A stretch of DNA of 64,000 nucleotides from Corynebacterium gallinarum. Its GTDB lineage: Bacteria > Actinomycetota > Actinomycetes > Mycobacteriales > Mycobacteriaceae. The notes below the pieces were generated by a model, which was not told where the DNA came from, ran no database searches, and saw only the letters and a program-made list of their open reading frames with translations. Position numbers and translations under genes: made by a program. Where the stretch lies: NCBI RefSeq assembly GCF_014837045.1, contig NZ_JACSPR010000002.1, positions 372,001-436,000 on the forward strand. Reading direction: 5' to 3'. This document shows positions 1 to 64,000 of the stretch, piece by piece (position 1 is the stretch's first letter; each line of letters begins with the position of its first letter).

Positions 1-85
1 CAGTGTCCTCGGCGCTGCAGGCCACCAGGGTGGTGGACCCGATGATGGCGGCACCGATGGTGGCTGCGATTTTCCTGACACGCAC
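1..85 (-). CDS. Thioredoxin-like lipoprotein, N-terminal fragment
   Basis: The window holds only the first 28 codons. A GTG start at 85 gives a basic N-terminus (MRVRKIAA), a hydrophobic stretch and a lipobox LVAC followed by SAED, so this is a lipoprotein signal peptide. The start lies 7 bp after the stop of the histidine phosphatase, so the two are probably cotranscribed. In Corynebacterium the gene after hemL and a phosphatase is, from memory, a secreted thiol-disulfide protein of the cytochrome c maturation block. The catalytic domain is outside the window, so the identity is inferred from position only. Confidence 0.6.
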   Translation of the reverse strand, partial: MRVRKIAATIGAAIIGSTTLVACSAEDT

Positions 86-91
86 GGTTGA

Positions 92-700
92 TCAGAGCTC
101 CTGTGCTGGTTCGGTGTAGTGGACGTCCACGATCTGGTCGTCCTGGAACACCAGTGAGGTGACGGAGGCCAGGTCACACTGGCGCTTGGCCGGGTTGTGC
201 CACAGCCGCTGGCCCCGGGCGGCACGTTGGATGCAGACGATGGGCAGCTGGTGGCTGACCAGGATCGCCTCGCGGCCCTCGGCGGCCTCACGGGCGCGGT
301 CGACGGCCTTCATCACGCGCGCGGCGATATCCACGTAGTGCTCACCCCAGCTGGGCTGCAGCGGGTTGTACATCAGCTGCCAGCGCACGGGGTTGAGCAG
401 CTGGGAACGCCATCCACGGGTGCGCAACCCCTCGAAGCGGTTGCCGGCCTCCAGGAGATCCTCATCGGTGTGGAGGTCCAAACCGGTGACCTCCACGAAG
501 GGTTCGGCGGTTTCCTGCACGCGCTGGAGCGGGGAGGCCGCGAGGTAGGCCACATCGTGGTCGGCGAAGGCGGCCGCGGTGGTCGCGGCCTGTTTCCGTC
601 CGCGTTCGGAGAGCGTGTATCCGGGCATGCGGCCGTAGAGGATCTTCTCGGGGTTGTGTACCTCGCCGTGGCGGACGAGGTGGACAATCGTGGAGCTCAT
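92..700 (-). CDS. Histidine phosphatase family protein (phosphoglycerate mutase-like)
   Basis: The 202-residue product opens with the histidine phosphatase signature LVRHGEVHNP at residues 8-17, in which His11 would be the phosphorylated residue. A second conserved histidine sits in LVSHQLP near residue 150. It is a single-domain branch-1 enzyme with no signal peptide, so it is cytoplasmic. It lies between hemL and the lipoprotein gene, all on the minus strand and closely spaced, which suggests one operon. It is much shorter than and different from the true glycolytic mutase encoded at 42550. Its substrate cannot be read from the sequence. Confidence 0.88.
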   Translation of the reverse strand: MSSTIVHLVRHGEVHNPEKILYGRMPGYTLSERGRKQAATTAAAFADHDVAYLAASPLQRVQETAEPFVEVTGLDLHTDEDLLEAGNRFEGLRTRGWRSQLLNPVRWQLMYNPLQPSWGEHYVDIAARVMKAVDRAREAAEGREAILVSHQLPIVCIQRAARGQRLWHNPAKRQCDLASVTSLVFQDDQIVDVHYTEPAQEL

Positions 701-768
701 GACACCTTAGGGTTCAGGGTGGGGCCCGGCCTCAGGTGGCACCGGACCCCGGAAGGGGGTTCTGGTTG

Positions 769-2097
769 TTATGCGGTGGCAGCCGCAGCCGCACGGGCGG
801 CGGGAACCAGGGCATTGTCGATCTTCTGGAAATCATCGTCCGTCAGGGCCGAGGACACAAACCAGGTTTCGAACACACTCGGTGGGGCGTAGACACCGTG
901 ATCGAGCAGCGCGTGGAAGAACGGTGCGAACCGGAAGGTGTCAGCGTTCTTCATGTCGGTGAAGTTGTGCCCCTCCCCCTCGGCGAACCGGATGGAGAGC
1001 ATGTTGGAGGCGCGCTGGATGTGGTGCGCCACTCCCTCGCGGGTGAGTGCGTCGGAGATCAAGCCGTGCAGGCGGTCGGCGTTGGTGTCGATGGTGCGGT
1101 AGACCTCCTCGGTCGCCGCGCTTAACGACGCCCGGCCCGCCGCCACAGCCACCGGGTTACCGGACAGCGTCCCGGCCTGGTAGACGGGGCCCTGCGGGGC
1201 CAGCATGTTCATGATCTCGGCGCGACCACCGAAGGCTGCGGCCGGCAGACCACCGGAGACGACCTTGCCGAAGGTGACCAGGTCCGCACGGACCTTGTCC
1301 ACACCGAACCAACCACGGTAGGAGGTGCGGAAACCGGTCATGACCTCATCGAGGATGAGCAGTGCGCCGTCGGCATGCGCGATGGCCAGCAGATGCTCAT
1401 TGAAGTGGTTCTGCGGTGCCACGGTGCCCATGTTGCCGGCGGCGGCCTCAGTGATGATGCAGGCGATCTGGCCGGGGAACTCGGCGAAGGCGGCACGCAC
1501 GGCCTCGATGTCGTTGTAGGGCACCACGATGGTGTCGCGGGTCTGCGCACCGGTGATACCGGGGGAATCCGGCAGGGCGAAGGTGGCCACACCGGATCCG
1601 GCGGAGGCCAGCAGGGAATCCACGTGGCCGTGGTAGCAGCCGTCGAACTTCAGGATCTTGGGGCGCTGGGTGTAACCGCGGGCCAGACGGACCGCGGACA
1701 TGGTGGCCTCGGTGCCGGAGTTGACCAGGCGGACCTCCTCCACGGAGGTGCGGTTGATGATGTCCTGCGCCAGTTCCACCTCACCGATGGTGGGGGCACC
1801 GAAGGACAGTCCGTCGACGATGGTCTTCTGCACCGCCTCCAGCACGGCCGGGTGGGCGTGTCCCATGAGCATGGGACCCCAGGAGCAGACCAGGTCGACA
1901 TACTCATTGCCGTCGACGTCGATGAGGATGGAGCCATGGGCCCGGTCGATGAACCGGGCCTGGCCACCGACGGAGCCGAAGGCCCTCACGGGCGAGTTCA
2001 CACCTCCCGGGGTGAACATCTTGGCTTTTTCAAACCACTCGATGGAACGGGAGACGTTGGCGGAAGTACCCGACGGGGAAGCAGACATATCAACCAT
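769..2097 (-). CDS. hemL: Glutamate-1-semialdehyde 2,1-aminomutase
   Basis: This PLP enzyme of 442 residues converts glutamate-1-semialdehyde to 5-aminolevulinate, the second step of the C5 route to heme. The family hallmarks are present: [10 protein letters not shown] near residues 31-40, NSGTEATM near 126-133, the LDEVMTGFR aspartate region near 249-257, and the PLP lysine in TFGKVVSGG (Lys278). Length is normal for the family. The ATG at 2097 is followed by a second ATG three codons later, so the exact start could be either. It is the downstream partner of hemY and hemE and cooperates with hemA at 29590. Confidence 0.96.
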
Positions 2098-2146
2098 TGT
2101 ATTGATTCAACCTCACAAACCAATCCTGCGGATTAACGGGGGAAAC

Positions 2147-3544
2147 CTATGCATGGAGCAGTCGTTCGACTGCGGCCTTCGCATCGGTGATGATGGCGGG
2201 CACTCCCACACCGGAAGCCCAAGCTCCGATGGCTTCGAGCCCGTTAACCTTGGAAATCTCTGTGCGGGCCCGGGCGACGGTGGCGATGTGGTCAACACCA
2301 TAGTTCGGCAGACCCCCGAACCACCGCTGGACAAAGATTTCGGACAGGCCGGCGACGCGGCCATCGAAACCGGTGATGGTCTGGAGATCATCCAGGGCCG
2401 CATCAACCAGGTCGTCCTCATCCATGCGGGCGGTGGCCTCGTCGCCAAGCCGTCCGAAGGACGCGCGCACCAGCGCGCCGCCCCGCTTGCCCAGGTGGGG
2501 CCACTTCTTCGAGGAGAAGGTGAACGCCTTGGCGGTGATGCCCGGCTCGCCGCTGGCCACGAGCACACCGGAGACATCCGGCAGCCCCTCGGCGGAATCA
2601 AACCGCATGCCCACCACGGCCGATGATGCCAGCTGGATGGTCTTGAGGTATTCGGTGGCACCGGGTGCGACCTCGCGCAGCAGGACCGCCGCGGTGGGGG
2701 CCGGTACGGCGAGAATCACCCGGTCATAGGTGCCCTCTCCCCCACCCTTGATCTGGAAGCCACCGCCGTTGACCTGGGCGATGGCGGAGACGAAGCTGTC
2801 GAGGTGGATGTCGGCACCGCACTGATCAGCCAGGGCCTCATAGAGTTCGGCGTAACCGCCACGGAAGGCCTGGAACACCGGGGTGGTCTCGGAGTTCTTC
2901 CGCGCCTCAGCGCGTTCGGTCTCCACGAGTTTCACCGCACCACTCAGGGTGACGGGCTCGCCGGACTCCGCCAGGCGGTCGAGCGCCTCTGCCAGGGCCG
3001 GGACGGTTGCCCGGATGCCCAGGTCATCAGCGGAGGAGGAGTACACCCCACCCAGCAGCGCGGAGACCAGGACATCGGCGACCTCATCGGAGTACCTGGC
3101 GCGCACCAGCGCGCCCACGGAGGCGTCCCCGCCGACCTGCCAGTCGACTGGGGCGGTGCCGGCTTCAGCGTCGATAAGCACCCGGGTCTCCTCGGAGAGG
3201 ATCTCCTCCAGGCCCGCGGAGGAGGACGGGATGCCCATGACACCGCCGCGCGGCAGGGGGCGCAGTCTCCCACCGGCGTAGAGCTGCGAGCGGGCACCGG
3301 ATGGGGTGACCAGCGAATCGCCGAGGCCGAGTTCGTGGAAGAACTCGGTGGCATCGGCGCGGGTGGCCAGGTAGGCCTCCGCACCCATGTCGGTGGGGCC
3401 GGATTCGAACGGGACGGTGAAGAGTTTGCCACCGATGCGTTCACCCGCCTCCAGGACATCGATGTGGGTATCCGGGTCGGCCTTGTGGATCTCATAGGCG
3501 GCGGTCAGGCCGGCGAGACCCGCGCCGATGATGGCGATGCGCAT
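2147..3544 (-). CDS. hemY: Protoporphyrinogen/coproporphyrinogen III oxidase
   Basis: This FAD-dependent oxidase of 465 residues oxidises a porphyrinogen late in heme synthesis. In actinobacteria the HemY type usually acts on coproporphyrinogen III (the CgoX role in the coproporphyrin-dependent pathway). The dinucleotide-binding motif IIGAGLAGL lies at residues 5-13 when the ATG at 3544 is used. That start has a GAGGGG ribosome-binding site just upstream. The longer open frame to 3697 adds 51 residues of non-homologous, proline/arginine-rich sequence overlapping hemE and was rejected. It sits between hemE and hemL in the same operon. Confidence 0.94.
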   Translation of the reverse strand: MRIAIIGAGLAGLTAAYEIHKADPDTHIDVLEAGERIGGKLFTVPFESGPTDMGAEAYLATRADATEFFHELGLGDSLVTPSGARSQLYAGGRLRPLPRGGVMGIPSSSAGLEEILSEETRVLIDAEAGTAPVDWQVGGDASVGALVRARYSDEVADVLVSALLGGVYSSSADDLGIRATVPALAEALDRLAESGEPVTLSGAVKLVETERAEARKNSETTPVFQAFRGGYAELYEALADQCGADIHLDSFVSAIAQVNGGGFQIKGGGEGTYDRVILAVPAPTAAVLLREVAPGATEYLKTIQLASSAVVGMRFDSAEGLPDVSGVLVASGEPGITAKAFTFSSKKWPHLGKRGGALVRASFGRLGDEATARMDEDDLVDAALDDLQTITGFDGRVAGLSEIFVQRWFGGLPNYGVDHIATVARARTEISKVNGLEAIGAWASGVGVPAIITDAKAAVERLLHA

Positions 3545-3569
3545 GTGTGAAAACCCCTCGTGGTCGAAA

Positions 3570-4649
3570 TTAGGAAGCGTGGATGATGGAGACAGCCTCG
3601 GTGATGTCCTCCGCCACGGTGTTCGGCAGGACGCCGTGACCCAGGTTGAAGATATGGCCGGTGGCGTTGCCCGCGGCGATCGCGGCGGCGGCCTCACCCT
3701 TGATGCGGTTGACCTCGCGGGTCAGTGGTTCGGTGCCAGCGAACAGCAGCGCCGGATCCAGGTTGCCCTGCAGGACCTTCGGGCCGGACACCGCGGCGAT
3801 GCGCTCGGCTGCCTTGTCCAACGGTACGCGCCAGTCCACACCCATGACCTCGGAGCCGGCGCGACTCATCGCACCGAGCAGCTCACCGGTGCCCACACCG
3901 AAGTGGATGCGTGGCAGCTGGTACTGCTCGACCTCCTCCAGGATCCGGGTGGAGTACGGCAGGACATGCTCGGTGTAGTCACGTTCGGTGAGGAAGCCCG
4001 CCCAGGAGTCGAACAGCTGCATGGCGTCGATACCGGCGTCGATCTGGGTTTTCAGGAAGTTGACCACGGTGGGCACCAGGCGTTCCATCAGCGCGTGCCA
4101 GGTCTCCGGCTCGGCGTGGATCATGGCCTTGGTGCGCTCGTGGTTCTTGGAGGGTCCGCCCTCGACCAGGTAGCTGGCCAGGGTGAAGGGTGCACCGGCG
4201 AAACCGATGAGGGCCTGGGTGTCGGTCAGTTCATCGAGGATGATGGAGATACCCTTGGACACCTCGGTGACCTCGTGGTCGAGGATGGGGAGGTTGTCAA
4301 TATCCGCCCGGGTGCGCACCGGCTGGTCCATGACCGGACCGCGGCCGGGGACGATCTCCACGCCCACGCCCGCCGCACGCAGGGGGACGACGATATCGGA
4401 GAACAGGATCGCGGCGTCGACATCATGACGGCGCACCGGCTGCATGGTGATCTCGGCGAGCAGTTCCGGCATGAAGCAGGAATCCAGCATGCTGATGCCC
4501 TCACGGACCTTGAGGTACTCGGGCAGGGAGCGTCCCGCCTGGCGCATGAACCACACCGGGGTGCGGGTAGGGGTCTTGCCGTGGGCGGCATCGAGGAGGG
4601 GGGCGTTGTTCAGGACACGACGCGTTGCGGGGATCAACTGAGAAGACAT
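3570..4649 (-). CDS. hemE: Uroporphyrinogen III decarboxylase
   Basis: The product of 359 residues decarboxylates the four acetate groups of uroporphyrinogen III to give coproporphyrinogen III. Conserved signatures are visible: WFMRQAGRSLPEY near residues 34-46, FSDIVVP near 82-88, GFAGAPFTLASY, and the C-terminal NLGHGVLP. The ATG at 4649 (MSSQLIPATRR) was chosen because it gives the usual family length. The open frame continues 24 codons further upstream without family resemblance. The gene is 25 bp from hemY and 113 bp from the ATPase-like gene upstream. Confidence 0.95.
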   Translation of the reverse strand: MSSQLIPATRRVLNNAPLLDAAHGKTPTRTPVWFMRQAGRSLPEYLKVREGISMLDSCFMPELLAEITMQPVRRHDVDAAILFSDIVVPLRAAGVGVEIVPGRGPVMDQPVRTRADIDNLPILDHEVTEVSKGISIILDELTDTQALIGFAGAPFTLASYLVEGGPSKNHERTKAMIHAEPETWHALMERLVPTVVNFLKTQIDAGIDAMQLFDSWAGFLTERDYTEHVLPYSTRILEEVEQYQLPRIHFGVGTGELLGAMSRAGSEVMGVDWRVPLDKAAERIAAVSGPKVLQGNLDPALLFAGTEPLTREVNRIKGEAAAAIAAGNATGHIFNLGHGVLPNTVAEDITEAVSIIHAS

Positions 4650-4762
4650 GGTCTCAATAGTGCCCCATCCCCCCAAATTTGGGAAAAGAAGCCCCACCTT
4701 ATATTGATGGCGGGTGTCCACCTAAGGGTGGAGACGGGGTTCAGCTCAAGGCCAGGGAGGGT

Positions 4763-7501
4763 TCAGAACCGGCGCGCCCACCCGGAGCGCCACTCGATCA
4801 CCACGGTGGAGGCCAGCATGAGCACGGTGGCCGCCATCGGGTGCAGCACACCGGCCATGGCCGCCAGCACCGTCACCACGTTGTATCCCCAGGCCAGGAC
4901 GATATTGCCGTTCATCAGGCGGACATACCGGCGGGCCAGCAGGAAGAGCCGGGGCACGGAGCTGACCTCACGGCGCAGCAGGATGACATCGGCGGCCGGA
5001 TCATCGGAATCATCGCGGATCTCCGCCGGGTCATCGACATCCATGAGCATGCCCACATCCGCCACCCGCAGGGTGTCCAGGACGGAGCTGTCCCCCACCA
5101 TCGCCACCGTGGAACCCCGGGTGTGGATGGCACGTACCGCCTGCGGTTTCTTCCCCGGCGCGATACCCGCCAGGACGTGGGTGATGCCGAGACCGTCGGC
5201 GAAGCGCCGTGCCACGGGGTAGGTGTCACGGCTCAACATGACGGTTTCCACACCGAGGTCCTCCAGGTCGGTGATCGCATCCTGGGCATCGAGGCGTTCC
5301 TGGTCGTGCAGGGTGATCACACCCCGGTCCCGGCCCTTCCACCGCACAATGAGCGGGGCACCGCCGGAGATCGCCGCCGCGGCCAGGCGCGGGCTGAGTT
5401 GGGAACGGACCTCGGTCATGGAGCTGGGACGCCACAGCAGGGCCTCCACGGCACGCAGGCGAATGACCCCGTCGGAATCACGCAGGGGTACCTCGACGGT
5501 GCCGTGGAAGGAGCCCTCCTCGGTGATGTCGACGGTGCCCACCTCGATCCAGTGGGGGATGTCCTCACCGCCGGCGCCGGTGTCGCGGGCTTCGCGGGCC
5601 GCGCGAACCAGTGCCTGGGAGACCGGGTGGTCTGATTCCATGGCCAGGGCACCGGCGACGCGGAGCACCAGTTCCGGGTCCTCGCCCTTGTCCGCGGTGA
5701 CGGTCTCGACGTTCATCACCCCGTCGGTGAGCGTGCCCAGGCGGTTGAAGATGACCGTGTCCACATCATCGATGATGCGCAGGGTCTCACCGGAACTGAC
5801 CAGGATGCCCTGGCGTGCGGCGGCCTCCACGGAGTTTCTGGTGGCCAGGGCCGTGGACAGTGCCAGGGACATGGGTCCTACACCGGCGAGGATGGACAGG
5901 GCGGTGAGGAAGGCGGCGTTGACGTTGCCGGTGATCAGCGCCCACAGGATGAAATCCCCCACCGCGAGGGTCAGGGCCACCGGCACCAGGGTGGCGGCGG
6001 ACCGCAGTGCCGCCCGGTTGTGCCGGTTCTCCTTGACGGTGGCTTCCCGCACCCACCGAGACACCGCCGCGATGCGGGTGCGGTGCCCGGTGCGCACCGC
6101 CCGGACCTTGATCTCGCGTTCCAGGTTCAGGACCCCGGCGAAGACCTTGTCCTGGACCTTCACGGTGCGCTGGTCATGCCCCATGATGATGCTCGCGGCG
6201 ATGCGGGTGCCGCCACCGATGATCACCCCGTCCACCGGGATCACGGACCCGGGTGGCACGATCACATCATCGTTGACGCGGACCTCCTGCAGGGGGATCT
6301 GCAATTCCGCGGGCTTGCGGGTCAGTTTGTGTTTGCGGACCACGGTCACCGGTCGTTGCGGGTCGATCTGGAGTCGTTCCAGCTCCGCGAGCAGGCTGGA
6401 CTGCGCGGTACGGCGTGCCAACAGCCGGCCGCCGAGCAGGAGCACGGTGATGCCGCAGGCGACATCGAAGAACACCTCACTCTCGGAGTGCACACCGTAG
6501 TTGAAGGCGAACCAGGTCAGGTTGGAACGCCACCCCGGATCACCTGCCGGGGTGAAGATGAGCATGGCTGATGACCACGCATAGGCTGCCAGCACCGCCA
6601 CGGAGCTGGTGGCATCGAGTGCCGACAGACCACGGCGCACTCCTCCGGCCGCCGCCCGGTGGAAGGGCCAGGCCCCCCACGTGACCACCGGCAGGGACAT
6701 CGCGGCCGTCACCCACTGCCAGTAGTCGAACTGCAGCGACGGGGTGGAGGAGATCACCAGCACGAACAGTGCCAGGGGCAGGGAGAGCCAGAAACGCAGC
6801 GGGGTGATCAGGGCACGGGCGGTGAACAGCACGTCCCCCGTGGCACCGATGTCCCCGGCGGGATTACTGCCCCGCCTGCGGGAGAGGAATCCGGCCTCCC
6901 GGGCGCGGAGCACCTGGGTTTTCTCCTGCCTGGCATGCTGGCGCACCCGGGGGCTGATCCGACGCGAATCACCCCGGCTGCGGCTGTGTTCCAGTCGTTT
7001 CTGATGGCTGTGATCGCCGGCCAGCCGATGGGACCGGCGGATGAGGGAGGAGGTGGTGAGGTGGGCGCTGACTCCAAACCGTTCAAACACGCGGATCAGC
7101 CGCTCCGGGTCTTCACCCTCATTGGCGGATATCCAGGCGGTGGCCGAGGGGTAGACGATGGTGGCCGCCACGCCCGGGATCTCCTCGAGCGCCTTCTCGA
7201 TGGGAATGAGTGAGGGGGCACCCTCGAGGTTCTCCAATTCGAAGGCCAGCGAGACCTTCCGGGCCGGGGCCTGCTCCTCCGCATCCTCCGGGGTGTGCCG
7301 TTCGGCGTTCACCCCGACGCCTGCCTTGAGTGCGGCGGACCTGGCCAGGGTGATCGCCTCGAAGACGGAGGTGTCCAACTCCCGGTCACTATCGGCATCA
7401 GCCGCACCGGTGTGATCACCTGCCTGCTCGCTGAACTGATCACGTGGCTGATCAGCTGACTGCTCACGCAGCTGATCCGGGTGACGGTCCTGCTCAGTCA
7501 C
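4763..7501 (-). CDS. Catalytically degenerate P1B-type ATPase homologue in the heme cluster
   Basis: This 912-residue membrane protein has the P1B heavy-metal ATPase layout: a soluble N-terminal part with an HMA-like ferredoxin fold (about 80-150) lacking CxxC, about eight membrane segments, an actuator domain and a P/N domain. Most catalytic residues are changed. The phosphorylated Asp of DKTGT is Asn586 in FNRLGTLT, the CPC metal site is VGP (541-543), TGES is MGHD (440-443), and GDGxND is GDSSVLD (803-809). The HP pair of the N domain (His625-Pro626) remains. A GTG start at 7501 follows AGGAAAGGA. The frame is intact over 2.7 kb, so the protein appears maintained rather than decaying. It may be a pseudoenzyme acting in heme or metal handling; transport activity seems unlikely. 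Confidence 0.85.
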   Translation of the reverse strand: MTEQDRHPDQLREQSADQPRDQFSEQAGDHTGAADADSDRELDTSVFEAITLARSAALKAGVGVNAERHTPEDAEEQAPARKVSLAFELENLEGAPSLIPIEKALEEIPGVAATIVYPSATAWISANEGEDPERLIRVFERFGVSAHLTTSSLIRRSHRLAGDHSHQKRLEHSRSRGDSRRISPRVRQHARQEKTQVLRAREAGFLSRRRGSNPAGDIGATGDVLFTARALITPLRFWLSLPLALFVLVISSTPSLQFDYWQWVTAAMSLPVVTWGAWPFHRAAAGGVRRGLSALDATSSVAVLAAYAWSSAMLIFTPAGDPGWRSNLTWFAFNYGVHSESEVFFDVACGITVLLLGGRLLARRTAQSSLLAELERLQIDPQRPVTVVRKHKLTRKPAELQIPLQEVRVNDDVIVPPGSVIPVDGVIIGGGTRIAASIIMGHDQRTVKVQDKVFAGVLNLEREIKVRAVRTGHRTRIAAVSRWVREATVKENRHNRAALRSAATLVPVALTLAVGDFILWALITGNVNAAFLTALSILAGVGPMSLALSTALATRNSVEAAARQGILVSSGETLRIIDDVDTVIFNRLGTLTDGVMNVETVTADKGEDPELVLRVAGALAMESDHPVSQALVRAAREARDTGAGGEDIPHWIEVGTVDITEEGSFHGTVEVPLRDSDGVIRLRAVEALLWRPSSMTEVRSQLSPRLAAAAISGGAPLIVRWKGRDRGVITLHDQERLDAQDAITDLEDLGVETVMLSRDTYPVARRFADGLGITHVLAGIAPGKKPQAVRAIHTRGSTVAMVGDSSVLDTLRVADVGMLMDVDDPAEIRDDSDDPAADVILLRREVSSVPRLFLLARRYVRLMNGNIVLAWGYNVVTVLAAMAGVLHPMAATVLMLASTVVIEWRSGWARRF

Positions 7502-7628
7502 TGGGCATTCCTTTCCTGAGGAACGACGCAGGTGAGGTGGAGGGAGGGAAACCTGCTGCCCAAAGTATAGGGCCGCAGGTGCCCATCATTACAGGCACGC
7601 CGACGCTGCGTGCTTGCCGACGACCAAC

Positions 7629-8129
7629 CTACCCACGCATCTGCTTGGTGCGGTGATTCTGGGCGACCAGCTGATTGACGTCCGGGCGGAACAGCAACAG
7701 ACATCCGGCGGCGAGCAGCAGCGCGATGAGGGCCAGCGAGGGACCCCCGGCGCGGGTGACAAAAGACAACAGGTCTACCAGCATCACCAGCAGCGCGATG
7801 ACCAGCAGCAGCCGACGGATGTTCTTGCCGCCGCGGGGCACCTGGGAGATCAGGGCCGCGACGACGATGCCGGCCAGACCATTGACCAGTCCGATGAATT
7901 TCTGGTTGTTTACCACCACCTCCTGGTACTCCATCTCGGTATCGGCGGGGCCGGTGTATCCGGCGGTGTAGAGCACCAACCCGGTCAGGACCATGAGGAT
8001 TCCCGCCCCGATGAAGAAGGCGAATGCCCACTTGAGGGAGGGGGGAATGCCCGTGCCGTCATAGGGTTTCCGAGGACGGCGGTTGGGGTCATCGCCGCCG
8101 GATGCTGGTGTCGGGAACATGGTGGGCAC
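7629..8129 (-). CDS. Uncharacterised small membrane protein of the heme cluster
   Basis: I do not recognise a family. The product (about 166 residues) has a polar, proline-rich N-terminus, then about four hydrophobic segments: one at WAFAFFIGAGILMVLTGLVL, one around FIGLVNGLAGIVVAALI, and two in the second half near LLLVIALLVMLVDLL and LALIALLLAAGCLLLF. It ends in a basic tail. The GTG at 8129 is preferred because GGAG lies 6 nt before it; an ATG three codons later (8120) is possible. It lies between the degenerate ATPase and another membrane protein, in the same direction, so the three may act together. Confidence 0.7.
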   Translation of the reverse strand: MPTMFPTPASGGDDPNRRPRKPYDGTGIPPSLKWAFAFFIGAGILMVLTGLVLYTAGYTGPADTEMEYQEVVVNNQKFIGLVNGLAGIVVAALISQVPRGGKNIRRLLLVIALLVMLVDLLSFVTRAGGPSLALIALLLAAGCLLLFRPDVNQLVAQNHRTKQMRG

Positions 8130-8302
8130 GGTGGACTCCAATGGTGTGGTGCGGGGAAGCACGGGGTCAGGGGTACAGGTGAGAGAGGCGTGGTGTCGGG
8201 GATTATACGGGGTGTCCGTCAGCGGTGCTGGCCAGTGCCGGCAGTCACGAGCAGGTACTACTCCACTCCCCCACCGCGTAACCGGCACCCCTCACACAGC
8301 GG

Positions 8303-8908
8303 CTACTTCAGCAGCTTCTTCCCATCGCCTGGGCCCAGCCAAGCCAGGGCCTCGGGTCTGCGTGCCAGCAGATAGGCGAGGACACCGGCCACTGCGGCAA
8401 TGATCTGGACGGAACCGTCAACCGCGAACAGGGCGAGGGGGACGTCACCGGTGGGGCTGGCGAGGAAGAGGAACATCGCCCGGAGGGCGAAGAAGAGGCT
8501 GAAGATCATCAGGAGCATCAACGCGGTGGGCATGCGCTTACCCCGTTTGTTGACGGTCAGGATCATCCAGGCGAGCACACCGACGATGATGAGGTTGAGC
8601 AGCCCGACCAGCAGGGTGGCGGCGGTGACCGATGCGTTGATCACCGCATCGGAGACACCCTCGGCTGCGTCCTGACGCCGGGCTGCGGCACGCATGGCGG
8701 TGGGGTCGAGCAGCGCCATGACCACGTTGAGGATCTGGTGGAGCAGTTCCAGTCCCACCATCGCCGACCAGAGGATCAACATCTGACGGATGGTCTCGGG
8801 TTGCTCCCCGCCGGAACCACCGGGCCTCCCGTCCTCACCCCGGATTCCGACAGGTGTGGATCCGGGGCGTTGTGGTGGCGTGGTGTGGTGTCTACTCGGC
8901 GTGCTCAT
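8303..8908 (-). CDS. Uncharacterised four-helix membrane protein next to hemB
   Basis: The 201-residue product starts with about 40 polar, Gly/Pro-rich residues and then has about four membrane segments (around LILWSAMVGLELLHQILNVV, ATLLVGLLNLIIVGVLAWMI, LMLLMIFSLFFALRAMFLFL and SVQIIAAVAGVLAYLL). No catalytic motif is visible. The ATG at 8908 follows a GGAAA box. It begins 22 bp downstream of hemB and is followed by the other small membrane protein and the ATPase-like gene, which suggests one transcript. The function is unknown; a role in heme or cytochrome biogenesis is inferred from context only. Confidence 0.72.
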   Translation of the reverse strand: MSTPSRHHTTPPQRPGSTPVGIRGEDGRPGGSGGEQPETIRQMLILWSAMVGLELLHQILNVVMALLDPTAMRAAARRQDAAEGVSDAVINASVTAATLLVGLLNLIIVGVLAWMILTVNKRGKRMPTALMLLMIFSLFFALRAMFLFLASPTGDVPLALFAVDGSVQIIAAVAGVLAYLLARRPEALAWLGPGDGKKLLK

Positions 8909-8930
8909 AGGGTTTCCAGTTTAGCGGGTG

Positions 8931-9950
8931 TCAGCGGTTGTTCAGTTTCCGCGCGGCCTCGGTGGCGAAGTAGGTGAGGATCTGGTTGGCGCCGGCGCGT
9001 TTGATGGAGATCAGTGATTCCATCATCACCGCATCGGTGTCCACCCAGCCGTTGCGTCCGGCGGCCTGGATCATGGCGTATTCACCGGAGACCTGGTACG
9101 CGGCCACCGGCACCGGGGACATCTCGGCGACGCGGGTGAGCACGTCCAGGTACGGAAGGGCGGGCTTGACCATGACGAAATCCGCGCCCTCGGCAATGTC
9201 GAGTTCCACCTCGAGCAGGGATTCCCGCAGGTTGGCGGGATCCTGCTGGTAGGTGCGACGGTCGCCCTGCAGGGAGGAACCCACGGCCTCACGGAAGGGG
9301 CCGAAGAAGGCGGAGGCGTACTTGGCGGAGTAGGCCATGATGGCCACGTCCTGGAAACCCTCGGCATCCAGGGCTGCACGGATGGCGGCGATCTGGCCGT
9401 CCATCATGCCCGAGGGGCTGACAATGTGGGCACCGGCGCGGGCCTGCGCCACGGCCATCTGCTGGTAGAGGGGCAGGGTGGCGTCATTGTCCACCACGGC
9501 CGCACCGTGGCGGTCGGTGGTGACCACACCGCAGTGGCCGTGGTCGGTGAACTCATCCAGGCAGGTGTCGGCCATGACCAGGACATCATCGCCGAATTCT
9601 TTACGCACCGCCGCGAGCCCCCGGTTGAGTACGCCCTCCGGGTTCCAGGCCTGGGAACCGTCGGCGTCCTTGTCGGCGTCGACAGGCACACCGAACAGGT
9701 CCACGCAGCGCACCCCGGCGTCGAGTGCCTCGTGCACGGCGCGCAGCAAAGATTCCTCGGTGTGCTGGTGGACACCGGGCATGGAGGTGATCTCGCGGGG
9801 TTCGGTGATGCCGTCGGCGAAGAACATCGGCAGGATCAGATCCGCCGGGCGCAGGGTGGTCTCGGCGGTCAGTTCACGCATCGCCGGGTTGGCGCGCAGA
9901 CGACGGGGACGGCGGATGAGGTGGTGGCTGTAATCAGCAGGTGTGGACAC
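8931..9950 (-). CDS. hemB: 5-aminolevulinate dehydratase (porphobilinogen synthase)
   Basis: The enzyme of 339 residues condenses two 5-aminolevulinate molecules to porphobilinogen. Family signatures are visible: [18 protein letters not shown] at the N-terminus, [17 protein letters not shown] containing one active-site lysine, and [11 protein letters not shown] containing the Schiff-base lysine. The metal region reads [14 protein letters not shown], keeping the first and third cysteines of zinc-type enzymes but with Asp in the middle position, so metal preference is uncertain. A GTG start at 9950 is preceded by GAGAAAGG; the upstream ATG at 9989 lacks such support. Confidence 0.95.
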
Positions 9951-10351
9951 AGGTGGGCCTTTCTCAACGGATGCGTGGGTGGATTGCACTCAATCATAGG
10001 TCGGCGGGTGGACATCAACGCCCACCCTGCAGATAACCTGCCTAATCCCCTCACCGGGATCCCCGCCTCCCCGGTTCGCCAAGACCGCTGCGAAGCCTCC
10101 AACGCTTCGTCATCTCGACGGCGATCGATGGGGTGGCCTCCTGCCCTCGTCGGTGACGACGGCCGGGGTCGCCAGGTTATGACTGCTCGGCGGGGAACTT
10201 CTGCCCCTGGGGTTAAACCGGGAGGACAAAACAGGCGCATCCCTGCTGGGTGTCCGGGCTCAACCATGGGGGAAGCATCCAGGGCGCGCAGGAAACCCAT
10301 CTCCACCGGTGCAACCTAGGCGTCGGGGCAGGTGAATCCCGTTGTTCCGGG
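9951..10351. other. Intergenic region upstream of hemB, no gene seen
   Basis: This 401-bp stretch separates hemB from the channel gene; both genes are on the minus strand, so it should contain the hemB promoter and the 3' end of the channel transcript. Open frames that cross it in other frames have no ribosome-binding site and unlikely composition. I see no tRNA-like fold, no strong hairpin with a T-run and no convincing repressor palindrome. Confidence 0.5.
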
Positions 10352-11038
10352 CTACTGTTCACGTAGCTCCTCCCGGTCGTGGAGGAAGAAAGCGCCCAGG
10401 GAACCGGCCAGGGTGGCGAACACCGCCACGGAGTACACCGCCAATATCAGGTGCAGCAACTTGGCAAAGGGATCGTCGGTGGTGATCCCGGTGCCGGTGA
10501 TCGTGGTCAGGGCTGCTTCATAGAGTGCTGTGGTGTAGTCCGTCTCCGACCCCATGACGTAGAGCAGTTGACTGGCGGCCAAGATGACCACCACGGTGAT
10601 CGATACCAGCCAGCCGATCCGGTTCGACAACAACCGTCCGGCAGACCGGGAACCGCGCACCCCGGCGGAGAGAATGCCACCAACCCGCGTGGCCCGGGTG
10701 ATCCGTGCCAGTCGCAGGGCCCGGACCGCCTGTAATGCCCGGATGAACCGTAGGAACGGCAGCAGCAGGAAGATAACCTGCCACCAGTTGCGACGCCAGA
10801 ATTCTGCCTGGAAGCCGGCGATATAGGCGCGCAACACAAACTCGGCGACGAACAGCGCCCAGAACACCCACCCGGTGATGCTCAGGATGCGCACCCACCC
10901 CGGTTCGGTGACAAGGAGCTGGCCCAGGGCCACGAAGAGGAAGACCACCCCGAGAAACCCCATCGGTCGGTCCAACCGGGTCGCCAGGATCTCGGCTGCC
11001 TCCACCCGTTCAGTCCGCGATGACCATCGGCGGCTCAT
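10352..11038 (-). CDS. Voltage-sensor-type ion channel with atypical selectivity filter
   Basis: The 228-residue product looks like a single-subunit voltage-gated channel: four hydrophobic segments, an S4-like helix rich in regularly spaced arginines (RFIRALQAVRALRLARITRATR, residues about 97-118), then a pore helix and last helix. The filter region is TTITGTGITTDDP (178-190). In potassium channels this position is TVGYGD, so here the tyrosine is Thr183 and the Asp is Ile185. The fold is therefore clear but potassium selectivity is not certain. The ATG at 11038 was used. It stands alone between hemB and the CaCA exchanger and is probably an independent unit. Confidence 0.82.
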   Translation of the reverse strand: MSRRWSSRTERVEAAEILATRLDRPMGFLGVVFLFVALGQLLVTEPGWVRILSITGWVFWALFVAEFVLRAYIAGFQAEFWRRNWWQVIFLLLPFLRFIRALQAVRALRLARITRATRVGGILSAGVRGSRSAGRLLSNRIGWLVSITVVVILAASQLLYVMGSETDYTTALYEAALTTITGTGITTDDPFAKLLHLILAVYSVAVFATLAGSLGAFFLHDREELREQ

Positions 11039-11185
11039 GATATTTCGACCTCCAGAAAATGAGGGGACGCTCTTACCGGGTTGTCTCGGCTCATACCGCC
11101 TGTGGCAGAAGCGGTGATTCTGGGCCGAACGGTACAGGTACCCGTCTCCGCACCCCTGGTGTTCACTCCTGCGCCATATCAGGGC

Positions 11186-12316
11186 TCACGACGGGGTGGC
11201 ACGTGTGAGGTCTTTTCTCCCCTTACGTAGCCCGATCTCATAGGAGGTGACGGCGATCAGGGTGACTATGACCAGCGGGAGGATGAAGCCCGCCATCACA
11301 GCGGTAAACCCCTCCAGGGCATCGTGCTCGGTAGCTGCAAGGACAAGATAACCCGTGTAAGCCACATACAATCCGAGGAAAACCGCCCCCTCCCACCGTG
11401 CCACCACAAAACCGGTGAAGACAATGGGCAGCAGAGCTGCTGCTACGGCCAGCATCACCGGGATATCAAAGGCGATGGCGGCGCTGGACACCGGGATGCC
11501 GTCGAGGGAAATCAGGGCGGGCAGTCCGAGCACCACTCCGATGTTGAAGATGTTGCTGCCCACGATATTTCCCACCGCGATGTCCCGTTCACCACGGCGT
11601 ACCGCGGTAATGGAGGTCACCAGTTCAGGCAAGGAGGTACCGATGGCAACGACGGTCAATCCGACCACGAGACTACTGATGCCCAATCCGGTGGCAATGT
11701 TGACCGCCCCGTCGACCAGGAGGGTGGCCCCACCCACCAGCAGCGCGATTCCGACCACTATGAGCAGGAGGGATTTGAGAGTGGATGTGGCAGGTGTTTT
11801 TTCGTCTCCGTCCCCGGTATCGGAGGCGGCGGTGGTCTCCGTGGAATCGACCGGGGGCCGTGCGCTGCGACGGCTGGCAACAATCGTCCACACCGTGTGT
11901 GCAACGACCACGCTGAACAGGATCACACCATCGACCGCGCTGATTACCCCATCGAGGGCCATCACGAGCAACCCGGCCGATAGAACGACCATTACGGGAA
12001 CATCGAACCGTACCAGTCCGCGTGTGACGACCAGGGGGAGGATCAGGGCGGAGAGTCCGAGAATAAACAGGATGTTGACGATATTGCTACCGACCACATT
12101 TCCCACAGCCAATCCGGGCTCATCCTGCCAAACCGCCCCGATGGTAATCGCCAGTTCCGGCGCGGATGTAGCTGCTGACACGACGGTCAAACCGACCACC
12201 AGTGAGGAGATTCCCACCCGGCGGGCCAGCGCTGACGCACCTCGCACCAGAAGTTCCCCGCCTACAACCAACAGCACCAGTCCGACAATGATGCGTCCCA
12301 CATCCAATAATCCCAT
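11186..12316 (-). CDS. Calcium/cation antiporter (CaCA family, YrbG-like)
   Basis: The 376-residue protein is built of two homologous halves of about five membrane helices each, the normal CaCA design. The first alpha repeat reads GLTVVSAATSAPELAIT followed by GNVVGSNIVNI; the second reads GLTVVAIGTSLPELVTS followed by GNIVGSNIFNI. The acidic residues in TSAPEL and TSLPEL form the cation site. A hydrophilic linker of about 30 residues (near ARPPVDSTETTAASDTGDG) joins the halves. It likely exchanges Ca2+ or Na+ against another cation across the cytoplasmic membrane. Substrate choice cannot be read from the sequence. Confidence 0.92.
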   Translation of the reverse strand: MGLLDVGRIIVGLVLLVVGGELLVRGASALARRVGISSLVVGLTVVSAATSAPELAITIGAVWQDEPGLAVGNVVGSNIVNILFILGLSALILPLVVTRGLVRFDVPVMVVLSAGLLVMALDGVISAVDGVILFSVVVAHTVWTIVASRRSARPPVDSTETTAASDTGDGDEKTPATSTLKSLLLIVVGIALLVGGATLLVDGAVNIATGLGISSLVVGLTVVAIGTSLPELVTSITAVRRGERDIAVGNIVGSNIFNIGVVLGLPALISLDGIPVSSAAIAFDIPVMLAVAAALLPIVFTGFVVARWEGAVFLGLYVAYTGYLVLAATEHDALEGFTAVMAGFILPLVIVTLIAVTSYEIGLRKGRKDLTRATPS

Positions 12317-12420
12317 GCCCCGGAGTGTACCGAGATCACGGTTTCATCGGGATCGTGGAAAGGCAACATAAAACATCACGAAATTACCCACCTGGGCGTT
12401 CCTTAAAAGAGCACAACCCA

Positions 12421-12435
12421 TGTGTCCTGGACACA
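12421..12435. repeat. Perfect inverted repeat upstream of the CaCA exchanger
   Basis: The sequence TGTGTCCTGGACACA has 7-bp perfect arms and a one-base centre. It lies about 105 bp upstream of the exchanger start and between that gene and the end of hemD. It has no T-run, so a protein-binding site is more likely than a terminator, but no matching regulator is known to me. Confidence 0.35.
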
Positions 12436-12545
12436 AACGCCGTGTCGGATCAGACAACAGAACGCGCCACACCCAACCTGATGTCCGCCGGGCGGCATGG
12501 GTTCGCGGGGACCGCTTATCCAGGATTGAAGATCACGACGCTCCA

Positions 12546-14330
12546 CTAAGACGCTTTACGACGCCGCCGCCTCTTCCTCGGAGGCGGCAGCTCGCCCTTC
12601 GCGCGAAGGTCGGCGACGTGATCAGCCAGGGCATCGACCAGGTCGGGAACCTCGGCGATCTCGGGCATGACATCCACACGCAGGCCCAGTTCGCGGGCGG
12701 TGTCCGCGGTCATCGGGCCGATGCAGGAGATGATGGTGCGCGGGTGGGGCTTGCCGGCGATGCCGACGAGGTTGCGCACGGTGGAGGAGGAGGTGAAGCA
12801 CACCGCATCGAAACCACCGGTTTTGATCATGTCGCGGATATCCACGCTCGGTGGCGCGGCCCGGACGGTGCGGTAGGCGACCACGTCGTCGACTTCCCAG
12901 CCGAGGGCGACCAGCCCGTCGACAAGCACATCCGTTGCGATGTCCGCACGTGGCAGCAGGACGCGACCGACCGGGTCGAGTTCCTCAACGTATTCGGGGA
13001 ACACGTCGACGATGCCCTGGGCGTTCTGGCGGGTGCGCGGTGGCAGCAGCTCAGGGGTGATGCCCAGTGCGCGGATCTCGGCGGCGGTCTTCTCCCCCAC
13101 CGCGGCGATGCGCACACCGGCGAAGGAGCGGGAATCCAGGCCGAATTCGGTGATCATGTCCCAGACGGCGCGCACGGCGTTGACGCTGGTGAGCACGACC
13201 CACTGGTAGCGGCCCTCGACGATGCCCTTGATGGCGCGTTCCATCTGCGCCGGGTTGCGCGGTGGCTCCACGGAGATCGTCGGGACCTCCTGCGGGATGG
13301 CACCGTGGCTGGCCAGGCGCGCGCTCATGGCGGCAGCCTGGGGCTTGGCGCGGGGAACGAGCACACGCCAGCCGTAGAGGGCGCGGTTCTCCCACCAGGA
13401 GTACTTCTCCCGGTCGCTGACGCCCTCGCCGAGGGTGACCACGAGCGGGCCGGGCAGCTCCGCATCCAGTTTGGCCAGGGCGCCGAGGGTGGTGTCGTAG
13501 GTGCGCTGCATGCGGGTGGTGCCGTTGACGGTGACCGATACCGGCAGCTCCAGGGGCAGGTCCCGGGTTTTCAGCTCCGTGGCGATGGTGGCCAGGTTCT
13601 CGGCGCGGGCCTGGAGCACCAGCGGCTGCGGTGCGCTGGCCAGCTGGTCCCAATCAACGTCGTTGCCGCTGACATCGGTCTCGGTGTAGGTCGAGCCCAG
13701 GGCGATGCCCGCGAAGGCGGGGACGGTGCCGGGCAGGGACATGCCGGGCACCACCTGGAAGCTCATGCCGGCCTCGGACACGGCGGTGATCTCGGCCAGG
13801 GTGCTGTCACTACTCAGCGGGTTGCCGGTGACCAGGCGGATGACATCGCCGCCCTTGGCCAGCTGTTCAGCCAGGATGCGGGCGATCTCCTCCGGGCCGG
13901 CGTGGTCGACCTCGATGATCTCGGCTGCGGTCGGGGGCGCGGGACGTGGTGGCTTACGACGCGCACCGCCCTCCTTCGCCTCGGCGCAGAGCCGTTCGTA
14001 CTCCTCCTCGGCCGCCTGGAGCTTATCCTCCGGGACGGGAAGTTCAGCGGCGACGAAATCCCGCACGCTGGACAGCACCTGGGCGTCGGTGACGGCGCGG
14101 ACGGTATTCCCCAGGACCTCGCGGGCGCGGACAGTCAATAGATCCGGGTTGCCGGGGCCCGCCCCCACGAAGATGACCTTGCCTGGAATCAGCTCTTCAC
14201 CCGGCACCTCATGGGGTACCAGTGACACAAGCCTGCGTGCAACGTGCGTTTCAACCCCGGTGGTCTCGGGAACCTGGCTGGTTCCGATCCCCCTGGTATC
14301 AGCCATCTCGGCCTTCTCGGCGATAGTCAT
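12546..14330 (-). CDS. hemD: Uroporphyrinogen III synthase fused to a SUMT-like domain
   Basis: The product (594 residues from the ATG at 14330) has two parts. Residues about 50-320 resemble the uroporphyrinogen III C-methyltransferase fold, with VGAGPGNPDLL at 55-65. The rest is uroporphyrinogen III synthase, with VLVPRAKPQA, VFTSxNAVRA-like and CFTSSSTVRNL segments, ending in a very basic tail. The synthase closes hydroxymethylbilane to uroporphyrinogen III. In the methyltransferase part the usual DPFVFGRG motif is replaced by NPLSSDST, so methylation may be lost. The frame extends 79 codons further upstream without homology. An alternative ATG at 14306 has AGAAGG before it. Confidence 0.9.
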   Translation of the reverse strand: MTIAEKAEMADTRGIGTSQVPETTGVETHVARRLVSLVPHEVPGEELIPGKVIFVGAGPGNPDLLTVRAREVLGNTVRAVTDAQVLSSVRDFVAAELPVPEDKLQAAEEEYERLCAEAKEGGARRKPPRPAPPTAAEIIEVDHAGPEEIARILAEQLAKGGDVIRLVTGNPLSSDSTLAEITAVSEAGMSFQVVPGMSLPGTVPAFAGIALGSTYTETDVSGNDVDWDQLASAPQPLVLQARAENLATIATELKTRDLPLELPVSVTVNGTTRMQRTYDTTLGALAKLDAELPGPLVVTLGEGVSDREKYSWWENRALYGWRVLVPRAKPQAAAMSARLASHGAIPQEVPTISVEPPRNPAQMERAIKGIVEGRYQWVVLTSVNAVRAVWDMITEFGLDSRSFAGVRIAAVGEKTAAEIRALGITPELLPPRTRQNAQGIVDVFPEYVEELDPVGRVLLPRADIATDVLVDGLVALGWEVDDVVAYRTVRAAPPSVDIRDMIKTGGFDAVCFTSSSTVRNLVGIAGKPHPRTIISCIGPMTADTARELGLRVDVMPEIAEVPDLVDALADHVADLRAKGELPPPRKRRRRRKAS

Positions 14331-14996
14331 CAATATCTTTTCTAGTTCTTGTCCCGGACAAAACCCGTACTCATCACCAGACGGCACCAACCACCCGACT
14401 ACAATCAGCATCAAGCTCTCATGCATATCGGACGGCCCAGCCGCGGTGGATGATGGGCACTGACCATGCCCGGATGGGGACGTAACTGGTCGGCGCACAA
14501 ATTCACGCCCTGTCAAGCCGGGCGGCTCCCACTGGGATCCGCAACCGATGTGGTCAAAAGCGACCACCCGCTTGAGGGGCGTTCACCGTGTGGTATATAC
14601 ACGATAATTCAGTGTGCCCGTTTTACGAAAACGGTATGTTTTCCCAGCTTAATATCCTACCGTTAGCCAACTCACGGCCCTGCCCCATTCCATGGGACAA
14701 AATGCCGGCCGGCATTCCAGAAAAACCCCCGATACCAGTGGTTCAGGCAGTTCAGCTTTGTGGACCCAGACCTTGTAACATGCTGGCTTGAACCCGTGTC
14801 CCGCGTTCCGGTGACGGCACACCCTGCGATCACCCCTCCCCCACAGTGTCGGGCCCTTGTTCTTCCATCGGAGCCTGACACCGACATCACATGCTGTTGT
14901 GTGCCATTGCATGCCCACAGCGGTTCCGCTACCTTGATGCCCTCGATAGAATCTGAGGTAGGAAGTTCACAACAATATAAGGACCGTGATGGGCGC
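14331..14996. other. Long intergenic region between hemD and the CPBP protease, with palindromes
   Basis: No convincing gene lies in these 666 bp between two divergently oriented genes. The stretch 14580-14760 is markedly AT-richer and holds CCGTTTT-ACG-AAAACGG (14618-14634), a dyad around GTGGTATATACAC (14590-14602) and a perfect 16-bp palindrome AATGCCGGCCGGCATT (14701-14716). These look like promoter and operator elements. The short open frames crossing it lack ribosome-binding sites and typical codon composition. Confidence 0.45.
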
Positions 14997-15764
14997 ATGA
15001 CACGCTTATTCGAGATGAACCGGATGCGGCATTTCTACGTCTGGTTGGCGGTGTTTCTCCTCGTCAATATCATCGCGGTCAATATCGGTATAAACATTGG
15101 ACTCGATGCGCACACCGCGGTGGTCATCCCCCTGGCGATCCTCACCATCGTCCTGCTCACCCACCTCATTCGTTCCTGCATTGCACCGCGGATCGGTCTG
15201 GGCACACCCGCGCAGGTTCCGGCTGCCCGCATGTGGTTCTACCTACCGCTGTGGTTGCTGGTGGCCTGGCCGCTGTCGCAGGGGCTGCGCACCGATCTCA
15301 CCCTGATGCTGCTCATCACCATCATCGGGCACTTCATCGCCATCGGCATCCTGGAGGAGATCCTCTTCCGTGGTTTGCTCTTCCGGGCCCTGCTCGATGA
15401 GGGCAAACCGGTGCGGGCGGTGATCATCTCCACGCTGACCTTCGGTATCGGCCACGCCTTCAGTCTCCTGATCGGACAGGGCGTGACTGACACGGTGTTC
15501 CAGATCATCAATGCCACCGCTGTGGGATTCATCTTCACCATGATCGTCTACCTCACCCGCAGCCTGCATGTGGTCATCGCAGCCCACATCCTCTACAACA
15601 TCATGGCCACGGTGACCGTGATCTCCGAGGGGTACACCCTCCTGTTCGCGGGCCTGACGGTGGCGCTGATCTACGGTGCCTGGTTGCTGCATCTCACCGG
15701 GGTGCGGCCCCGAGTCCAGAGCAACCGGCCCAGGCCCGCGGGAGCTGTCCCCGCGCTACCCTAG
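14997..15764 (+). CDS. CPBP family intramembrane glutamic endopeptidase (CAAX-like)
   Basis: The 255-residue membrane protein has about eight hydrophobic segments and all CPBP motifs: EEILFRG with Glu120-Glu121 and Arg125, FGIGHA with His153, and HILYN with His197 and Asn201. Members are membrane proteases that process prenylated proteins or bacteriocins or have immunity roles; the substrate here is unknown. The ATG at 14997 gives the standard family length; the frame upstream adds 79 residues of atypical cysteine/proline-rich sequence. AAGGA lies about 13 nt upstream. It is not obviously in an operon with the following ABC transporter, 108 bp away. Confidence 0.85.
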   Translation: MTRLFEMNRMRHFYVWLAVFLLVNIIAVNIGINIGLDAHTAVVIPLAILTIVLLTHLIRSCIAPRIGLGTPAQVPAARMWFYLPLWLLVAWPLSQGLRTDLTLMLLITIIGHFIAIGILEEILFRGLLFRALLDEGKPVRAVIISTLTFGIGHAFSLLIGQGVTDTVFQIINATAVGFIFTMIVYLTRSLHVVIAAHILYNIMATVTVISEGYTLLFAGLTVALIYGAWLLHLTGVRPRVQSNRPRPAGAVPALP

Positions 15765-15872
15765 ACAGGTGCCAACATTTACCGAGCACAAATTGCCCGG
15801 GCATGTCATGATGAAACTTTGTCGGCACACTCCCCCGGTGCCCGTTGATTCTTCATCCCGAAAGGCATTTCC

Positions 15873-16946
15873 ATGTCCCAGCGTATGTTCACCCGTCGTA
15901 CCGCCACCACCGTCCTGGCGCTCGGTACCTCAGCTGCTCTCCTCGTGGGTTGTTCCGAACCGGAAACCGAGGACACTATCGCAACCGGCACCACGGGAGC
16001 CACCTCCGAGCAGGCATCGTCGGCGGAGCCGGTGACCATCACCGTCTACACCTCCGAGCCGGAGGAGAAGGTCGATGAGATTAACGCAGCATTCATGGAG
16101 GCCAACCCGGATATCAAGGTGGAGGTCTACCGCGCTGGCACTGGTGACCTGAATGCACGCATCGCCGCGGAGAAGGCCTCCGGATCGATTGAGGCGGATG
16201 TCCTGTGGGCCGCCGACGCCCCGACCTTCGAGTCCTACGCCGAGGCCGGTGACCTCGCCGAGCTGGAAAGCGTCGATTCTTCCGAGGTGATCGAGGAGGC
16301 CCGCGACGAGGAGAACTTCTACGTGGGCACCCGCATCATCCCGACCGTCATCGCCTACAACACCTCCATCGTCGATGAGGCGGATCTGCCCCAGTCCTGG
16401 GCTGACCTGACTGACCCGAAGTATGCCGACAAGCTGGTCATGCCTGATCCGGCTGTGTCCGGTGCGGCCGCCTTCAACGCCTCGGTGTGGAAGAACGAGC
16501 CGGCCCTGGGTGAGGAGTGGATCAACGCGCTCGGTGAGAACAACCCGATGATCGCCCAGTCCAACGGTCCGACCTCCCAGGAGATCGCCAGCGGTGGCCG
16601 CCCGATCGGTGTCGTGGTGGATTACCTGGTCCGTGACCTGGCTGCCGCCGGTTCCCCGATCGCCACCATCTACGCCGAGGAGGGCTCCCCCTACATCACC
16701 GAGCCGGCCGGTGTCTTCGCCGACTCCGAGCAGAAGGAAGCAGCCGAGCGCTACATCAACTTCCTCATCTCCGTCGAGGGTCAGGAACTGGCCGTGGAGC
16801 AGGCCTACCTGCCGGTCCGTGAGGATGTCGCAACCCCGGAGGGCACCCCTGAGCTGTCCGAGATCGCCCTGATGACCCCTGATCTGGAGGTTGTCACCGC
16901 GGATAAGGACGCCGCGGTCGAGGTGTTCCAGAACGCGATGAACTAA
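15873..16946 (+). CDS. ABC transporter substrate-binding lipoprotein, Fe(III)-type
   Basis: The 357-residue product begins with a lipoprotein signal peptide (basic MSQRMFTRR, hydrophobic core, lipobox LLVGC with Cys about residue 27) followed by an acidic/threonine linker. The mature part (VTITVYTSEPEEKVDEINAAF onward) follows the FutA/FbpA-type ferric-binding fold, including GTRIIPTVIAYNT and NPMIAQSNGPTSQEIASG. The ligand may be ferric iron, but related proteins bind phosphonates or thiamine. GAAAGG precedes the ATG. It is followed at 22 bp by the permease and then the ATPase, a complete importer. I found no clear DtxR box upstream. Confidence 0.88.
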   Translation: MSQRMFTRRTATTVLALGTSAALLVGCSEPETEDTIATGTTGATSEQASSAEPVTITVYTSEPEEKVDEINAAFMEANPDIKVEVYRAGTGDLNARIAAEKASGSIEADVLWAADAPTFESYAEAGDLAELESVDSSEVIEEARDEENFYVGTRIIPTVIAYNTSIVDEADLPQSWADLTDPKYADKLVMPDPAVSGAAAFNASVWKNEPALGEEWINALGENNPMIAQSNGPTSQEIASGGRPIGVVVDYLVRDLAAAGSPIATIYAEEGSPYITEPAGVFADSEQKEAAERYINFLISVEGQELAVEQAYLPVREDVATPEGTPELSEIALMTPDLEVVTADKDAAVEVFQNAMN

Positions 16947-16967
16947 CCTGCGTCTACTGTTTCACGC

Positions 16968-18572
16968 ATGCGTTCATCCTCCTCGTTGACCTTCATGCGG
17001 GCGGGTGTGTGGCTGATTGTCATCGGCCTGTTCATCTCCCCGCTCGCCCTGGTGGTCAGCCTCGCCCTCGGCGGCAACCAGATCCCGCAGCTCATGCAGC
17101 AGGGTCTGGGTACCGCCGTGTGGAATTCCACCTACACCACGCTGCTGTCGGCGGCCGGGGCGGTGATCATCGGCACCGCCATCGCCCTGCTGTTGGACCG
17201 CACCAACGCCTATGGGCGTGGTGCCCTGCGTCTGTTCCTGCTCTCCCCGCTGCTGATCCCGCCGTTCATCGGGGCTATCGCCTGGCTGCAGTTGTTCGGC
17301 CCCAACCAGGGGCTCAACCGGTTCTTCGGCACCCAGCTGTGGGATATCTACGGCGCGGACGGGGTCACGGTGTTACTCATCGTGCACTCCTACCCCATCG
17401 TCTATGTGGTGATGGCCAATGCGCTGCGCCAGCTGCCCTCCGACCTGGAGCAGGCCGCGCGCATCTCCGGCGCCGGCACCGTGACGGTCCTGCGCACCAT
17501 CACCCTGCCGCTGCTGCGCCCGGCACTGCTGTCGGCGTTCACCCTGACCGCGGTGGCCAACCTCGCCGACTTCGGCATCCCCGCCCTGATCGGGTCCCCG
17601 GCGCGCTTTGAAACACTGGCCACCATGATCTACCGCTTCATGGAATCCGGCACGGTGGACAATCCCCTGCAGACGGTCTCCACCATCGGTGTGGTCCTGT
17701 TGTTCCTGGGTATCGCGGCGGTGGTGGCTGATTACCTGGTGTCCCTGCGTGCCACCACCCAGCTGCAGGACACCGGTGTCCCGCTCACCTTTGACCTGGG
17801 CAGGGCACGTTTACCGGTGACCATCGTCGCCTGGATCATCGCACTGGCCTTCACCCTCGCCCCGATCCTGGGCCTGGCCTACCGGGCGCTGCTGCCAGCC
17901 CCCGGTGTGCCCTTCACCCGGGAGACCATCACCCTGGGCAACTTCGAGGCCGCGCTGAACAACCCACGAGTGATCGAGGGGTTCACCAACTCGGTGACCC
18001 TGTCGGTGGCCGCGGCGGTCATCTGTGGTGTGCTCGGCTGGCTGGTCGGTCTGCTGGTCACCCGCACCCGCCATGTCACCAACACGCCGATGACCCTGGT
18101 GGTGCTGCTGCCCACCGCCCTGCCGGGCATGATCATCGGTGTGGGCTGGTTGATCCTGGGCCGCTACACCGATCTGTACAACACCCGCTGGATCATCCTC
18201 GGTGCCTATGTCTGTGCCTTCACCGCCCTGGTGCTGCAGGCGGTGCGGGCACCCCTGGCACAGTCGCCGCTGGCGATGGAGGAGGCCGCCCGCATCAGCG
18301 GCGCCGGCCGGGTGCGCGCGCTGCTGGGCACCACCGGGGCCATGACCATCCCGGCGGCGATCGCCGGTGCCGTGCTGGTCCTGGTCACCGCGGTGCGTGA
18401 GCTCACGGTCTCGATCCTGCTCATCGCGCCGGGCACCACCACCCTGGGTGTGCAGGTGTTCAACCTGCAGCAGGCAGGAAACTACAATCAGGCATCCGCG
18501 TTGTCGCTGATGTTCGCCCTCATCGGTATCGTGGCGCTCTCGGTCACGGTCCGGGGCCGGAAGGAGAGGTAG
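16968..18572 (+). CDS. ABC transporter permease, Fe(III)-type, two fused domains
   Basis: The 534-residue membrane protein contains two copies of the binding-protein-dependent permease domain, as in SfuB/FbpB. Each half carries an EAA loop: LEQAARISGAGTVTVLRTI and MEEAARISGAGRVRALLGT. About twelve membrane helices are expected. It forms the channel for the lipoprotein encoded just upstream and couples to the ATPase 5 bp downstream. The ATG at 16968 starts MRSSSSLTFMRAG; no strong ribosome-binding site is visible, consistent with translational coupling. Confidence 0.93.
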   Translation: MRSSSSLTFMRAGVWLIVIGLFISPLALVVSLALGGNQIPQLMQQGLGTAVWNSTYTTLLSAAGAVIIGTAIALLLDRTNAYGRGALRLFLLSPLLIPPFIGAIAWLQLFGPNQGLNRFFGTQLWDIYGADGVTVLLIVHSYPIVYVVMANALRQLPSDLEQAARISGAGTVTVLRTITLPLLRPALLSAFTLTAVANLADFGIPALIGSPARFETLATMIYRFMESGTVDNPLQTVSTIGVVLLFLGIAAVVADYLVSLRATTQLQDTGVPLTFDLGRARLPVTIVAWIIALAFTLAPILGLAYRALLPAPGVPFTRETITLGNFEAALNNPRVIEGFTNSVTLSVAAAVICGVLGWLVGLLVTRTRHVTNTPMTLVVLLPTALPGMIIGVGWLILGRYTDLYNTRWIILGAYVCAFTALVLQAVRAPLAQSPLAMEEAARISGAGRVRALLGTTGAMTIPAAIAGAVLVLVTAVRELTVSILLIAPGTTTLGVQVFNLQQAGNYNQASALSLMFALIGIVALSVTVRGRKER

Positions 18573-18577
18573 GCACA

Positions 18578-19627
18578 ATGTCCTCCATCACCATCACCGA
18601 TCTGTCGGTGACCTTCGCCGACGGCACGGTGGGGCTCGACCACGTCAACATCGATGTGCACCCGGAGGAGTTCGTGGTGCTGGTCGGCCCGTCCGGGTCC
18701 GGCAAGACCACCCTCTTGCGCACCGTCGCCGGGTTCATCGCCCCCTCGGGAGGCAGCCTCACCATCGCCGGTGAGGACATGACGCACGTCCCGCCGGAGA
18801 AGCGGCGCATGGGCATGGTGTTCCAGCAGCATGCGGTGTGGCCGCATATGTCGGTGGCGGGCAATGTGGCCTATCCGCTGAAAAGGGCGGGGATGGATCG
18901 GGCGTCGATAAGCAGGCGCGTGGAACGCGCACTCACGCTGGTGGGGCTCGACGGGTTCGGCAGGCGCTCACCGGCGAGCCTGTCCGGTGGGCAGCGCCAG
19001 CGGGTGGCGTTGGCGCGCGCGGTGGTCGCCGACCCCACCGTCCTGCTTCTCGACGAAGCCCTCTCCGCCCTCGACGAGCCCCTGCGCGACTCCCTGCGCC
19101 GCGAACTGGTCGCCCTGACCCGGCGCGAGGGGCTGACCACGGTGCATGTCACCCACGACCGCGCGGAGGCCATCGCGATCGCCGACCGGATCGTGGTGCT
19201 GGATCAGGGGCGTGTGCAGCAGATCTCCACCCCATCGGAACTCATCGAGGCGCCGGCGAGTGCCGCGGTGGCGTCCTTCATCGGTGACGCCACCCTGCTG
19301 CCGGCCACCATCGCCGGTGAACATGTGGAATGCTCGGTGCTGACCACCGCCTGGAAACGCGACCAGGTCCGGGAGATGGCCACCCTGCACCCGGGTGATG
19401 CCGCCACCATCGCGGTGACTCCCCTGACCGTCACCGTGGTCCCACCCGGCACCCCACGGTCCATCGAGGCGGTGATCACCTCGGTGCTCTTCGAGATCAC
19501 CTCCTACAGCATCACCGCCGAAACCTCCGGCGGGCAGAAATTCCGGGCGCAGGTCACGGGCACCACACCCCATATCGGTGAGACAATCGGACTGGAGATC
19601 GTTGAACCGCTGGTCTATCCGGCATAG
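18578..19627 (+). CDS. ABC transporter ATPase, Fe(III)-type
   Basis: The 349-residue cytoplasmic subunit has Walker A GPSGSGKTT (near residues 35-43), Q-loop FQQH, signature LSGGQRQRVALARA, Walker B VLLLDEALSALD and the switch His in VTHD. About 110 C-terminal residues form a TOBE-like regulatory domain, typical of FbpC-type ATPases. GGAGAGGTAGGC precedes the ATG. It completes the importer with the two genes upstream and is followed 16 bp later by a small L7/L12-like gene. Confidence 0.94.
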   Translation: MSSITITDLSVTFADGTVGLDHVNIDVHPEEFVVLVGPSGSGKTTLLRTVAGFIAPSGGSLTIAGEDMTHVPPEKRRMGMVFQQHAVWPHMSVAGNVAYPLKRAGMDRASISRRVERALTLVGLDGFGRRSPASLSGGQRQRVALARAVVADPTVLLLDEALSALDEPLRDSLRRELVALTRREGLTTVHVTHDRAEAIAIADRIVVLDQGRVQQISTPSELIEAPASAAVASFIGDATLLPATIAGEHVECSVLTTAWKRDQVREMATLHPGDAATIAVTPLTVTVVPPGTPRSIEAVITSVLFEITSYSITAETSGGQKFRAQVTGTTPHIGETIGLEIVEPLVYPA

Positions 19628-19643
19628 AGAAAGGACTCGTGTC

Positions 19644-19958
19644 ATGTTGCAGGCTCTATTCGGGGGCGGCCCCGACCGCGGGGAGATCGACCGGTTGCGG
19701 ATGCGGGTGGGCGAACTGGAGCGCACTGTCACCCGGCAGCAGCAAACCATCGACATGCTCATGGCTGAACTCGGGATGGAGGCCTCCTCCCTGCCCGCCT
19801 CGCTGCGCCGGGACCCCGATATCCTCCACCCCGAGGTGATCGCCCTGCTGCGCGAGCGCAGGGAGATCCCGGCCATCAAACGCCACCGTGAGCTGACCGG
19901 TGCGGGTCTGCGCGAGGCCAAGGAACTCATCGACCGGGAGAAGGGGAAATACCTCTAG
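19644..19958 (+). CDS. Small protein with coiled coil and ribosomal L7/L12 C-terminal-like motif
   Basis: The 104-residue product has an N-terminal stretch (LFGGGPDRGEIDRLRMRVGE on to LMAELGM) that looks like a coiled coil, and a C-terminal stretch AIKRHRELTGAGLREAKELI that closely resembles the helix-turn of the L7/L12 C-terminal domain (family pattern VRELTGLGLKEAKxLV). It is too short to be the stalk protein. GAAAGGA precedes the ATG at 19644; an earlier ATG at 19578 overlaps the ATPase gene and is unlikely. It follows the ABC operon by 16 bp. Its 3' end overlaps the convergent ctaG-like gene by 32 bp. The function is unknown. Confidence 0.75.
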   Translation: MLQALFGGGPDRGEIDRLRMRVGELERTVTRQQQTIDMLMAELGMEASSLPASLRRDPDILHPEVIALLRERREIPAIKRHRELTGAGLREAKELIDREKGKYL

Positions 19959-20721
19959 CGACGTTCGCTCGCAGCAGCAGTGGGCGTGGACCTGTGGTGT
20001 ACCACCCGGCGAATAACAACACGAGGATGATCACATCCACCACATCCCCGCCGTAGTACATCACCTGCGCACCCCTGCGGGCATCCTCCACCCCCACCCC
20101 GGCCGGCGGATAGGCGTACAACCATTTGCCCAATACCGAGTGCGCTGCGATGAAGGCCACCATGACACCGGCACGCACCCGGAAACCGGCACGATGCGGC
20201 TGGGGATCCGGGCTAATCATCGCCGCGGTGAACACCACCCCGGCGATGATGACATGCAGATGCACCAGCACATGAACGGTCAGCGAGGCATGCATGAGGT
20301 GGAATAACGCCGTGGTGTAGAGCACCCACAGCCCCCCGGCGTTGAGCAGCGCCGCTGTCACCGGATGCGAGAGCACCCGGACCGGCCGTGAACCCAGCAC
20401 CCGGGTGAGCAGGCGGGCCAGGCCGGTGGGTAGGACCCGCAGCGCCAGGGTGATGGGGGCAGCCAGCACCAGCAGCAGCGGCCCGATCATGCCGATTAGC
20501 AGGTGCACCCACATGTGTTCGGTGAATCCGGTGGTGGCTGCCTGTACCAGTGGCCCGATCATGCCCGCCGCGATAGACACCAGCCCGCCTGCCCAGAGGA
20601 TGCTGCGCCACACCGGCCAACCCCCATCGAGCCGCCGGGCGGAGAACCCATAGGCCAGGCCTGCTGCCACCAGCAGGAGGGCGACGATGATCTCCACCTG
20701 ATGATGGTGGTCATGTCCCAT
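19927..20721 (-). CDS. CtaG-like membrane protein (caa3-type cytochrome oxidase assembly family)
   Basis: The 264-residue protein has about seven membrane helices and the CtaG pattern: TTGFTEHMWVHLLIGMIGPLLLVLAAP near residues 60-90, and LTVHVLVHLHVIIAGVVF near 145-165 with clustered histidines that could bind copper. The family is associated with assembly of the copper centre of cytochrome oxidases. The N-terminus MGHDHHHQVE is histidine-rich. It overlaps the DUF2243 gene upstream by 11 bp, so the two are translationally coupled. Confidence 0.87.
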   Translation of the reverse strand: MGHDHHHQVEIIVALLLVAAGLAYGFSARRLDGGWPVWRSILWAGGLVSIAAGMIGPLVQAATTGFTEHMWVHLLIGMIGPLLLVLAAPITLALRVLPTGLARLLTRVLGSRPVRVLSHPVTAALLNAGGLWVLYTTALFHLMHASLTVHVLVHLHVIIAGVVFTAAMISPDPQPHRAGFRVRAGVMVAFIAAHSVLGKWLYAYPPAGVGVEDARRGAQVMYYGGDVVDVIILVLLFAGWYTTGPRPLLLRANVARGISPSPGR

Positions 20722-21235
20722 GCAGAAGATCCCTGTTCAACCGGTGGTAGCGGGTTAACCACAGGCCGGCCAGGCCGATGATGATCAGCACCACTGCGCT
20801 GCCGATCCACACCAGATCGTAGACAAACAGATCCACCCCGTAGCGGATCTGGTGAATACCCAGGATCTTGTGGTTGACCAGCCCGTCGAAAAGTTGGAAC
20901 ACGCCGACGCCCAGGGTCACCGCCGCGGCCCACCTACCCCAGGGCACCCGGATGTGTTGGCGTACCCCAGCCAGCATGAACAACCCCCACACCGTGATCA
21001 GCCAGGTCAGGGCATGGAAGATGCCATCGGAGAGCAGGGCGATGCGGGTGGTGGACAGGTCATAGAAATGGTGCCACTGCAGGCCCAGGTGGAAGACGAA
21101 CAGATCGATGATCGACCCGGCGATACCGCAGCCGAAGAGGAATCCGGAGATGATCATCCGGCGGTCCAGTCGGAAACTGGTGTAGCGACTGTCGTGGAGA
21201 CGGTCCGTGACAGGGCCGGGCTGATGGTCGGTCAT
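20711..21235 (-). CDS. DUF2243 family membrane protein
   Basis: The 174-residue product has four membrane helices and the DUF2243 pattern: GFLFGCGIAGSIIDLFVFHLGLQWHHFYD near residues 31-59, DGIFHALTW, GVFQLFDGLVNHKILGIHQIRYG, and a final helix. Conserved histidines and acidic residues sit within or at the ends of the helices. The biochemical role of the family is unknown. It overlaps and precedes the ctaG-like gene, and this pairing suggests a shared role in oxidase or copper biology. Confidence 0.87.
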   Translation of the reverse strand: MTDHQPGPVTDRLHDSRYTSFRLDRRMIISGFLFGCGIAGSIIDLFVFHLGLQWHHFYDLSTTRIALLSDGIFHALTWLITVWGLFMLAGVRQHIRVPWGRWAAAVTLGVGVFQLFDGLVNHKILGIHQIRYGVDLFVYDLVWIGSAVVLIIIGLAGLWLTRYHRLNRDLLHGT

Positions 21236-21328
21236 GGAGGGTCACGCTCCTTTTCGACGCCGGGGACAGCGGAGCCTGGTGTGATAGCTGCCACAGTACC
21301 AGCGGTGTCATCCGGGAGACCGGGCACA

Positions 21329-21371
21329 GAAAAACCGCCTGCCCCGGGCGAAATTCCCGGGGGCAGGCGGT
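21329..21371 (-). terminator. Rho-independent terminator of the qsu operon
   Basis: A strong hairpin has arms ACCGCCTGCCCCGGG (21334-21348) and its complement at 21356-21371 with one bulged base. Read on the minus strand it is followed by TTTTT. It begins 13 bp after the qsuD stop, so it ends the qsuABCD transcript. Confidence 0.85.
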
Positions 21372-21383
21372 GACAGGACAGTT

Positions 21384-22238
21384 CTACAGTGACAGGAACG
21401 TTGCGCGCATCCGCTCCACATCGGGCTCCAGCCCGGTGAACAGACGGAAGGCGTCAACCGCCTGGTGGATCGCCATGCGGGTGCCATCCAGGGTGCGGCA
21501 ACCCAGCTCGCGGGCGTCCTTGAGCAGCTGCGTCTCGATCGGCATGTACACCACATCGCCCACCCAGTGGCGGGGGGTCAGGCACGAGGTGTCGAAGGCG
21601 GTGCCCGGGTGGGCGAGCATGCCCATCGGGGTGGCGTTGACCACGCCGTCAGCGGCGGCGATGGCTTCCTCCACGCCACGGGCATCGATGCCGTGAACAG
21701 CTTCGCGGCCGATGGCGGAGTTGATGGCGTCGGCAAGCGCCTGGGCACGAGCCGGATCCAGGTCCGCCACCTGCAGCTGCTCCACCCCGTGGGTGACCAG
21801 GGAGTAGGCCACGGCATTACCCACGCCGCCGGCCCCGACCTGCACCACGGTGGTCATGGTGGCATCGGGTAGGCCCTCCTCCAGTCCGCGGGCGAACCCG
21901 GTGACATCGGTGTTGTGTCCGCTCGTTCGACCGTCCTCACCAATGACGACGGTGTTGACCGCACCCAGCTGGGCGGCCTGCTCGGAGACCTCATCCAGCA
22001 GCGGCAGGACCGCCTGCTTGTAGGGGTGGGTGATGTTGAGGCCGTTGAAACCGGTGGAGCGGGCGGCGTCGAGAAGCTCCTGGAGAGAGCGACCACGGGC
22101 ACGGTCGGTGAGGGTGTCGATGCGGCGGTAGACGGTGGCCGCGCCCTGGGCGAGGCCCTCCGCCTCGTGCATGGCCGGGGTGCGGGAGAGGGAGATGTCC
22201 TCGCCGATCAGTCCGAGGAGAATGCTGTCGTGGTTCAT
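21384..22238 (-). CDS. qsuD: Quinate/shikimate dehydrogenase
   Basis: The 284-residue AroE-family enzyme oxidises quinate or shikimate with a nicotinamide cofactor. Visible motifs are SLSRTPAMHEAE near residues 16-27 (the shikimate-binding SxS site with Ser-Arg-Thr), GLNITHPYKQ with the catalytic Lys, the nucleotide-binding VGAGGVGNAVAYSLV, and NATPMGM. The ATG at 22238 was chosen because the frame upstream adds 81 residues overlapping qsuC without homology. It is the last gene of the qsu operon, and its start overlaps the qsuC stop by 4 bp. Assignment to QsuD rather than biosynthetic AroE rests on the cluster. Confidence 0.9.
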   Translation of the reverse strand: MNHDSILLGLIGEDISLSRTPAMHEAEGLAQGAATVYRRIDTLTDRARGRSLQELLDAARSTGFNGLNITHPYKQAVLPLLDEVSEQAAQLGAVNTVVIGEDGRTSGHNTDVTGFARGLEEGLPDATMTTVVQVGAGGVGNAVAYSLVTHGVEQLQVADLDPARAQALADAINSAIGREAVHGIDARGVEEAIAAADGVVNATPMGMLAHPGTAFDTSCLTPRHWVGDVVYMPIETQLLKDARELGCRTLDGTRMAIHQAVDAFRLFTGLEPDVERMRATFLSL

Positions 22239-22696
22239 TGCTGTGCTGCTGTCCTTTGAAGATGGTTGGTGGCGAGGATATCCACGGCGAAGCCGTACCC
22301 GTCCACGCCGGCACCGGCGATGACGGCCGTGGCAGCCGGGGAGATATAGGAATGGTGGCGGAAGCTCTCCCGCGCGTGCGGGTTGCTGATGTGTACCTCC
22401 ACGGTAGGCAGCTCGGAGGCCTTCACTGCATCGAGCAGTGACACGGAGGTGTGGGTGAGCCCACCTGGGTTGAGCACACACCCGAGGTGGGTGCCCCGGG
22501 CGCGGTGCAGGGCGTCGATGAGATCGCCCTCGTGGTTGCTCTGCACCGCATCCACTTCAAGGCCGTGGTGTGCAGCCCGTGCACGGACCAGTTCCACCAC
22601 ATCATCTAAGGTGGCATGTCCGTAGATCCCCGGTTCGCGTAGGCCCAACATATTCAGGTTGGGGCCGTTGAGCAGCAGAATCCTGCCCGTCATCAT
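22235..22696 (-). CDS. qsuC: 3-dehydroquinate dehydratase, type II
   Basis: The 153-residue product is a type II dehydroquinase. The motif LLLNGPNLNMLGLREPGIYG near residues 6-25 contains the catalytic tyrosine and loop arginine. QSNHEGDLIDALH, NPGGLTHTSVSLLDA and VEVHISNPHARE complete the active site. It interconverts dehydroquinate and dehydroshikimate. GAAAGGA lies 5 nt before the ATG at 22696; a second ATG follows directly. It is in the middle of the qsu operon between qsuB and qsuD and probably also supplies the aromatic pathway. Confidence 0.93.
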   Translation of the reverse strand: MMTGRILLLNGPNLNMLGLREPGIYGHATLDDVVELVRARAAHHGLEVDAVQSNHEGDLIDALHRARGTHLGCVLNPGGLTHTSVSLLDAVKASELPTVEVHISNPHARESFRHHSYISPAATAVIAGAGVDGYGFAVDILATNHLQRTAAQQ

Positions 22697-22729
22697 CAGT
22701 GTCCTTTCTCGGTGGTGTCTCATCTGGTC

Positions 22730-24598
22730 CTACCGCGGAACCCCGCGCTCAGCGTCGCGGATCGTACGGTACTGGGCGGCGAGCCGCACCGGTGCGTTGG
22801 TCTCGCCCCAGCCGGTGAAACCACCCCGGCGTTCCACCACCTCGATGAACATGGTGCCCAGGGTGCGGGTGTAGAAGTGGAGGAATTCCCCGCCGGTGTC
22901 ATCGCGGTCATAGAGCAGGTTGTTCTCGCGCAGCAGATCCAGGAACTCCGGGTCGAGATCAAAACGTGCCTGCAGATCCTCGAAGTAGTTCTCCGGAACG
23001 GGGAGGAACGCCAGGCCACGCTTGCGTGCCCTGCGGGCCACAGCGATGATATCGGTGGTGGTCAGCGCGATGTGCTCGGGGTAGGCGGCGTCCAGGAAAT
23101 CACCCTGTTCCCCGTCCTCGGGGGCGATGCTGAGCAACAGGCGCACGGCGTCATTGGGTGAGCTCATCACCTGGTTACTGATCAGGCCGATGGGGCTGGG
23201 GAACTCATCGCGGTCGCGGGCCTCCAGTGCCATGAGGGAGGTGTAGAAGAGGATGGACTCGTCGAAGTGCTGCCAGGGCTGGGCGAGGTTGATGTGGTCA
23301 ATCCCGGTGATGAGGCTGGCGGACACCCGTTCTGCTTTTTCCACACCGAACTCATCGAGCCAGGTGGGGAACCCGTCCGGGCTGACCTCACCGAAGAACA
23401 CCTCGGTGCCATCGGGGGCGTAGGCGCCCCGCAGGTCGGCCTCATCATCTTCGCGGGTCCGGGCGATGGTGCCCGCCTGGAGGAGCCGGGCGCGCTGCTG
23501 CGCGGAGGCCGGATCCGGGGTGGCGAAGCCGAGCCCGGTGATGGTGGTGGCGGCCCCGGTGGGGCCACGGTCACCGATGACGATGCGGACCGGTCCCTGG
23601 GTCCAGACCTGGAAGTCGGACTTGCTGCGGTGGTGTCCACCGAGCTGGAAGCCCAGCTGGTGGAGCACACGGATGGTCTCCCCCAGCCGTCCGGTGGAGA
23701 TCTCGAGGAAATCCACACCGGCGGGTTCTGCGACCTCGGGCAGCGGGGACAGCTCGAGGGCCACGTCGCGCTCGCCCTCGGCCAGGGCGTGCCAGGTCTG
23801 ATCTTCCAGCCAGCGCAGGGAACGTAGACCATCCACGGCGGTGCGGGCCACATCAGCCTTGCGGAAGGAGTCGTTGAAGATCTCCAGGGAGATCGGGCCG
23901 TCATATCCCGTGCGGGCGAGGTGGGTCATGACTTTCACCAGGTCGAAATCGCCTTCCCCGGGGAAGACCCGGTGGTGGCGGGACCAGGACAGGATGTCCA
24001 TGCTGAGCTTCGGGGCGTCGGCAAGCTGGACGAAGAAGATCTTCTCGCCCGGGATCTGCTCCACCGCGTCGGTGGACCACCCGCGGGAGAGGATGTGGAA
24101 GGTGTCCAGGCAGGTGCCCACCTGGGGGTGGTCGGCCATGTCGACGATGCGCTGGGCATGTTCGAAATCATTGACGAACCGCCCCCAGGCCAGTGCCTCG
24201 TAGGCGATGCGAACCTGGTAACGCTGCGCCAGATCCCCGGCGCGGCGCAGCTGGCTGGCGAAGAGTTCATCATCGTTGATGGTTGCGGTGCCGACATTGG
24301 AGCACAGCAGGATGGTGTCGATCCCCAGCCGGTTCATCAGTGCGAACTTCGCCTCCATGCGACGGAGATTCCGTACGAACTGCTCCTCCTCCACCCCCTC
24401 GAAATCCCGGAACGGCTGGAAGAGATCCAGGGTCAGACCCAGGTCTGCGGCCCGCTGCCGGATCTGCTCCGGGGAGTGGGGGGAGACGGTGAGGTCCTGT
24501 TCGAAGATCTCCACGCCGTCAAAACCGGCGTCGGCGGCGGCCCGGAGTTTCTCGGCGAGGGTTCCTGATAAACAGACTGTGGCGATCGACGTGCGCAT
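22730..24598 (-). CDS. qsuB: 3-dehydroshikimate dehydratase with HPPD-like C-terminal domain
   Basis: The 622-residue protein converts 3-dehydroshikimate to protocatechuate. Residues about 1-280 form a xylose-isomerase-like TIM barrel (SIATVCLSGTL, GFDGVEIFEQDL, GTCLDTFHI, LEIFND). Residues about 290-610 resemble 4-hydroxyphenylpyruvate dioxygenase, a VOC metal fold, with ITGIDHINLAQP and HIALTTTDI and a closing GFTGWGETN. This two-domain design is known for QsuB of C. glutamicum. The ATG shares an A with the qsuA stop (TAATG), so translation is coupled. Confidence 0.93.
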   Translation of the reverse strand: MRTSIATVCLSGTLAEKLRAAADAGFDGVEIFEQDLTVSPHSPEQIRQRAADLGLTLDLFQPFRDFEGVEEEQFVRNLRRMEAKFALMNRLGIDTILLCSNVGTATINDDELFASQLRRAGDLAQRYQVRIAYEALAWGRFVNDFEHAQRIVDMADHPQVGTCLDTFHILSRGWSTDAVEQIPGEKIFFVQLADAPKLSMDILSWSRHHRVFPGEGDFDLVKVMTHLARTGYDGPISLEIFNDSFRKADVARTAVDGLRSLRWLEDQTWHALAEGERDVALELSPLPEVAEPAGVDFLEISTGRLGETIRVLHQLGFQLGGHHRSKSDFQVWTQGPVRIVIGDRGPTGAATTITGLGFATPDPASAQQRARLLQAGTIARTREDDEADLRGAYAPDGTEVFFGEVSPDGFPTWLDEFGVEKAERVSASLITGIDHINLAQPWQHFDESILFYTSLMALEARDRDEFPSPIGLISNQVMSSPNDAVRLLLSIAPEDGEQGDFLDAAYPEHIALTTTDIIAVARRARKRGLAFLPVPENYFEDLQARFDLDPEFLDLLRENNLLYDRDDTGGEFLHFYTRTLGTMFIEVVERRGGFTGWGETNAPVRLAAQYRTIRDAERGVPR

Positions 24599-26160
24599 TA
24601 GCGGTAGGACTCCTGTGCATCATGGTTGTCAGTGTTTTCCTGGGAGGTGGCACCGGCATGCACGCCGGGGTTCCTGCCCGTACGGGTCACCGATCCATCA
24701 GCACCCACCACGACGGTGGTCGGGCGTCCGGCGACGGTGGTGACACCGGCGCGGGCGAGGTCTGCTGCCTCACCACGGGCAAGGTGCAGGGCATCAATCT
24801 CATCGAGGTTGAGGTCCCTGGTCTCCTTGGCGGTCAGGGCGGCACCCGCAGCGACGAGGCAGACCACGCCGACGAAGATGGCGACCTGTACCCAGTTGTC
24901 ACCCTCGGTACCGGCCAGCAGGGAGGCGATGACCGGGGCGAAGCCACCGGAGACGGCGAAACCGATCTGGGTGCCCAGCGCCAGGCCGGTCACACGCACC
25001 GAGGTGGGGAACATCTCGGCGTAGAAGGCCGGCCATACCGCATTGGACATGGAGTACAGCAGTCCGGACATCACAATGCCCATGATGAAGATCATGGCCC
25101 AGTTACCGGAATGGATGGCCCCCAGGTAGCCGTTCATGGCCAGGCCGGCACCGAGAGCACCGAGGATGAAGACGGGGCGGCGACCGAAGCGGTCCGCCAA
25201 TGCACCGGAGAACGGGATGGCCAGCAGGGCGACCAGGTTGGCCACCACGGGCACCAGCAGCATGGTGGAGCGGTCGAGGCCGACCACGTTGGTGGCAAAC
25301 GATAGGGACCACACGGTGAAGACAACGTTGACGGAGTTGATCATGGCGGCCACGGCAACACGGGCGACGGCGGCCTTGTGGTACTTCAGGGTCATGGCCA
25401 GTGGGGACGGGCCACCAGCGATCTCCTGCTGGTTCTCACGGAAGGCCGGTGGCTCCTCCAGTCCACGGCGGATCAGGAAGGCGACGAGCACGACCACGGC
25501 GGAGAGCCAGAACGGCACACGCCAACCCCAGCTCAACAGGGCGTCCTCACTGAGGAAGATGGTGAAGGGGATGAAGACGGCCGTGGCCAGCAGGGTTCCG
25601 AACTGGGTGCCGTGCAGGGTCCAGCTGGCGGTGAGAGCGCGGCGGTGTTCGGTGGCGTGTTCCAGTGAGACCGAGATCGCACTGGATTGTTCACCCGAGG
25701 CGGACAGGCCCTGGATGATGCGGCAAAGGACCAGCAGCGCCGGGGCGAGGTAACCGACCTGGTCGAAGGTGGGCAGGCAGCCCACGAGGAAGGTGCTGGC
25801 TCCGATGAGGAACAGGCACAGCATGAGCACGAATTTACGGCCATAGCGGTCGGCGAGCGGCCCCATGATCAGCGCACCGAGCGGGCGGACAACGTAGGCC
25901 ACGCCGACGGTGGCCATGGAGGCCAGGATCGCGACACCCGGGGCGGTGTCCTCGGGGAAGAACAGCTGGTTGAGCACCAGGGCGGCGGCGGTTCCGTAGA
26001 CCGCGAAATCGTAGTACTCCAGTGCTGAACCGATCCAGCTGGAGAGCGCGGCCTTCTTCGGGGTCTTTACGGGGGCGGTACCGGACGCGGCATCCGGAGT
26101 GATGTTATCCCCGTTGTCGCGGGGATCCGGGTTCACAGAACCCTGTGTGTTCTTACTCAT
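24598..26160 (-). CDS. qsuA: MFS shikimate/quinate transporter
   Basis: The roughly 520-residue major facilitator has twelve predicted helices. The family loop motif is GPLADRYGRKFVLM after helix 2 and the second-half version is GALADRFGRRPVFI. It belongs to the metabolite:H+ symporter group (GSALEYYDFAVYGT, GLSASGEQSSAISV, the type seen in ShiA-like proteins). Two ATGs are adjacent (26163 and 26160); the second is better spaced from GAGGAA. It is first in the qsu operon and faces the regulator qsuR across 351 bp. Uptake of shikimate or quinate is inferred from the family and the cluster. Confidence 0.9.
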   Translation of the reverse strand: MSKNTQGSVNPDPRDNGDNITPDAASGTAPVKTPKKAALSSWIGSALEYYDFAVYGTAAALVLNQLFFPEDTAPGVAILASMATVGVAYVVRPLGALIMGPLADRYGRKFVLMLCLFLIGASTFLVGCLPTFDQVGYLAPALLVLCRIIQGLSASGEQSSAISVSLEHATEHRRALTASWTLHGTQFGTLLATAVFIPFTIFLSEDALLSWGWRVPFWLSAVVVLVAFLIRRGLEEPPAFRENQQEIAGGPSPLAMTLKYHKAAVARVAVAAMINSVNVVFTVWSLSFATNVVGLDRSTMLLVPVVANLVALLAIPFSGALADRFGRRPVFILGALGAGLAMNGYLGAIHSGNWAMIFIMGIVMSGLLYSMSNAVWPAFYAEMFPTSVRVTGLALGTQIGFAVSGGFAPVIASLLAGTEGDNWVQVAIFVGVVCLVAAGAALTAKETRDLNLDEIDALHLARGEAADLARAGVTTVAGRPTTVVVGADGSVTRTGRNPGVHAGATSQENTDNHDAQESYR

Positions 26161-26163
26161 CAT

Positions 26164-26514
26164 CGTTCCTCGTTTTTAGGATTCTTAGGGTTCTTGCGGG
26201 ACCGTTCAGAGGCCAGTGCCTCAGCAGTGCCTTATCAACGTCTCGTCAGATCGGTGGTCTGGGTGAGGCGTGATTGTGGCACCTCCGCCGGTGGCGGGTT
26301 GTCTGCAGCTATCGTCCCGGGTGTGGGTCGAGCTACAGGTAGGGGTTATCTGGGTCCTGATCTACCGGGCTCCAGGCCATGCAGAGGATCTGATGTGTCC
26401 CTTGCGATGAAGACTATTCACCTGTGATCTATAGTACAAATGCATATAGCGCAATTTGGATATGCATACTTCACATACTGGGCACGTCGACCGCCCTGAA
26501 CAGGAGCCCCCGAG
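26164..26514. promoter_or_regulatory. Divergent control region between qsuA and qsuR
   Basis: This 351-bp region between divergent genes becomes AT-rich toward qsuR (about 26400-26480). It holds a perfect inverted repeat ATGCATA (26440-26446) and TATGCAT (26461-26467) separated by 14 bp. This places two half sites about two helical turns apart, suited to a LysR-type regulator. CATACT boxes at 26465-26470 and 26474-26479 could be -10 elements for qsuR. The other 250 bp upstream of qsuA show no gene. Confidence 0.6.
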
Positions 26515-27504
26515 ATGAACATGGAACAGCTGAGATCATTCGTGGAGGTGGTTCGCCATGGCCAGATCTTCCGCGCGGCCGAGGAACTCCACATCTCCCA
26601 ACCCGCCCTGAGCAGGCAGATGGCCGCGCTGGAGGCAGAGGTCGGCGCGCCACTGTTGGCCCGTCACTCCCGCGGGGTGCACATGACCAAGGCCGGTGAG
26701 GCACTCCATGATGAGGCCGTGGAACTGCTCAACCGGATGCAGTCGGTGGTTGATGAGATCAGATCGGGTGAGCACCTGATTGTCAGCATCAACATCGGGG
26801 TGCCACCCGGATTACCCAGTGCCTGGCTGCGGGAGCGCCTGAGCACCAGGGGGGAGAATTTCCGCGTCTCCCTCATCGAGGCCCCCACCGATGAGCAGCT
26901 CATCATGCTCAAACAAAAGAAGTTGGACATCGCCCTGGCCCGGCGCCAGAGTGAGGCCTTCCCCACCCACCTGGTATATCAACAGCGTCTGGGCATCGTG
27001 ATCCGGGAGGAATCGGCACTGCATGAGACGCTGCGCCACCGGGAATCCGCCACCCTGGAGGACATGGAGGGGCTGCGCGTGTTGGCCCATTCCCGCGGTG
27101 AGGTCCGCGTGCAGGAGGAGATCCTGAAAAACGCCATGCTGTCCGCCGGGGTGGCCGCGACCTGGATCTTCCGTAAATTCGGGCAATACAGCGCCCTGAT
27201 CGCCGACCTGGTGGAGGCCGATGTCGCCCTGACCACCAAGACCTCGGCGGGCAAGAACTTCCCCGGCTGGGTGTGGATCCCCCTGGTGGGCGAGGATGCC
27301 GCCGGTGATGATCTGGTGGTGCGGACCTGGGCCACCTGGAATCCGCAGCCCTCCCCCGAGGTGACCACCCTGCTGCGGCGTTTCACCGAACCCCTGCTCA
27401 TGCCACCGGAGACCGTGGCCCCCACCACCCCACTCAGCGCAGCAAAAACTCCCCCCGACACCACCTCACCGGCGGCATCAGAGGGAGACGCAACGACAAC
27501 CTAG
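26515..27504 (+). CDS. qsuR: LysR-type regulator of the qsu genes
   Basis: The 329-residue protein has an N-terminal winged helix typical of LysR regulators (EQLRSFVEVVRHGQIFRAAEELHISQPALSRQMAALE at residues 4-40) and an effector-binding domain (about 90-300). The C-terminal tail is Pro/Thr-rich. AGGAG lies 9 nt before the ATG; an in-frame ATG follows two codons later. It is divergent from qsuABCD, the usual arrangement for an activator that responds to a pathway intermediate. Its stop codon overlaps the stop of the convergent PfpI-like gene (CTAG shared). Confidence 0.92.
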   Translation: MNMEQLRSFVEVVRHGQIFRAAEELHISQPALSRQMAALEAEVGAPLLARHSRGVHMTKAGEALHDEAVELLNRMQSVVDEIRSGEHLIVSINIGVPPGLPSAWLRERLSTRGENFRVSLIEAPTDEQLIMLKQKKLDIALARRQSEAFPTHLVYQQRLGIVIREESALHETLRHRESATLEDMEGLRVLAHSRGEVRVQEEILKNAMLSAGVAATWIFRKFGQYSALIADLVEADVALTTKTSAGKNFPGWVWIPLVGEDAAGDDLVVRTWATWNPQPSPEVTTLLRRFTEPLLMPPETVAPTTPLSAAKTPPDTTSPAASEGDATTT

Positions 27505-28034
27505 GCCTGGTCGATGGCCTCAATGAAGGGGTCGAGATCACCTGGGTTGCGGGAGGTGATCAGCTTCCAGCCGGCGGTGTCGCACACCTGGACCGGCACA
27601 TCGTGCCAGTTCGCACCGGCGTTTTCCAGGTCGATCCTCACGGAGACATAGGAGGTGAGGTTCTTGTCCCGGGCGAGTCCGGCGTCGATAAGTGTCCACG
27701 GCGCGTGGCAGATCGCCGCCACGGCACGGCCCGCCCCGGCCTGTTTCTTCAGCACCGCGAGGACATCATCATCCAGGCGCGCATTGTCGGCGTTGACGGT
27801 GCCGCCGGGCAGCAGCAGTACGTCATAATCGTTGTTCATGTGGCTGGCCAGATCACCGTCGACGGGGAATTCCAGGTCCCAGTCCTTATCCCCCACCACC
27901 GTCTGGACGGGCTTGCCGTTCGGGGTGACCACGGTGACCTCGTGCCCCAGCTCCCTGAGCTTGTCGACGGGCACCACCAGCTCATCCTTCTCGGTACCGA
28001 AATCGGTGGATACAACAAGAATCTTCTTCGACAT
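27501..28034 (-). CDS. DJ-1/PfpI family protein
   Basis: The 177-residue cytoplasmic protein belongs to the glutamine-amidotransferase-like DJ-1/PfpI superfamily. The nucleophile elbow reads VAAICHAPWTLIDAG with the reactive cysteine near residue 109, and an upstream LLLPGG motif is present. Relatives include glyoxalases, deglycases and peptidases; activity here cannot be assigned. AAGGAGAAGTAC precedes the ATG at 28034, so the six extra residues of the longer frame were dropped. It is convergent with qsuR, sharing four bases. Confidence 0.9.
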   Translation of the reverse strand: MSKKILVVSTDFGTEKDELVVPVDKLRELGHEVTVVTPNGKPVQTVVGDKDWDLEFPVDGDLASHMNNDYDVLLLPGGTVNADNARLDDDVLAVLKKQAGAGRAVAAICHAPWTLIDAGLARDKNLTSYVSVRIDLENAGANWHDVPVQVCDTAGWKLITSRNPGDLDPFIEAIDQA

Positions 28035-28135
28035 GTACTTCTCCTTAGGCAATTGGTGCTTCGGATCGTGTGACCCCGATGGTAGCCAAACACGACCAAT
28101 GTGTCAGAGAAGGCAGGTGAAGCGACGGGTAACCG

Positions 28136-28504
28136 TCAGCGGACCGGTGCCAGTTCGGAGGCGTAGCGGCGGGCGTCCTGGGTGGAGACCACGATGCGGC
28201 CGATGCTGACCTTGTCCAGCTCGATGACCAGGCCCGGGTCTTTCCGGCGGCACACGGAGAAGATATTTTCGTGGTTGCTCTCCTCGTCCCTCTCGGAGGT
28301 GTGGGTGCCGGCAACAAACAGGCCGGGGATGCGCATCAGGCCGCGGGCCCCGGTGGCCTCGACGGACCCGAGGGCGTCATCGACAACCTGGATGTCGCGG
28401 ATCGCGCGCAGGGGGACGGTGAGATGACTGCGCCGCGCACCGATCTTCTCCCACCAGGACAGGTGGATGGTGAGGTGCTTCTGGGTAATCTTCAATTCAG
28501 CCAC
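28136..28504 (-). CDS. Conserved hypothetical protein, possibly PH-like fold
   Basis: I do not recognise a named family. The 122-residue protein is predicted to be mostly beta-strand with a terminal helix: alternating hydrophobic stretches (LKITQKHLTIHLSWWEKIG, LTVPLRAIRDIQVV, IFSVCRRK, GLVIELD, RIVVST) and a final DARRYASEL helix. The layout resembles small bacterial PH-like domains. There is no signal peptide or membrane segment. It sits upstream of the PfpI gene on the same strand and 152 bp from the hemC stop. Confidence 0.7.
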   Translation of the reverse strand: MAELKITQKHLTIHLSWWEKIGARRSHLTVPLRAIRDIQVVDDALGSVEATGARGLMRIPGLFVAGTHTSERDEESNHENIFSVCRRKDPGLVIELDKVSIGRIVVSTQDARRYASELAPVR

Positions 28505-28656
28505 AACAACGGGTCTCTTCCACGTGCCGGGGCGAGCAACCTCGCCGGTTCAGATCAGGTAAAGCCATTCTTGCACGAACTAGCGAATTAATCGCCACCG
28601 AAAGTCAGACTGTGACCCAAGTTTACGGTGACTGGCGGGGTGGCCTACGGGAGTAC

Positions 28657-29556
28657 CTAACCCAGCAGGGTGGCTGCACCCTGTTCGATGAGCTGGGCCG
28701 CGACCTGCTCCGCGATCTCCTCGGGGCGCTCGCCCGCACCCTGCGCGGAGAAGACCAGCTGCTCGGAGCCGTCGAGGGCGAAGACACCGGCGGTCAGGGT
28801 CATGGTGTCGCCGGCGTAACCATCCAGGGTGGCGTGGGCGGCCACGGGTGCGGTGCAGCCGGCCTCCAGGCGGTTGAGCACGGTGCGCTCGGCGACGGCG
28901 GTGACATAGGTGTCGGCGTGCATGAGCATGTTCAGGCCGGTGATGATGTCCTCGTCCTCCACACGGCACTCGATGGCCAGGGCGCCCTGGGCGGGGGCTG
29001 GCATGAGCATGTCGGGGTCGAAAACCTGGGTGGCGCGGTCCTGCATGCCCACCCGTGACAGACCGGCGAATGCCAGGACCACGGCATCGAGTTCACCGGA
29101 GGTGACCTTGCCCATGCGGGTGTCGATGTTGCCCCGCAGCGGCAGGATCTCCAGGTCGGGGCGCAGGGCCTTGAGCTGGGAGATTCGACGCGGTGCGGAG
29201 GTACCCACCTTCGCACCCTTGGGCAGTTCCTCCAGGGTCAGGCCGTCGCGGGCGATGAGCGCGTCGCGGGCATCAGCACGGGTGGGCACCACCAGGTGGA
29301 AGCGTGGGTCCGGGGCGGTGGGCAGGTCCTTGAAGGAGTGCACCGCCACATCGATCTCATCGGCGACCAGCGCGTCGCGCAGGGCCTGGGTGAACACGCC
29401 CACGCCGATGCGTTCGACCGGGGACATGTTGACATCGCCGGGGGTGGTGACGATGGTCAGTTCGGCATCACGGCCGAAGTGCTTGAGCCGATCACGCATG
29501 TGGCCGGCCTGGGTGGTGGCCAGCTTCGATCCGCGGGTGCCGATTCTGAGTGTCAT
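28657..29556 (-). CDS. hemC: Porphobilinogen deaminase (hydroxymethylbilane synthase)
   Basis: The 299-residue enzyme polymerises four porphobilinogens into hydroxymethylbilane. Signatures include [13 protein letters not shown] (residues 4-16), the active-site Asp and basic patch in [10 protein letters not shown] (71-80), [12 protein letters not shown] (117-128) and the dipyrromethane-carrying cysteine in [13 protein letters not shown] (Cys234). Length is normal. It follows hemA by 33 bp in the same operon and feeds HemD. Confidence 0.97.
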
Positions 29557-29589
29557 TGCGCTCCTTGACTACAGGACTAAAGGTGGATG

Positions 29590-30996
29590 TTAGGACCCAT
29601 CCACAGACACGGGCTGGCCTGTGGTGGACGGTGAATTCACGATCGCGACAATACCCGCATCGGGCAGTTCGGAGGCGTTGACGGAGGTGATCGCCGGGGG
29701 CGCGGTGGTCTGCACGGCCTCCAGGCCGAAGAGCTCCTGGAGGGCGGACTCATAGGACACCGAACCGGAACGGGCGGCCAGCTTCTTCACCCGGACGGTC
29801 GGCTCGTGCAGGAATTTATCCATGACACGGCGTACGGTGCGGGTGACTTCCTTCCAGTCCTCCTGTGACATCTCGGGGGTGCGCGCCTGGAGGCGGTCCA
29901 GCTCGTCGAGAAGCAGCTCGTTGGCGTGTTTACGCAGCGCGGACACGGCCGGAACCACGTCGCGGATGCGCTGCTCGGAGGTGAAGGCCTCCAGTTCCTC
30001 GCGGACGATGGCCAGGGCATCGGCGCCCTCGGTGGCGTCCCCGGTAGGGTCCTCGCGCTTGGCGCGGTGCAGGCGCTCGATGTTGACCAGGTCCACACCG
30101 GGCACCTCGGCGCAGGCGTCATCGATGTCACGTGGCATGGACAGATCCACGAGCATGAGCTGGGCACCGGCGGGGATGTCGGCGGGTTTGACGGTGAAAT
30201 CATCGGCACCGGTGGCCGAAACCACCATGTCGACGCGGTCGAGGACCTGGGCGCGGTCGGCGAAGTCGATGACCTCGGCGGGCACCCCGGCCTCATCCGA
30301 GTGGGAGGCCAGGCGCTCAGCGCGCTCGCGGGTGCGGTTGGCCATGATGAGCTTGTCGACGCCCTCCCGACCCAGGTGCGTGGCGGCCAGGGAACTCATG
30401 GCACCGGCGCCGAGCACCAGCGCGGTCCTGCCTGCCAGGGGTTTCTCCGAGGTGGGATCAATACCCATCTGGGTCAGGGCCCGGTCGATGGCGAAGGACA
30501 CCATGGAGGCACCGGCCTCATCGATATCGGTCTCCGAGTGGACGCGCTTGCCGGTGTGCAGGGCGGTCTGCGCCAGCGCGTGCAGTCCCGGTCCGACGGT
30601 GCCGGCCTCGGTGGCCTGCTGGTAGGCGGTGCGCACCTGACCGATGATCTGCTGCTCACCGACCACCATGGAATCCAGGCCGGAGGCGACCACCAGCATG
30701 TGCTCCGCGGCAGCGTCCGCATAACGGACATAGAGGTATCCGCGCAGGGTCTCAATATCGACCCCGCTGATCTCATGCAGGACCTCCACCACGTCATTGA
30801 CGCCGGTGTGGAAACTGCTGGTGACTGTGTACACCTCGAGGCGGTTACACGTGGAGACGATCAGCGCCTCCGACAGTGACGGCCGCTCCACGAGTGCGGA
30901 GGTGGTTTGACCACGGACGGAGTCGTCCATGCTGAGGCGCTCTAACAGCGCAACAGGTGCTGACCTGTGGGACATCCCCACAACGAGCACGCTCAC
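29590..30996 (-). CDS. hemA: Glutamyl-tRNA reductase
   Basis: The 468-residue NADPH enzyme reduces glutamyl-tRNA(Glu) to glutamate-1-semialdehyde, the first committed step of the C5 heme route. The catalytic Cys50 lies in IVSTCNRLEVY. GEQQIIGQVRTAYQQA, LVLGAGAMSSLAATHL (NADPH-binding) and the C-terminal dimerisation helix region are present. The start is GTG at 30996 with no strong ribosome-binding site. The last 50 residues are more variable and Ser/Thr-rich. It is first in the hemA-hemC unit and divergent from nothing nearby except the glutaredoxin-like gene, which points the same way. Confidence 0.96.
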   Translation of the reverse strand: MSVLVVGMSHRSAPVALLERLSMDDSVRGQTTSALVERPSLSEALIVSTCNRLEVYTVTSSFHTGVNDVVEVLHEISGVDIETLRGYLYVRYADAAAEHMLVVASGLDSMVVGEQQIIGQVRTAYQQATEAGTVGPGLHALAQTALHTGKRVHSETDIDEAGASMVSFAIDRALTQMGIDPTSEKPLAGRTALVLGAGAMSSLAATHLGREGVDKLIMANRTRERAERLASHSDEAGVPAEVIDFADRAQVLDRVDMVVSATGADDFTVKPADIPAGAQLMLVDLSMPRDIDDACAEVPGVDLVNIERLHRAKREDPTGDATEGADALAIVREELEAFTSEQRIRDVVPAVSALRKHANELLLDELDRLQARTPEMSQEDWKEVTRTVRRVMDKFLHEPTVRVKKLAARSGSVSYESALQELFGLEAVQTTAPPAITSVNASELPDAGIVAIVNSPSTTGQPVSVDGS

Positions 30997-31084
30997 TATC
31001 TCACCCGACTTTCAAAGGAGGGACTGATCAATCAAAAGAATGAATCAAAGTTTGTTGATTAACGGTAGCGCCCAATCGACGGAG

Positions 31085-31339
31085 TCACAACAAAGCGTGG
31101 GCTAACTCATCATTATCCACTTCCCAGCTGGCGAATTCCTCATCATCGACGAGGATGACCGGAACCCGGTCACCGAACTCCACCTTGAGAGTGGGATCAT
31201 CATCGACGTTGCTCACCACCAGCTGCACCCCCGCCGCCGCGAGAACCGGCATGATCTGTTCCCGCACACGGACGCAGGATCCGCAGTTGTCACGAACGAT
31301 CAGTTCCACCCTGTGGTCTGAACTGTGGTGTAAGGCCAC
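31085..31339 (-). CDS. Glutaredoxin-like small redox protein
   Basis: The 84-residue product is a thioredoxin-fold protein of the glutaredoxin-like DUF836 type. The redox motif DNCGSC (Cys19 and Cys22) opens a first helix, and the cis-Pro region reads DRVPVILVDDEEF. The GTG at 31339 is preceded by GGAGGGTGGCGGG. The frame continues upstream to 31744, but that part overlaps the divergent HAD gene and shows no homology. It lies 88 bp upstream of hemA on the same strand; a link to heme synthesis or redox control is possible but unproven. Confidence 0.85.
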   Translation of the reverse strand: MALHHSSDHRVELIVRDNCGSCVRVREQIMPVLAAAGVQLVVSNVDDDPTLKVEFGDRVPVILVDDEEFASWEVDNDELAHALL

Positions 31340-31405
31340 GTTCCCGCCACCCTCCCCTGATTCTTGGGTACCCATGCCCGGCGTTGCAACGCACAAGGCT
31401 TTACC

Positions 31406-32602
31406 ATGGATACGATACCCATTCCGGGCCCCAATAACATGTCCGACCAGTTTTTTCTGTCCCGCAACCCGCACAACCCACACTCCCCGGATGCCCCTCG
31501 GCGCAAGGAAGGTTCCCGTCACCACATGAGTCCAGCCAACGGAAATGACAACTGGGGTTTCGACATGATGGGCTCCCCGGAGGATTTCCTGTCCAACTGG
31601 AGCGCCAGCCGGGGCAATCTCCGCCGGTTCATCGAGGATTACGCCGTCCCACCCATCGATGATGAAACCCAGCGTGAGGCGGGCCAGGCTGCGGCCGCCG
31701 AGGCGGTCGCCTCGATCTACGGCCTGGGCCTGGATGATTTCCATTCGGGTGTGGATTCAGTCACAGGTGCCATTGAGGCGGCCGGCGCGGTCCATGTGAA
31801 CCTGCCCGACCCCGATGTCCCCCAGGATGTGGGGGCCGCGGCCTTCTTCGATGTGGACAACACCCTCATCCAGGGTTCCTCCCTCATCGTCTTCGCCCAG
31901 GGGCTGTTCCGGAAAAAGTTCTTCACCGTCCATGAGATCCTCCCGGTGATCTGGAAACAGCTGAAGTTCAAGATCTCCGGCTCCGAGAACGCTCATGATG
32001 TGGCCCAGGGGCGCGAACAGGCACTGGAGTTCATCCGGGGTCGTTCCGTGGAGGAACTGGTGGAACTGTGCGAGGAGATCGTGGACCGGACCATGTTCGA
32101 CAAGACGTGGCCCGGCACCCGGCAGCTGGCGGATATGCACCTCGCCGCGGGGCACCAGGTGTGGTTGGTCAGTGCCACCCCCGTCCAGCTGGCGCAGATC
32201 CTGGCGCAGCGCTTCGGGTTCACCGGTGCCATCGGTACCGTCCCGGAGGTCCGGGACGGTGTCTTCACCGGACGGCTGGTCGGTGACATCCTCCACGGCC
32301 CGGGCAAGCGCCATGCAGTGGCGGCGTTGGCCTCCATTGAGAAACTCGACCTCTCGCGCTGCACCGCCTACTCCGATTCCATCAATGATCTGCCGATGCT
32401 GTCGATGGTAGGCACTGCGGTGGCGGTGAACCCGGACCGGAAGCTGCGCAAGGAGGCGCTCGAGCGCGGGTGGGATGTGCGTGATTTCCGTTCCCTACGC
32501 AAGGCGGCACGCACCTTCGGTGTCCCGGCGCTGGCCACTGCGGCCTTCAGCGTGACCGGGTGGCGCCTGCGCAACCGGTGGCGCACCCGGTTCGTGAAAT
32601 AG
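31406..32602 (+). CDS. HAD-IB family hydrolase (phosphoserine phosphatase-like)
   Basis: The protein (about 398 residues) has a HAD subfamily IB core. Motif I is [16 protein letters not shown] with the two catalytic aspartates, motif II is VSATP, and motifs III/IV are in KRHAVAAL and [12 protein letters not shown] cap domain lies between motifs I and II. The first 100 residues are a polar extension. The end WRTRFVK is basic with a weak hydrophobic stretch. Starts at 31364, 31406, 31439 and 31526 are all possible; 31406 was chosen for AAGG 7 nt upstream. The substrate is unknown; it resembles mycobacterial SerB1-type proteins. Confidence 0.85.
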
Positions 32603-32615
32603 GTTCGTGAAATGA

Positions 32616-32652
32616 AAACACCACCCACGGATGAGATCCGTGGGTGGTGTTT
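32616..32652. terminator. Bidirectional terminator between the HAD gene and bS22
   Basis: A perfect hairpin has 17-bp arms (AAACACCACCCACGGAT at 32616-32632 and its complement at 32636-32652) and a 3-nt loop. The arms end in A and T runs, so it can stop transcription from the plus-strand HAD gene and from the minus-strand bS22 gene, which converge on it. Confidence 0.9.
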
Positions 32653-32664
32653 GACCTCGAAGGC

Positions 32665-32766
32665 CTACTTGCCGAGTTTCCTACGCTGAACGCGGGTACG
32701 ACGCAGCATCTTGCGGTGCTTCTTCTTGGACATGCGCTTGCGGCGCTTCTTGATGACAGAACCCAT
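32665..32766 (-). CDS. Small ribosomal protein bS22 (33 residues)
   Basis: A 34-codon frame encodes [19 protein letters not shown] followed by [14 protein letters not shown], an extremely basic peptide of the AURKAIP1/COX24-like family. In actinobacteria this peptide was identified as a small-subunit ribosomal protein, bS22. GAGGGAA lies 8 nt before the ATG. It is a monocistronic unit ending in the shared terminator at 32616-32652. Confidence 0.93.
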
Positions 32767-33242
32767 TGACGGTTTCCCTCGCTTTTATCGATGTTGTACG
32801 TACAAAACCTGCCAGCACCTATTACCGAAGTGCACATTCGGACCCCGCGGACCGCGACGGTGCGTGCTACCGCACCATCCGATCAGTCGCGGTGGTTAAA
32901 GTCCATAGGTGTGCGCTGACACGAATGGGAATCATCTTACCCCCAGTGGGGAACGCTTCAAAACGCCACCCCTCTACACGCTCCGCGTCCGGGTGCATAC
33001 ACACCTGATGTCCTGGGGGTGCTGAGCACACCGGGCCGGCCACAGGCGGGGTCCCGGTGGGGTCGAAAAAACCGCCCCGCTACCCAATGGTGGGAGTCAC
33101 ATGGTGACATCCCGTTGGAGCAACGACGCGGTCCCCCCGGTGTCAGGTGATGGCCAGGGCGGTCAGGCCAGATCCACGATGGTGAGCATCATGCTGGCTG
33201 TGACCATGGGTGATCGCCGCAGCGGCGATCGCCCGGACCTGG
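32767..33242. other. Intergenic region, no gene; palindrome in the presumed bS22 promoter
   Basis: No gene is seen in these 476 bp. A perfect 12-bp palindrome TTGTACGTACAA (32794-32805) lies about 30 bp upstream of the bS22 start, in the expected promoter region. Near the far end a hairpin GGGTGATCGCCGC / GCGGCGATCGCCC (33208-33234) directly follows the BldC-like gene and could be its terminator, although it lacks a T-run. Confidence 0.45.
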
Positions 33243-33440
33243 TTAACCAGCCTCGTAGAACGAGGAATCCAGGTAATCGTTGACCGCCTTCTCGTGGACA
33301 CGGAAAGACCGTCCCACGCGGACCGCCGGGAGTTCACCGGAGTGAACGAGCCGGTAGACAGTCATCTTGGATACGCGCATGATCTCCGCGACCTCGGCAA
33401 CCGTAAGAAAGATTCCTTTATCTTCTTTAGCCATATTCAT
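33243..33440 (-). CDS. BldC/excisionase-like helix-turn-helix DNA-binding protein
   Basis: The 65-residue protein is a single MerR-type winged helix: FLTVAEVAEIMRVSKMTVYR (helix-turn-helix), LVHSGELPAVRVGRSFRVHE (wing) and a closing helix. Such standalone proteins include the streptomycete regulator BldC and phage excisionases. With no integrase nearby and a stable core context beside proC, a chromosomal regulator is more likely than an excisionase. AAGGG lies about 5 nt before the ATG at 33440; a TTG three bases upstream is less likely. Confidence 0.88.
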   Translation of the reverse strand: MNMAKEDKGIFLTVAEVAEIMRVSKMTVYRLVHSGELPAVRVGRSFRVHEKAVNDYLDSSFYEAG

Positions 33441-33680
33441 CAATACCCTTCAGCCTTACGCGCGCTGCGGGCTTCCCCTCCCACAGTACGATCACGCATA
33501 CGCCTGGTTCAGCTTAGCGTGGTTTTTGTTATTAGTGCGACAATTGTTGCCTAGTTTTGCGATCTATCGACCTGCTACAAAATAGCAGGCCGACAAAGAT
33601 GCTGCTCAGCACACCGGAGAAGAGAAAACGTTTTCACGGTTTCCCCCACTAGGCAACAACCTGATTACATCACGGTAACG

Positions 33681-34493
33681 CTAGCTGCGTCCCATCTCGG
33701 CTGAACGGTCGGCGCATGCCTGGGCCGCCCGGAAGAATGCGCCACGGATGCCGCTCTCCTCCAGTTCGCGCAGGGCCGCCACCGTGGTTCCGGCGGGCGA
33801 GGACACACCGGCGCGCAGCTCGGAGGGCTCCCGGCCGGTTTCCTTCAACATGGTGCCGGCACCGTCGAACGCGGACACGGCCAGTTGTTTCGCGGCCGCA
33901 CGGGTCAGGCCGAGGCTGACACCGGCGTCGATAAGCGCCTCGGTGACCAGGAAGAGGTAGGCGGGCGAGGAACCGGACAGGGCGGTCACGGCGTCGAGGT
34001 CGGATTCCTCCACAACCATGACATCACCGACGGAGGTGAGCAGCTCCTGGACCAGCTCCAGCTGCTCGGCATCGACAAACCGGCCACCGGTGACGGTGCA
34101 CATGCCCTTGCGCACCAGCATCGGGGTGTTCGGCATGACACGCACGATCGGCATGCCCGCGGAGACCTTCTCCTCCATGGAGGTGAGGTTGATGCCGGCA
34201 GCCATGCTCACCACGACGGTGGACACGGAGTTGTTGTCCACCGTGGTGACGATCTCTGCGAGCACGTCGAGGATCATCTTCGGCTTCACACACAGGAAGA
34301 CCACGTCGGCCCCGTCCACGGCCTGGGCGTTGTCGGTCATGGTGACCACGCCGTAACGCTCCTCGAGTTCCGCACCGCGTTCCTCTCGACGGTTGGTCAC
34401 ACGGATGTTCTGGGGGTTCACATCGGCTGCAACCAGACCCGAGACGAGCGCCTCGCCGATCTGACCGCCACCGATCACAGCAATAATTGTCAT
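33681..34493 (-). CDS. proC: Pyrroline-5-carboxylate reductase
   Basis: The 270-residue NAD(P)H enzyme catalyses the last step of proline synthesis. The N-terminal Rossmann motif is [16 protein letters not shown], followed by the ProC signatures [27 protein letters not shown] and the C-terminal [15 protein letters not shown] and [25 protein letters not shown] directly precedes the ATG at 34493, so the GTG three codons upstream was not used. It appears monocistronic. Confidence 0.96.
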
Positions 34494-34543
34494 GCCCTCC
34501 ACCCTGCCATCTCACCGGCCCTCCGTGCAGCACGACAGACAAA

Positions 34544-34596
34544 AACCGCCCCCTCCGGTGTGAACGTGGAGCAGTTCAAACCCGGAGGGGGCGGTT
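34544..34596 (-). terminator. Rho-independent terminator after the low-complexity membrane protein gene
   Basis: A hairpin with perfect 15-bp arms (AACCGCCCCCTCCGG at 34544-34558 and its complement at 34582-34596) has a 23-nt loop. Read on the minus strand it ends in TTTTTG. It lies 31 bp after the stop of the gene at 34628 and 50 bp before the proC start, separating the two transcripts. Confidence 0.85.
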
Positions 34597-34627
34597 GTCG
34601 CAGGTGTCGCGCGGGTCGGAAGACTGG

Positions 34628-35662
34628 TTAGAACACGACGAGCAGCGGCCCGAAGGTCATGACCAGACCGACGATACCGGCCAGCACCATGCTGAATCTG
34701 TCACGCGAGGTGCGCAGCGCATGGACCAGACCAACCATGCCGAGGGTGACCGCGACAGCGAGGATGGCCACCAGCCAGTTGCTCAGGCGCTCCCACAACA
34801 TCTCGAAGGCGAGGAACACGGCGGCGCCGAGCACCACACCCACGATGGCCATGAGCAGCACGGAGAACACCGAGATCTTGCCGGGCTCCTCGTCGGCATC
34901 CTCGTGGTCCTCGTCCCGGTCGGTGGCGTCGATCTGGTCGAAGTCACCGGTGATCGCATCCATCTGGGTGGTGTCCGCGGGTGAGGCACCGGCCGCGGCG
35001 AACTCTGCGTCGGCTGCCTCCTCGCCGGTGGCTCCGGCAGCTGGTGTTGCCGGTGCTGGCTTCACCGCTGAGGGTGGGACCACCGGGAAGGCACCGGTGG
35101 TGAGACGGATCGGGTCCTTCTCATCAACGATGCTCAACACGATGGTCTCGTCGGTGCTCGGGGCGGGACGCGCGGGCGCGTCCTTCTCCGCCGTGTCTGT
35201 TGCACTGTCCTTGACCACCGAGAGCTTCGGCTCGGCCTTGGGTGCCGGCTTGTCGACGACCTTCTCCGTCGCCAGTTCAGCGGCCTTGGGCGCGGGCGTG
35301 CTTGTCGACGCCTTCTGCCCCGGCTTCTTATCCACCGCGGGCTTGGCAGCGGGCTTCGCAGCTGGCGTTGCCGGTGTCTTCGCGGGCTGCTCAGACTTCG
35401 GCTCTGCCTTAGGCTCGGGCTTCGGCTCTGCCTTCTGTTCCGGCTTCTGTTCCGGCTCGGCTGGATCGTCGATCTTGACGGCCGAATGCTTGGACTCGAC
35501 CGGCTTCTCCTTCACCGCTGGAATGGAGCCGGTCAGCTCGGCGACGGAGATGCCACCATCTTCGATGCTGCGACGTCGGCGACGCCGGGGGGCATCCGTG
35601 GAATGTCCCTCCTTCGCGGCCCTGGCCATCAGCTCTGCGACTGTAAGCTTCTCTTCACTCAT
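34628..35662 (-). CDS. Membrane protein with long Lys/Pro/Glu/Ala-rich cytoplasmic domain
   Basis: The 344-residue protein has a long charged N-terminal region and three or four membrane segments in its last 100 residues (VFSVLLMAIVGVVLGAAVFL, LVAILAVAVTLGMVGLVHAL, MVLAGIVGLVMTFGPLLVVF). Residues about 65-110 are a degenerate repeat of EPKPEPKAEPKSEQP type, followed by Ala/Pro/Lys-rich sequence and an acidic stretch (DRDEDHEDADEE). The first 45 residues (MSEEKLTVAELMARAAKEG, then RRRRRR) may be a short conserved motif. A homologue beside ppx is, from memory, conserved in mycobacteria (Rv0497-like). The function is unknown. It lies just downstream of ppx. Confidence 0.82.
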   Translation of the reverse strand: MSEEKLTVAELMARAAKEGHSTDAPRRRRRRSIEDGGISVAELTGSIPAVKEKPVESKHSAVKIDDPAEPEQKPEQKAEPKPEPKAEPKSEQPAKTPATPAAKPAAKPAVDKKPGQKASTSTPAPKAAELATEKVVDKPAPKAEPKLSVVKDSATDTAEKDAPARPAPSTDETIVLSIVDEKDPIRLTTGAFPVVPPSAVKPAPATPAAGATGEEAADAEFAAAGASPADTTQMDAITGDFDQIDATDRDEDHEDADEEPGKISVFSVLLMAIVGVVLGAAVFLAFEMLWERLSNWLVAILAVAVTLGMVGLVHALRTSRDRFSMVLAGIVGLVMTFGPLLVVF

Positions 35663-35686
35663 TGTTGGCCAACTCCTTTCCGTAAC

Positions 35687-36616
35687 TCACTCAAGTCCCT
35701 TGTCGATTCGCGTGAAGATGACACCCTCACGCAACGCCCAGGGGCAGATCTCAACCTTCTCGATTTCCAACGCACGCATGGCCGCCTCGGCCACGAGCGC
35801 TCCCGCCACGATCTGATGCGAACGGTCGGCACTGATGCCCTCCAGCTCGGCGCGGTCAGCTGCGGTCATGCGTGAGATGAAGGCGATGAGCTGACGCAGA
35901 CCCGGGGCGGTGAGGGTGCGTGTGACGTGGGGGCCCGCCGAGGAGGGCGCCGCACCGGTCAGGCGTGCCAGGGTGCGGAAGGTCTTGGAGGTTCCCACCG
36001 CCAGGCGTGCCGGGCCGAGGGTGCGGATCTGGCGTGACGGTTCGATCAGTTCAGCGTCGATGTAGTCGCGCAGCAGGTTGATCTTCTTGCGGCCGGGCGG
36101 GTCGGTGTCGAACCACTGGTGGGTCAGACGACCGGCACCGAGATCGAGCGAGAAGGCCATGTCCGGGTCCTCATCGGAACCGGAGGAGATCTCTAGGGAA
36201 CCACCACCGATATCGAGGTTGGTGATCCGTCCGGCGGACCAGCCGTACCAGCGACGCACCGCCAGGAAGGTCTGGCGGGCCTCATCCTCACCGCTGAGAA
36301 TGCTCAGGCGGATACCGGTTTCCTGCTCCACATGATCAAGAACCGCTTCACTGTTGGTGGCTGAACGCACGGCGGAGGTAGCGAACGGCATGAGTTCTGC
36401 GCAGCCGAGTTTCTCCGCCAGTTCGGCGGCCTCGCCGACCGCGGAGGTAAGCTTGTTCACTCCTTTGTCGCTGATCGCCCCGGTGTCGTCGAGAAGCTCA
36501 ACGAGACGCAACGGGGTACGCCAATTGCTCATAGGGGTGGGATGCCCACCGGTACGAGCGTCTACCGCAATAAGATGGACAGTGTTACTGCCCACGTCCA
36601 ATACACCTAATCTCAC
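35687..36616 (-). CDS. ppx: Exopolyphosphatase / GppA family phosphatase
   Basis: The 309-residue product is a short Ppx/GppA enzyme of the actin-like ATPase fold. The first phosphate-binding loop is VLDVGSNTVHL (residues 5-15), the second is NLDIGGGSLEISSG, and the catalytic glutamate region is SGEDEARQTFLAVR. Such two-domain proteins hydrolyse polyphosphate or pppGpp. The start is GTG at 36616. A TAACCT box ends 6 nt before it, so the mRNA may be leaderless. It is divergent from the Cys-rich gene at 36650 with only 33 bp between the starts. Confidence 0.92.
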   Translation of the reverse strand: MRLGVLDVGSNTVHLIAVDARTGGHPTPMSNWRTPLRLVELLDDTGAISDKGVNKLTSAVGEAAELAEKLGCAELMPFATSAVRSATNSEAVLDHVEQETGIRLSILSGEDEARQTFLAVRRWYGWSAGRITNLDIGGGSLEISSGSDEDPDMAFSLDLGAGRLTHQWFDTDPPGRKKINLLRDYIDAELIEPSRQIRTLGPARLAVGTSKTFRTLARLTGAAPSSAGPHVTRTLTAPGLRQLIAFISRMTAADRAELEGISADRSHQIVAGALVAEAAMRALEIEKVEICPWALREGVIFTRIDKGLE

Positions 36617-36649
36617 ACCTAAAGGTTAGTCGGTCTAGGGTGACAAAGT
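36617..36649. promoter_or_regulatory. Compact divergent promoter region ppx / Cys-rich protein
   Basis: Only 33 bp separate two divergent GTG starts. On the minus strand TAACCT (36623-36628) ends 6 nt before the ppx start. On the plus strand TAGGGT (36636-36641) ends 8 nt before the other start. This fits back-to-back leaderless promoters; no ribosome-binding site would fit together with a promoter. Confidence 0.5.
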
Positions 36650-37624
36650 GTGAATTGGTCTTCTTCGTCCTCGGTTTTCCTCGGTTTCCCGGAAACCTCC
36701 CCCGCTGCCGCCTCCATCCGCAGGGGTGAGGAGCTTCCTCCTGATTTCCCTCGTGAATGGTATGAATTCACCAATCCAACGGATGTTGATCATCAGTTCA
36801 GCATCGATCTCACGTGGCTGGAATCCCACTGGAACTGCACGTTCGGCACCCCCGATTGTCTGGGAGTGGACAGCACTAACACTGATGTGGGGTGCTGTAC
36901 CCACGGTGCCTTCCTCGCCGATGAGACCGACCGCGATCAGTTGTATGACGCCGTCGCGGAGATGCCCGCGAAGTACTGGCAGCTGCGTCCCGCGGGGGTG
37001 AAGGAGTTCTACGCGACCGATGACGGCACGGAAATCGAGCCCTGGTTGGAGTGGGATGAGCTCGATGACGAGGACGGCAATCCGGAGCCCGCACTGAAAA
37101 CCCGCACGGTGGATGGCGCCTGCATCTTCGCCAACCGACGCGGGTGGGCGACCGGCCCGGGATGCGCGCTACATCAGTGGGGCGCTGCGGAAGGACGCGA
37201 CCTGACCGTCGTCAAGCCCGAGGTCTGCTGGCAGGTCCCGCTGCGCCGACTGGAGGCCTACGAGGAGCGTGCCGACGGCCACGAGATCCTGCGCACCACC
37301 ATCACCGAGTACAACCGCCGCGGCTGGGGCAACGGCGGGGAGGATTTCGACTGGTTCTGCACCACCTCCCCCAGGTGCCACACCGGCGGCGAACCGGTGT
37401 GGATCACCCAGGAAAACGAGCTGCGCGCCCTGATGGGCGATGAATCCTACGAGGTGCTGGCCACCCATCTGCGCCACCGTGCCACCGCCGCCGAGGCCGT
37501 GGAGGAGACCCTGTCACCGTCGGCACGGGACAGCCTCTTCAGCACGCACCCCACCACCGCGCTCGTCAGATCAGGACAGTGGGACCGGGCTGAGGCCGAC
37601 CGGAAGGCCGGCCTCAGTGAGTAG
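36650..37624 (+). CDS. Conserved cysteine-rich protein, DUF3109-like
   Basis: The 324-residue cytoplasmic protein has no signal peptide and many cysteines: [30 protein letters not shown] and FCTTSPRC. This is typical of the DUF3109-type family (zinc or iron-sulfur cluster suspected). From memory a homologue next to ppx is conserved in actinobacteria (Rv0495c-like). The function is unknown. The start is GTG at 36650, possibly leaderless. Tryptophan-rich, acidic stretches ([16 protein letters not shown]) are notable. Confidence 0.8.
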
Positions 37625-37857
37625 GGATCAGTCCGCCGGGACAGTGCTGTGTAACGATCCTGTCCACCCCGGCGGTTAAGATGGGGGAACTTATATGTTC
37701 TGATGTCCCCCACGGCTAACGGGTGCCGGCTGCCGGTACTGGTGCCGGTGGCGGGGAACGATCTGGATGAACCACACGAAACTCACCGACGAGGAGGTCT
37801 GATATCTCTCACCGAGGTGTAGCCGGGGAACAGGACGCACACAGCCGCCCGGGCACA

Positions 37858-40500
37858 GTGTCCACCTTCCTGCACTCCCCCCTCCGCAAAACCACCTGGC
37901 GCAGCGTGGTGGCCAACAAGGTGCGCATGGCGTTGACCATCCTCTCCGTGGTCCTGGGCACCGCGTTCCTCTGTGGATCGCTGTTGCTCACCGACTCCCT
38001 GGAGCGGTCATTCCTGTCCATCATCGACGCCGGCGTGGAGGGCGTGGATGTCGGTGTCATCGGCACCCAGAACAACCGTGCGGGTGTCCCCTTCGAGGTG
38101 GTCGAGGAGATCAAGGCCTACCCGCAGGTCCGGGCCGTCAACATCGTCGGTGACGGTCCCGGCATGCCGTCGGGTACCTCGGCGGTGGGGCAGTCCGCCC
38201 TCATCCTCACCGATTCCTCCGGTGAACCGCTGCAGGCCGGGTCGTCCGGCACCCACCCCTTCGCCGTCTACCAACCCGGTAATTGGGTCGGACCGGAACC
38301 CGAGGTGACCGAGGGCAGGGCGCCGGTGGACGATGATGAGATCATCGTCAATGTCTCCGCCGCCGACCGTGGGGACCTGCAGGTGGGTGATGAGGTCACC
38401 GTGATCACCCCGACCGAACGCATCGAGGCGAACATCTCCGGGGTGTTTGAATCGAAATCGGATGTGGCCGGCTGGGTCGGCATCGGGTTCGCCGAGGATC
38501 GTTATCTGGAGTTGTTCACCGACGGATCCAACGCCTCCCAGATCGTCATCGCGGTCCACGACGGGGTGGATCCGATGGAGGTGCGCAACCAGATCGGGCG
38601 GACCTACCGGTTCCTCACCCCGCTGCTGCCCGAGCAGATCATCGAGCGCACCACCGGGGATACCGCCAGCCAGCTGGAGTTCATCACCTACATCCTCATC
38701 GCCTTCGCGGTGATCGCACTGATCGTGGGTGCCTTCATCATCGCCAACACCTTCGCCATGATCGTCGGCCAGCGCACCAGTGAGTTCGCACTGCTCCGCA
38801 GCATCGGGGTGTCCTCCTTCCAGATCGGTTTCTCCGTGGTCATGGAGGCCGTTGTCATCGGCCTGATCGGTGGTGTCCTGGGCCTGGTGGTGGGTGTGGC
38901 GGTGATCCACGCGCTGGTGATCATCCTCAACCAGACCGGCAGTGAACTGTCCTCCATCGAGATCTCCTACGCCACCGGTGCCTTCCTCATCCCGTTGTTC
39001 TTCGCGCTGGCCGCGACCATCATCTCCGCCATCGCACCGGCACGGCGCGCAGGTAATCTGCCACCCGTCCAGGCCTTCGAATCAGCCGACAACCGGCGGT
39101 TCACCCGGTCGATGACGGCCACTCTGCTGGCCACCGCCCTGATCACCCTGGCCATCAGCATCATCGTCGCCGGTGGGTTGGTCTCCGCGGTCAATGATGA
39201 GGAACTGGGCACCGAGCCCCGGCTGGGTCTCATCGCCGTCGGTGCGCTGCTGCTGTTCAGCGGTATCGCCCTGATCGGTCCGGGTTTGGTGCGGGCGATC
39301 AGCCGGACCCTGGGTGTGGTGGTGTGTGCGCCCTTCGGCGCCATCGGTCGTCTCGCCCAGCGCAACACCCTGCGCAACCCGCGTCGTTCGGCCACCACCG
39401 CCCTCGCGGTGACCCTGAGCGTGGGGCTGGTCTCGTGTGTGGGTGTCATCGGCGCCACCACCCGGGCCAGCGTGTTCAATACGGTGGAATCCTCCATCAC
39501 GGCCTCCTTCGTCCTCGATTCCATCGGTGGTACCGCCGTCCCCGGCCAACCCGCCGGTGGTTCCCGATCACTGTCGCTGTCGGCTGCGGTGGCACCCCAT
39601 GTGGCCACCACCGAGGGCGTGGAGGATCTCGGCGTGCTGATGACCGCCCCCCTGCAGGCCAACGGCTGGGACAATGAGGCCACCACCGTGTTCCGGGGTG
39701 ATATCGACACCTTCATGGACATCTCCGTGCGCTCCGGTGAGGCCTTTACCGATGAGGAACCGGGGGCGATGATCTCCACGACATACGCCAGCCAGTCCGA
39801 TCTCGGGGTGGGTGACACCATCACCCTCAACCCCTATGGCGCCGATGGTGGCATCCGGATCCCCATCACCGGTGTGTACGCGGAAACCGGTCTGCTCGGC
39901 CACATGGCCATCAACTTCCCGGCCGCCGAACGTGTCCTGACCTCACCGTCGGCCTATCACCGCTCCCAGGTGTTCATCACCCCGGATGGGTCTGTCACCG
40001 ACCAGCAGCTGCGGGAGAACCTCACCCAGGCGGTCAGCCAGTTCCTGGTGGTGCAGGTCAAGAACAAGGATGAGTTCCGCGGCGGCCTGGGCACCCAGAT
40101 CAACCAGCTGCTCGGCATCGTCTACGGTCTGCTCGCCCTGGCGGTGGTCATCGCGGTGCTCGGCATCGTCAACACCCTGTTCCTCTCCCTGAGTGAACGC
40201 ACCCGGGAACTGGGGATCCTGCGGGCCAACGGCGTGCAGCGCACACAGATCAGAACCATGGTCACCCTGGAATCGGTGATCCTGTCCCTCCACGGTGCGA
40301 TCTTCGGCATCGCGGTGGGTACCTTCCTGGGCTGGGGTGTGGTCAGTGCCCTGCGCAGCCGTGGCATGGCCCCGGTGGAGTTCCCGTGGACCCAGATCGG
40401 CTGGATGCTCCTGGCCGCGGTGGTCATCGGTGCGATCGCAGCGCTCATCCCGGCGCACATGGCCTCCCGCACCGCCCCGCTGGAAGCCATCAGTTCCTGA
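37858..40500 (+). CDS. FtsX/MacB-type ABC transporter permease without adjacent ATPase
   Basis: The 880-residue protein has two copies of the MacB-like unit. Each consists of an N-terminal helix, a large extracellular domain and three helices of FtsX type (FVIANTFAMIVGQRTSEFALLRSIG near residue 300, and VVIAVLGIVNTLFLSLSERTRELGILRANG near 765). The first helix is VRMALTILSVVLGTAFLCGSLL. Such permeases move lipids or peptides or transmit mechanical signals. They normally pair with an ATPase encoded next to them, but none is present in the 233 bp upstream or beyond the stop. The GTG start at 37858 lacks a clear ribosome-binding site. Confidence 0.88.
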   Translation: MSTFLHSPLRKTTWRSVVANKVRMALTILSVVLGTAFLCGSLLLTDSLERSFLSIIDAGVEGVDVGVIGTQNNRAGVPFEVVEEIKAYPQVRAVNIVGDGPGMPSGTSAVGQSALILTDSSGEPLQAGSSGTHPFAVYQPGNWVGPEPEVTEGRAPVDDDEIIVNVSAADRGDLQVGDEVTVITPTERIEANISGVFESKSDVAGWVGIGFAEDRYLELFTDGSNASQIVIAVHDGVDPMEVRNQIGRTYRFLTPLLPEQIIERTTGDTASQLEFITYILIAFAVIALIVGAFIIANTFAMIVGQRTSEFALLRSIGVSSFQIGFSVVMEAVVIGLIGGVLGLVVGVAVIHALVIILNQTGSELSSIEISYATGAFLIPLFFALAATIISAIAPARRAGNLPPVQAFESADNRRFTRSMTATLLATALITLAISIIVAGGLVSAVNDEELGTEPRLGLIAVGALLLFSGIALIGPGLVRAISRTLGVVVCAPFGAIGRLAQRNTLRNPRRSATTALAVTLSVGLVSCVGVIGATTRASVFNTVESSITASFVLDSIGGTAVPGQPAGGSRSLSLSAAVAPHVATTEGVEDLGVLMTAPLQANGWDNEATTVFRGDIDTFMDISVRSGEAFTDEEPGAMISTTYASQSDLGVGDTITLNPYGADGGIRIPITGVYAETGLLGHMAINFPAAERVLTSPSAYHRSQVFITPDGSVTDQQLRENLTQAVSQFLVVQVKNKDEFRGGLGTQINQLLGIVYGLLALAVVIAVLGIVNTLFLSLSERTRELGILRANGVQRTQIRTMVTLESVILSLHGAIFGIAVGTFLGWGVVSALRSRGMAPVEFPWTQIGWMLLAAVVIGAIAALIPAHMASRTAPLEAISS

Positions 40501-40508
40501 CATGCCGG

Positions 40509-40553
40509 AAGGCGGGTGCCACCTCCCCAGACCCGGGAGATGGCACCCGCCTT
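40509..40553. terminator. Bidirectional terminator between permease and regX3
   Basis: A hairpin with 19-bp arms (40509-40527 and 40535-40553; AAGGCGGGTGCC at the base) has one mismatch and a 7-nt loop. It lies between the convergent stops of the FtsX-type permease (40500) and regX3 (40574). Confidence 0.75.
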
Positions 40554-40573
40554 GTGCATGTGATCAGACGGTT

Positions 40574-41272
40574 CTACAGCTCGTACTTGTAGCCCAGCCC
40601 GCGCACGGTCACGAGGTGACGGGGGCGTGAGGGCTCCTCCTCGATCTTGGAGCGCAGCCGCTTGACGTGGACATCCAGGGTCTTGGTGTCGCCGACATAA
40701 TCGGCACCCCAGATGCGGTCGATGAGCTGACCGCGGGTGAGCACACGGCCGGCGTTGCGCAGGAGGTATTCCAGCAGGTCGAATTCCTTCAGCGGCATGT
40801 TGACCGCCTTTCCGTCGACGGTGACGGTGTGGCTGTCCACATCCATGCGCACGCGTCCACCCTCGAGGACCTGGTCGTCGAGGTCATCCTCGGCGGCCTC
40901 GGCCTCGGTGTCCCCGCGGCGGCGCAGCACCGCGCGGATGCGGGCGATGAGCTCGCGGGAGGAGTACGGCTTGGTCACATAGTCATCGGCGCCGAGTTCC
41001 AGACCGACAACCTTGTCGATCTCGGAGTCACGCGCCGTCACCATGATCACCGGCACGTTGGACACCAGGCGCAGTTCCTTGCACACATCGGTTCCGGACA
41101 TGCCCGGCAGCATGAGATCGAGCAGGACAATGTCAATGTCGTTTCTGCTGAATTCCACGAGTGCGGTGGGACCATCGCCTGCGATGATGGTGTCAAAGCC
41201 TTCTTTTCTGAGGAGGAAGGCCAAAGGATCCGCCAACGATTCCTCATCTTCAACGATCAGGATGGTCGTCAT
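40574..41272 (-). CDS. regX3: Response regulator of the SenX3-RegX3 phosphate system
   Basis: The 232-residue OmpR-family regulator has a receiver domain (residues 1-120) with acidic pocket VEDEE, phosphorylated Asp52 in VLLDLMLPG and the conserved lysine in DYVTKPYSSREL. A winged helix follows (about 130-230) with LTRGQLIDRIWG and VDVHVKRLRSKI-type segments. RegX3 controls phosphate-starvation genes in actinobacteria. Its start overlaps the senX3 stop by 4 bp. The position next to gpmA and mshA is the usual actinobacterial one. Confidence 0.95.
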   Translation of the reverse strand: MTTILIVEDEESLADPLAFLLRKEGFDTIIAGDGPTALVEFSRNDIDIVLLDLMLPGMSGTDVCKELRLVSNVPVIMVTARDSEIDKVVGLELGADDYVTKPYSSRELIARIRAVLRRRGDTEAEAAEDDLDDQVLEGGRVRMDVDSHTVTVDGKAVNMPLKEFDLLEYLLRNAGRVLTRGQLIDRIWGADYVGDTKTLDVHVKRLRSKIEEEPSRPRHLVTVRGLGYKYEL

Positions 41273-42510
41273 GTTTTTTCCTTTCGGCGTCCGGTTACCT
41301 TGGACGCGGTCGAGCGAAGCGTGGAATCCCGACCCACACGCTGGGGGGTTTCAGCGGGGGCTTCTGATTCTGGGTGGTACACGGGTAGTTCAAGGGTGAA
41401 GGTGGAGCCTGTTCCCGGCCGTGACCAGAGACTGATATTACCGCCGTGATTAGCCATCACATGTTTGACAATAGCCAATCCGAGACCGGTTCCGCCGGTT
41501 TGCCGGGATCTGGCCTTGTCCACCCGGAAGAAACGCTCGAAGACACGGCCCTGATCCTCCGGTGCGATTCCGATGCCTCGGTCGGTCACCCGGATCATCA
41601 CCACATCATTGCGGACGTTCTGGGACACCGAGACCGGCATGGACTGCGGGGAGTAGTTGATGGCGTTGCTGATCAGGTTGGCCAGGGCTGTGACCAGCAG
41701 GGATCGCTCGGCGCTGACCCACACGCCGGTGCGGTCACCGCGGACCAGTTCGATCTGGGCGTTGTCGGCAGCGAGCTGGGTCCGCTCGATCGCCTCGTCG
41801 ATGATGTCATCGACCTTGACCGGCTCCATGTCGGGCAGACGTTCCGCACCCTGCAGTTTGGACAGGGAGATCAGCTCGTTGATCATATCGGCCATGCGGT
41901 GGGCCTCCCGGTGCAGGCGGGTACCGAAGTATTCCACCTGTTCCGGGTCATCGACGGCTTCCATGAGGGCCTCCGCCAGCAGCGCCATGCCACCGACGGG
42001 GGTCTTGAGCTCGTGGGAGACGTTGGCCACGAAATCACGGCGGGCGGATTCCATGCGCACATTCTCGGATTCGTCGGTGGCGTAGATGATGACGAAGCGG
42101 TCGTCGATAAGCGTCAGGGGTTTGACGACCGCCTGCACCGCCGTGACCCGGTTACCCGGGCGACGGGGGTTGACCGAGGGGTTGACGTCCAGGGTGTGGG
42201 TGTCCTTGTCATCGAAGGCTTCCTGCGCCACCCGCCAGACATCACTGTTGACGGTGCGTTGGTGCACGATACCCAGCGCGTGGGCCCGGCTGTTGGAGAG
42301 GATGACCTCCCCGGTGCGGTCCACCACGGTGATACCGGTGGGCGAGCCCTGAATGGCCAGGTGGAGAACCTGGCCGACCGTGGTCACCTGGTTCTCCACG
42401 AGGGTGGTGGCGGACTTATGTCGGCGGAGCCGTTCCTTCACCCAGCCGTAGGCAGGTAAGGCGAGGCCAGCAATGGCCGCGCCCAGGAGGAATGCGAAAA
42501 AAGTGTTCAC
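41269..42510 (-). CDS. senX3: Sensor histidine kinase SenX3
   Basis: The 413-residue kinase has one clear N-terminal membrane segment (FFAFLLGAAIAGLALPAYGW), a PAS-like domain (about 45-160), the phosphoacceptor histidine in FVANVSHELKTPVGG, and a HATPase domain with N box NLISNAINYSP, G1 DRGIGIAPEDQ and G2 GGTGLGLAIVKHV. It pairs with RegX3 and the start is GTG at 42510. A perfect palindrome GACAGTACTGTC lies 9 bp upstream. The C-terminal 40 residues after the kinase core are variable. Confidence 0.94.
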   Translation of the reverse strand: MNTFFAFLLGAAIAGLALPAYGWVKERLRRHKSATTLVENQVTTVGQVLHLAIQGSPTGITVVDRTGEVILSNSRAHALGIVHQRTVNSDVWRVAQEAFDDKDTHTLDVNPSVNPRRPGNRVTAVQAVVKPLTLIDDRFVIIYATDESENVRMESARRDFVANVSHELKTPVGGMALLAEALMEAVDDPEQVEYFGTRLHREAHRMADMINELISLSKLQGAERLPDMEPVKVDDIIDEAIERTQLAADNAQIELVRGDRTGVWVSAERSLLVTALANLISNAINYSPQSMPVSVSQNVRNDVVMIRVTDRGIGIAPEDQGRVFERFFRVDKARSRQTGGTGLGLAIVKHVMANHGGNISLWSRPGTGSTFTLELPVYHPESEAPAETPQRVGRDSTLRSTASKVTGRRKEKT

Positions 42511-42518
42511 CTAAAACC

Positions 42519-42530
42519 GACAGTACTGTC
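42519..42530. promoter_or_regulatory. Palindrome GACAGTACTGTC upstream of senX3
   Basis: This perfect 12-bp palindrome ends 9 bp before the senX3 start and contains a TACTGT hexamer that could serve as a -10 element. It may be an operator that covers the promoter of senX3-regX3. No known factor with this site comes to mind. Confidence 0.4.
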
Positions 42531-42549
42531 CTTAAATTGCAACCAGGTC

Positions 42550-43296
42550 CTACTTGCCGCCCTGGTTGGCCACGGCGGCTGCACCTGCGGCGGCAGCCTC
42601 GGGGTCGAGGTAGGTACCACCGGGGTTGACCACGGTGCCCTCTGGGGTGATCTCGTAGACCAGTGGGATGCCGGTGGGGATGTTCAGCTCGGCGATGTCA
42701 TCGTCGGAGATGTTGTCCAGGTACTTGACCAGGGCGCGCAGGGAGTTGCCGTGCGCGGCGACCAGGACGTTCTCACCCTTCTTGGCGCGGGGGAGGATCT
42801 CCTCCTCGAAGTACGGGATGAAACGCTCCACGACGTCCTTGAGGCACTCGGTGCGCGGGACGGACTCGAGGTCCTTGTACCGCACGTCGCCAGCCTGGGA
42901 GTACTCGGCGTCATCGGCGAGCTCCGGTGGCGGGGTGCCGTAGGAACGACGCCATGCCATGTACTGCTCGTCGCCGTACTTGTCCTTGGTTTCGGCCTTG
43001 TTCAGGCCCTGCAGCGCACCGTAGTGGCGCTCGTTGAGACGCCAATCGCGCACCACGGGGATCCAGTGGCGGTCGGCGGCATCCAGTGCCAGGTTGGCGG
43101 TGCGGATCGCACGACGCAGCAGGGAGGTGTAGACCACGTCGGGCAGAACATTGTTCTCCACGAGTAGTTCGCCGCCGCGCTTGGCCTCGGCCTCGCCGAT
43201 GGTGGTCAGGTTGACATCCACCCATCCGGTGAACTGGTTGGAGGCGTTCCACGCACTCTGTCCGTGACGAAGAAGAATCAGTTTTCCGTTAGTCAT
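42550..43296 (-). CDS. gpmA: 2,3-bisphosphoglycerate-dependent phosphoglycerate mutase
   Basis: The 248-residue glycolytic enzyme interconverts 3- and 2-phosphoglycerate. The phosphohistidine loop [12 protein letters not shown] (residues 6-17), [27 protein letters not shown] and the second histidine in [15 protein letters not shown] are all conserved. The ATG at 43296 (MTNGKLI) is used; a TTG two codons upstream is unlikely. The C-terminus is extended by an Ala-rich tail. It lies between senX3 and mshA on the same strand. Confidence 0.97.
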
Positions 43297-43368
43297 AACC
43301 AACAGTTTGCCACTTCGCCCGGGGTATTGCTTGCTGAATCACCCAACAATGGGGACATCACCCCCACC

Positions 43369-44643
43369 TTAATCCCAGCGCGCACCATCCGCCCGGCGCG
43401 GGATCCCCCCGTCGCATTCGGCGGTGGTGGCCTCGCTGTAGAGGGAGGACAGCTGTGTCGCGGTGGCCGCCCAGGAGAAGTTGCGGGCGTGTTCCACGGC
43501 GTCCTGGCCCATGCGGATGCGGGTCTCGTCGTCGTCAAGCAGCGTGGCCAGGGTGTCGGCCCACAGGGCCGGGTCGTGCCCGTCCACGAGCAGCCCGGTC
43601 TCCCCCTCCGCAACCGCGACTGGCAGGCCACCCACGCGCGCGGCCACCACGGGGGTTCCGGTCGCCTGGGCCTCCATGGCCACCAGGCCGAAGGATTCGT
43701 TGTAACTGGGCACCGCGATGATGTCGGCGGCGCGGTAGACGGCGACGAGCTCCTCGGGCGGGCGTGGGTCGAGGAAACGGATGCGCTTGTCGACGCCCAA
43801 CTCGATTGCCAGGTTGCGGTAGGTCTCGGGGGTTGCGCTCGGTCCGGAGGGACCACCACAGATCAGCACCCGCAGGTTGCGCTGCGGATCACGCTCCAGC
43901 AGTTCCGCGACCGCATGGATGAGCACCTGGGGGCCCTTGAAGGGCTGGAGGCGACCGACGAAGGCCACCACCTTCGCATGCAGCGGAACACCCAGCTCAC
44001 GGCGGGACCGCTCGGTGGCGCGGTCATTGCCGGGGGTGTACAGCGCGATATCGGCACCGGGTGAGACCACACTGATCCGGCTGGGATCGGCATCATAGTG
44101 GTGCACCAGATCCGACAGTTCCTCCTGGGTGTTCACCGCCAGCACATCGGCGTTGTCCACCAGCTGCTGCTCACAGATGCGGCGGGCCTCGGATTCGGGG
44201 GTGTCCTCATCGGCGCGGTAGGAGTTCTTCACCGCGGCGAGCGTATGAGCGGTGTGCACCAGCGGGATGCGCCACAGATCCCGCATGAGCCACCCCACCT
44301 GGCCGGACAGCCAGTAGTGGGAGTGGATGAGGTCATATTCGATGCCACCCCGGCGGGTGAATTCCAGGACACCACCGGCAAACGCCGCCAGCTGGGTGGA
44401 CAACTCCTCCTTGGCCAGGCCTTCATAGGGGCCGGCAACGATGTTGATCACCCGCAGGTTGGGGGCCACCTGGACCACCTCCCCCTGGGAGGGGCGGGTG
44501 GCGCGGGTGAAGATGTCCACCTCCACACCCTGTCTGGCCAGTTCCGTGCCCGTGGACAGGATATAGACATTCATTCCGCCGGAGTCACCGGTGCCCGGCT
44601 GCTGCAGGGGCGAGGTGTGCATCGAGATCATGGCTACGCGCAT
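43369..44643 (-). CDS. mshA: D-inositol-3-phosphate glycosyltransferase (mycothiol synthesis)
   Basis: The 424-residue GT4 enzyme transfers N-acetylglucosamine from UDP-GlcNAc to inositol-3-phosphate, the first step of mycothiol synthesis. It opens with [25 protein letters not shown]-type residues (Gly-rich donor loop). [17 protein letters not shown] and [19 protein letters not shown] carry the nucleotide-sugar EX7E motif. A TAGAAT box ends 6 nt before the ATG, so the transcript is probably leaderless. The mshA-gpmA-senX3-regX3 order is typical of mycolata. Confidence 0.94.
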
Positions 44644-44649
44644 GGATTC

Positions 44650-44655
44650 ATTCTA
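44650..44655 (-). promoter_or_regulatory. Putative leaderless -10 box of mshA
   Basis: On the minus strand TAGAAT is followed by GAATCC and then the mshA ATG at 44643. The 6-nt distance means transcription would start at or next to the start codon. No ribosome-binding site is present. Confidence 0.55.
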
Positions 44656-44743
44656 GGGATGCTGTGCGGGACCCGGCTTTAGGTGCCCTCTATATACTCG
44701 GAAAAAGATAGTGACGGTGAAGAACATTCTTGGAGGAACACCC

Positions 44744-46450
44744 ATGTCGGCATTTGAAACCAGAGCCTGGTTGGAGCACTACCCGGAGTGGACCCCCCAC
44801 TCACTGGATTACGGCGACAACACGCTGCTGGACGTCTATGACAATAACCTGGCCATCAATGCGGAGAGATCCGCCACCTACTTCTTCGGCCGCACCCAGA
44901 CCTACGGGGAGCTGGACAAGGAGGTCCGTCGTGTCGCCGCCGGCCTGCGCGCCCTCGGCGTGCGCCCCGGTGACCGCGTGGCCATCGTCCTGCCCAACTG
45001 TCCACAGCACATCGCCGCGTTCTACGCCGTGCTCAAACTCGGTGCCGTGGTCATCGAGCACAACCCGCTCTACACCGCCAATGAGCTGCGGGAACCCTTC
45101 AAGGACCACGGTGCGCGTGTGGCCATCGCCTGGGACAAGGCGGCCTCCACCCTGGAGCGCCTGCGTGCCGACACCGCCCTGGAGACGATCGTGTCCGTGA
45201 ACATGATCAACGCCATGCCACCCCTCCAGCGCTTCGCCCTCAAACTGCCCATCCCCGCGCTGCGCAAGAGCCGCGAGGCCCTGTCCGGTGCCGCCCCCAA
45301 CACCGTCCCCTATGAGGTGCTGACCAGCTCCGCGATGGGTGGCCTCGGTGAGGACATCGTCTCCGAGGAGTCCGTAACCAAGGACACCACCGCACTGATC
45401 CTCTACACCTCCGGCACCACCGGCCGCCCCAAGGGTGCGCAGCTGAGCCACGGCAACCTGTTCGCCAACATCCTGCAGGGTAAGTCCTGGGTGCCGGGGC
45501 TGGGCGACAAGCAGGAGCGCATGCTCGGTGCCCTGCCGATGTTCCACGCCTACGGCCTGACCATGGTGGGCACCCTGTCCGTCTTCATCGGCGGCGAGAT
45601 GGTGCTGCTGCCCACCCCACGCATCGACCTGATCATGGACATCATGAAAAAACACACCCCCACCTGGCTGCCGGGCGTGCCCACCCTGTACGAAAAAATT
45701 GTCGAGGCCTCCGAGGAACAGGGCATCCCGATCAAGGGTGTGCGCAACTCCTTCTGTGGTGCCTCCACCCTGCCGGTACGCACCGTGGATCGCTGGGAAT
45801 CCCACACCGGTGGCCGCCTCGTGGAGGGCTACGGACTGACCGAGACCTCACCGGTGATCGTGGGCAACCCCATGGACGGCAACCGCCGCCCCGGCTATGT
45901 GGGTATCCCCTTCCCCGACACCCTGGTGCGCATTGCCAACCCCGATAACCCAGAGGAAACCATGCCCGACGGCACCGAGGGCGAGGTCCTGGTCAAGGGC
46001 CCCCAGGTGTTCAAGGGTTACCTCAACCAGGAAGAAGCCACCGAGAAGAGCTTCCACGACGGCTGGTACCGCACCGGTGATGTCGGTGTCATGGAGGAGG
46101 ACGGCTTCATCCGCCTGGTCGCTCGCATCAAGGAGGTCATCATCACCGGTGGCTTCAACGTCTACCCCGCCGAGGTCGAAGAAGTCCTGGCCGAGCACCC
46201 CGACATCGAGGACATCGCCGTCGTCGGCATGCCCCGTGAAGACGGCGCCGAGAACGTCGTTGCCGCCATCACCCTCGTCGAAGGCGCCGCCCTGGACCCA
46301 GAGGGCCTGAAGACCTACGCCCGCGAGAACCTCACCCGCTACAAGGTCCCCCGCACCTTCTACCACTTCGAGGAGATGCCCCGCGACCAGATGGGCAAGA
46401 TCCGCCGCCGTGAAGTGCAGGAGGAACTGCTGAAGAAGCACCAGCACTAG
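44744..46450 (+). CDS. Long-chain fatty acid-CoA ligase (AMP-forming)
   Basis: The 568-residue adenylating enzyme activates fatty acids to acyl-CoA. Motifs seen are the AMP-binding loop LILYTSGTTGRPKGAQLSH, the acid motif GYGLTETSPV, YRTGDVGVMEEDGF, and the C-terminal lysine in DQMGKIRRREV. GGAGG lies 8 nt before the ATG at 44744; the longer frame from 44711 lacks this. It resembles FadD15/FadD-type ligases. A TATACT box at 44693-44698 could be its -10. It ends in a strong hairpin. Confidence 0.92.
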   Translation: MSAFETRAWLEHYPEWTPHSLDYGDNTLLDVYDNNLAINAERSATYFFGRTQTYGELDKEVRRVAAGLRALGVRPGDRVAIVLPNCPQHIAAFYAVLKLGAVVIEHNPLYTANELREPFKDHGARVAIAWDKAASTLERLRADTALETIVSVNMINAMPPLQRFALKLPIPALRKSREALSGAAPNTVPYEVLTSSAMGGLGEDIVSEESVTKDTTALILYTSGTTGRPKGAQLSHGNLFANILQGKSWVPGLGDKQERMLGALPMFHAYGLTMVGTLSVFIGGEMVLLPTPRIDLIMDIMKKHTPTWLPGVPTLYEKIVEASEEQGIPIKGVRNSFCGASTLPVRTVDRWESHTGGRLVEGYGLTETSPVIVGNPMDGNRRPGYVGIPFPDTLVRIANPDNPEETMPDGTEGEVLVKGPQVFKGYLNQEEATEKSFHDGWYRTGDVGVMEEDGFIRLVARIKEVIITGGFNVYPAEVEEVLAEHPDIEDIAVVGMPREDGAENVVAAITLVEGAALDPEGLKTYARENLTRYKVPRTFYHFEEMPRDQMGKIRRREVQEELLKKHQH

Positions 46451-46466
46451 GCAGAGATTTACACGG

Positions 46467-46508
46467 AGGGGCGCCACCGCGGGGAGCAATTCGCCGGGTG
46501 GCGCCCCT
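46467..46508 (+). terminator. Terminator after the fatty acid-CoA ligase gene
   Basis: A hairpin with perfect 12-bp arms (AGGGGCGCCACC at 46467-46478, complement at 46497-46508) lies 16 bp after the stop codon and ends in TTT. It marks the boundary between the high-GC core and the lower-GC abiE region. Confidence 0.8.
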
Positions 46509-46647
46509 TTGCGATTGGTTTGGGTGGCATCCGGCCCCTCAATGTACGCAAAGCTCGCGCTGCGGAGTCTTCTAGTGCAAGAAGGAGTTGAAGAACAGCG
46601 ACTGTGGAGTAGTTAACGAAGGTCTCGGCCCCAGATTGGAATATAGC

Positions 46648-46675
46648 TTGGATTGTATCCCTTAGATGATACAAT
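46648..46675 (+). promoter_or_regulatory. abiE promoter with overlapping inverted-repeat operator
   Basis: TTGGAT (46648-46653) and TACAAT (46670-46675) form a sigma-70-like promoter with a 16-bp spacer. Overlapping it, ATTGTATC (46652-46659) and GATACAAT (46668-46675) are perfect 8-bp inverted arms separated by 8 bp. The right arm contains the -10 box. AbiEi antitoxins are known to bind inverted repeats in their own promoter, so this is a likely autoregulatory site 57 bp before the abiEi start. Confidence 0.75.
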
Positions 46676-46731
46676 TAAAGCCATAACAGCTGAAAATGTT
46701 TCGTCTATTTGATACTTTTCCAGGAGGAACT

Positions 46732-47703
46732 GTGCGGGCGGCCAGCGTTTTAGAGGAATTAGAGATTTTCGGTTCCTCCCAATGGGGTTTGGTGACCACT
46801 GCCCAAGCCCGAGCTCTAGGGATCGACCGCTTATGGTTATCTCGCATGAGCGCCCGGGGGACGCTTCAGCGAATTCGTCATGGCGTCTACGCCCTTCCTT
46901 CCGCCCGGCACGGGCCTTTCCAGGACTTGCAGGCCACGTGGCTGTCTACGGAACCAGACCTGGCAGCCGAAAGCCGACTCCACGCGGATGATCCTGTGAC
47001 CGTTTCCCATATCTCGGCAGCAGGGGTACACCATCTGGGGGATCTCGTACCGGCGCGTCATGAATTCTCTTCTCCAGCCCGACGTCAGACTACCCAGCCG
47101 GATATCCAATTTCACCGCCAGGAGGTTCCACCCCACGACCGAGTCTGGATTGACGGTCTCCCTGTGACCTCCGTGCCCCGTACGGTCGCAGATCTGGCGG
47201 AGGCAGCGGTGGATTTCGATCATCTGGCCCGTGTGGTGCGCGATGCTGTGGCAGAACACAATGTGGTGGTCACCGATCTCGCCGAGCGGCTATTCCCCCA
47301 TGTATATTCCTACGGCGCTGACAGCGGCAGCGAGTTGGTCGAGTCACTCTTGAATCATACTGGTTTTTTCCCACCTGATTCTCGCCTGGCCCCTAATTCC
47401 TGGCAGGCCACGATGTCAGAATTGATTACTCCGGAGCTGGAACAGCTCCTTCGAAAAGAGATCCGTGCTTCCTTATCCACGTTCTTAGACGATGGCGCCT
47501 TCGCGCATGGACAGAAACAGGTGATGGCTCAATTCACCGAGACATTGCAGCAGGTCTTGCGACAGGCCCCCGGGTTATCGGATGCTGGGGCCGGGATGAG
47601 TCGACTTCCCGGAACTATTCCCTCCCCTCCCCCACCTGCCGAGGAGCACGATCCTCGTGGTGGTCAACCCCTTAATACGGTAGAGGAAGAGAACGATGAT
47701 TGA
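46732..47703 (+). CDS. abiEi: AbiEi-type antitoxin of a type IV toxin-antitoxin system
   Basis: The 323-residue product has an N-terminal winged helix (LVTTAQARALGIDRLWLSRM followed by RIRHGVYALP), then the AbiEi core with HISAAGVHHLGDL and DGLPVTSVPRTVADLA, and a long C-terminal extension ending in an acidic tail. AGGAGG lies 5 nt before the GTG at 46732; the ATG at 46696 has no such site. It overlaps abiEii by 8 bp, the standard order for AbiE systems, which act in plasmid maintenance and abortive phage defence. The antitoxin represses transcription and counters the toxin without a stable complex. GC content is below the neighbours. Confidence 0.85.
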   Translation: MRAASVLEELEIFGSSQWGLVTTAQARALGIDRLWLSRMSARGTLQRIRHGVYALPSARHGPFQDLQATWLSTEPDLAAESRLHADDPVTVSHISAAGVHHLGDLVPARHEFSSPARRQTTQPDIQFHRQEVPPHDRVWIDGLPVTSVPRTVADLAEAAVDFDHLARVVRDAVAEHNVVVTDLAERLFPHVYSYGADSGSELVESLLNHTGFFPPDSRLAPNSWQATMSELITPELEQLLRKEIRASLSTFLDDGAFAHGQKQVMAQFTETLQQVLRQAPGLSDAGAGMSRLPGTIPSPPPPAEEHDPRGGQPLNTVEEENDD

Positions 47704-48646
47704 CTCTGTGGGGAATCCACGGGATCAACAGAATCTCCAACGATTGCGGCGCGTGTTGGAAAATCAGCTCAACAAGGAGGCCCGAGCACGAGGAGTAGAT
47801 TCTCAACTCATCCGCAAGCAGTACGTTTTCGCCCTCTTTTTCAAGCGCCTCTTCCGTGCAGATGAGCCTGGGTGGATGTTGCTGGGTGGAAATGCACTGT
47901 TGATCCTTACCGGTGGAGGGCGTTTTACGAGGGATATAGACCTCGCCCGCGACACCCCGTGGGAAGACCCTGCCAGCGTCCTGGATGAACTGCAGGTCTT
48001 AACCAATAATGGCAACGATCTGGATCCTTTCCGTTTCAGGCTCGACAGAATCGATCCGCATGCAGAGCCAGACGCTTTTGGTTACGGTACTGCTACTACG
48101 AAAATCCCGGTAACTGTATGGTTGGGCAACCGGATGTTCGACACTTTCGTCATCGACATCACCCATCGACGACATGTGCATGGCCCAGTAGACCTGCTCC
48201 CCTTATCCCCGGTGATTGAGCACGAAACCCTGCAGAGCCTGCCCCGGGTGCCGGTGGTGGCAGTGGAAAACCATCTGGCGGACAAAATCTGCGCCATGTA
48301 CGAGCCTCATGGCAGAAACAGAGACAGACCTTCTACCAGATATCGCGATTTGGCGGACATTGTCCGTATTATCCAGGCTGTAGATATTGATGCTGGACGC
48401 CTTACCGGGAATCTTCACCATGAACAGCAACGACGCCAGATCGTTTTACCCCGGCAGCTGCTTGCTCCGTCACCGCAGTGGGAGAAGGGCTTCGCAACAG
48501 CCGCGAAAAACTTCGCCGAGTACCCCACCGAGTACCATCAGCTGCCGGCCTCGCTGCGTTACGCCGGAGACTGTCTCAATCCCCTGCTCAGCGGGGAAAT
48601 TACCGCGGGCCGGTGGAACGCAAGGGCCCAGGTCTGGGAAACCTAG
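47696..48646 (+). CDS. abiEii: AbiEii-type nucleotidyltransferase toxin
   Basis: The 316-residue protein belongs to the DNA polymerase beta-like nucleotidyltransferases. The active site reads LLGGNALL (62-69) with TRDID (78-82), followed by ENHLADKICA (191-200) and RYRDLADI (215-222), the complete AbiEii motif set. Such toxins block growth; related enzymes add nucleotides to tRNA. The ATG overlaps the antitoxin stop (ATGATTGA) and AGAGGAAGAG lies upstream. The last part of the gene reaches a higher GC content. It probably arrived by horizontal transfer with its antitoxin. Confidence 0.87.
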   Translation: MIDSVGNPRDQQNLQRLRRVLENQLNKEARARGVDSQLIRKQYVFALFFKRLFRADEPGWMLLGGNALLILTGGGRFTRDIDLARDTPWEDPASVLDELQVLTNNGNDLDPFRFRLDRIDPHAEPDAFGYGTATTKIPVTVWLGNRMFDTFVIDITHRRHVHGPVDLLPLSPVIEHETLQSLPRVPVVAVENHLADKICAMYEPHGRNRDRPSTRYRDLADIVRIIQAVDIDAGRLTGNLHHEQQRRQIVLPRQLLAPSPQWEKGFATAAKNFAEYPTEYHQLPASLRYAGDCLNPLLSGEITAGRWNARAQVWET

Positions 48647-48656
48647 TTTCAGACCC

Positions 48657-49249
48657 TCACTTTTGCCCCGCCCAGGCCACCCGGATCATGTCCTCGAGTG
48701 CATCAAGGCGCACATCCTCAGGCTTATTGATGTACACACATCCGACACCGCGGGTGTATTTACCCAGTTGAGCCAGCAGTTCCTCATCTCCCTCCAAACC
48801 GTAAAGGGAGATTTTGGCTTTCCGGGGACTGAAACCCACTGCAAACCAGTCAACCTCACGGCCGGTGTGGGAGACATAGTGAACCTGGCCGTACCCGATC
48901 ATTGACGGTCCCCACATCCGTGGCTCCACCCCCGTGACACGGTTGAAAATTTCCAGGAGCAGGTGCGCGGGGTCTCCAGGCCATTGATGAAATCCACCGG
49001 GTCCACTGAGGTGATGCGGGTTTTGATGTCCGGTGCACTGACCCCGGTATGTCCCGGTGTGATGGTGGCGCCCCGAGCCGGAAGAACCGGGATAGTCCCA
49101 CCCAGCGACATGCCCCTTTCCGCCAGTTGTTCCTGGATCCGTTCCAGTGTGCGCGGCCCCACCCCAGGCAGAGAGATCAGCTCGGCGTAGTCGATGCCGT
49201 TGAGTGATTCCAGATCCGGGTAACCCGCATCGACCAGCTTCTTAATCAA
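48657..49249 (-). pseudogene. Frameshifted HhH / DUF1801-type gene
   Basis: Two overlapping frames read as one protein. The upstream frame (start TTG 49249) has a helix-hairpin-helix motif YAELISLPGVGPRTLERI and runs to DPVDFINGLE. There homology jumps by one base into a second frame: DPAHLLLEIFNRVTGVEPRM, then WGPSMIGYGQVHYVSHTGRE, a DUF1801 domain ending near 48657. A single-base loss close to 48972-48977 (GGAGA in the minus strand, probably once GGAGGA) explains both. The restored protein would have about 197 residues. The upstream frame ends in unrelated residues at 48899. Its start overlaps the murB stop. It could also be a sequencing error. Confidence 0.75.
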
Positions 49250-50375
49250 TTTTCACGCCCACCCACACCGGCTCCGGCACCAAAGTCACCCCGAAAACGG
49301 CGTACACCCCATCCCGGATCTCCCTGGCCAGTGCCACGAGGTCCTCGCTGGTGGCGTCGCCGCGGTTGGTGAGGGCGAGGGTGTGTTTCGTCGATAAGCC
49401 GGCGCGGGCACCAACCCCCGGGTGGCCCTTGGCGAACCCGGCGCGCTCGATCAGCCAGGCGGCGGAGAGCTTCTCCTTGCCCTCCCCTGCCGGGTAGCGG
49501 GGCATGCGGGCGGCCTCCTCCTCGCCGCGTTCCGCGGCTACGCGCGCCTGCACCTGATCCGCGAGCGCGGGGTCCACGATGGGGTTGGTGAAGAAGGAGC
49601 CGGCGGACCAGGTGTCGTGGTCGGTGGTTTCCACGACCATGCCCTTGGCGCGGCGCAGTTCCAGCACGGCCTCGCGGACCAGGGCGACGGGGCGGCGCAC
49701 CGTACCGGCGGCGTTTTCCTCTGCGGAGACGGCCAGGCGGCGGGCCAGTTCGCCGAAGCGCAGGGGGGCGGAGAGCCCGTCGTCGCGAAGCTGTAATTCG
49801 ATGGCGAGCACCACGGCGCGGTTGGTGAATTTCAGGTTGGAGTACCTGTAGGCCAGCTCCAGGGATGCAGCGTCCACCCACGCGACCTCGCCCGTGCCGC
49901 GGTCAAGCAGCTGGACGCGGGTGAGCACATCGGAGATCTCCACGCCGTAGGCGCCGACGTTCTGCACCGGGGTGGCGCCGGCGGATCCGGGGATGCCGGA
50001 CAGACACTCAATGCCACCCAGGCCTGCATCCACGGACAGGGAGACCACGTCGTCCCATTCCGCGCCGGCCTCGGCCACAACCACGCTGTTAGCCAGGTTG
50101 AGGGTGATGTCCGCGGCCTCGATGATCACGGCCACCACATCCAGCTCACCGTCGGCGACCACGAGGTTGGAGCCCCCGCCGACGACGAGTAGTGGGACGG
50201 AGGAGCGGTCCAGCAACCGGACCACCTCGGCCACGGCCCCCGTGGTGGCGCAGCGGACGGAAAGCCTGGGCTTTCCGCCGATACGCAGGGTGGTCAGATC
50301 CGCGAACGTCACGTCCGGATCGAGTTCCGCGCCGTCGACTGCGGCGATTTCCTGGGTCAGCGATGAATCCAACAC
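49242..50375 (-). CDS. murB: UDP-N-acetylenolpyruvoylglucosamine reductase
   Basis: The 377-residue FAD enzyme reduces UDP-GlcNAc-enolpyruvate to UDP-MurNAc for peptidoglycan. Motifs include TTLRIGGKPRLSVRC, LLVVGGGSNLVVADG (FAD), GIPGSAGATPVQNVGAYG, YRYSNLKF, and the catalytic serine region AGSFFTNPIV. The GTG at 50375 was chosen because the frame upstream (to 51152) is an antisense shadow of two other genes. A TACCGT box ends 7 nt before this GTG, so it is probably leaderless. It is divergent from the DUF2505 gene with 24 bp between starts. Confidence 0.93.
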   Translation of the reverse strand: MLDSSLTQEIAAVDGAELDPDVTFADLTTLRIGGKPRLSVRCATTGAVAEVVRLLDRSSVPLLVVGGGSNLVVADGELDVVAVIIEAADITLNLANSVVVAEAGAEWDDVVSLSVDAGLGGIECLSGIPGSAGATPVQNVGAYGVEISDVLTRVQLLDRGTGEVAWVDAASLELAYRYSNLKFTNRAVVLAIELQLRDDGLSAPLRFGELARRLAVSAEENAAGTVRRPVALVREAVLELRRAKGMVVETTDHDTWSAGSFFTNPIVDPALADQVQARVAAERGEEEAARMPRYPAGEGKEKLSAAWLIERAGFAKGHPGVGARAGLSTKHTLALTNRGDATSEDLVALAREIRDGVYAVFGVTLVPEPVWVGVKID

Positions 50376-50382
50376 CCCATTA

Positions 50383-50392
50383 ACGGTAGTCT
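50383..50392. promoter_or_regulatory. Overlapping divergent leaderless -10 boxes (murB / DUF2505)
   Basis: On the minus strand TACCGT (50383-50388) is followed by exactly 7 nt and the murB GTG. On the plus strand TAGTCT (50387-50392) is followed by exactly 7 nt and the DUF2505 ATG at 50400. The boxes share two bases. The whole space between the two start codons is 24 bp, so no leader can exist. Confidence 0.65.
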
Positions 50393-50399
50393 TATCCTC

Positions 50400-50903
50400 A
50401 TGGCAACGCGTACCGAAAACACCGTAACGATCAATCAGCCCCTCGAGAAGGTCCATCAGGCCTTCACCAACCAGGAATACTGGGCCTACATCGCCCAGAA
50501 CCTCTCCCCCGAGCCGGGCGAGGTCAACTCCTTCACTGCAACCGACGGCGGCGCAGATGTCGTCCTCTTCGAGGTTCTCCCCCTCGATGTCCTCCCCGAG
50601 GCCGTCCGCGCGATGATCAGCCAGGCGCTGAAGGTCAAGCGCACCATCACCGTCGGCGCACTGTCCGACGGCACCGCGCACCTCGACTACAACGCCGACG
50701 TCAAGGGCACCCCGGTCGACTTCAAGGGCACCATCGGTGTCGCTGGCGATGACGCCACCACCACCCTGGCCTACAACAACGAGGTCTCCGTCAACATCCC
50801 GTTCATGGGCCCCGCCATCGAGCCGAAGGTTGCTGACGCACTCGGTGAGCTCTTCGCCAACGAAGGCGCCCTCACCGAGAAGTGGATCTCCGAGAACCTC
50901 TAA
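50400..50903 (+). CDS. DUF2505 family protein
   Basis: The 167-residue product matches the actinobacterial DUF2505 pattern: an N-terminal TRTENTVTINQPLEKVHQAF that resembles a START/SRPBCC-type fold, a beta-rich middle and the closing helix KVADALGELFANEGALTEKW. No catalytic residues are known. It has no ribosome-binding site and is probably translated from a leaderless mRNA. A methyltransferase-like gene follows after 12 bp. Confidence 0.86.
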   Translation: MATRTENTVTINQPLEKVHQAFTNQEYWAYIAQNLSPEPGEVNSFTATDGGADVVLFEVLPLDVLPEAVRAMISQALKVKRTITVGALSDGTAHLDYNADVKGTPVDFKGTIGVAGDDATTTLAYNNEVSVNIPFMGPAIEPKVADALGELFANEGALTEKWISENL

Positions 50904-50915
50904 CAGCACTATTTC

Positions 50916-51734
50916 ATGGCCGATCACGCACACAACCTGCGCGCCGACTTTGCCAAGGTCAAAGCGGCTAAACCGATCGGCGTGATCACCCGGGGCACCA
51001 CCGGTGTGAACCGTCTCAGGCGGTTCGACCGGTGGTGCTTTCATCATTCCCGCATCCGCGGCCTGCTGGCCCAGGCCGAGAACCCGCTGGTCCTGGACGT
51101 CGGTTACGGCGCCAGCCACACGACCACTGTGGAGTGGGGGCGCTGGATCCACCGCATGCGTGATAGCGCCACCGTCATCGGCCTCGAGATCAACCCCGAG
51201 CGCGTCCTACCCCCGCAGGGTGGCGTCAGCTTCGAGCTCGGCGGTTTCGAACTCGCCGGCTATCAACCGCAGGTGGTCCGCGCCTTCAATGTCCTGCGTC
51301 AATATGATGTGGAGCAGGTCGAGGCGGCCTGGACCACGGTGACCTCGCGCCTGGCTCCCGGCGGGGTGTTCATCGAGGGCACCTGCGACGAGATCGGTCG
51401 GCGGTGCAGCTGGATCCTGCTGGACGCGAGCGGCCCACAGACCCTCACTCTGGCCTGGCACCCGTGGGGTGTGTCGCGCCCCTCGGATGTGGCCGAGCGC
51501 CTGCCCAAGGTGCTCATCCACCGCAATGTGCCCGGCGAGAAGATCCACTCTTTGCTCACCGCGGCTGACACCGCCTGGGATTACGCCGCTGGCTGGGAAC
51601 CCTATGGCCCCCGGGTGCGTTGGGAGAAGGCCCGCGCCATGCTCATCGATCAGGGTTGGCCCATCGAGGTCTCCCGCCGTCGCGTCGGCGACGCCCTGCT
51701 CACCGTGCCGTGGGACGTGGTCGCGCCGAACTGA
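50916..51734 (+). CDS. SAM-dependent methyltransferase-like protein
   Basis: The 272-residue protein has a class I methyltransferase core: motif I LVLDVGYGASHTTTVEWG (near residues 56-73), an acidic second strand VIGLEINPERV, and VTSRLAPGGVFIEGTCDE as the motif near strand 5. The pair GYGAS replaces the usual GxGxG, so cofactor binding is likely but not certain. The N-terminal 45 residues and the Trp-rich C-terminal half are specific. It follows the DUF2505 gene by 12 bp and is probably cotranscribed. The substrate is unknown. Confidence 0.8.
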   Translation: MADHAHNLRADFAKVKAAKPIGVITRGTTGVNRLRRFDRWCFHHSRIRGLLAQAENPLVLDVGYGASHTTTVEWGRWIHRMRDSATVIGLEINPERVLPPQGGVSFELGGFELAGYQPQVVRAFNVLRQYDVEQVEAAWTTVTSRLAPGGVFIEGTCDEIGRRCSWILLDASGPQTLTLAWHPWGVSRPSDVAERLPKVLIHRNVPGEKIHSLLTAADTAWDYAAGWEPYGPRVRWEKARAMLIDQGWPIEVSRRRVGDALLTVPWDVVAPN

Positions 51735-51846
51735 GCTTGTCGACGCCTGATTGCCGAGGCCTCCGGTGCGGCATTGCCAGCAACCTTTCAGCCACTTTTG
51801 CGGGGTGCATCCGGCACGCGTCGGAGGGATAGGGAACACTGGGTGC

Positions 51847-52656
51847 GTGGCTAAAACAAAGAGTTCGGTTGTTCCCAAGGTCCTGATCACCATCGTGGTG
51901 GTTGTTGTCATTCTGCTTCTCGTCGCCGAGTTCGGGCTGCGCTGGTTCATCGGTAACCAGTTGAAGTCGGAATTCAACCAGCAGGCGGCGGAGCAGGGAC
52001 TGACCGTGGAGGAGGACCCCTCCGTCTCCTTCGGCACCTATCCCCTGCTGCTGGGTCTGGCGCAGGGCAGCATCAAGCATGTAGCCGTGGATGTCCCCGA
52101 GACCCTGGAGATCACCTACCCCGGTGGGGCCGGCAGCGTCCCGGAGATCTCCGGCACCCCGGAGGCAACCATCGTGCTCGGTGAGTTGAGCACCGCCGAC
52201 ATGGACAATCCCGTGGCCGGCACCTTCGATCTGACCACCTTCGCCCCGGATGAGTTCATCCTGGCCACCGTCCAGGCTGAGATGGCCAAGGCCACCAGTG
52301 GTGAGGATGCCGGTCTGGCTGAGCGTCTGGTGCAGGAACTGGTGAAGATCACCAACGTGCGCTCCAATGTGGATGCCCAGGCCGTGGAGGTCGAATTCAC
52401 CGATGGCGCCGCACGCCTGAACATGCGCCCCATCGTGCTCAACGGCCAGCTGGCCTTCGAGGTTCTGGATTCCCAGCTGTTCGGCATCGCCCTGCCGGAG
52501 GATATCTCCCGCGCACTGACCGAGGGCCTGCAGGCCAGCGTGGATCAGGTCGCCGGTGGCCTGGAGATCAACAGCATCGACGTGGTCGAAGGTGGCCTCA
52601 ACATCAACCTGGTCGGCGAGAACATCAACGTGCGCACCCTGGAGAGCGTCGGTTAA
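51847..52656 (+). CDS. LmeA-like (DUF2993) lipid-binding protein, membrane-anchored
   Basis: The 269-residue product has one N-terminal membrane helix (VLITIVVVVVILLLVAEFGL) and then a DUF2993 domain: SFGTYPLLLGLAQGSIKHVAVDVP, VEVEFTDGAARLNMRP and IALPEDISRALTEGLQ. The mycobacterial relative LmeA binds phospholipids and supports mannan elongation in the envelope, so a periplasmic lipid role is likely. The GTG at 51847 gives MAKTKSSVVPK; the frame upstream to 51751 has no homology. It ends in a strong terminator. Confidence 0.85.
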   Translation: MAKTKSSVVPKVLITIVVVVVILLLVAEFGLRWFIGNQLKSEFNQQAAEQGLTVEEDPSVSFGTYPLLLGLAQGSIKHVAVDVPETLEITYPGGAGSVPEISGTPEATIVLGELSTADMDNPVAGTFDLTTFAPDEFILATVQAEMAKATSGEDAGLAERLVQELVKITNVRSNVDAQAVEVEFTDGAARLNMRPIVLNGQLAFEVLDSQLFGIALPEDISRALTEGLQASVDQVAGGLEINSIDVVEGGLNINLVGENINVRTLESVG

Positions 52657-52680
52657 CGCGTCGTTTCTCGGAGACTGATC

Positions 52681-52720
52681 AAACCCACCGCGTGGCACAG
52701 GCCACGGCCGGTGGGTTTTG
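52681..52720 (+). terminator. Terminator after the LmeA-like gene
   Basis: AAACCCACCG (52681-52690) pairs with CGGTGGGTTT (52709-52718), with an inner stem CGTGG/CCACG. A T-run follows. It lies 25 bp after the stop and just before the copper promoter. Confidence 0.85.
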
Positions 52721-52738
52721 TCATTCCCACCCTTGCCC

Positions 52739-52757
52739 TATACCCCCAGGGGGTATA
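52739..52757 (+). promoter_or_regulatory. CsoR-type operator in the copA promoter
   Basis: TATACCCCCAGGGGGTATA is a near-perfect palindrome with 9-bp arms, the typical CsoR operator with a G/C tract flanked by TATA. TTGCCC (52733-52738) and TACCCT (52756-52761) give a -35/-10 pair with a 17-bp spacer, and the operator fills that spacer. It lies 48 bp before copA, and CsoR is encoded in the same operon. Confidence 0.88.
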
Positions 52758-52804
52758 CCCTGAAGGGTAGTGAAACATACTGCGAAAGGGAGGATTGATC
52801 AGCG

Positions 52805-55089
<2,285 letters not shown>

Positions 55090-55093
<4 letters not shown>

Positions 55094-55416
55094 CCACCAG
55101 TGACCAGGTGTGCTGTGGAAGCAGCGATGAGCACCAGCACGGCTACATCGACGAGAAGAAGCGCTACCTCGCCCGGCTCAAGCGCATCGAGGGCCAGACG
55201 CGTGGTATCCACCGGATGATCGATGAGGAACAGTACTGCATTGACATCCTCACGCAGATCTCCGCGGTCAACTCCGCCCTGAAGAATGTGGCCTTCGGCC
55301 TGCTGGAGGACCACATGAGGCACTGCGTCCGCGACGCCGCCGAACTGGGTGGCGAGGAACTGGACGCGAAACTGAAGGAGGTCTCCGACGCCATCGCGAG
55401 GTTCTCGAAGGCGTGA
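55090..55416 (+). CDS. csoR: Copper-sensing repressor CsoR
   Basis: The 108-residue four-helix-bundle repressor has the CsoR family Cu(I) ligands Cys-His-Cys in QYCIDIL and [10 protein letters not shown], with [21 protein letters not shown] as the first helix. It represses copA-csoR and is released by Cu(I). Its ATG overlaps the copA stop (ATGA). The N-terminus [11 protein letters not shown] adds extra cysteines and histidines. It may also act at the palindrome at 60159. Confidence 0.95.
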
Positions 55417-55431
55417 TGAGTTGATATCTTG

Positions 55432-55466
55432 ACCCCGGCGCGCTGTAGGTGGCGTCGGGGTTTTGT
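55432..55466 (+). terminator. Terminator of the copA-csoR operon
   Basis: ACCCCGGCGC (55432-55441) pairs with GCGTCGGGGT (55452-55461) with one G-T pair, followed by TTTTG. It lies 15 bp after the csoR stop. Confidence 0.75.
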
Positions 55467-55555
55467 TATGCAAATTTGTCCTGGGCCGGGGGCCGGCGGG
55501 CCTGTTTCCATGTCACGATTGACAGAAGAGTTGGACACGGGAGAAGGAGCAGGAC

Positions 55556-56242
55556 ATGACCGATATGAACAATCAGTATCCGGGTTACACACCGCCCCCG
55601 GAGGATGGATACGGGGACGGGCGGGATGAGGCCCGGGAGGAGGTCCGCGATCAGAACCGGACACTCACGACCATCGCCACCGTGTTGGGTGTGCTGCTGC
55701 TCATCGCGGCGATCGTCATCGGGTGGATGTGGGCCACCCGGGATTCCGATGATTCCACCTCTGCTGCGGATACCACCACAACCTCCACCACCCCGATGAC
55801 CACCCCGATGACCACACCGGCGACCACACCGGTGGAGACCGTGACCGAGACTTCTGCGGCGCCTGAGCCGGAAGACCGCACAGTCACCAACACCGTTTCG
55901 GTGGAGGAAACCACCCAGACCATCACCCAGCAGACCACCGCGGCACCACCTCCTACTCCGGCTCCGGCGCCGGGCCCCTCCTGTGATCCGGCAGCCTTCC
56001 AGGCAGATGGCCATGACTTTGTCGACGGCCTACTGTTCTGCGAATCGGGCTGGGCCCGCGGTGGCCAGGACCAGAGCGACTATGTACGCATCTTCCAGTG
56101 GGTAAATGATTCCTGGCAGATGTACGCCCCCGACGGGGAGTCCACCACCACCGGTTATCCCTGCTATGACACTGCAGCGATGGCCACGCGGGGCGCTCCG
56201 CTTGAACTGATCAATCAGACCCTGGCCTGCTCGGAGGGGTGA
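55556..56242 (+). CDS. Membrane-anchored hypothetical protein with Thr/Pro-rich stalk
   Basis: The 228-residue product has a polar N-terminal part (YPGYTPPPEDGYG), one membrane helix (IATVLGVLLLIAAIVIGWMW), a Thr/Pro/Glu-rich stalk of about 90 residues and a small outer domain with four cysteines (CDPAAF, FCESGWARG, YPCYDTAAM, LACSEG) that could form two disulfides. The role is unknown. GAAGGAGCAGG precedes the ATG. Its last 90 bp recur almost exactly at 58764-58853 beyond a low-GC insert. Confidence 0.8.
   Translation: MTDMNNQYPGYTPPPEDGYGDGRDEAREEVRDQNRTLTTIATVLGVLLLIAAIVIGWMWATRDSDDSTSAADTTTTSTTPMTTPMTTPATTPVETVTETSAAPEPEDRTVTNTVSVEETTQTITQQTTAAPPPTPAPAPGPSCDPAAFQADGHDFVDGLLFCESGWARGGQDQSDYVRIFQWVNDSWQMYAPDGESTTTGYPCYDTAAMATRGAPLELINQTLACSEG
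56149..56238 (+). repeat. 90-bp direct repeat, copy A (3' end of the gene at 55556)
   Basis: This copy encodes the C-terminus from TGYPCYDTAAMAT to LINQTLACSEG. It matches 58764-58853 at 86 of 90 positions by eye. The start, CACCGGTTATCC, is identical in both, and so is the end CTCGGAGGG. The two copies flank the low-GC island. Confidence 0.9.
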
Positions 56243-56604
56243 TCACGGTCCTCTGTGCACAGGGGACCAACGTCCTCAAAAATCAGGTCTCCCTCGAAGC
56301 TAAGCGGACATCTTCGTATACAGAGTACTGAGGACTTATTAGGAAAATTCTTAGGTTCTAATTCCTCATAGAACCCTATGATAGTAGATTAGCTATTCCA
56401 CCTGAGGAACCATCTCCAAATAGAGATTAAAATTAGCTTGTGCACTAATAATTCGAAATGAACTCTGCTTAAACTTTGAACACTATAATTAATCCTAACC
56501 AATGTAGAATTATGGGCAGGCATTTCCCAGCACCCGCCCCTAATTTAATTAAAACTCAAGCCTTGAATTAGCTCACCCGTTCCCGAAACCTGAAGGGGGT
56601 TCAG
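56243..56604. other. Low-GC leader of the island, no gene
   Basis: These 362 bp drop sharply in GC compared with the genome. The first 25 bp contain an imperfect dyad GTCCTCTGTGCACAGGGGAC (56248-56267) that may end the upstream transcript. A consensus -10 TATAAT is at 56484-56489, about 115 bp before the next gene, without a clear -35. No open frame with a ribosome-binding site was found. Confidence 0.5.
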
Positions 56605-58533
56605 ATGCCTTTAAGACACCGTGCCATTTATCAATCGAGCAACTCACAAGCTTTACGTGAGGTAGCAGAGGAAGGGTGGAGAAGGTGGATTTCTTCTAGA
56701 AAACGGGAGAATCCGAACCTAGGAGCACTCGGACGCCAAGGCAACTTTGGTCAGATTAGCGACAATCGTCGTGCCCGTCACGAAGAATTCGCGGATCAAA
56801 ACATATCGACTGTGCGCATTACCGACATTGTTAATTTCGGCCAAGGGGACTATTTAGTCGTTATTACCTGGGCAACAGACGGTATTGATTCTTGGGTTCA
56901 GATTGATGGCATCGCACCGGATGAAGAATCACCCTACCAACCTCCAAAAATCAGCGATGCTCTATTTGAGTCGGCATGGGATCACCAAATTGACCTATTT
57001 GATACATCTCCCTTCATCCGATATTCACCAGCCCCGCAAGTGGTCAATGAAGATTCCGTCGATGACCTTATCAATTATGTCCTGAAGAATCCGGAACGTT
57101 CGACGATTGCTTTTATTGCGGGAACAGCCCCCAATTCAAACCAAGAAATATGGCGCCAAACGCTAGAAGAAAAGATCTTCACCAAAATCCCTGGCATGGC
57201 GACTATCTGGCTACTGGACGCAGACGCTACCGAATCATTCAATAATCGCGTTCCAGAAGACTACAAAGTTTTCCCCTCTTCCGTTCGAGCATTTCAGCCT
57301 ATGGTAAACACCAATAAGGTTGACGACCCACGGCGCCATAGGTGGTTTTCCAAAGCCGAAATTGCTACTGCCATTAGCGACCCCCAAGCCCAGCGACGGC
57401 TCCAAAACCGGTTATATTATATGGCACGCTCCGTGTCATTACGAGTAAAACTTCCGCAAACTCTTATTGAGGCAGATTCTCGTTTAGGCGATCTGGAAGT
57501 AACACGAGAAGTAGACCAGATCTTCAATATTCGGCCTGAGCAAAAATCCCTGCGGTCAGATGAACTTCGCCAGGCCATGAGTCGCGACCTTGGACCGCAG
57601 AGCAAGCCCATACCTAAACCTGCACCACCTGTTCCCGAAAGACAGAGCAAACCTACACCTAAACCTGCACCACCTGTTCCCGAACATGCCCCTTTCGAAT
57701 TTACCTCCATAGAGGAAAAAGCCCTTCCACAGCATTCTTTGATTACTACGCTGCAGCAGATTTTGGAGATTAGCAATTTGGGAACAACCGGGATTGATCT
57801 CACAGAAGAAGGGTTGATCTCATTAGTCTCGCTCGCCGAAAAAGGAAGCGATGCAGATTCCCAGATCCAAGAACTCCGAAATAAATTTCTCCTTCAGGCA
57901 AACAAGGCGCAGAAATACGAAAAAGACCTGAAAATCCTCAACCGAGAATACGCGGAGATGGAAGATTCTCTATTTTCAGTCCAAGAACTCAACCGTAAAT
58001 TCTACAAGGAGTTATCGAAGGCCAATCTGCCTGAAGAAGCATACTCCCCACCACCGGTGAGCCCAGACTCCCTCATAGAGCTCCTCGGCAGAATTGAACA
58101 TGAATTACCGCATATAGTATTTACGGGCGACCATAAAACAACTGAGTCCCTTGATGATCGCCCAACAAGCGCAACAATCGCGAGGCGCTGCTGGAATGCG
58201 CTCCAGACTCTGGAGGATTATGCGGTAGATTATGAGAAATATGGCAGCGTGGAAAGGTATTTGAGAGATGATCAAATCGCACAAACTTTTGCGGTTGATC
58301 ACGCCCCACGAGAGTCAAAAACAGTTGGCAACAATTCACGTTTTAGGGGAGCCCGTGAACTCCACGTCCCCCAAGAAGTCCATCCATCTGAGCAAATTTA
58401 CATGGAGGCTCATTTCCGCCTCGCCCAAGATGGCGGACAGGCACCACGGATGCATTATTACGATGCAATGGCCATTAACGGCCATATATACATCGGCTAC
58501 ATTGGGCCCCACCTACCCAACACCATGACCTAG
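56605..58533 (+). CDS. Unrecognised 642-residue coiled-coil protein of a low-GC island
   Basis: I cannot assign a family. Residues 1-310 look globular, with features such as STIAFIAGTAPNSNQEIW, TIWLLDADATESF and RAFQPMV followed by DPRRHRWF. Residues 332-361 are a proline-rich linker of two 15-residue repeats. Residues about 405-475 are a predicted coiled coil (IQELRNKFLLQANKAQKYEK onward). Residues 480-642 form another domain ending in HIYIGYIGPHLPN. There is no signal peptide or membrane segment. AAGGGGG lies 5 nt before the ATG. Codon use is much richer in A/T than the neighbours, which indicates recent transfer. The C-terminal ending resembles domains I associate with predicted defence proteins, which is only an impression. 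Confidence 0.75.
   Translation: MPLRHRAIYQSSNSQALREVAEEGWRRWISSRKRENPNLGALGRQGNFGQISDNRRARHEEFADQNISTVRITDIVNFGQGDYLVVITWATDGIDSWVQIDGIAPDEESPYQPPKISDALFESAWDHQIDLFDTSPFIRYSPAPQVVNEDSVDDLINYVLKNPERSTIAFIAGTAPNSNQEIWRQTLEEKIFTKIPGMATIWLLDADATESFNNRVPEDYKVFPSSVRAFQPMVNTNKVDDPRRHRWFSKAEIATAISDPQAQRRLQNRLYYMARSVSLRVKLPQTLIEADSRLGDLEVTREVDQIFNIRPEQKSLRSDELRQAMSRDLGPQSKPIPKPAPPVPERQSKPTPKPAPPVPEHAPFEFTSIEEKALPQHSLITTLQQILEISNLGTTGIDLTEEGLISLVSLAEKGSDADSQIQELRNKFLLQANKAQKYEKDLKILNREYAEMEDSLFSVQELNRKFYKELSKANLPEEAYSPPPVSPDSLIELLGRIEHELPHIVFTGDHKTTESLDDRPTSATIARRCWNALQTLEDYAVDYEKYGSVERYLRDDQIAQTFAVDHAPRESKTVGNNSRFRGARELHVPQEVHPSEQIYMEAHFRLAQDGGQAPRMHYYDAMAINGHIYIGYIGPHLPNTMT
57598..57687 (+). repeat. 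45-bp tandem repeat encoding a proline-rich linker
   Basis: Two adjacent 45-bp units encode QSKPIPKPAPPVPER and QSKPTPKPAPPVPEH. They are nearly identical in DNA over CCTAAACCTGCACCACC, so the duplication is recent. The linker joins the N-terminal domain to the coiled coil. Confidence 0.9.
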
Positions 58534-58763
58534 ATATTCTGAGTGGGATCTCTTCCATGCATATCTAAAACCCGTTTAGCGATAGCGCCCAAAATATCTG
58601 CCTGACCGTCTACAAACTGAACTGACTGCAGTGGTGATTACTATTTCCCAGCATTCAGATCAACCCCCTCGTTGCCACGTGGAGGATTACAATATCCACG
58701 AACCAGAAGAGCACAAAGATAAAACCAAACAGAAGGATCTCGCCCCAAACGACGTACCGGTAT

Positions 58764-58857
58764 CACCGGTTATCCCTGCTATGACACTGCAGCAATGGCC
58801 ACGCAGGGTGCTCCGGTTGAACTGATCAATCAGACCCTGGCCTGCTCGGAGGGTTAG
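58764..58857 (+). pseudogene. 3' remnant of a gene like 55556 (direct repeat, copy B)
   Basis: The 90-bp copy B (58764-58853) plus a stop encodes GYPCYDTAAMATQGAP and VELINQTLACSEG, then TAG. It differs from copy A at four bases, two of them silent. The 5' part of such a gene is absent: upstream is low-GC island sequence. It is either the original gene end displaced by an insertion or a truncated tandem duplicate. Confidence 0.85.
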
Positions 58858-58860
58858 TGG

Positions 58861-60087
58861 CTAGACCCGGGGACGCCCAATCCACGCGGCGATGAGCCCG
58901 AGGAGCGCGGCACCGACGAAGACCACGGCCATGGGGCGGGCGTCCACACCGAGGATGCCCACCAGTGGTGGGGCCATGGCACCGAGCACCGATTGGGAGA
59001 ATCCGATCACCGCGGAGGAGGCACCGCCGCGAAGGGGGCTGGAATCCATCGCCAGGGCGGTCGCACTACCGGAGATCAATGCCACCGGGGCAACGGCCAC
59101 AGCCAGGGCTGCGATGTACCAGGCCACATGCAGCTCAAACAGCACCGTGGCAAGCACCAGCACCGCGCCGAAGAACAGCACCACCAGGCCGGCGCCCACG
59201 GCACGCGCCGCGGTGAAGGTGCCCAAGGGGGTCTCACGGCCGATGAACCGGGAACCCGCGATACCCACACCGGCCATGATCAGCGAGAGCACAGCACCGG
59301 TGGTGGCATACCCTGCCGGCGTGAACCCGTGAAGCTGCTGGAACACAAACGGCGCGGAGGAGACATAGGAATACATCGCCATGAAGGAGAAACTGACCAC
59401 GGCGGTGTACATGACAAAGCGCAGCATGTTCGGGGTGGCCGCCGGGCGTTTGCCGGGACCGCCCGGTCCACTCTGCGCGCGCACGCCGTGGGTTTCGGGG
59501 ATGCGGATGAAACTCCACACACCGACCACCGCGCCCAGGCCTGCGAGCACGAGGAAGATGGTGCGCCAGGTGCCGAAGGCGAGGATCAGCGAACCCAGCA
59601 GCGGTGCCAGGGCCGGGACGATGAGGCCGGCGGCGGTGATCACGTTGAGGGCACGTGCGGCGCGATCACCCTGGACCATGTCATGGACGATCGCACGTCC
59701 CAGCACCATGCCGGAGCTGGCCGCAATACCCTGGAACAGGCGCAGGACCAGCATGATCTCCAGGGTGGGGGCAAAGGAGATGGAGATGCTGAACAGCACG
59801 AAGGCAAGGATGCCGACCAGTAGCGGACGTCGCCTGCCGAACCTATCGGACAGCGGCCCGATGACGATCTGGCCGAGCGCCAGACCGATGATGTAGACGG
59901 TGAGGGTGAGCTGGGCGGCACCGGTGGTGATGCCGAGATCCTCAGCGGCCATGGGCAGGCCGGCGAGATACGCGGCGGTGCCCAGCGGGGGCATGGCGGA
60001 GACGAGGACCAGCAGTGCGACAAGCCCCGCGGTCAGGGTGACGGCGGCGGTATCTGATCTGCGGGTGGTGTCGGTAGGGGTGGACAA
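58861..60087 (-). CDS. MFS transporter, Bcr/CflA type
   Basis: The 408-residue protein has twelve helices and the Bcr/CflA pattern: MPPLGTAAYLAGLPMAAEDLG, GQIVIGPLSDRFGRRRPLL (loop motif A) and LRLFQGIAASSGMVLGRAIVHDM. It is a drug/H+ type exporter family, though some relatives (CcoA/CalT) import copper. The start is TTG at 60087 with GAGG about 6 nt upstream. A CsoR-like palindrome lies 72 bp upstream, so copper control is likely. Its stop is 3 bp from the copy B remnant. Confidence 0.87.
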   Translation of the reverse strand: MSTPTDTTRRSDTAAVTLTAGLVALLVLVSAMPPLGTAAYLAGLPMAAEDLGITTGAAQLTLTVYIIGLALGQIVIGPLSDRFGRRRPLLVGILAFVLFSISISFAPTLEIMLVLRLFQGIAASSGMVLGRAIVHDMVQGDRAARALNVITAAGLIVPALAPLLGSLILAFGTWRTIFLVLAGLGAVVGVWSFIRIPETHGVRAQSGPGGPGKRPAATPNMLRFVMYTAVVSFSFMAMYSYVSSAPFVFQQLHGFTPAGYATTGAVLSLIMAGVGIAGSRFIGRETPLGTFTAARAVGAGLVVLFFGAVLVLATVLFELHVAWYIAALAVAVAPVALISGSATALAMDSSPLRGGASSAVIGFSQSVLGAMAPPLVGILGVDARPMAVVFVGAALLGLIAAWIGRPRV

Positions 60088-60158
60088 GGAGGGCCTCTTC
60101 TCTCAACAGTTATGCACACTGAAGCGGAGGTCCCCATCGAGACCCCACGGTAGAAACC

Positions 60159-60174
60159 ATACCCCAGGGGGTAT
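60159..60174 (-). promoter_or_regulatory. Second CsoR-like operator, upstream of the MFS gene
   Basis: ATACCCCAGGGGGTAT has perfect 7-bp arms (ATACCCC / GGGGTAT) around AG. It is almost the same as the copA operator at 52739. It lies between the phosphoketolase stop and the MFS start, in the promoter position of the MFS gene on the minus strand. Confidence 0.7.
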
Positions 60175-60192
60175 AGTTCCGCCACAGGGGAC

Positions 60193-60212
60193 CGTCGACA
60201 AGCTTGTCGACG
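60193..60212. repeat. Perfect 20-bp palindrome CGTCGACAAGCTTGTCGACG
   Basis: A perfect palindrome with no spacer lies 19 bp from the CsoR-like box and 46 bp after the phosphoketolase stop. It could be a hairpin in RNA or a dimeric protein site. No T-run follows on either strand. Confidence 0.6.
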
Positions 60213-60216
60213 ACCA

Positions 60217-60235
60217 AAACCCCCGCTCCGGGTTT
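60217..60235 (-). terminator. Possible weak terminator after phosphoketolase
   Basis: On the minus strand AAACCC and GGGTTT pair around a 7-nt loop and are followed by TGG. The stem is short. It lies 23 bp after the xfp stop. Confidence 0.4.
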
Positions 60236-60257
60236 GCCGGGCAGGGGCCAGGGGGTG

Positions 60258-62705
60258 TTAGCGCTCCGGCAGCGGCGGGCGCTGGACGTGGGCGTCGGAG
60301 GCGGGCTTGCGCTCCAGGTCCGGGGCTTCGAAGTCACCGAGAAGCCAGTTGCGGACCTCGGGCATGTCCTCGAGATGCTCGACGATGTACTCCTCGTGGC
60401 GCTCGAGCTGCTTCTGGGCCCAGTTGTAGAGCTCCAGGCCACCGGCCGGCACGTTGCGGGCGTTGTTGAGGATGTCCATGACCAGGTGGTAGCGGGAGAC
60501 ACCGTTGCGCACGACCATGTCGAACGGGGTGGTCGTGGTGCCCTCCTCCCGGAAACCGCGGGCGCGGAAACGGTCGGCGTCGGGGCGGCCGTGGACCAGC
60601 TGGTGGACTGCTCCCGGGTAGCCGTGGAAGGCAAAGACGACATCGACATCATCGGTGAACATCTCGGTGAAGTCGGATTCGCTCATGCCGTGCGGGTGAT
60701 CCTTCGGGCGGTACAGCGTCATCAGATTGATGACGTTGACGAAGCGGATCTTCAGCTCCGGCAGGGCCTTCTTGACGATCTCCGCGGCGGCGACCGCCTC
60801 CATGGTGACGACATCACCTGCGGTAGCGACGACGATGTCCGGCTTCTCATCGCCCAGGCCGTCGGTGCCGGCCCAGTCCCAGCGGCCATAACCGCGGCCG
60901 ACGTGGTCCTTGGCCTCATCCAGGGACATGTACTGCAGCTGTGGCTGCTTGTCCTGGATGACCAGGTTGACCTTGTTCTTGTCAGCGAAGATCTTCTCGG
61001 AGACAACGGCCAGGGAGTTGGCGTCGACAGGCAGGTAAATGCGGCCGACCGCCTTGTTCATGTTGAGCACGACGTTGAGCAGTTCCGGGGCCTGGTGGGA
61101 GAAACCGTTGTGGTCATTGCGCCAGCAGGTGGAGGACAACAGGATGTTCAGCGAGGGGGTCTTGGCGCGCCAGTCGAGGTGGTTGGCCTCCTGGAACCAC
61201 TTGCCCGCCTGCATCGTCATGGATGCGGACACCATGCCGAAGGCCTCATAGGAGGCGTACAGGCCGTGGCGGCCGGTGAGGTTGTACCCGTCGAGCCAGC
61301 CGTGGCAGTTATGCTCGGACAGCACCTCCATGACGCGGCCCTTGCGGGAGAGTTTCTCGTCGATGAGGTCGGTGCGCTCCATGAACGTACGGTCCGAGAC
61401 CTCGAAGACGGCGCCCAGGCGGTTGGAGTTCGTCTCATCCGGGCAGAACAGGCGGAAGTTGTCCGGGTTGTCCTCGTAGGCATCCCGCATGATCTCACCC
61501 AGGGTGCGGGTGGATTCGGCCTTGACGCGGCCGCGGGTCTCGCCGGTGACCTCGCGCTCGTAGTTCTTCAGGTCACGGAGTTTGAGATCCTGGGTCAACA
61601 GGCCACCGTTGGCGTGTGGATTGGCTGACATCCGCAGCTCACCCTCCGGGTTGTTGGCCTTGACCAGGTCGGTCAGGGTGCCGTCGGAGTTGAACAACTC
61701 CTCCGGGCGGTAGGAGCGCAGCCACTCCTCCAGCAGGCGCAGCTGCTTGTCGTCTTCCCTCATGCCGTCCAGCGGGACCTGGTGGGAGCGCCAGGTGCCC
61801 TCGTAGATCTTGTGGTCGACGGTGTGGGGGCCGGTCCAGCCCTTCGGGGTGCGCAGGATGATCATCGGCCACACCGGGCGTTCGCCGTCCCAGTTCTCGG
61901 AGCGGGCCTCGGTCTGGATGGCCTTGATACGGTCGTAGGCGTAGGTCAGGGCGTTGGCGAAGCGCTCGTGCATCCACGGCAGATCCTCACCCTCGACCCA
62001 GATGACCTCGTAGCCATGGCCTTCCAGCAGGGCCTGGACCTCATCGGGATCCTTGCGGGACAGGACGGTGGGCGAGGCGATCTTGCCGCCGTTGAGGTGC
62101 AGGATCGGCAGGACAGTGCCGTCATGCTCCGGGTTGAGGAAGGAGACGGACTTCCAGGACCCCTCGAGGGCACCGGTCTCCGCCTCGCCGTCACCGACGA
62201 CGGCGGCGACGATCAGATCCGGGTTATCGAAGGCTGCACCGAAGGCGTGGGACAGGGCGTAACCCAGCTCGCCGCCCTCGTGGATGGAGCCTGGCGTGGT
62301 CACCGAGGCATGGGAGGGGATGCCGCCCGGCGAGGAGAACTGGCGGAAGAGCTTGGCCAGGCCGTCGGCGTCACCGGTGATGCGCGGGAAGCACTCGGTG
62401 TAGGAACCCTCCAGGTAGGAGGCGGACACCACCGCGGGGCCACCGTGGCCGGGGCCGGTGATGTAAATGAAGTCCTGGTCGGTGTGCTTGATTAGGCGGT
62501 TGAGGTGGGCGTAGATGAAGGACAGGCCCGGGGAGGTGCCCCAGTGGCCGAGGAGACGGGGCTTGATATCGTCGGCGACGAGCGGACGCTCCAGCAGGGG
62601 GTTGGACTTGAGGTAGATCTGGCCGACGGTGAGGTAGTTGTTGGCGCGCCACCAGGCGTCAATCTGGCGGGCCTCTTCACGGGTAAGGGCGGGAACTGTG
62701 GTCAT
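60258..62705 (-). CDS. xfp: Xylulose-5-phosphate/fructose-6-phosphate phosphoketolase
   Basis: The 815-residue thiamine-diphosphate enzyme splits xylulose-5-phosphate (and often fructose-6-phosphate) to acetyl phosphate. Motifs are GHWGTSPGLSFIYAHLNRLI, GPGHGGPA, SPGGIPSHASV, the ThDP motif GDGEAETGALEGSW with LHLNGGKIASPT, and the C-terminal HGYPGAVHQLVHGR. Length is normal for the family. The ATG at 62705 was chosen; TAAAAT ends exactly 7 nt before it, so the mRNA is probably leaderless. No ptb/ackA-type genes lie beside it. Confidence 0.95.
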   Translation of the reverse strand: MTTVPALTREEARQIDAWWRANNYLTVGQIYLKSNPLLERPLVADDIKPRLLGHWGTSPGLSFIYAHLNRLIKHTDQDFIYITGPGHGGPAVVSASYLEGSYTECFPRITGDADGLAKLFRQFSSPGGIPSHASVTTPGSIHEGGELGYALSHAFGAAFDNPDLIVAAVVGDGEAETGALEGSWKSVSFLNPEHDGTVLPILHLNGGKIASPTVLSRKDPDEVQALLEGHGYEVIWVEGEDLPWMHERFANALTYAYDRIKAIQTEARSENWDGERPVWPMIILRTPKGWTGPHTVDHKIYEGTWRSHQVPLDGMREDDKQLRLLEEWLRSYRPEELFNSDGTLTDLVKANNPEGELRMSANPHANGGLLTQDLKLRDLKNYEREVTGETRGRVKAESTRTLGEIMRDAYEDNPDNFRLFCPDETNSNRLGAVFEVSDRTFMERTDLIDEKLSRKGRVMEVLSEHNCHGWLDGYNLTGRHGLYASYEAFGMVSASMTMQAGKWFQEANHLDWRAKTPSLNILLSSTCWRNDHNGFSHQAPELLNVVLNMNKAVGRIYLPVDANSLAVVSEKIFADKNKVNLVIQDKQPQLQYMSLDEAKDHVGRGYGRWDWAGTDGLGDEKPDIVVATAGDVVTMEAVAAAEIVKKALPELKIRFVNVINLMTLYRPKDHPHGMSESDFTEMFTDDVDVVFAFHGYPGAVHQLVHGRPDADRFRARGFREEGTTTTPFDMVVRNGVSRYHLVMDILNNARNVPAGGLELYNWAQKQLERHEEYIVEHLEDMPEVRNWLLGDFEAPDLERKPASDAHVQRPPLPER

Positions 62706-62712
62706 GCCACTA

Positions 62713-62718
62713 ATTTTA
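62713..62718 (-). promoter_or_regulatory. Putative leaderless -10 box of xfp
   Basis: On the minus strand TAAAAT is followed by TAGTGGC and then the xfp ATG. The 7-nt spacing matches leaderless promoters of actinobacteria. No ribosome-binding site is present. Confidence 0.65.
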
Positions 62719-62816
62719 AAGGTATTACCAAAGGCAGTCAATGCGAAGTGTTGCTTATCACTCCCATAGGGGCACAATGTGTGGCATGTCATAGGCGCAC
62801 CCGCAAACTCCTGCAG

Positions 62817-63485
62817 TTATGCCGGCGCACCCTCCAGGATCGCGCGTGCATTGGAGGTGCCGATGCGCGTGGCGCCGGCCTCCACCATGGCCACGGCCTG
62901 ATCCCAGGTGCGGATACCACCGGAGGCTTTCACACCGATCTGCCCCTGGGCGGCACCGGCCAGCACGCGCACGGCCTCCACGGTGGCACCGCCGGCGGGG
63001 TGGAAACCGGTGGAGGTCTTGATGAAATCAGCTCCCGCGGCACGCGCAGCGTGGGTGGCCACCTCCAGGGCGACATCATCCACCACCGCGGATTCCACGA
63101 TGAATTTCAGGGTCACCGGGGAGGCCAGCGCCTCGCGGATGGCGACCATCTCCGCCAGCAGGGCGTTATCATCAGCGGCCTTCACCGCGGCGATATCCAG
63201 CACCACATCCACCTCGGAGGCACCGTACTGCACCGCCAGGCGCGCCTCGGCGGCCTTGACCAGCGGGTTGGATTTACCGTGCGGGAAACCGGCGACGGTG
63301 GCGATCCGCAGGCCCGAATCCTGGGCGCGTTTGGTGGCGTTCATCATGGACGGCGGGATGCAGATGGTGGGGACGCCGAGGGAGAGGGCATCGTCGATAA
63401 GCGCCTGGAGGTCCGCGGTGGTGACCTCGGGGCCGAGCAACGTGTAGTCAAGAATCGAGGCCATCGCGGCCCGGGTAATAGTCAT
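62817..63485 (-). CDS. deoC: Deoxyribose-phosphate aldolase
   Basis: The 222-residue class I aldolase cleaves 2-deoxyribose-5-phosphate to glyceraldehyde-3-phosphate and acetaldehyde. Features are [15 protein letters not shown] near the N-terminus, [16 protein letters not shown], the Schiff-base lysine in [11 protein letters not shown] and the second lysine in [14 protein letters not shown]. The ATG at 63485 was chosen since TAGGCT ends exactly 7 nt before it (leaderless); an ATG two codons upstream is possible. The frame upstream to 63899 overlaps purU in antisense and is not real. Confidence 0.94.
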
Positions 63486-63492
63486 ACCCATC

Positions 63493-63548
63493 AGCCTAGT
63501 GACGGATGCCCACCCCGGATTAGTAAAGCCCTGGCCATGCAGTAGAAT
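63493..63548. promoter_or_regulatory. Divergent leaderless promoters of deoC and purU
   Basis: On the minus strand TAGGCT (63493-63498) ends 7 nt before the deoC ATG. On the plus strand TAGAAT (63543-63548) ends 7 nt before the purU ATG at 63556. The starts are 70 bp apart, and neither gene has a ribosome-binding site. Confidence 0.65.
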
Positions 63549-63555
63549 CCCTGCA

Positions 63556-64000
63556 ATGACCCCGAGTTTCACTGAGATCCGTAACCGTCCCGGCACGGCG
63601 CCCGAAGAGCGCCAATATGTGCTCACCTTCGGCTGCCCCGACTCCACCGGAATCGTGGCGAAGCTGTCGTCGTTCCTCGCGGAACGCGGAGGATGGATTA
63701 CCGAAGCCGGATACTTCACCGACCCGGACAGCAACTGGTTCTTCACTCGCCAGGCCGTGCGCGCCGAATCCATCGACATGGAGATCGAGGAACTGCGCGA
63801 GGAGTTCGCCACCTTCGCCGAGGAGGAATTCGGCCCCCGCGCCCGCTGGCAGTTCACCGACACCGCCCAGGTGAAGAAGGCCGTCATCCTCGTGTCCAAG
63901 GAGGGCCACTGCCTCCACGACCTGCTGGGACGCGTCGCGGAGAACGACTACCCCATGGAGGTCGCCGCGGTCATCGGAAACCATGACAATCTGGAGTACA
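63556..64000 (+). CDS. purU: Formyltetrahydrofolate deformylase, N-terminal part
   Basis: The 148 residues before the window end show an N-terminal ACT domain ([29 protein letters not shown] near residues 20-48, [18 protein letters not shown]) and the start of the hydrolase domain ([29 protein letters not shown]). PurU hydrolyses 10-formyl-THF to formate and THF and supplies formate to PurT. The catalytic Asp/His part lies beyond the window. The gene is divergent from deoC. Confidence 0.93.

What the first reader, a model, noticed from the sequence alone, without database searches (positions are those of the whole stretch)
56149..58857. 90-bp direct repeats bracket a low-GC one-gene island
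The 3' end of the gene at 55556 is repeated (86 of 90 bases by eye) at 58764-58853, with about 2.5 kb of low-GC DNA and a single gene between. Both copies keep a stop and the same C-terminus, as seen when an element integrates into a gene end and restores it. There is no integrase inside, so the event may be old, mobilised in trans, or a recombination between paralogues.
Basis: partly seen in the sequence, partly recalled or inferred. Interest (0 to 1): 0.75.

Follow-up and report, generated by a model that had tools for sequence, protein, structure and literature searches.

The report
Repeat-bracketed one-gene island in Corynebacterium
A 2.5 kb stretch of foreign DNA carrying one possible phage-defence gene sits at the very end of a host gene and has rebuilt that end, the way integrating mobile elements do, but it carries no recognisable enzyme of its own to move.

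Summary
56149-56238 and 58764-58853 match at 86 of 90 bases; the DNA between is 47% GC against 65% outside. The nearest relative (G042, about 90% identical flanks) has one copy of the repeat and no island, so this is an insertion, not a truncated tandem duplicate. G046 and G205 also have a single copy. Homology ends within a base of the stop codon. At repeat position 42 and at the stop, the copy fused to the gene looks derived and the far copy native. Both fit integration at a gene end, with the crossover probably in the 30 identical bases 56149-56178. The same architecture turned up four more times: at the 50916-gene orthologue in G042, at ccsB in this genome (with a tyrosine integrase), at ccsB in G051 (one gene, no integrase seen), and in Nesterenkonia around a relative of our cargo. 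The cargo (642 aa) belongs to a large actinobacterial family with partial matches to the defence models NsnC and HEC-07; its function is untested. Best reading: an att-flanked element without integrase, like a cis-mobilizable element (CIME): a new member of a known kind. Its ancestry and present mobility are not shown.

The parts
55556..56242 (+). target gene: 228-aa protein with a hydrophobic stretch, a Thr/Pro-rich linker and a conserved C-terminal part; its 3' end is the insertion site
   Evidence: ORF; best matches 86% in G042, 51% in G046, 43% in G205; no Pfam match above cut-off
56149..56238 (+). left repeat copy, fused to the gene (attL-like); the present stop codon follows one base later
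56149..56178 (+). 30 bases identical in both copies, probable crossover region; includes the codons of the conserved GYPCYDT motif
   Evidence: 20 of these bases are identical in G205
56243..58763 (.). island, about 2.5 kb, 47% GC, no tyrosine integrase, no tRNA, no credible Rfam family
   Evidence: in the other 241 genus genomes only 9 DNA matches of about 24-32 bases
56605..58533 (+). cargo gene, 642 aa: N-terminal part, thioredoxin-like middle domain (about residues 141-275), Pro-rich linker, long predicted helix/coiled coil (401-473), conserved C-terminal domain (about 484-642)
57598..57684 (+). two 42-base units in direct repeat, coding for the Pro-rich linker of the cargo protein
   Evidence: family D4
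58533..58637 (-). 35-codon open stretch on the minus strand whose stop overlaps the stop of the cargo gene; possible 3' end of a lost convergent gene
   Evidence: no Pfam or NCBIfam match
58764..58853 (+). right repeat copy (attR-like); its 3' part is probably the native gene end (stop at 58855-58857)

Best explanation
The island is a non-autonomous, att-flanked mobile element inserted by site-specific recombination into the 3' end of the 55556 gene. Inferred course: a circular element carrying its own copy of the gene's last ~90 bases recombined with the chromosomal gene end in the identical block 56149-56178. The element-borne copy now completes the gene (left repeat) and the native end was pushed to the far side (right repeat). 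The enzyme was probably a tyrosine recombinase supplied by a helper or by a parental element since lost. Cargo is one intact gene of an actinobacterial family that probably serves in phage defence. Shown: insertion, empty site, restored gene end, no tyrosine integrase inside. Inferred: the recombinase, the crossover position, the defence role.
For: Empty site with one repeat copy in G042, whose flanks align at about 90% and overlap by 98 bases. Single site copies in G046 and G205; the degenerate site pattern occurs in 4 of 242 genus genomes and is doubled only here. Homology stops one base before the stop codon; in the ccsB element of the same contig it stops one base after. There a 56-bp repeat (55/56) brackets 5.3 kb with a Phage_integrase gene that ends 16 bases short of the gene-attached copy. 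Polarity: at repeat position 42 G042 and G046 match the far copy, and G042's stop context does too; the single difference in the ccsB element has the same polarity. Comparable islands without a tyrosine integrase seen: end of the 50916-gene orthologue in G042, 107 bp, 106/107; G051 ccsB end, 176 columns, 95.5%, one 374-aa gene; Nesterenkonia L085, 56 bp, 89%, with a relative of our cargo. Of 15 length differences of 700 bp or more between the two genomes over 394,653 aligned own bases, 2 have such repeats at their edges; a third contains the ccsB element.
Against: No recombinase with this specificity was found: the core occurs nowhere else in the genome or in viral contigs. Polarity rests on very few bases: position 46 splits the outgroups (G042 and G205 with the far copy, G046 with the gene-attached copy), G205 has a third base at position 42, and the G042 island shows the opposite polarity at its single difference. 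Repeats of 90-176 bp are long for a minimal core. The two copies share 86 of 90 bases while G042 shares only 67 (left) and 69 (right) of 90, so the element-borne end was captured, or homogenised, within this lineage. In the test around relatives of the cargo, long flanking repeats were no more frequent than at control positions.
Confidence: 0.68

Rival explanations
1. Homologous rather than site-specific entry: a circle (or a concatemer) holding the cargo gene and about 90 bases of the gene end integrated by an ordinary RecA-type single crossover, or imported linear DNA joined one end by homology and the other illegitimately. No specific integrase was ever involved.
For: No tyrosine integrase seen in four of the five islands (with 110 and 113, 108 with 110, 43 with 101); repeats are long (90, 107, 176 bp) and differ in length at the same target ccsB (56 and 176 bp); in G051 they run past the stop through a terminator-like hairpin.
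Against: All five lie at gene 3' ends, where arbitrary homologous entry has no reason to fall; in the window and in the ccsB element homology ends within a base of the stop codon; the ccsB element does carry an integrase.
Confidence: 0.2
2. Truncated tandem duplicate or recombination between paralogues: the right copy is what remains of a second whole gene, and the foreign DNA came later between the two.
For: Weak paralogues of the C-terminal part are frequent in the genus (a match in 170 of 242 genomes) and sometimes adjacent, for example in G130 and G092; one control repeat pair, in L089, proved to be tandem paralogues.
Against: G042 has one gene and one end at the locus; G046 and G205 also have one; nothing of the gene upstream of the 90 bases precedes the right copy.
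Confidence: 0.05
3. Sub-case of the best explanation: decayed remnant of a larger phage or integrative element that once had integrase and transfer genes between the repeats, the cargo gene being the last survivor (a CIME in the strict sense).
For: A 35-codon minus-strand open stretch abuts the cargo gene; CIMEs of 1.2-13 kb are described in composite islands at 3' ends of protein genes in Streptococcus salivarius (PMC7563491, passages); the integrase-bearing ccsB element shows a possible ancestor type.
Against: No integrase, relaxase or phage remnant was recognised; the remnant has no family match.
Confidence: 0.45

Closest known systems
Cis-mobilizable elements (CIMEs)
   Same: Flanked by attL/attR-like repeats at the 3' end of a protein gene, integration and transfer genes absent, size within 1.2-13 kb, carries cargo (PMC5704250 passage; PMC7563491 passages).
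   Different: Descent from an ICE or IME not shown; single, not in tandem with an integrase element; repeats not shown to be functional att sites.
Tyrosine-integrase elements at gene 3' ends (here the 5.3 kb ccsB element of the same contig)
   Same: Imperfect repeat of the gene end, homology stopping at the stop codon, gene-attached copy derived at the informative base.
   Different: That element has an integrase next to the att site; the window island has none and a different target sequence.
Menshen component NsnC and PADLOC candidate HEC-07
   Same: Cargo C-terminal part matches NsnC (E 1.8e-12, residues 480-638) and its middle part HEC-07 (E 7.4e-10, residues 143-269).
   Different: Partial matches only; no companion genes in the island; relatives of the whole protein form a large actinobacterial family of their own.

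Membership tests
CIME | flanked by attL and attR sites | tested here: inconclusive
   86/90 direct repeats and an empty single-copy site fit; recombination between them not tested
CIME | no integrase or transfer genes | tested here: met
   one sizeable gene, without a recombinase or relaxase match; no PF00589 match in the island
CIME | derived from an ICE or IME | tested here: inconclusive
   no recognisable remnant; no related DNA in the genus beyond 24-32 base matches
CIME | moves by accretion with an ICE or IME | not testable with these tools
   needs strains and mating
Autonomous integrative element (IME, prophage) | encodes its own integrase | tested here: not met
   none of 9 PF00589 matches of the genome lies in the island; the only sizeable gene has no recombinase match
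Menshen system | NsnC together with NsnA and NsnB | tested here: not met
   a single sizeable gene lies between the repeats; three-gene make-up recalled, partner domains (DUF262, OLD nuclease) from PMC10952713 passages
Menshen NsnC protein | match over the length of the NsnC model | tested here: not met
   model positions 179-311 of 316 only
HEC-07 protein | match over the length of the HEC-07 model | tested here: not met
   model positions 166-291 of 553; a relative, L048, matches 162-434

The most novel reading that the evidence does not exclude
Corynebacterium and other actinobacteria carry a class of minimal gene-end cassettes: one cargo gene (sometimes defence-like) plus a copy of a host gene's 3' end, without recombinase, which spread by borrowing integrases in trans or by plain homologous recombination through the gene-end copy itself, so that any strain with the host gene is a target and the host gene is repaired on entry.
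Probability: 0.2. Interest if true: 0.65.

Novelty: new member of a known kind. Interest (0 to 1): 0.42.

Why it matters
It shows how a single candidate defence gene can be gained without harming the chromosome and without a mobility gene that scans for mobile elements would catch. Because such islands lack integrases, integrase-based surveys miss them (PMC7563491 says that its own method could not identify single CIMEs and probably missed many elements). Looking for duplicated gene ends is a simple way to find them; by different routes it gave four further cases here, one of which does carry an integrase.

Tried and rejected
Helper in this genome: the core with up to 3 mismatches occurs only at the two repeats. 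Of 7 fetched loci around the seven tyrosine-recombinase genes other than the two best-scoring, XerC/D-like ones (label recalled), one showed the ccsB repeat and one (L069) a 42-bp, 88% pair 855 bases apart that was not pursued. No helper was identified. Serine recombinases were not searched.

The cargo family as a marker of such islands: besides the window itself, 1 of 71 other loci had a long flanking repeat (L085), against 2 of 134 shifted control positions in the same loci, so there is no enrichment. One control (L089) is tandem paralogues; the other (L117) was not examined. Of the 80 loci, 9 were left out; some ORF centres were in a wrong frame and served only as positions. One search also listed shorter or weaker pairs in L074, L090, L113, L114, L115, L117, L140, L144 and L150; only the ORFs of L074 were looked at. 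A tyrosine recombinase was found by tblastn with eight own integrases in 2 of 83 stretches, two of which repeat a locus. Cargo GC is below its flanks in 53 of 72 loci, mean -0.025, Wilcoxon p = 1e-5.

Relatives of the cargo by peptide patterns of the single protein: none confirmed in genome contigs or viral contigs; none in phage records; 9 plasmid records with partial matches. Site core in viral contigs: none. Rfam: one match far below its cut-off. Promoter and terminator scan: nothing. Structure: the full-length model has mean pLDDT 81; Foldseek in PDB gave no match at E <= 0.001; VIA-align gave mostly thioredoxin-like folds for about 141-275, Z 8.2-9.0, rmsd mostly about 3, mostly 100-115 residues, which its own note counts as middling. 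The only Cys of the protein is residue 529, so no CxxC. The C-terminal domain alone, folded without relatives, was poor (pLDDT 43.7) and was not searched; its fold stays open. A profile search of PDB sequences gave mostly coiled-coil proteins at weak E-values. A search for 'NsnC' in papers listed nothing relevant; 'HEC-07' is not in the main text of PMC8565338.

Repeat pairs own 217990/219140 and 227947/230339 were looked at and not counted as gene-end islands; sister 353793/361302 was not examined. One search used wrong coordinates and searched an unintended piece of sister DNA; its result was not used; the right query is.
Full report
What is there. The repeat pair is real and far beyond chance: 90 bases at 56149-56238 and 58764-58853, 86 identical, E = 4.8e-39 between the two flanks. 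Both copies read to a stop in the frame of the 55556 gene. Between them lie about 2.5 kb at 47% GC, against 65% in 5 kb on either side, with one sizeable gene, 56605-58533. No other match to the repeat or its core was found in the 3.12 Mb, 33-contig genome. The genus is Corynebacterium: genome G113 of the same genus has contig lengths equal to those of Corynebacterium meridianum records.

Insertion, not duplication. In G042, the closest relative found, window 52730-56245 and 58763-60326 lie side by side at about 90% identity and overlap in one 98-base copy of the gene end; there is no island. The degenerate site pattern occurs in 4 of 242 genus genomes: once each in G042, G046 and G205, twice here. 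Nothing of the gene upstream of the 90 bases precedes the right copy. So the right copy is not the stump of a second gene.

Which copy is native. The copies differ at repeat positions 31, 42, 46 and 53 and just after the repeat, at the stop. G042 agrees with the right copy at 42 and 46 and in its GGT-TA stop context, and with neither at 31 and 53. At 42 G046 also has the base of the right copy and G205 a third base; at 46 G205 agrees with the right copy but G046 with the left (read by eye). The best reading is that the right copy keeps the native end and the left copy, fused to the gene, was brought in; the crossover then lies in the 30 identical bases 56149-56178. These cover the codons of the conserved GYPCYDT motif, and 20 of them are identical in G205. 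This rests on few bases.

The same design elsewhere. (a) Own genome, 60 kb upstream: a 56-bp repeat (55/56) of the 3' end of a cytochrome-c assembly gene (Cytochrom_C_asm; I call it ccsB from memory) at C22:362328-362383 and 367632-367687 brackets 5.3 kb with a Phage_integrase gene (E 2.2e-18) that ends 16 bases short of the gene-attached copy. Its single difference has the same polarity as ours: G042, without the insert, matches the far copy. This shows in the same contig an integrase element with this signature at a protein gene. (b) G042, 4.4 kb from our site: a 107-bp repeat (106/107) of the 3' end of the orthologue of window gene 50916-51734 (methyltransferase-like by recall, no Pfam match) brackets about 4.3 kb with a truncated DUF3800-like gene and two DDE transposase genes. 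The window genome has no insert there. Its single difference has the opposite polarity. Among 242 genomes only G042 shows two matches to this end close together. (c) G051: a 176-column repeat (95.5%) of the ccsB 3' end and a terminator-like hairpin behind it brackets one 374-aa gene, weakly ATP-grasp-like and below Pfam's cut-off; no integrase seen. (d) Nesterenkonia contig L085: a 56-bp repeat (89%) of the 3' end of an M23-peptidase gene brackets a relative of our cargo gene and an RNase_T/BRCT gene; no tyrosine recombinase found.

How common. I compared C22:1-436000 with G042:C3:430000-905000. The collinear chain covers 394,653 own bases and has 15 length differences of 700 bp or more; 2 of 15 have long repeats at their edges, the window island and case (b). 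The ccsB element lies inside a third, larger insert and was found by a separate comparison. In the same DNA only 4 (own) and 2 (sister) direct-repeat pairs of 40-250 bp at 88% or more and 0.7-12 kb apart were found; three of these six are gene-end islands. Such structures are uncommon but recurrent. Around relatives of the cargo they are not enriched (1 of 71 loci besides the window, 2 of 134 control positions).

The cargo. The 642-aa protein has no Pfam match better than E 0.08 and no curated NCBIfam match. PADLOC models match in part: NsnC at residues 480-638 (E 1.8e-12) and HEC-07 at 143-269 (E 7.4e-10). Three relatives in Corynebacterium, in G075 and G113, also lie as lower-GC genes in higher-GC surroundings and match one or both models. 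An alignment search found 116 relatives; the 80 kept are all actinobacterial by their titles. Seven of the eight invariant columns of a 50-sequence alignment lie in the C-terminal domain. The model (pLDDT 81) shows a thioredoxin-like domain at about 141-275 without a CxxC motif, a long helix at 401-473 and a C-terminal domain whose fold was not identified. I infer a protein acting alone in phage defence; nothing here tests that. By the tests made it is not a member of Menshen or HEC-07: matches are partial and partner genes are absent.

Mechanism. The best-supported course is site-specific integration of a small circle at a gene end by a recombinase not encoded on it. Whether the island is a decayed larger element or was moved in trans cannot be decided here. 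Homologous entry through the gene-end copy remains possible, because the repeats are long and vary in length at ccsB.

Known or new. Elements that have lost integration and transfer genes but keep attL and attR are called CIMEs (PMC5704250, passage). In Streptococcus salivarius, composite islands at the 3' ends of rpmG, rpsI, fda and rplL include classical CIMEs of 1.2-13 kb with cargo genes (PMC7563491, passages). The window island works like a CIME; ICE or IME descent is not shown, so I file it as like a CIME rather than as a proven one. A search for Corynebacterium, defense island, integrase and direct repeat (8 of 111 papers listed, titles and abstract starts seen) showed no report of this island; I did not search further. 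That long att identity segments are usual in actinomycete elements is recalled, not looked up.

Noticed in passing
G042:C3, about 445.8-450.2 kb (L043/L163); window counterpart 51694-51745 has no insert: Second gene-end island 4.4 kb from the window's site in the sister genome: 107-bp repeat of a gene 3' end around a truncated DUF3800-like gene and two DDE transposase genes.
   Followed up: yes
G000:C22:361080-367634 (L067, L184): 6.5 kb low-GC insert beside ccsB: a 5.3 kb integrase element with a 56-bp ccsB-end repeat, and outside it a DUF3800 gene 52% identical (over 140 residues) to the truncated one in G042. The integrase ORF overlaps an exonuclease-like ORF on the other strand and may have lost its N-terminal part.
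   Followed up: partly
G051:C1:298.6-300.9 kb (L216): One-gene island (374 aa, weakly ATP-grasp-like) at the ccsB 3' end, bracketed by a 176-column repeat that includes a terminator-like hairpin; no integrase seen.
   Followed up: partly
G034:C1:493172-493448: A 30-base second match to the ccsB end about 125 bases from the first, recalling the gene-less microCIMEs of Streptococcus salivarius.
   Followed up: no
between window 52656 and 52730 (G042:C3 side): G042 has a further 2.6 kb low-GC insert with two genes just upstream of the heavy-metal ATPase gene, without flanking repeats.
   Followed up: partly
window 58533-58637, minus strand: 35-codon open stretch whose stop overlaps that of the cargo gene; possibly the end of a lost convergent gene; no family match.
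   Followed up: partly
G000:C22:217990-219206: A 67-bp repeat (94%) with copies 1.15 kb apart around a gene that looks galU-like (recalled label); nature not settled.
   Followed up: partly
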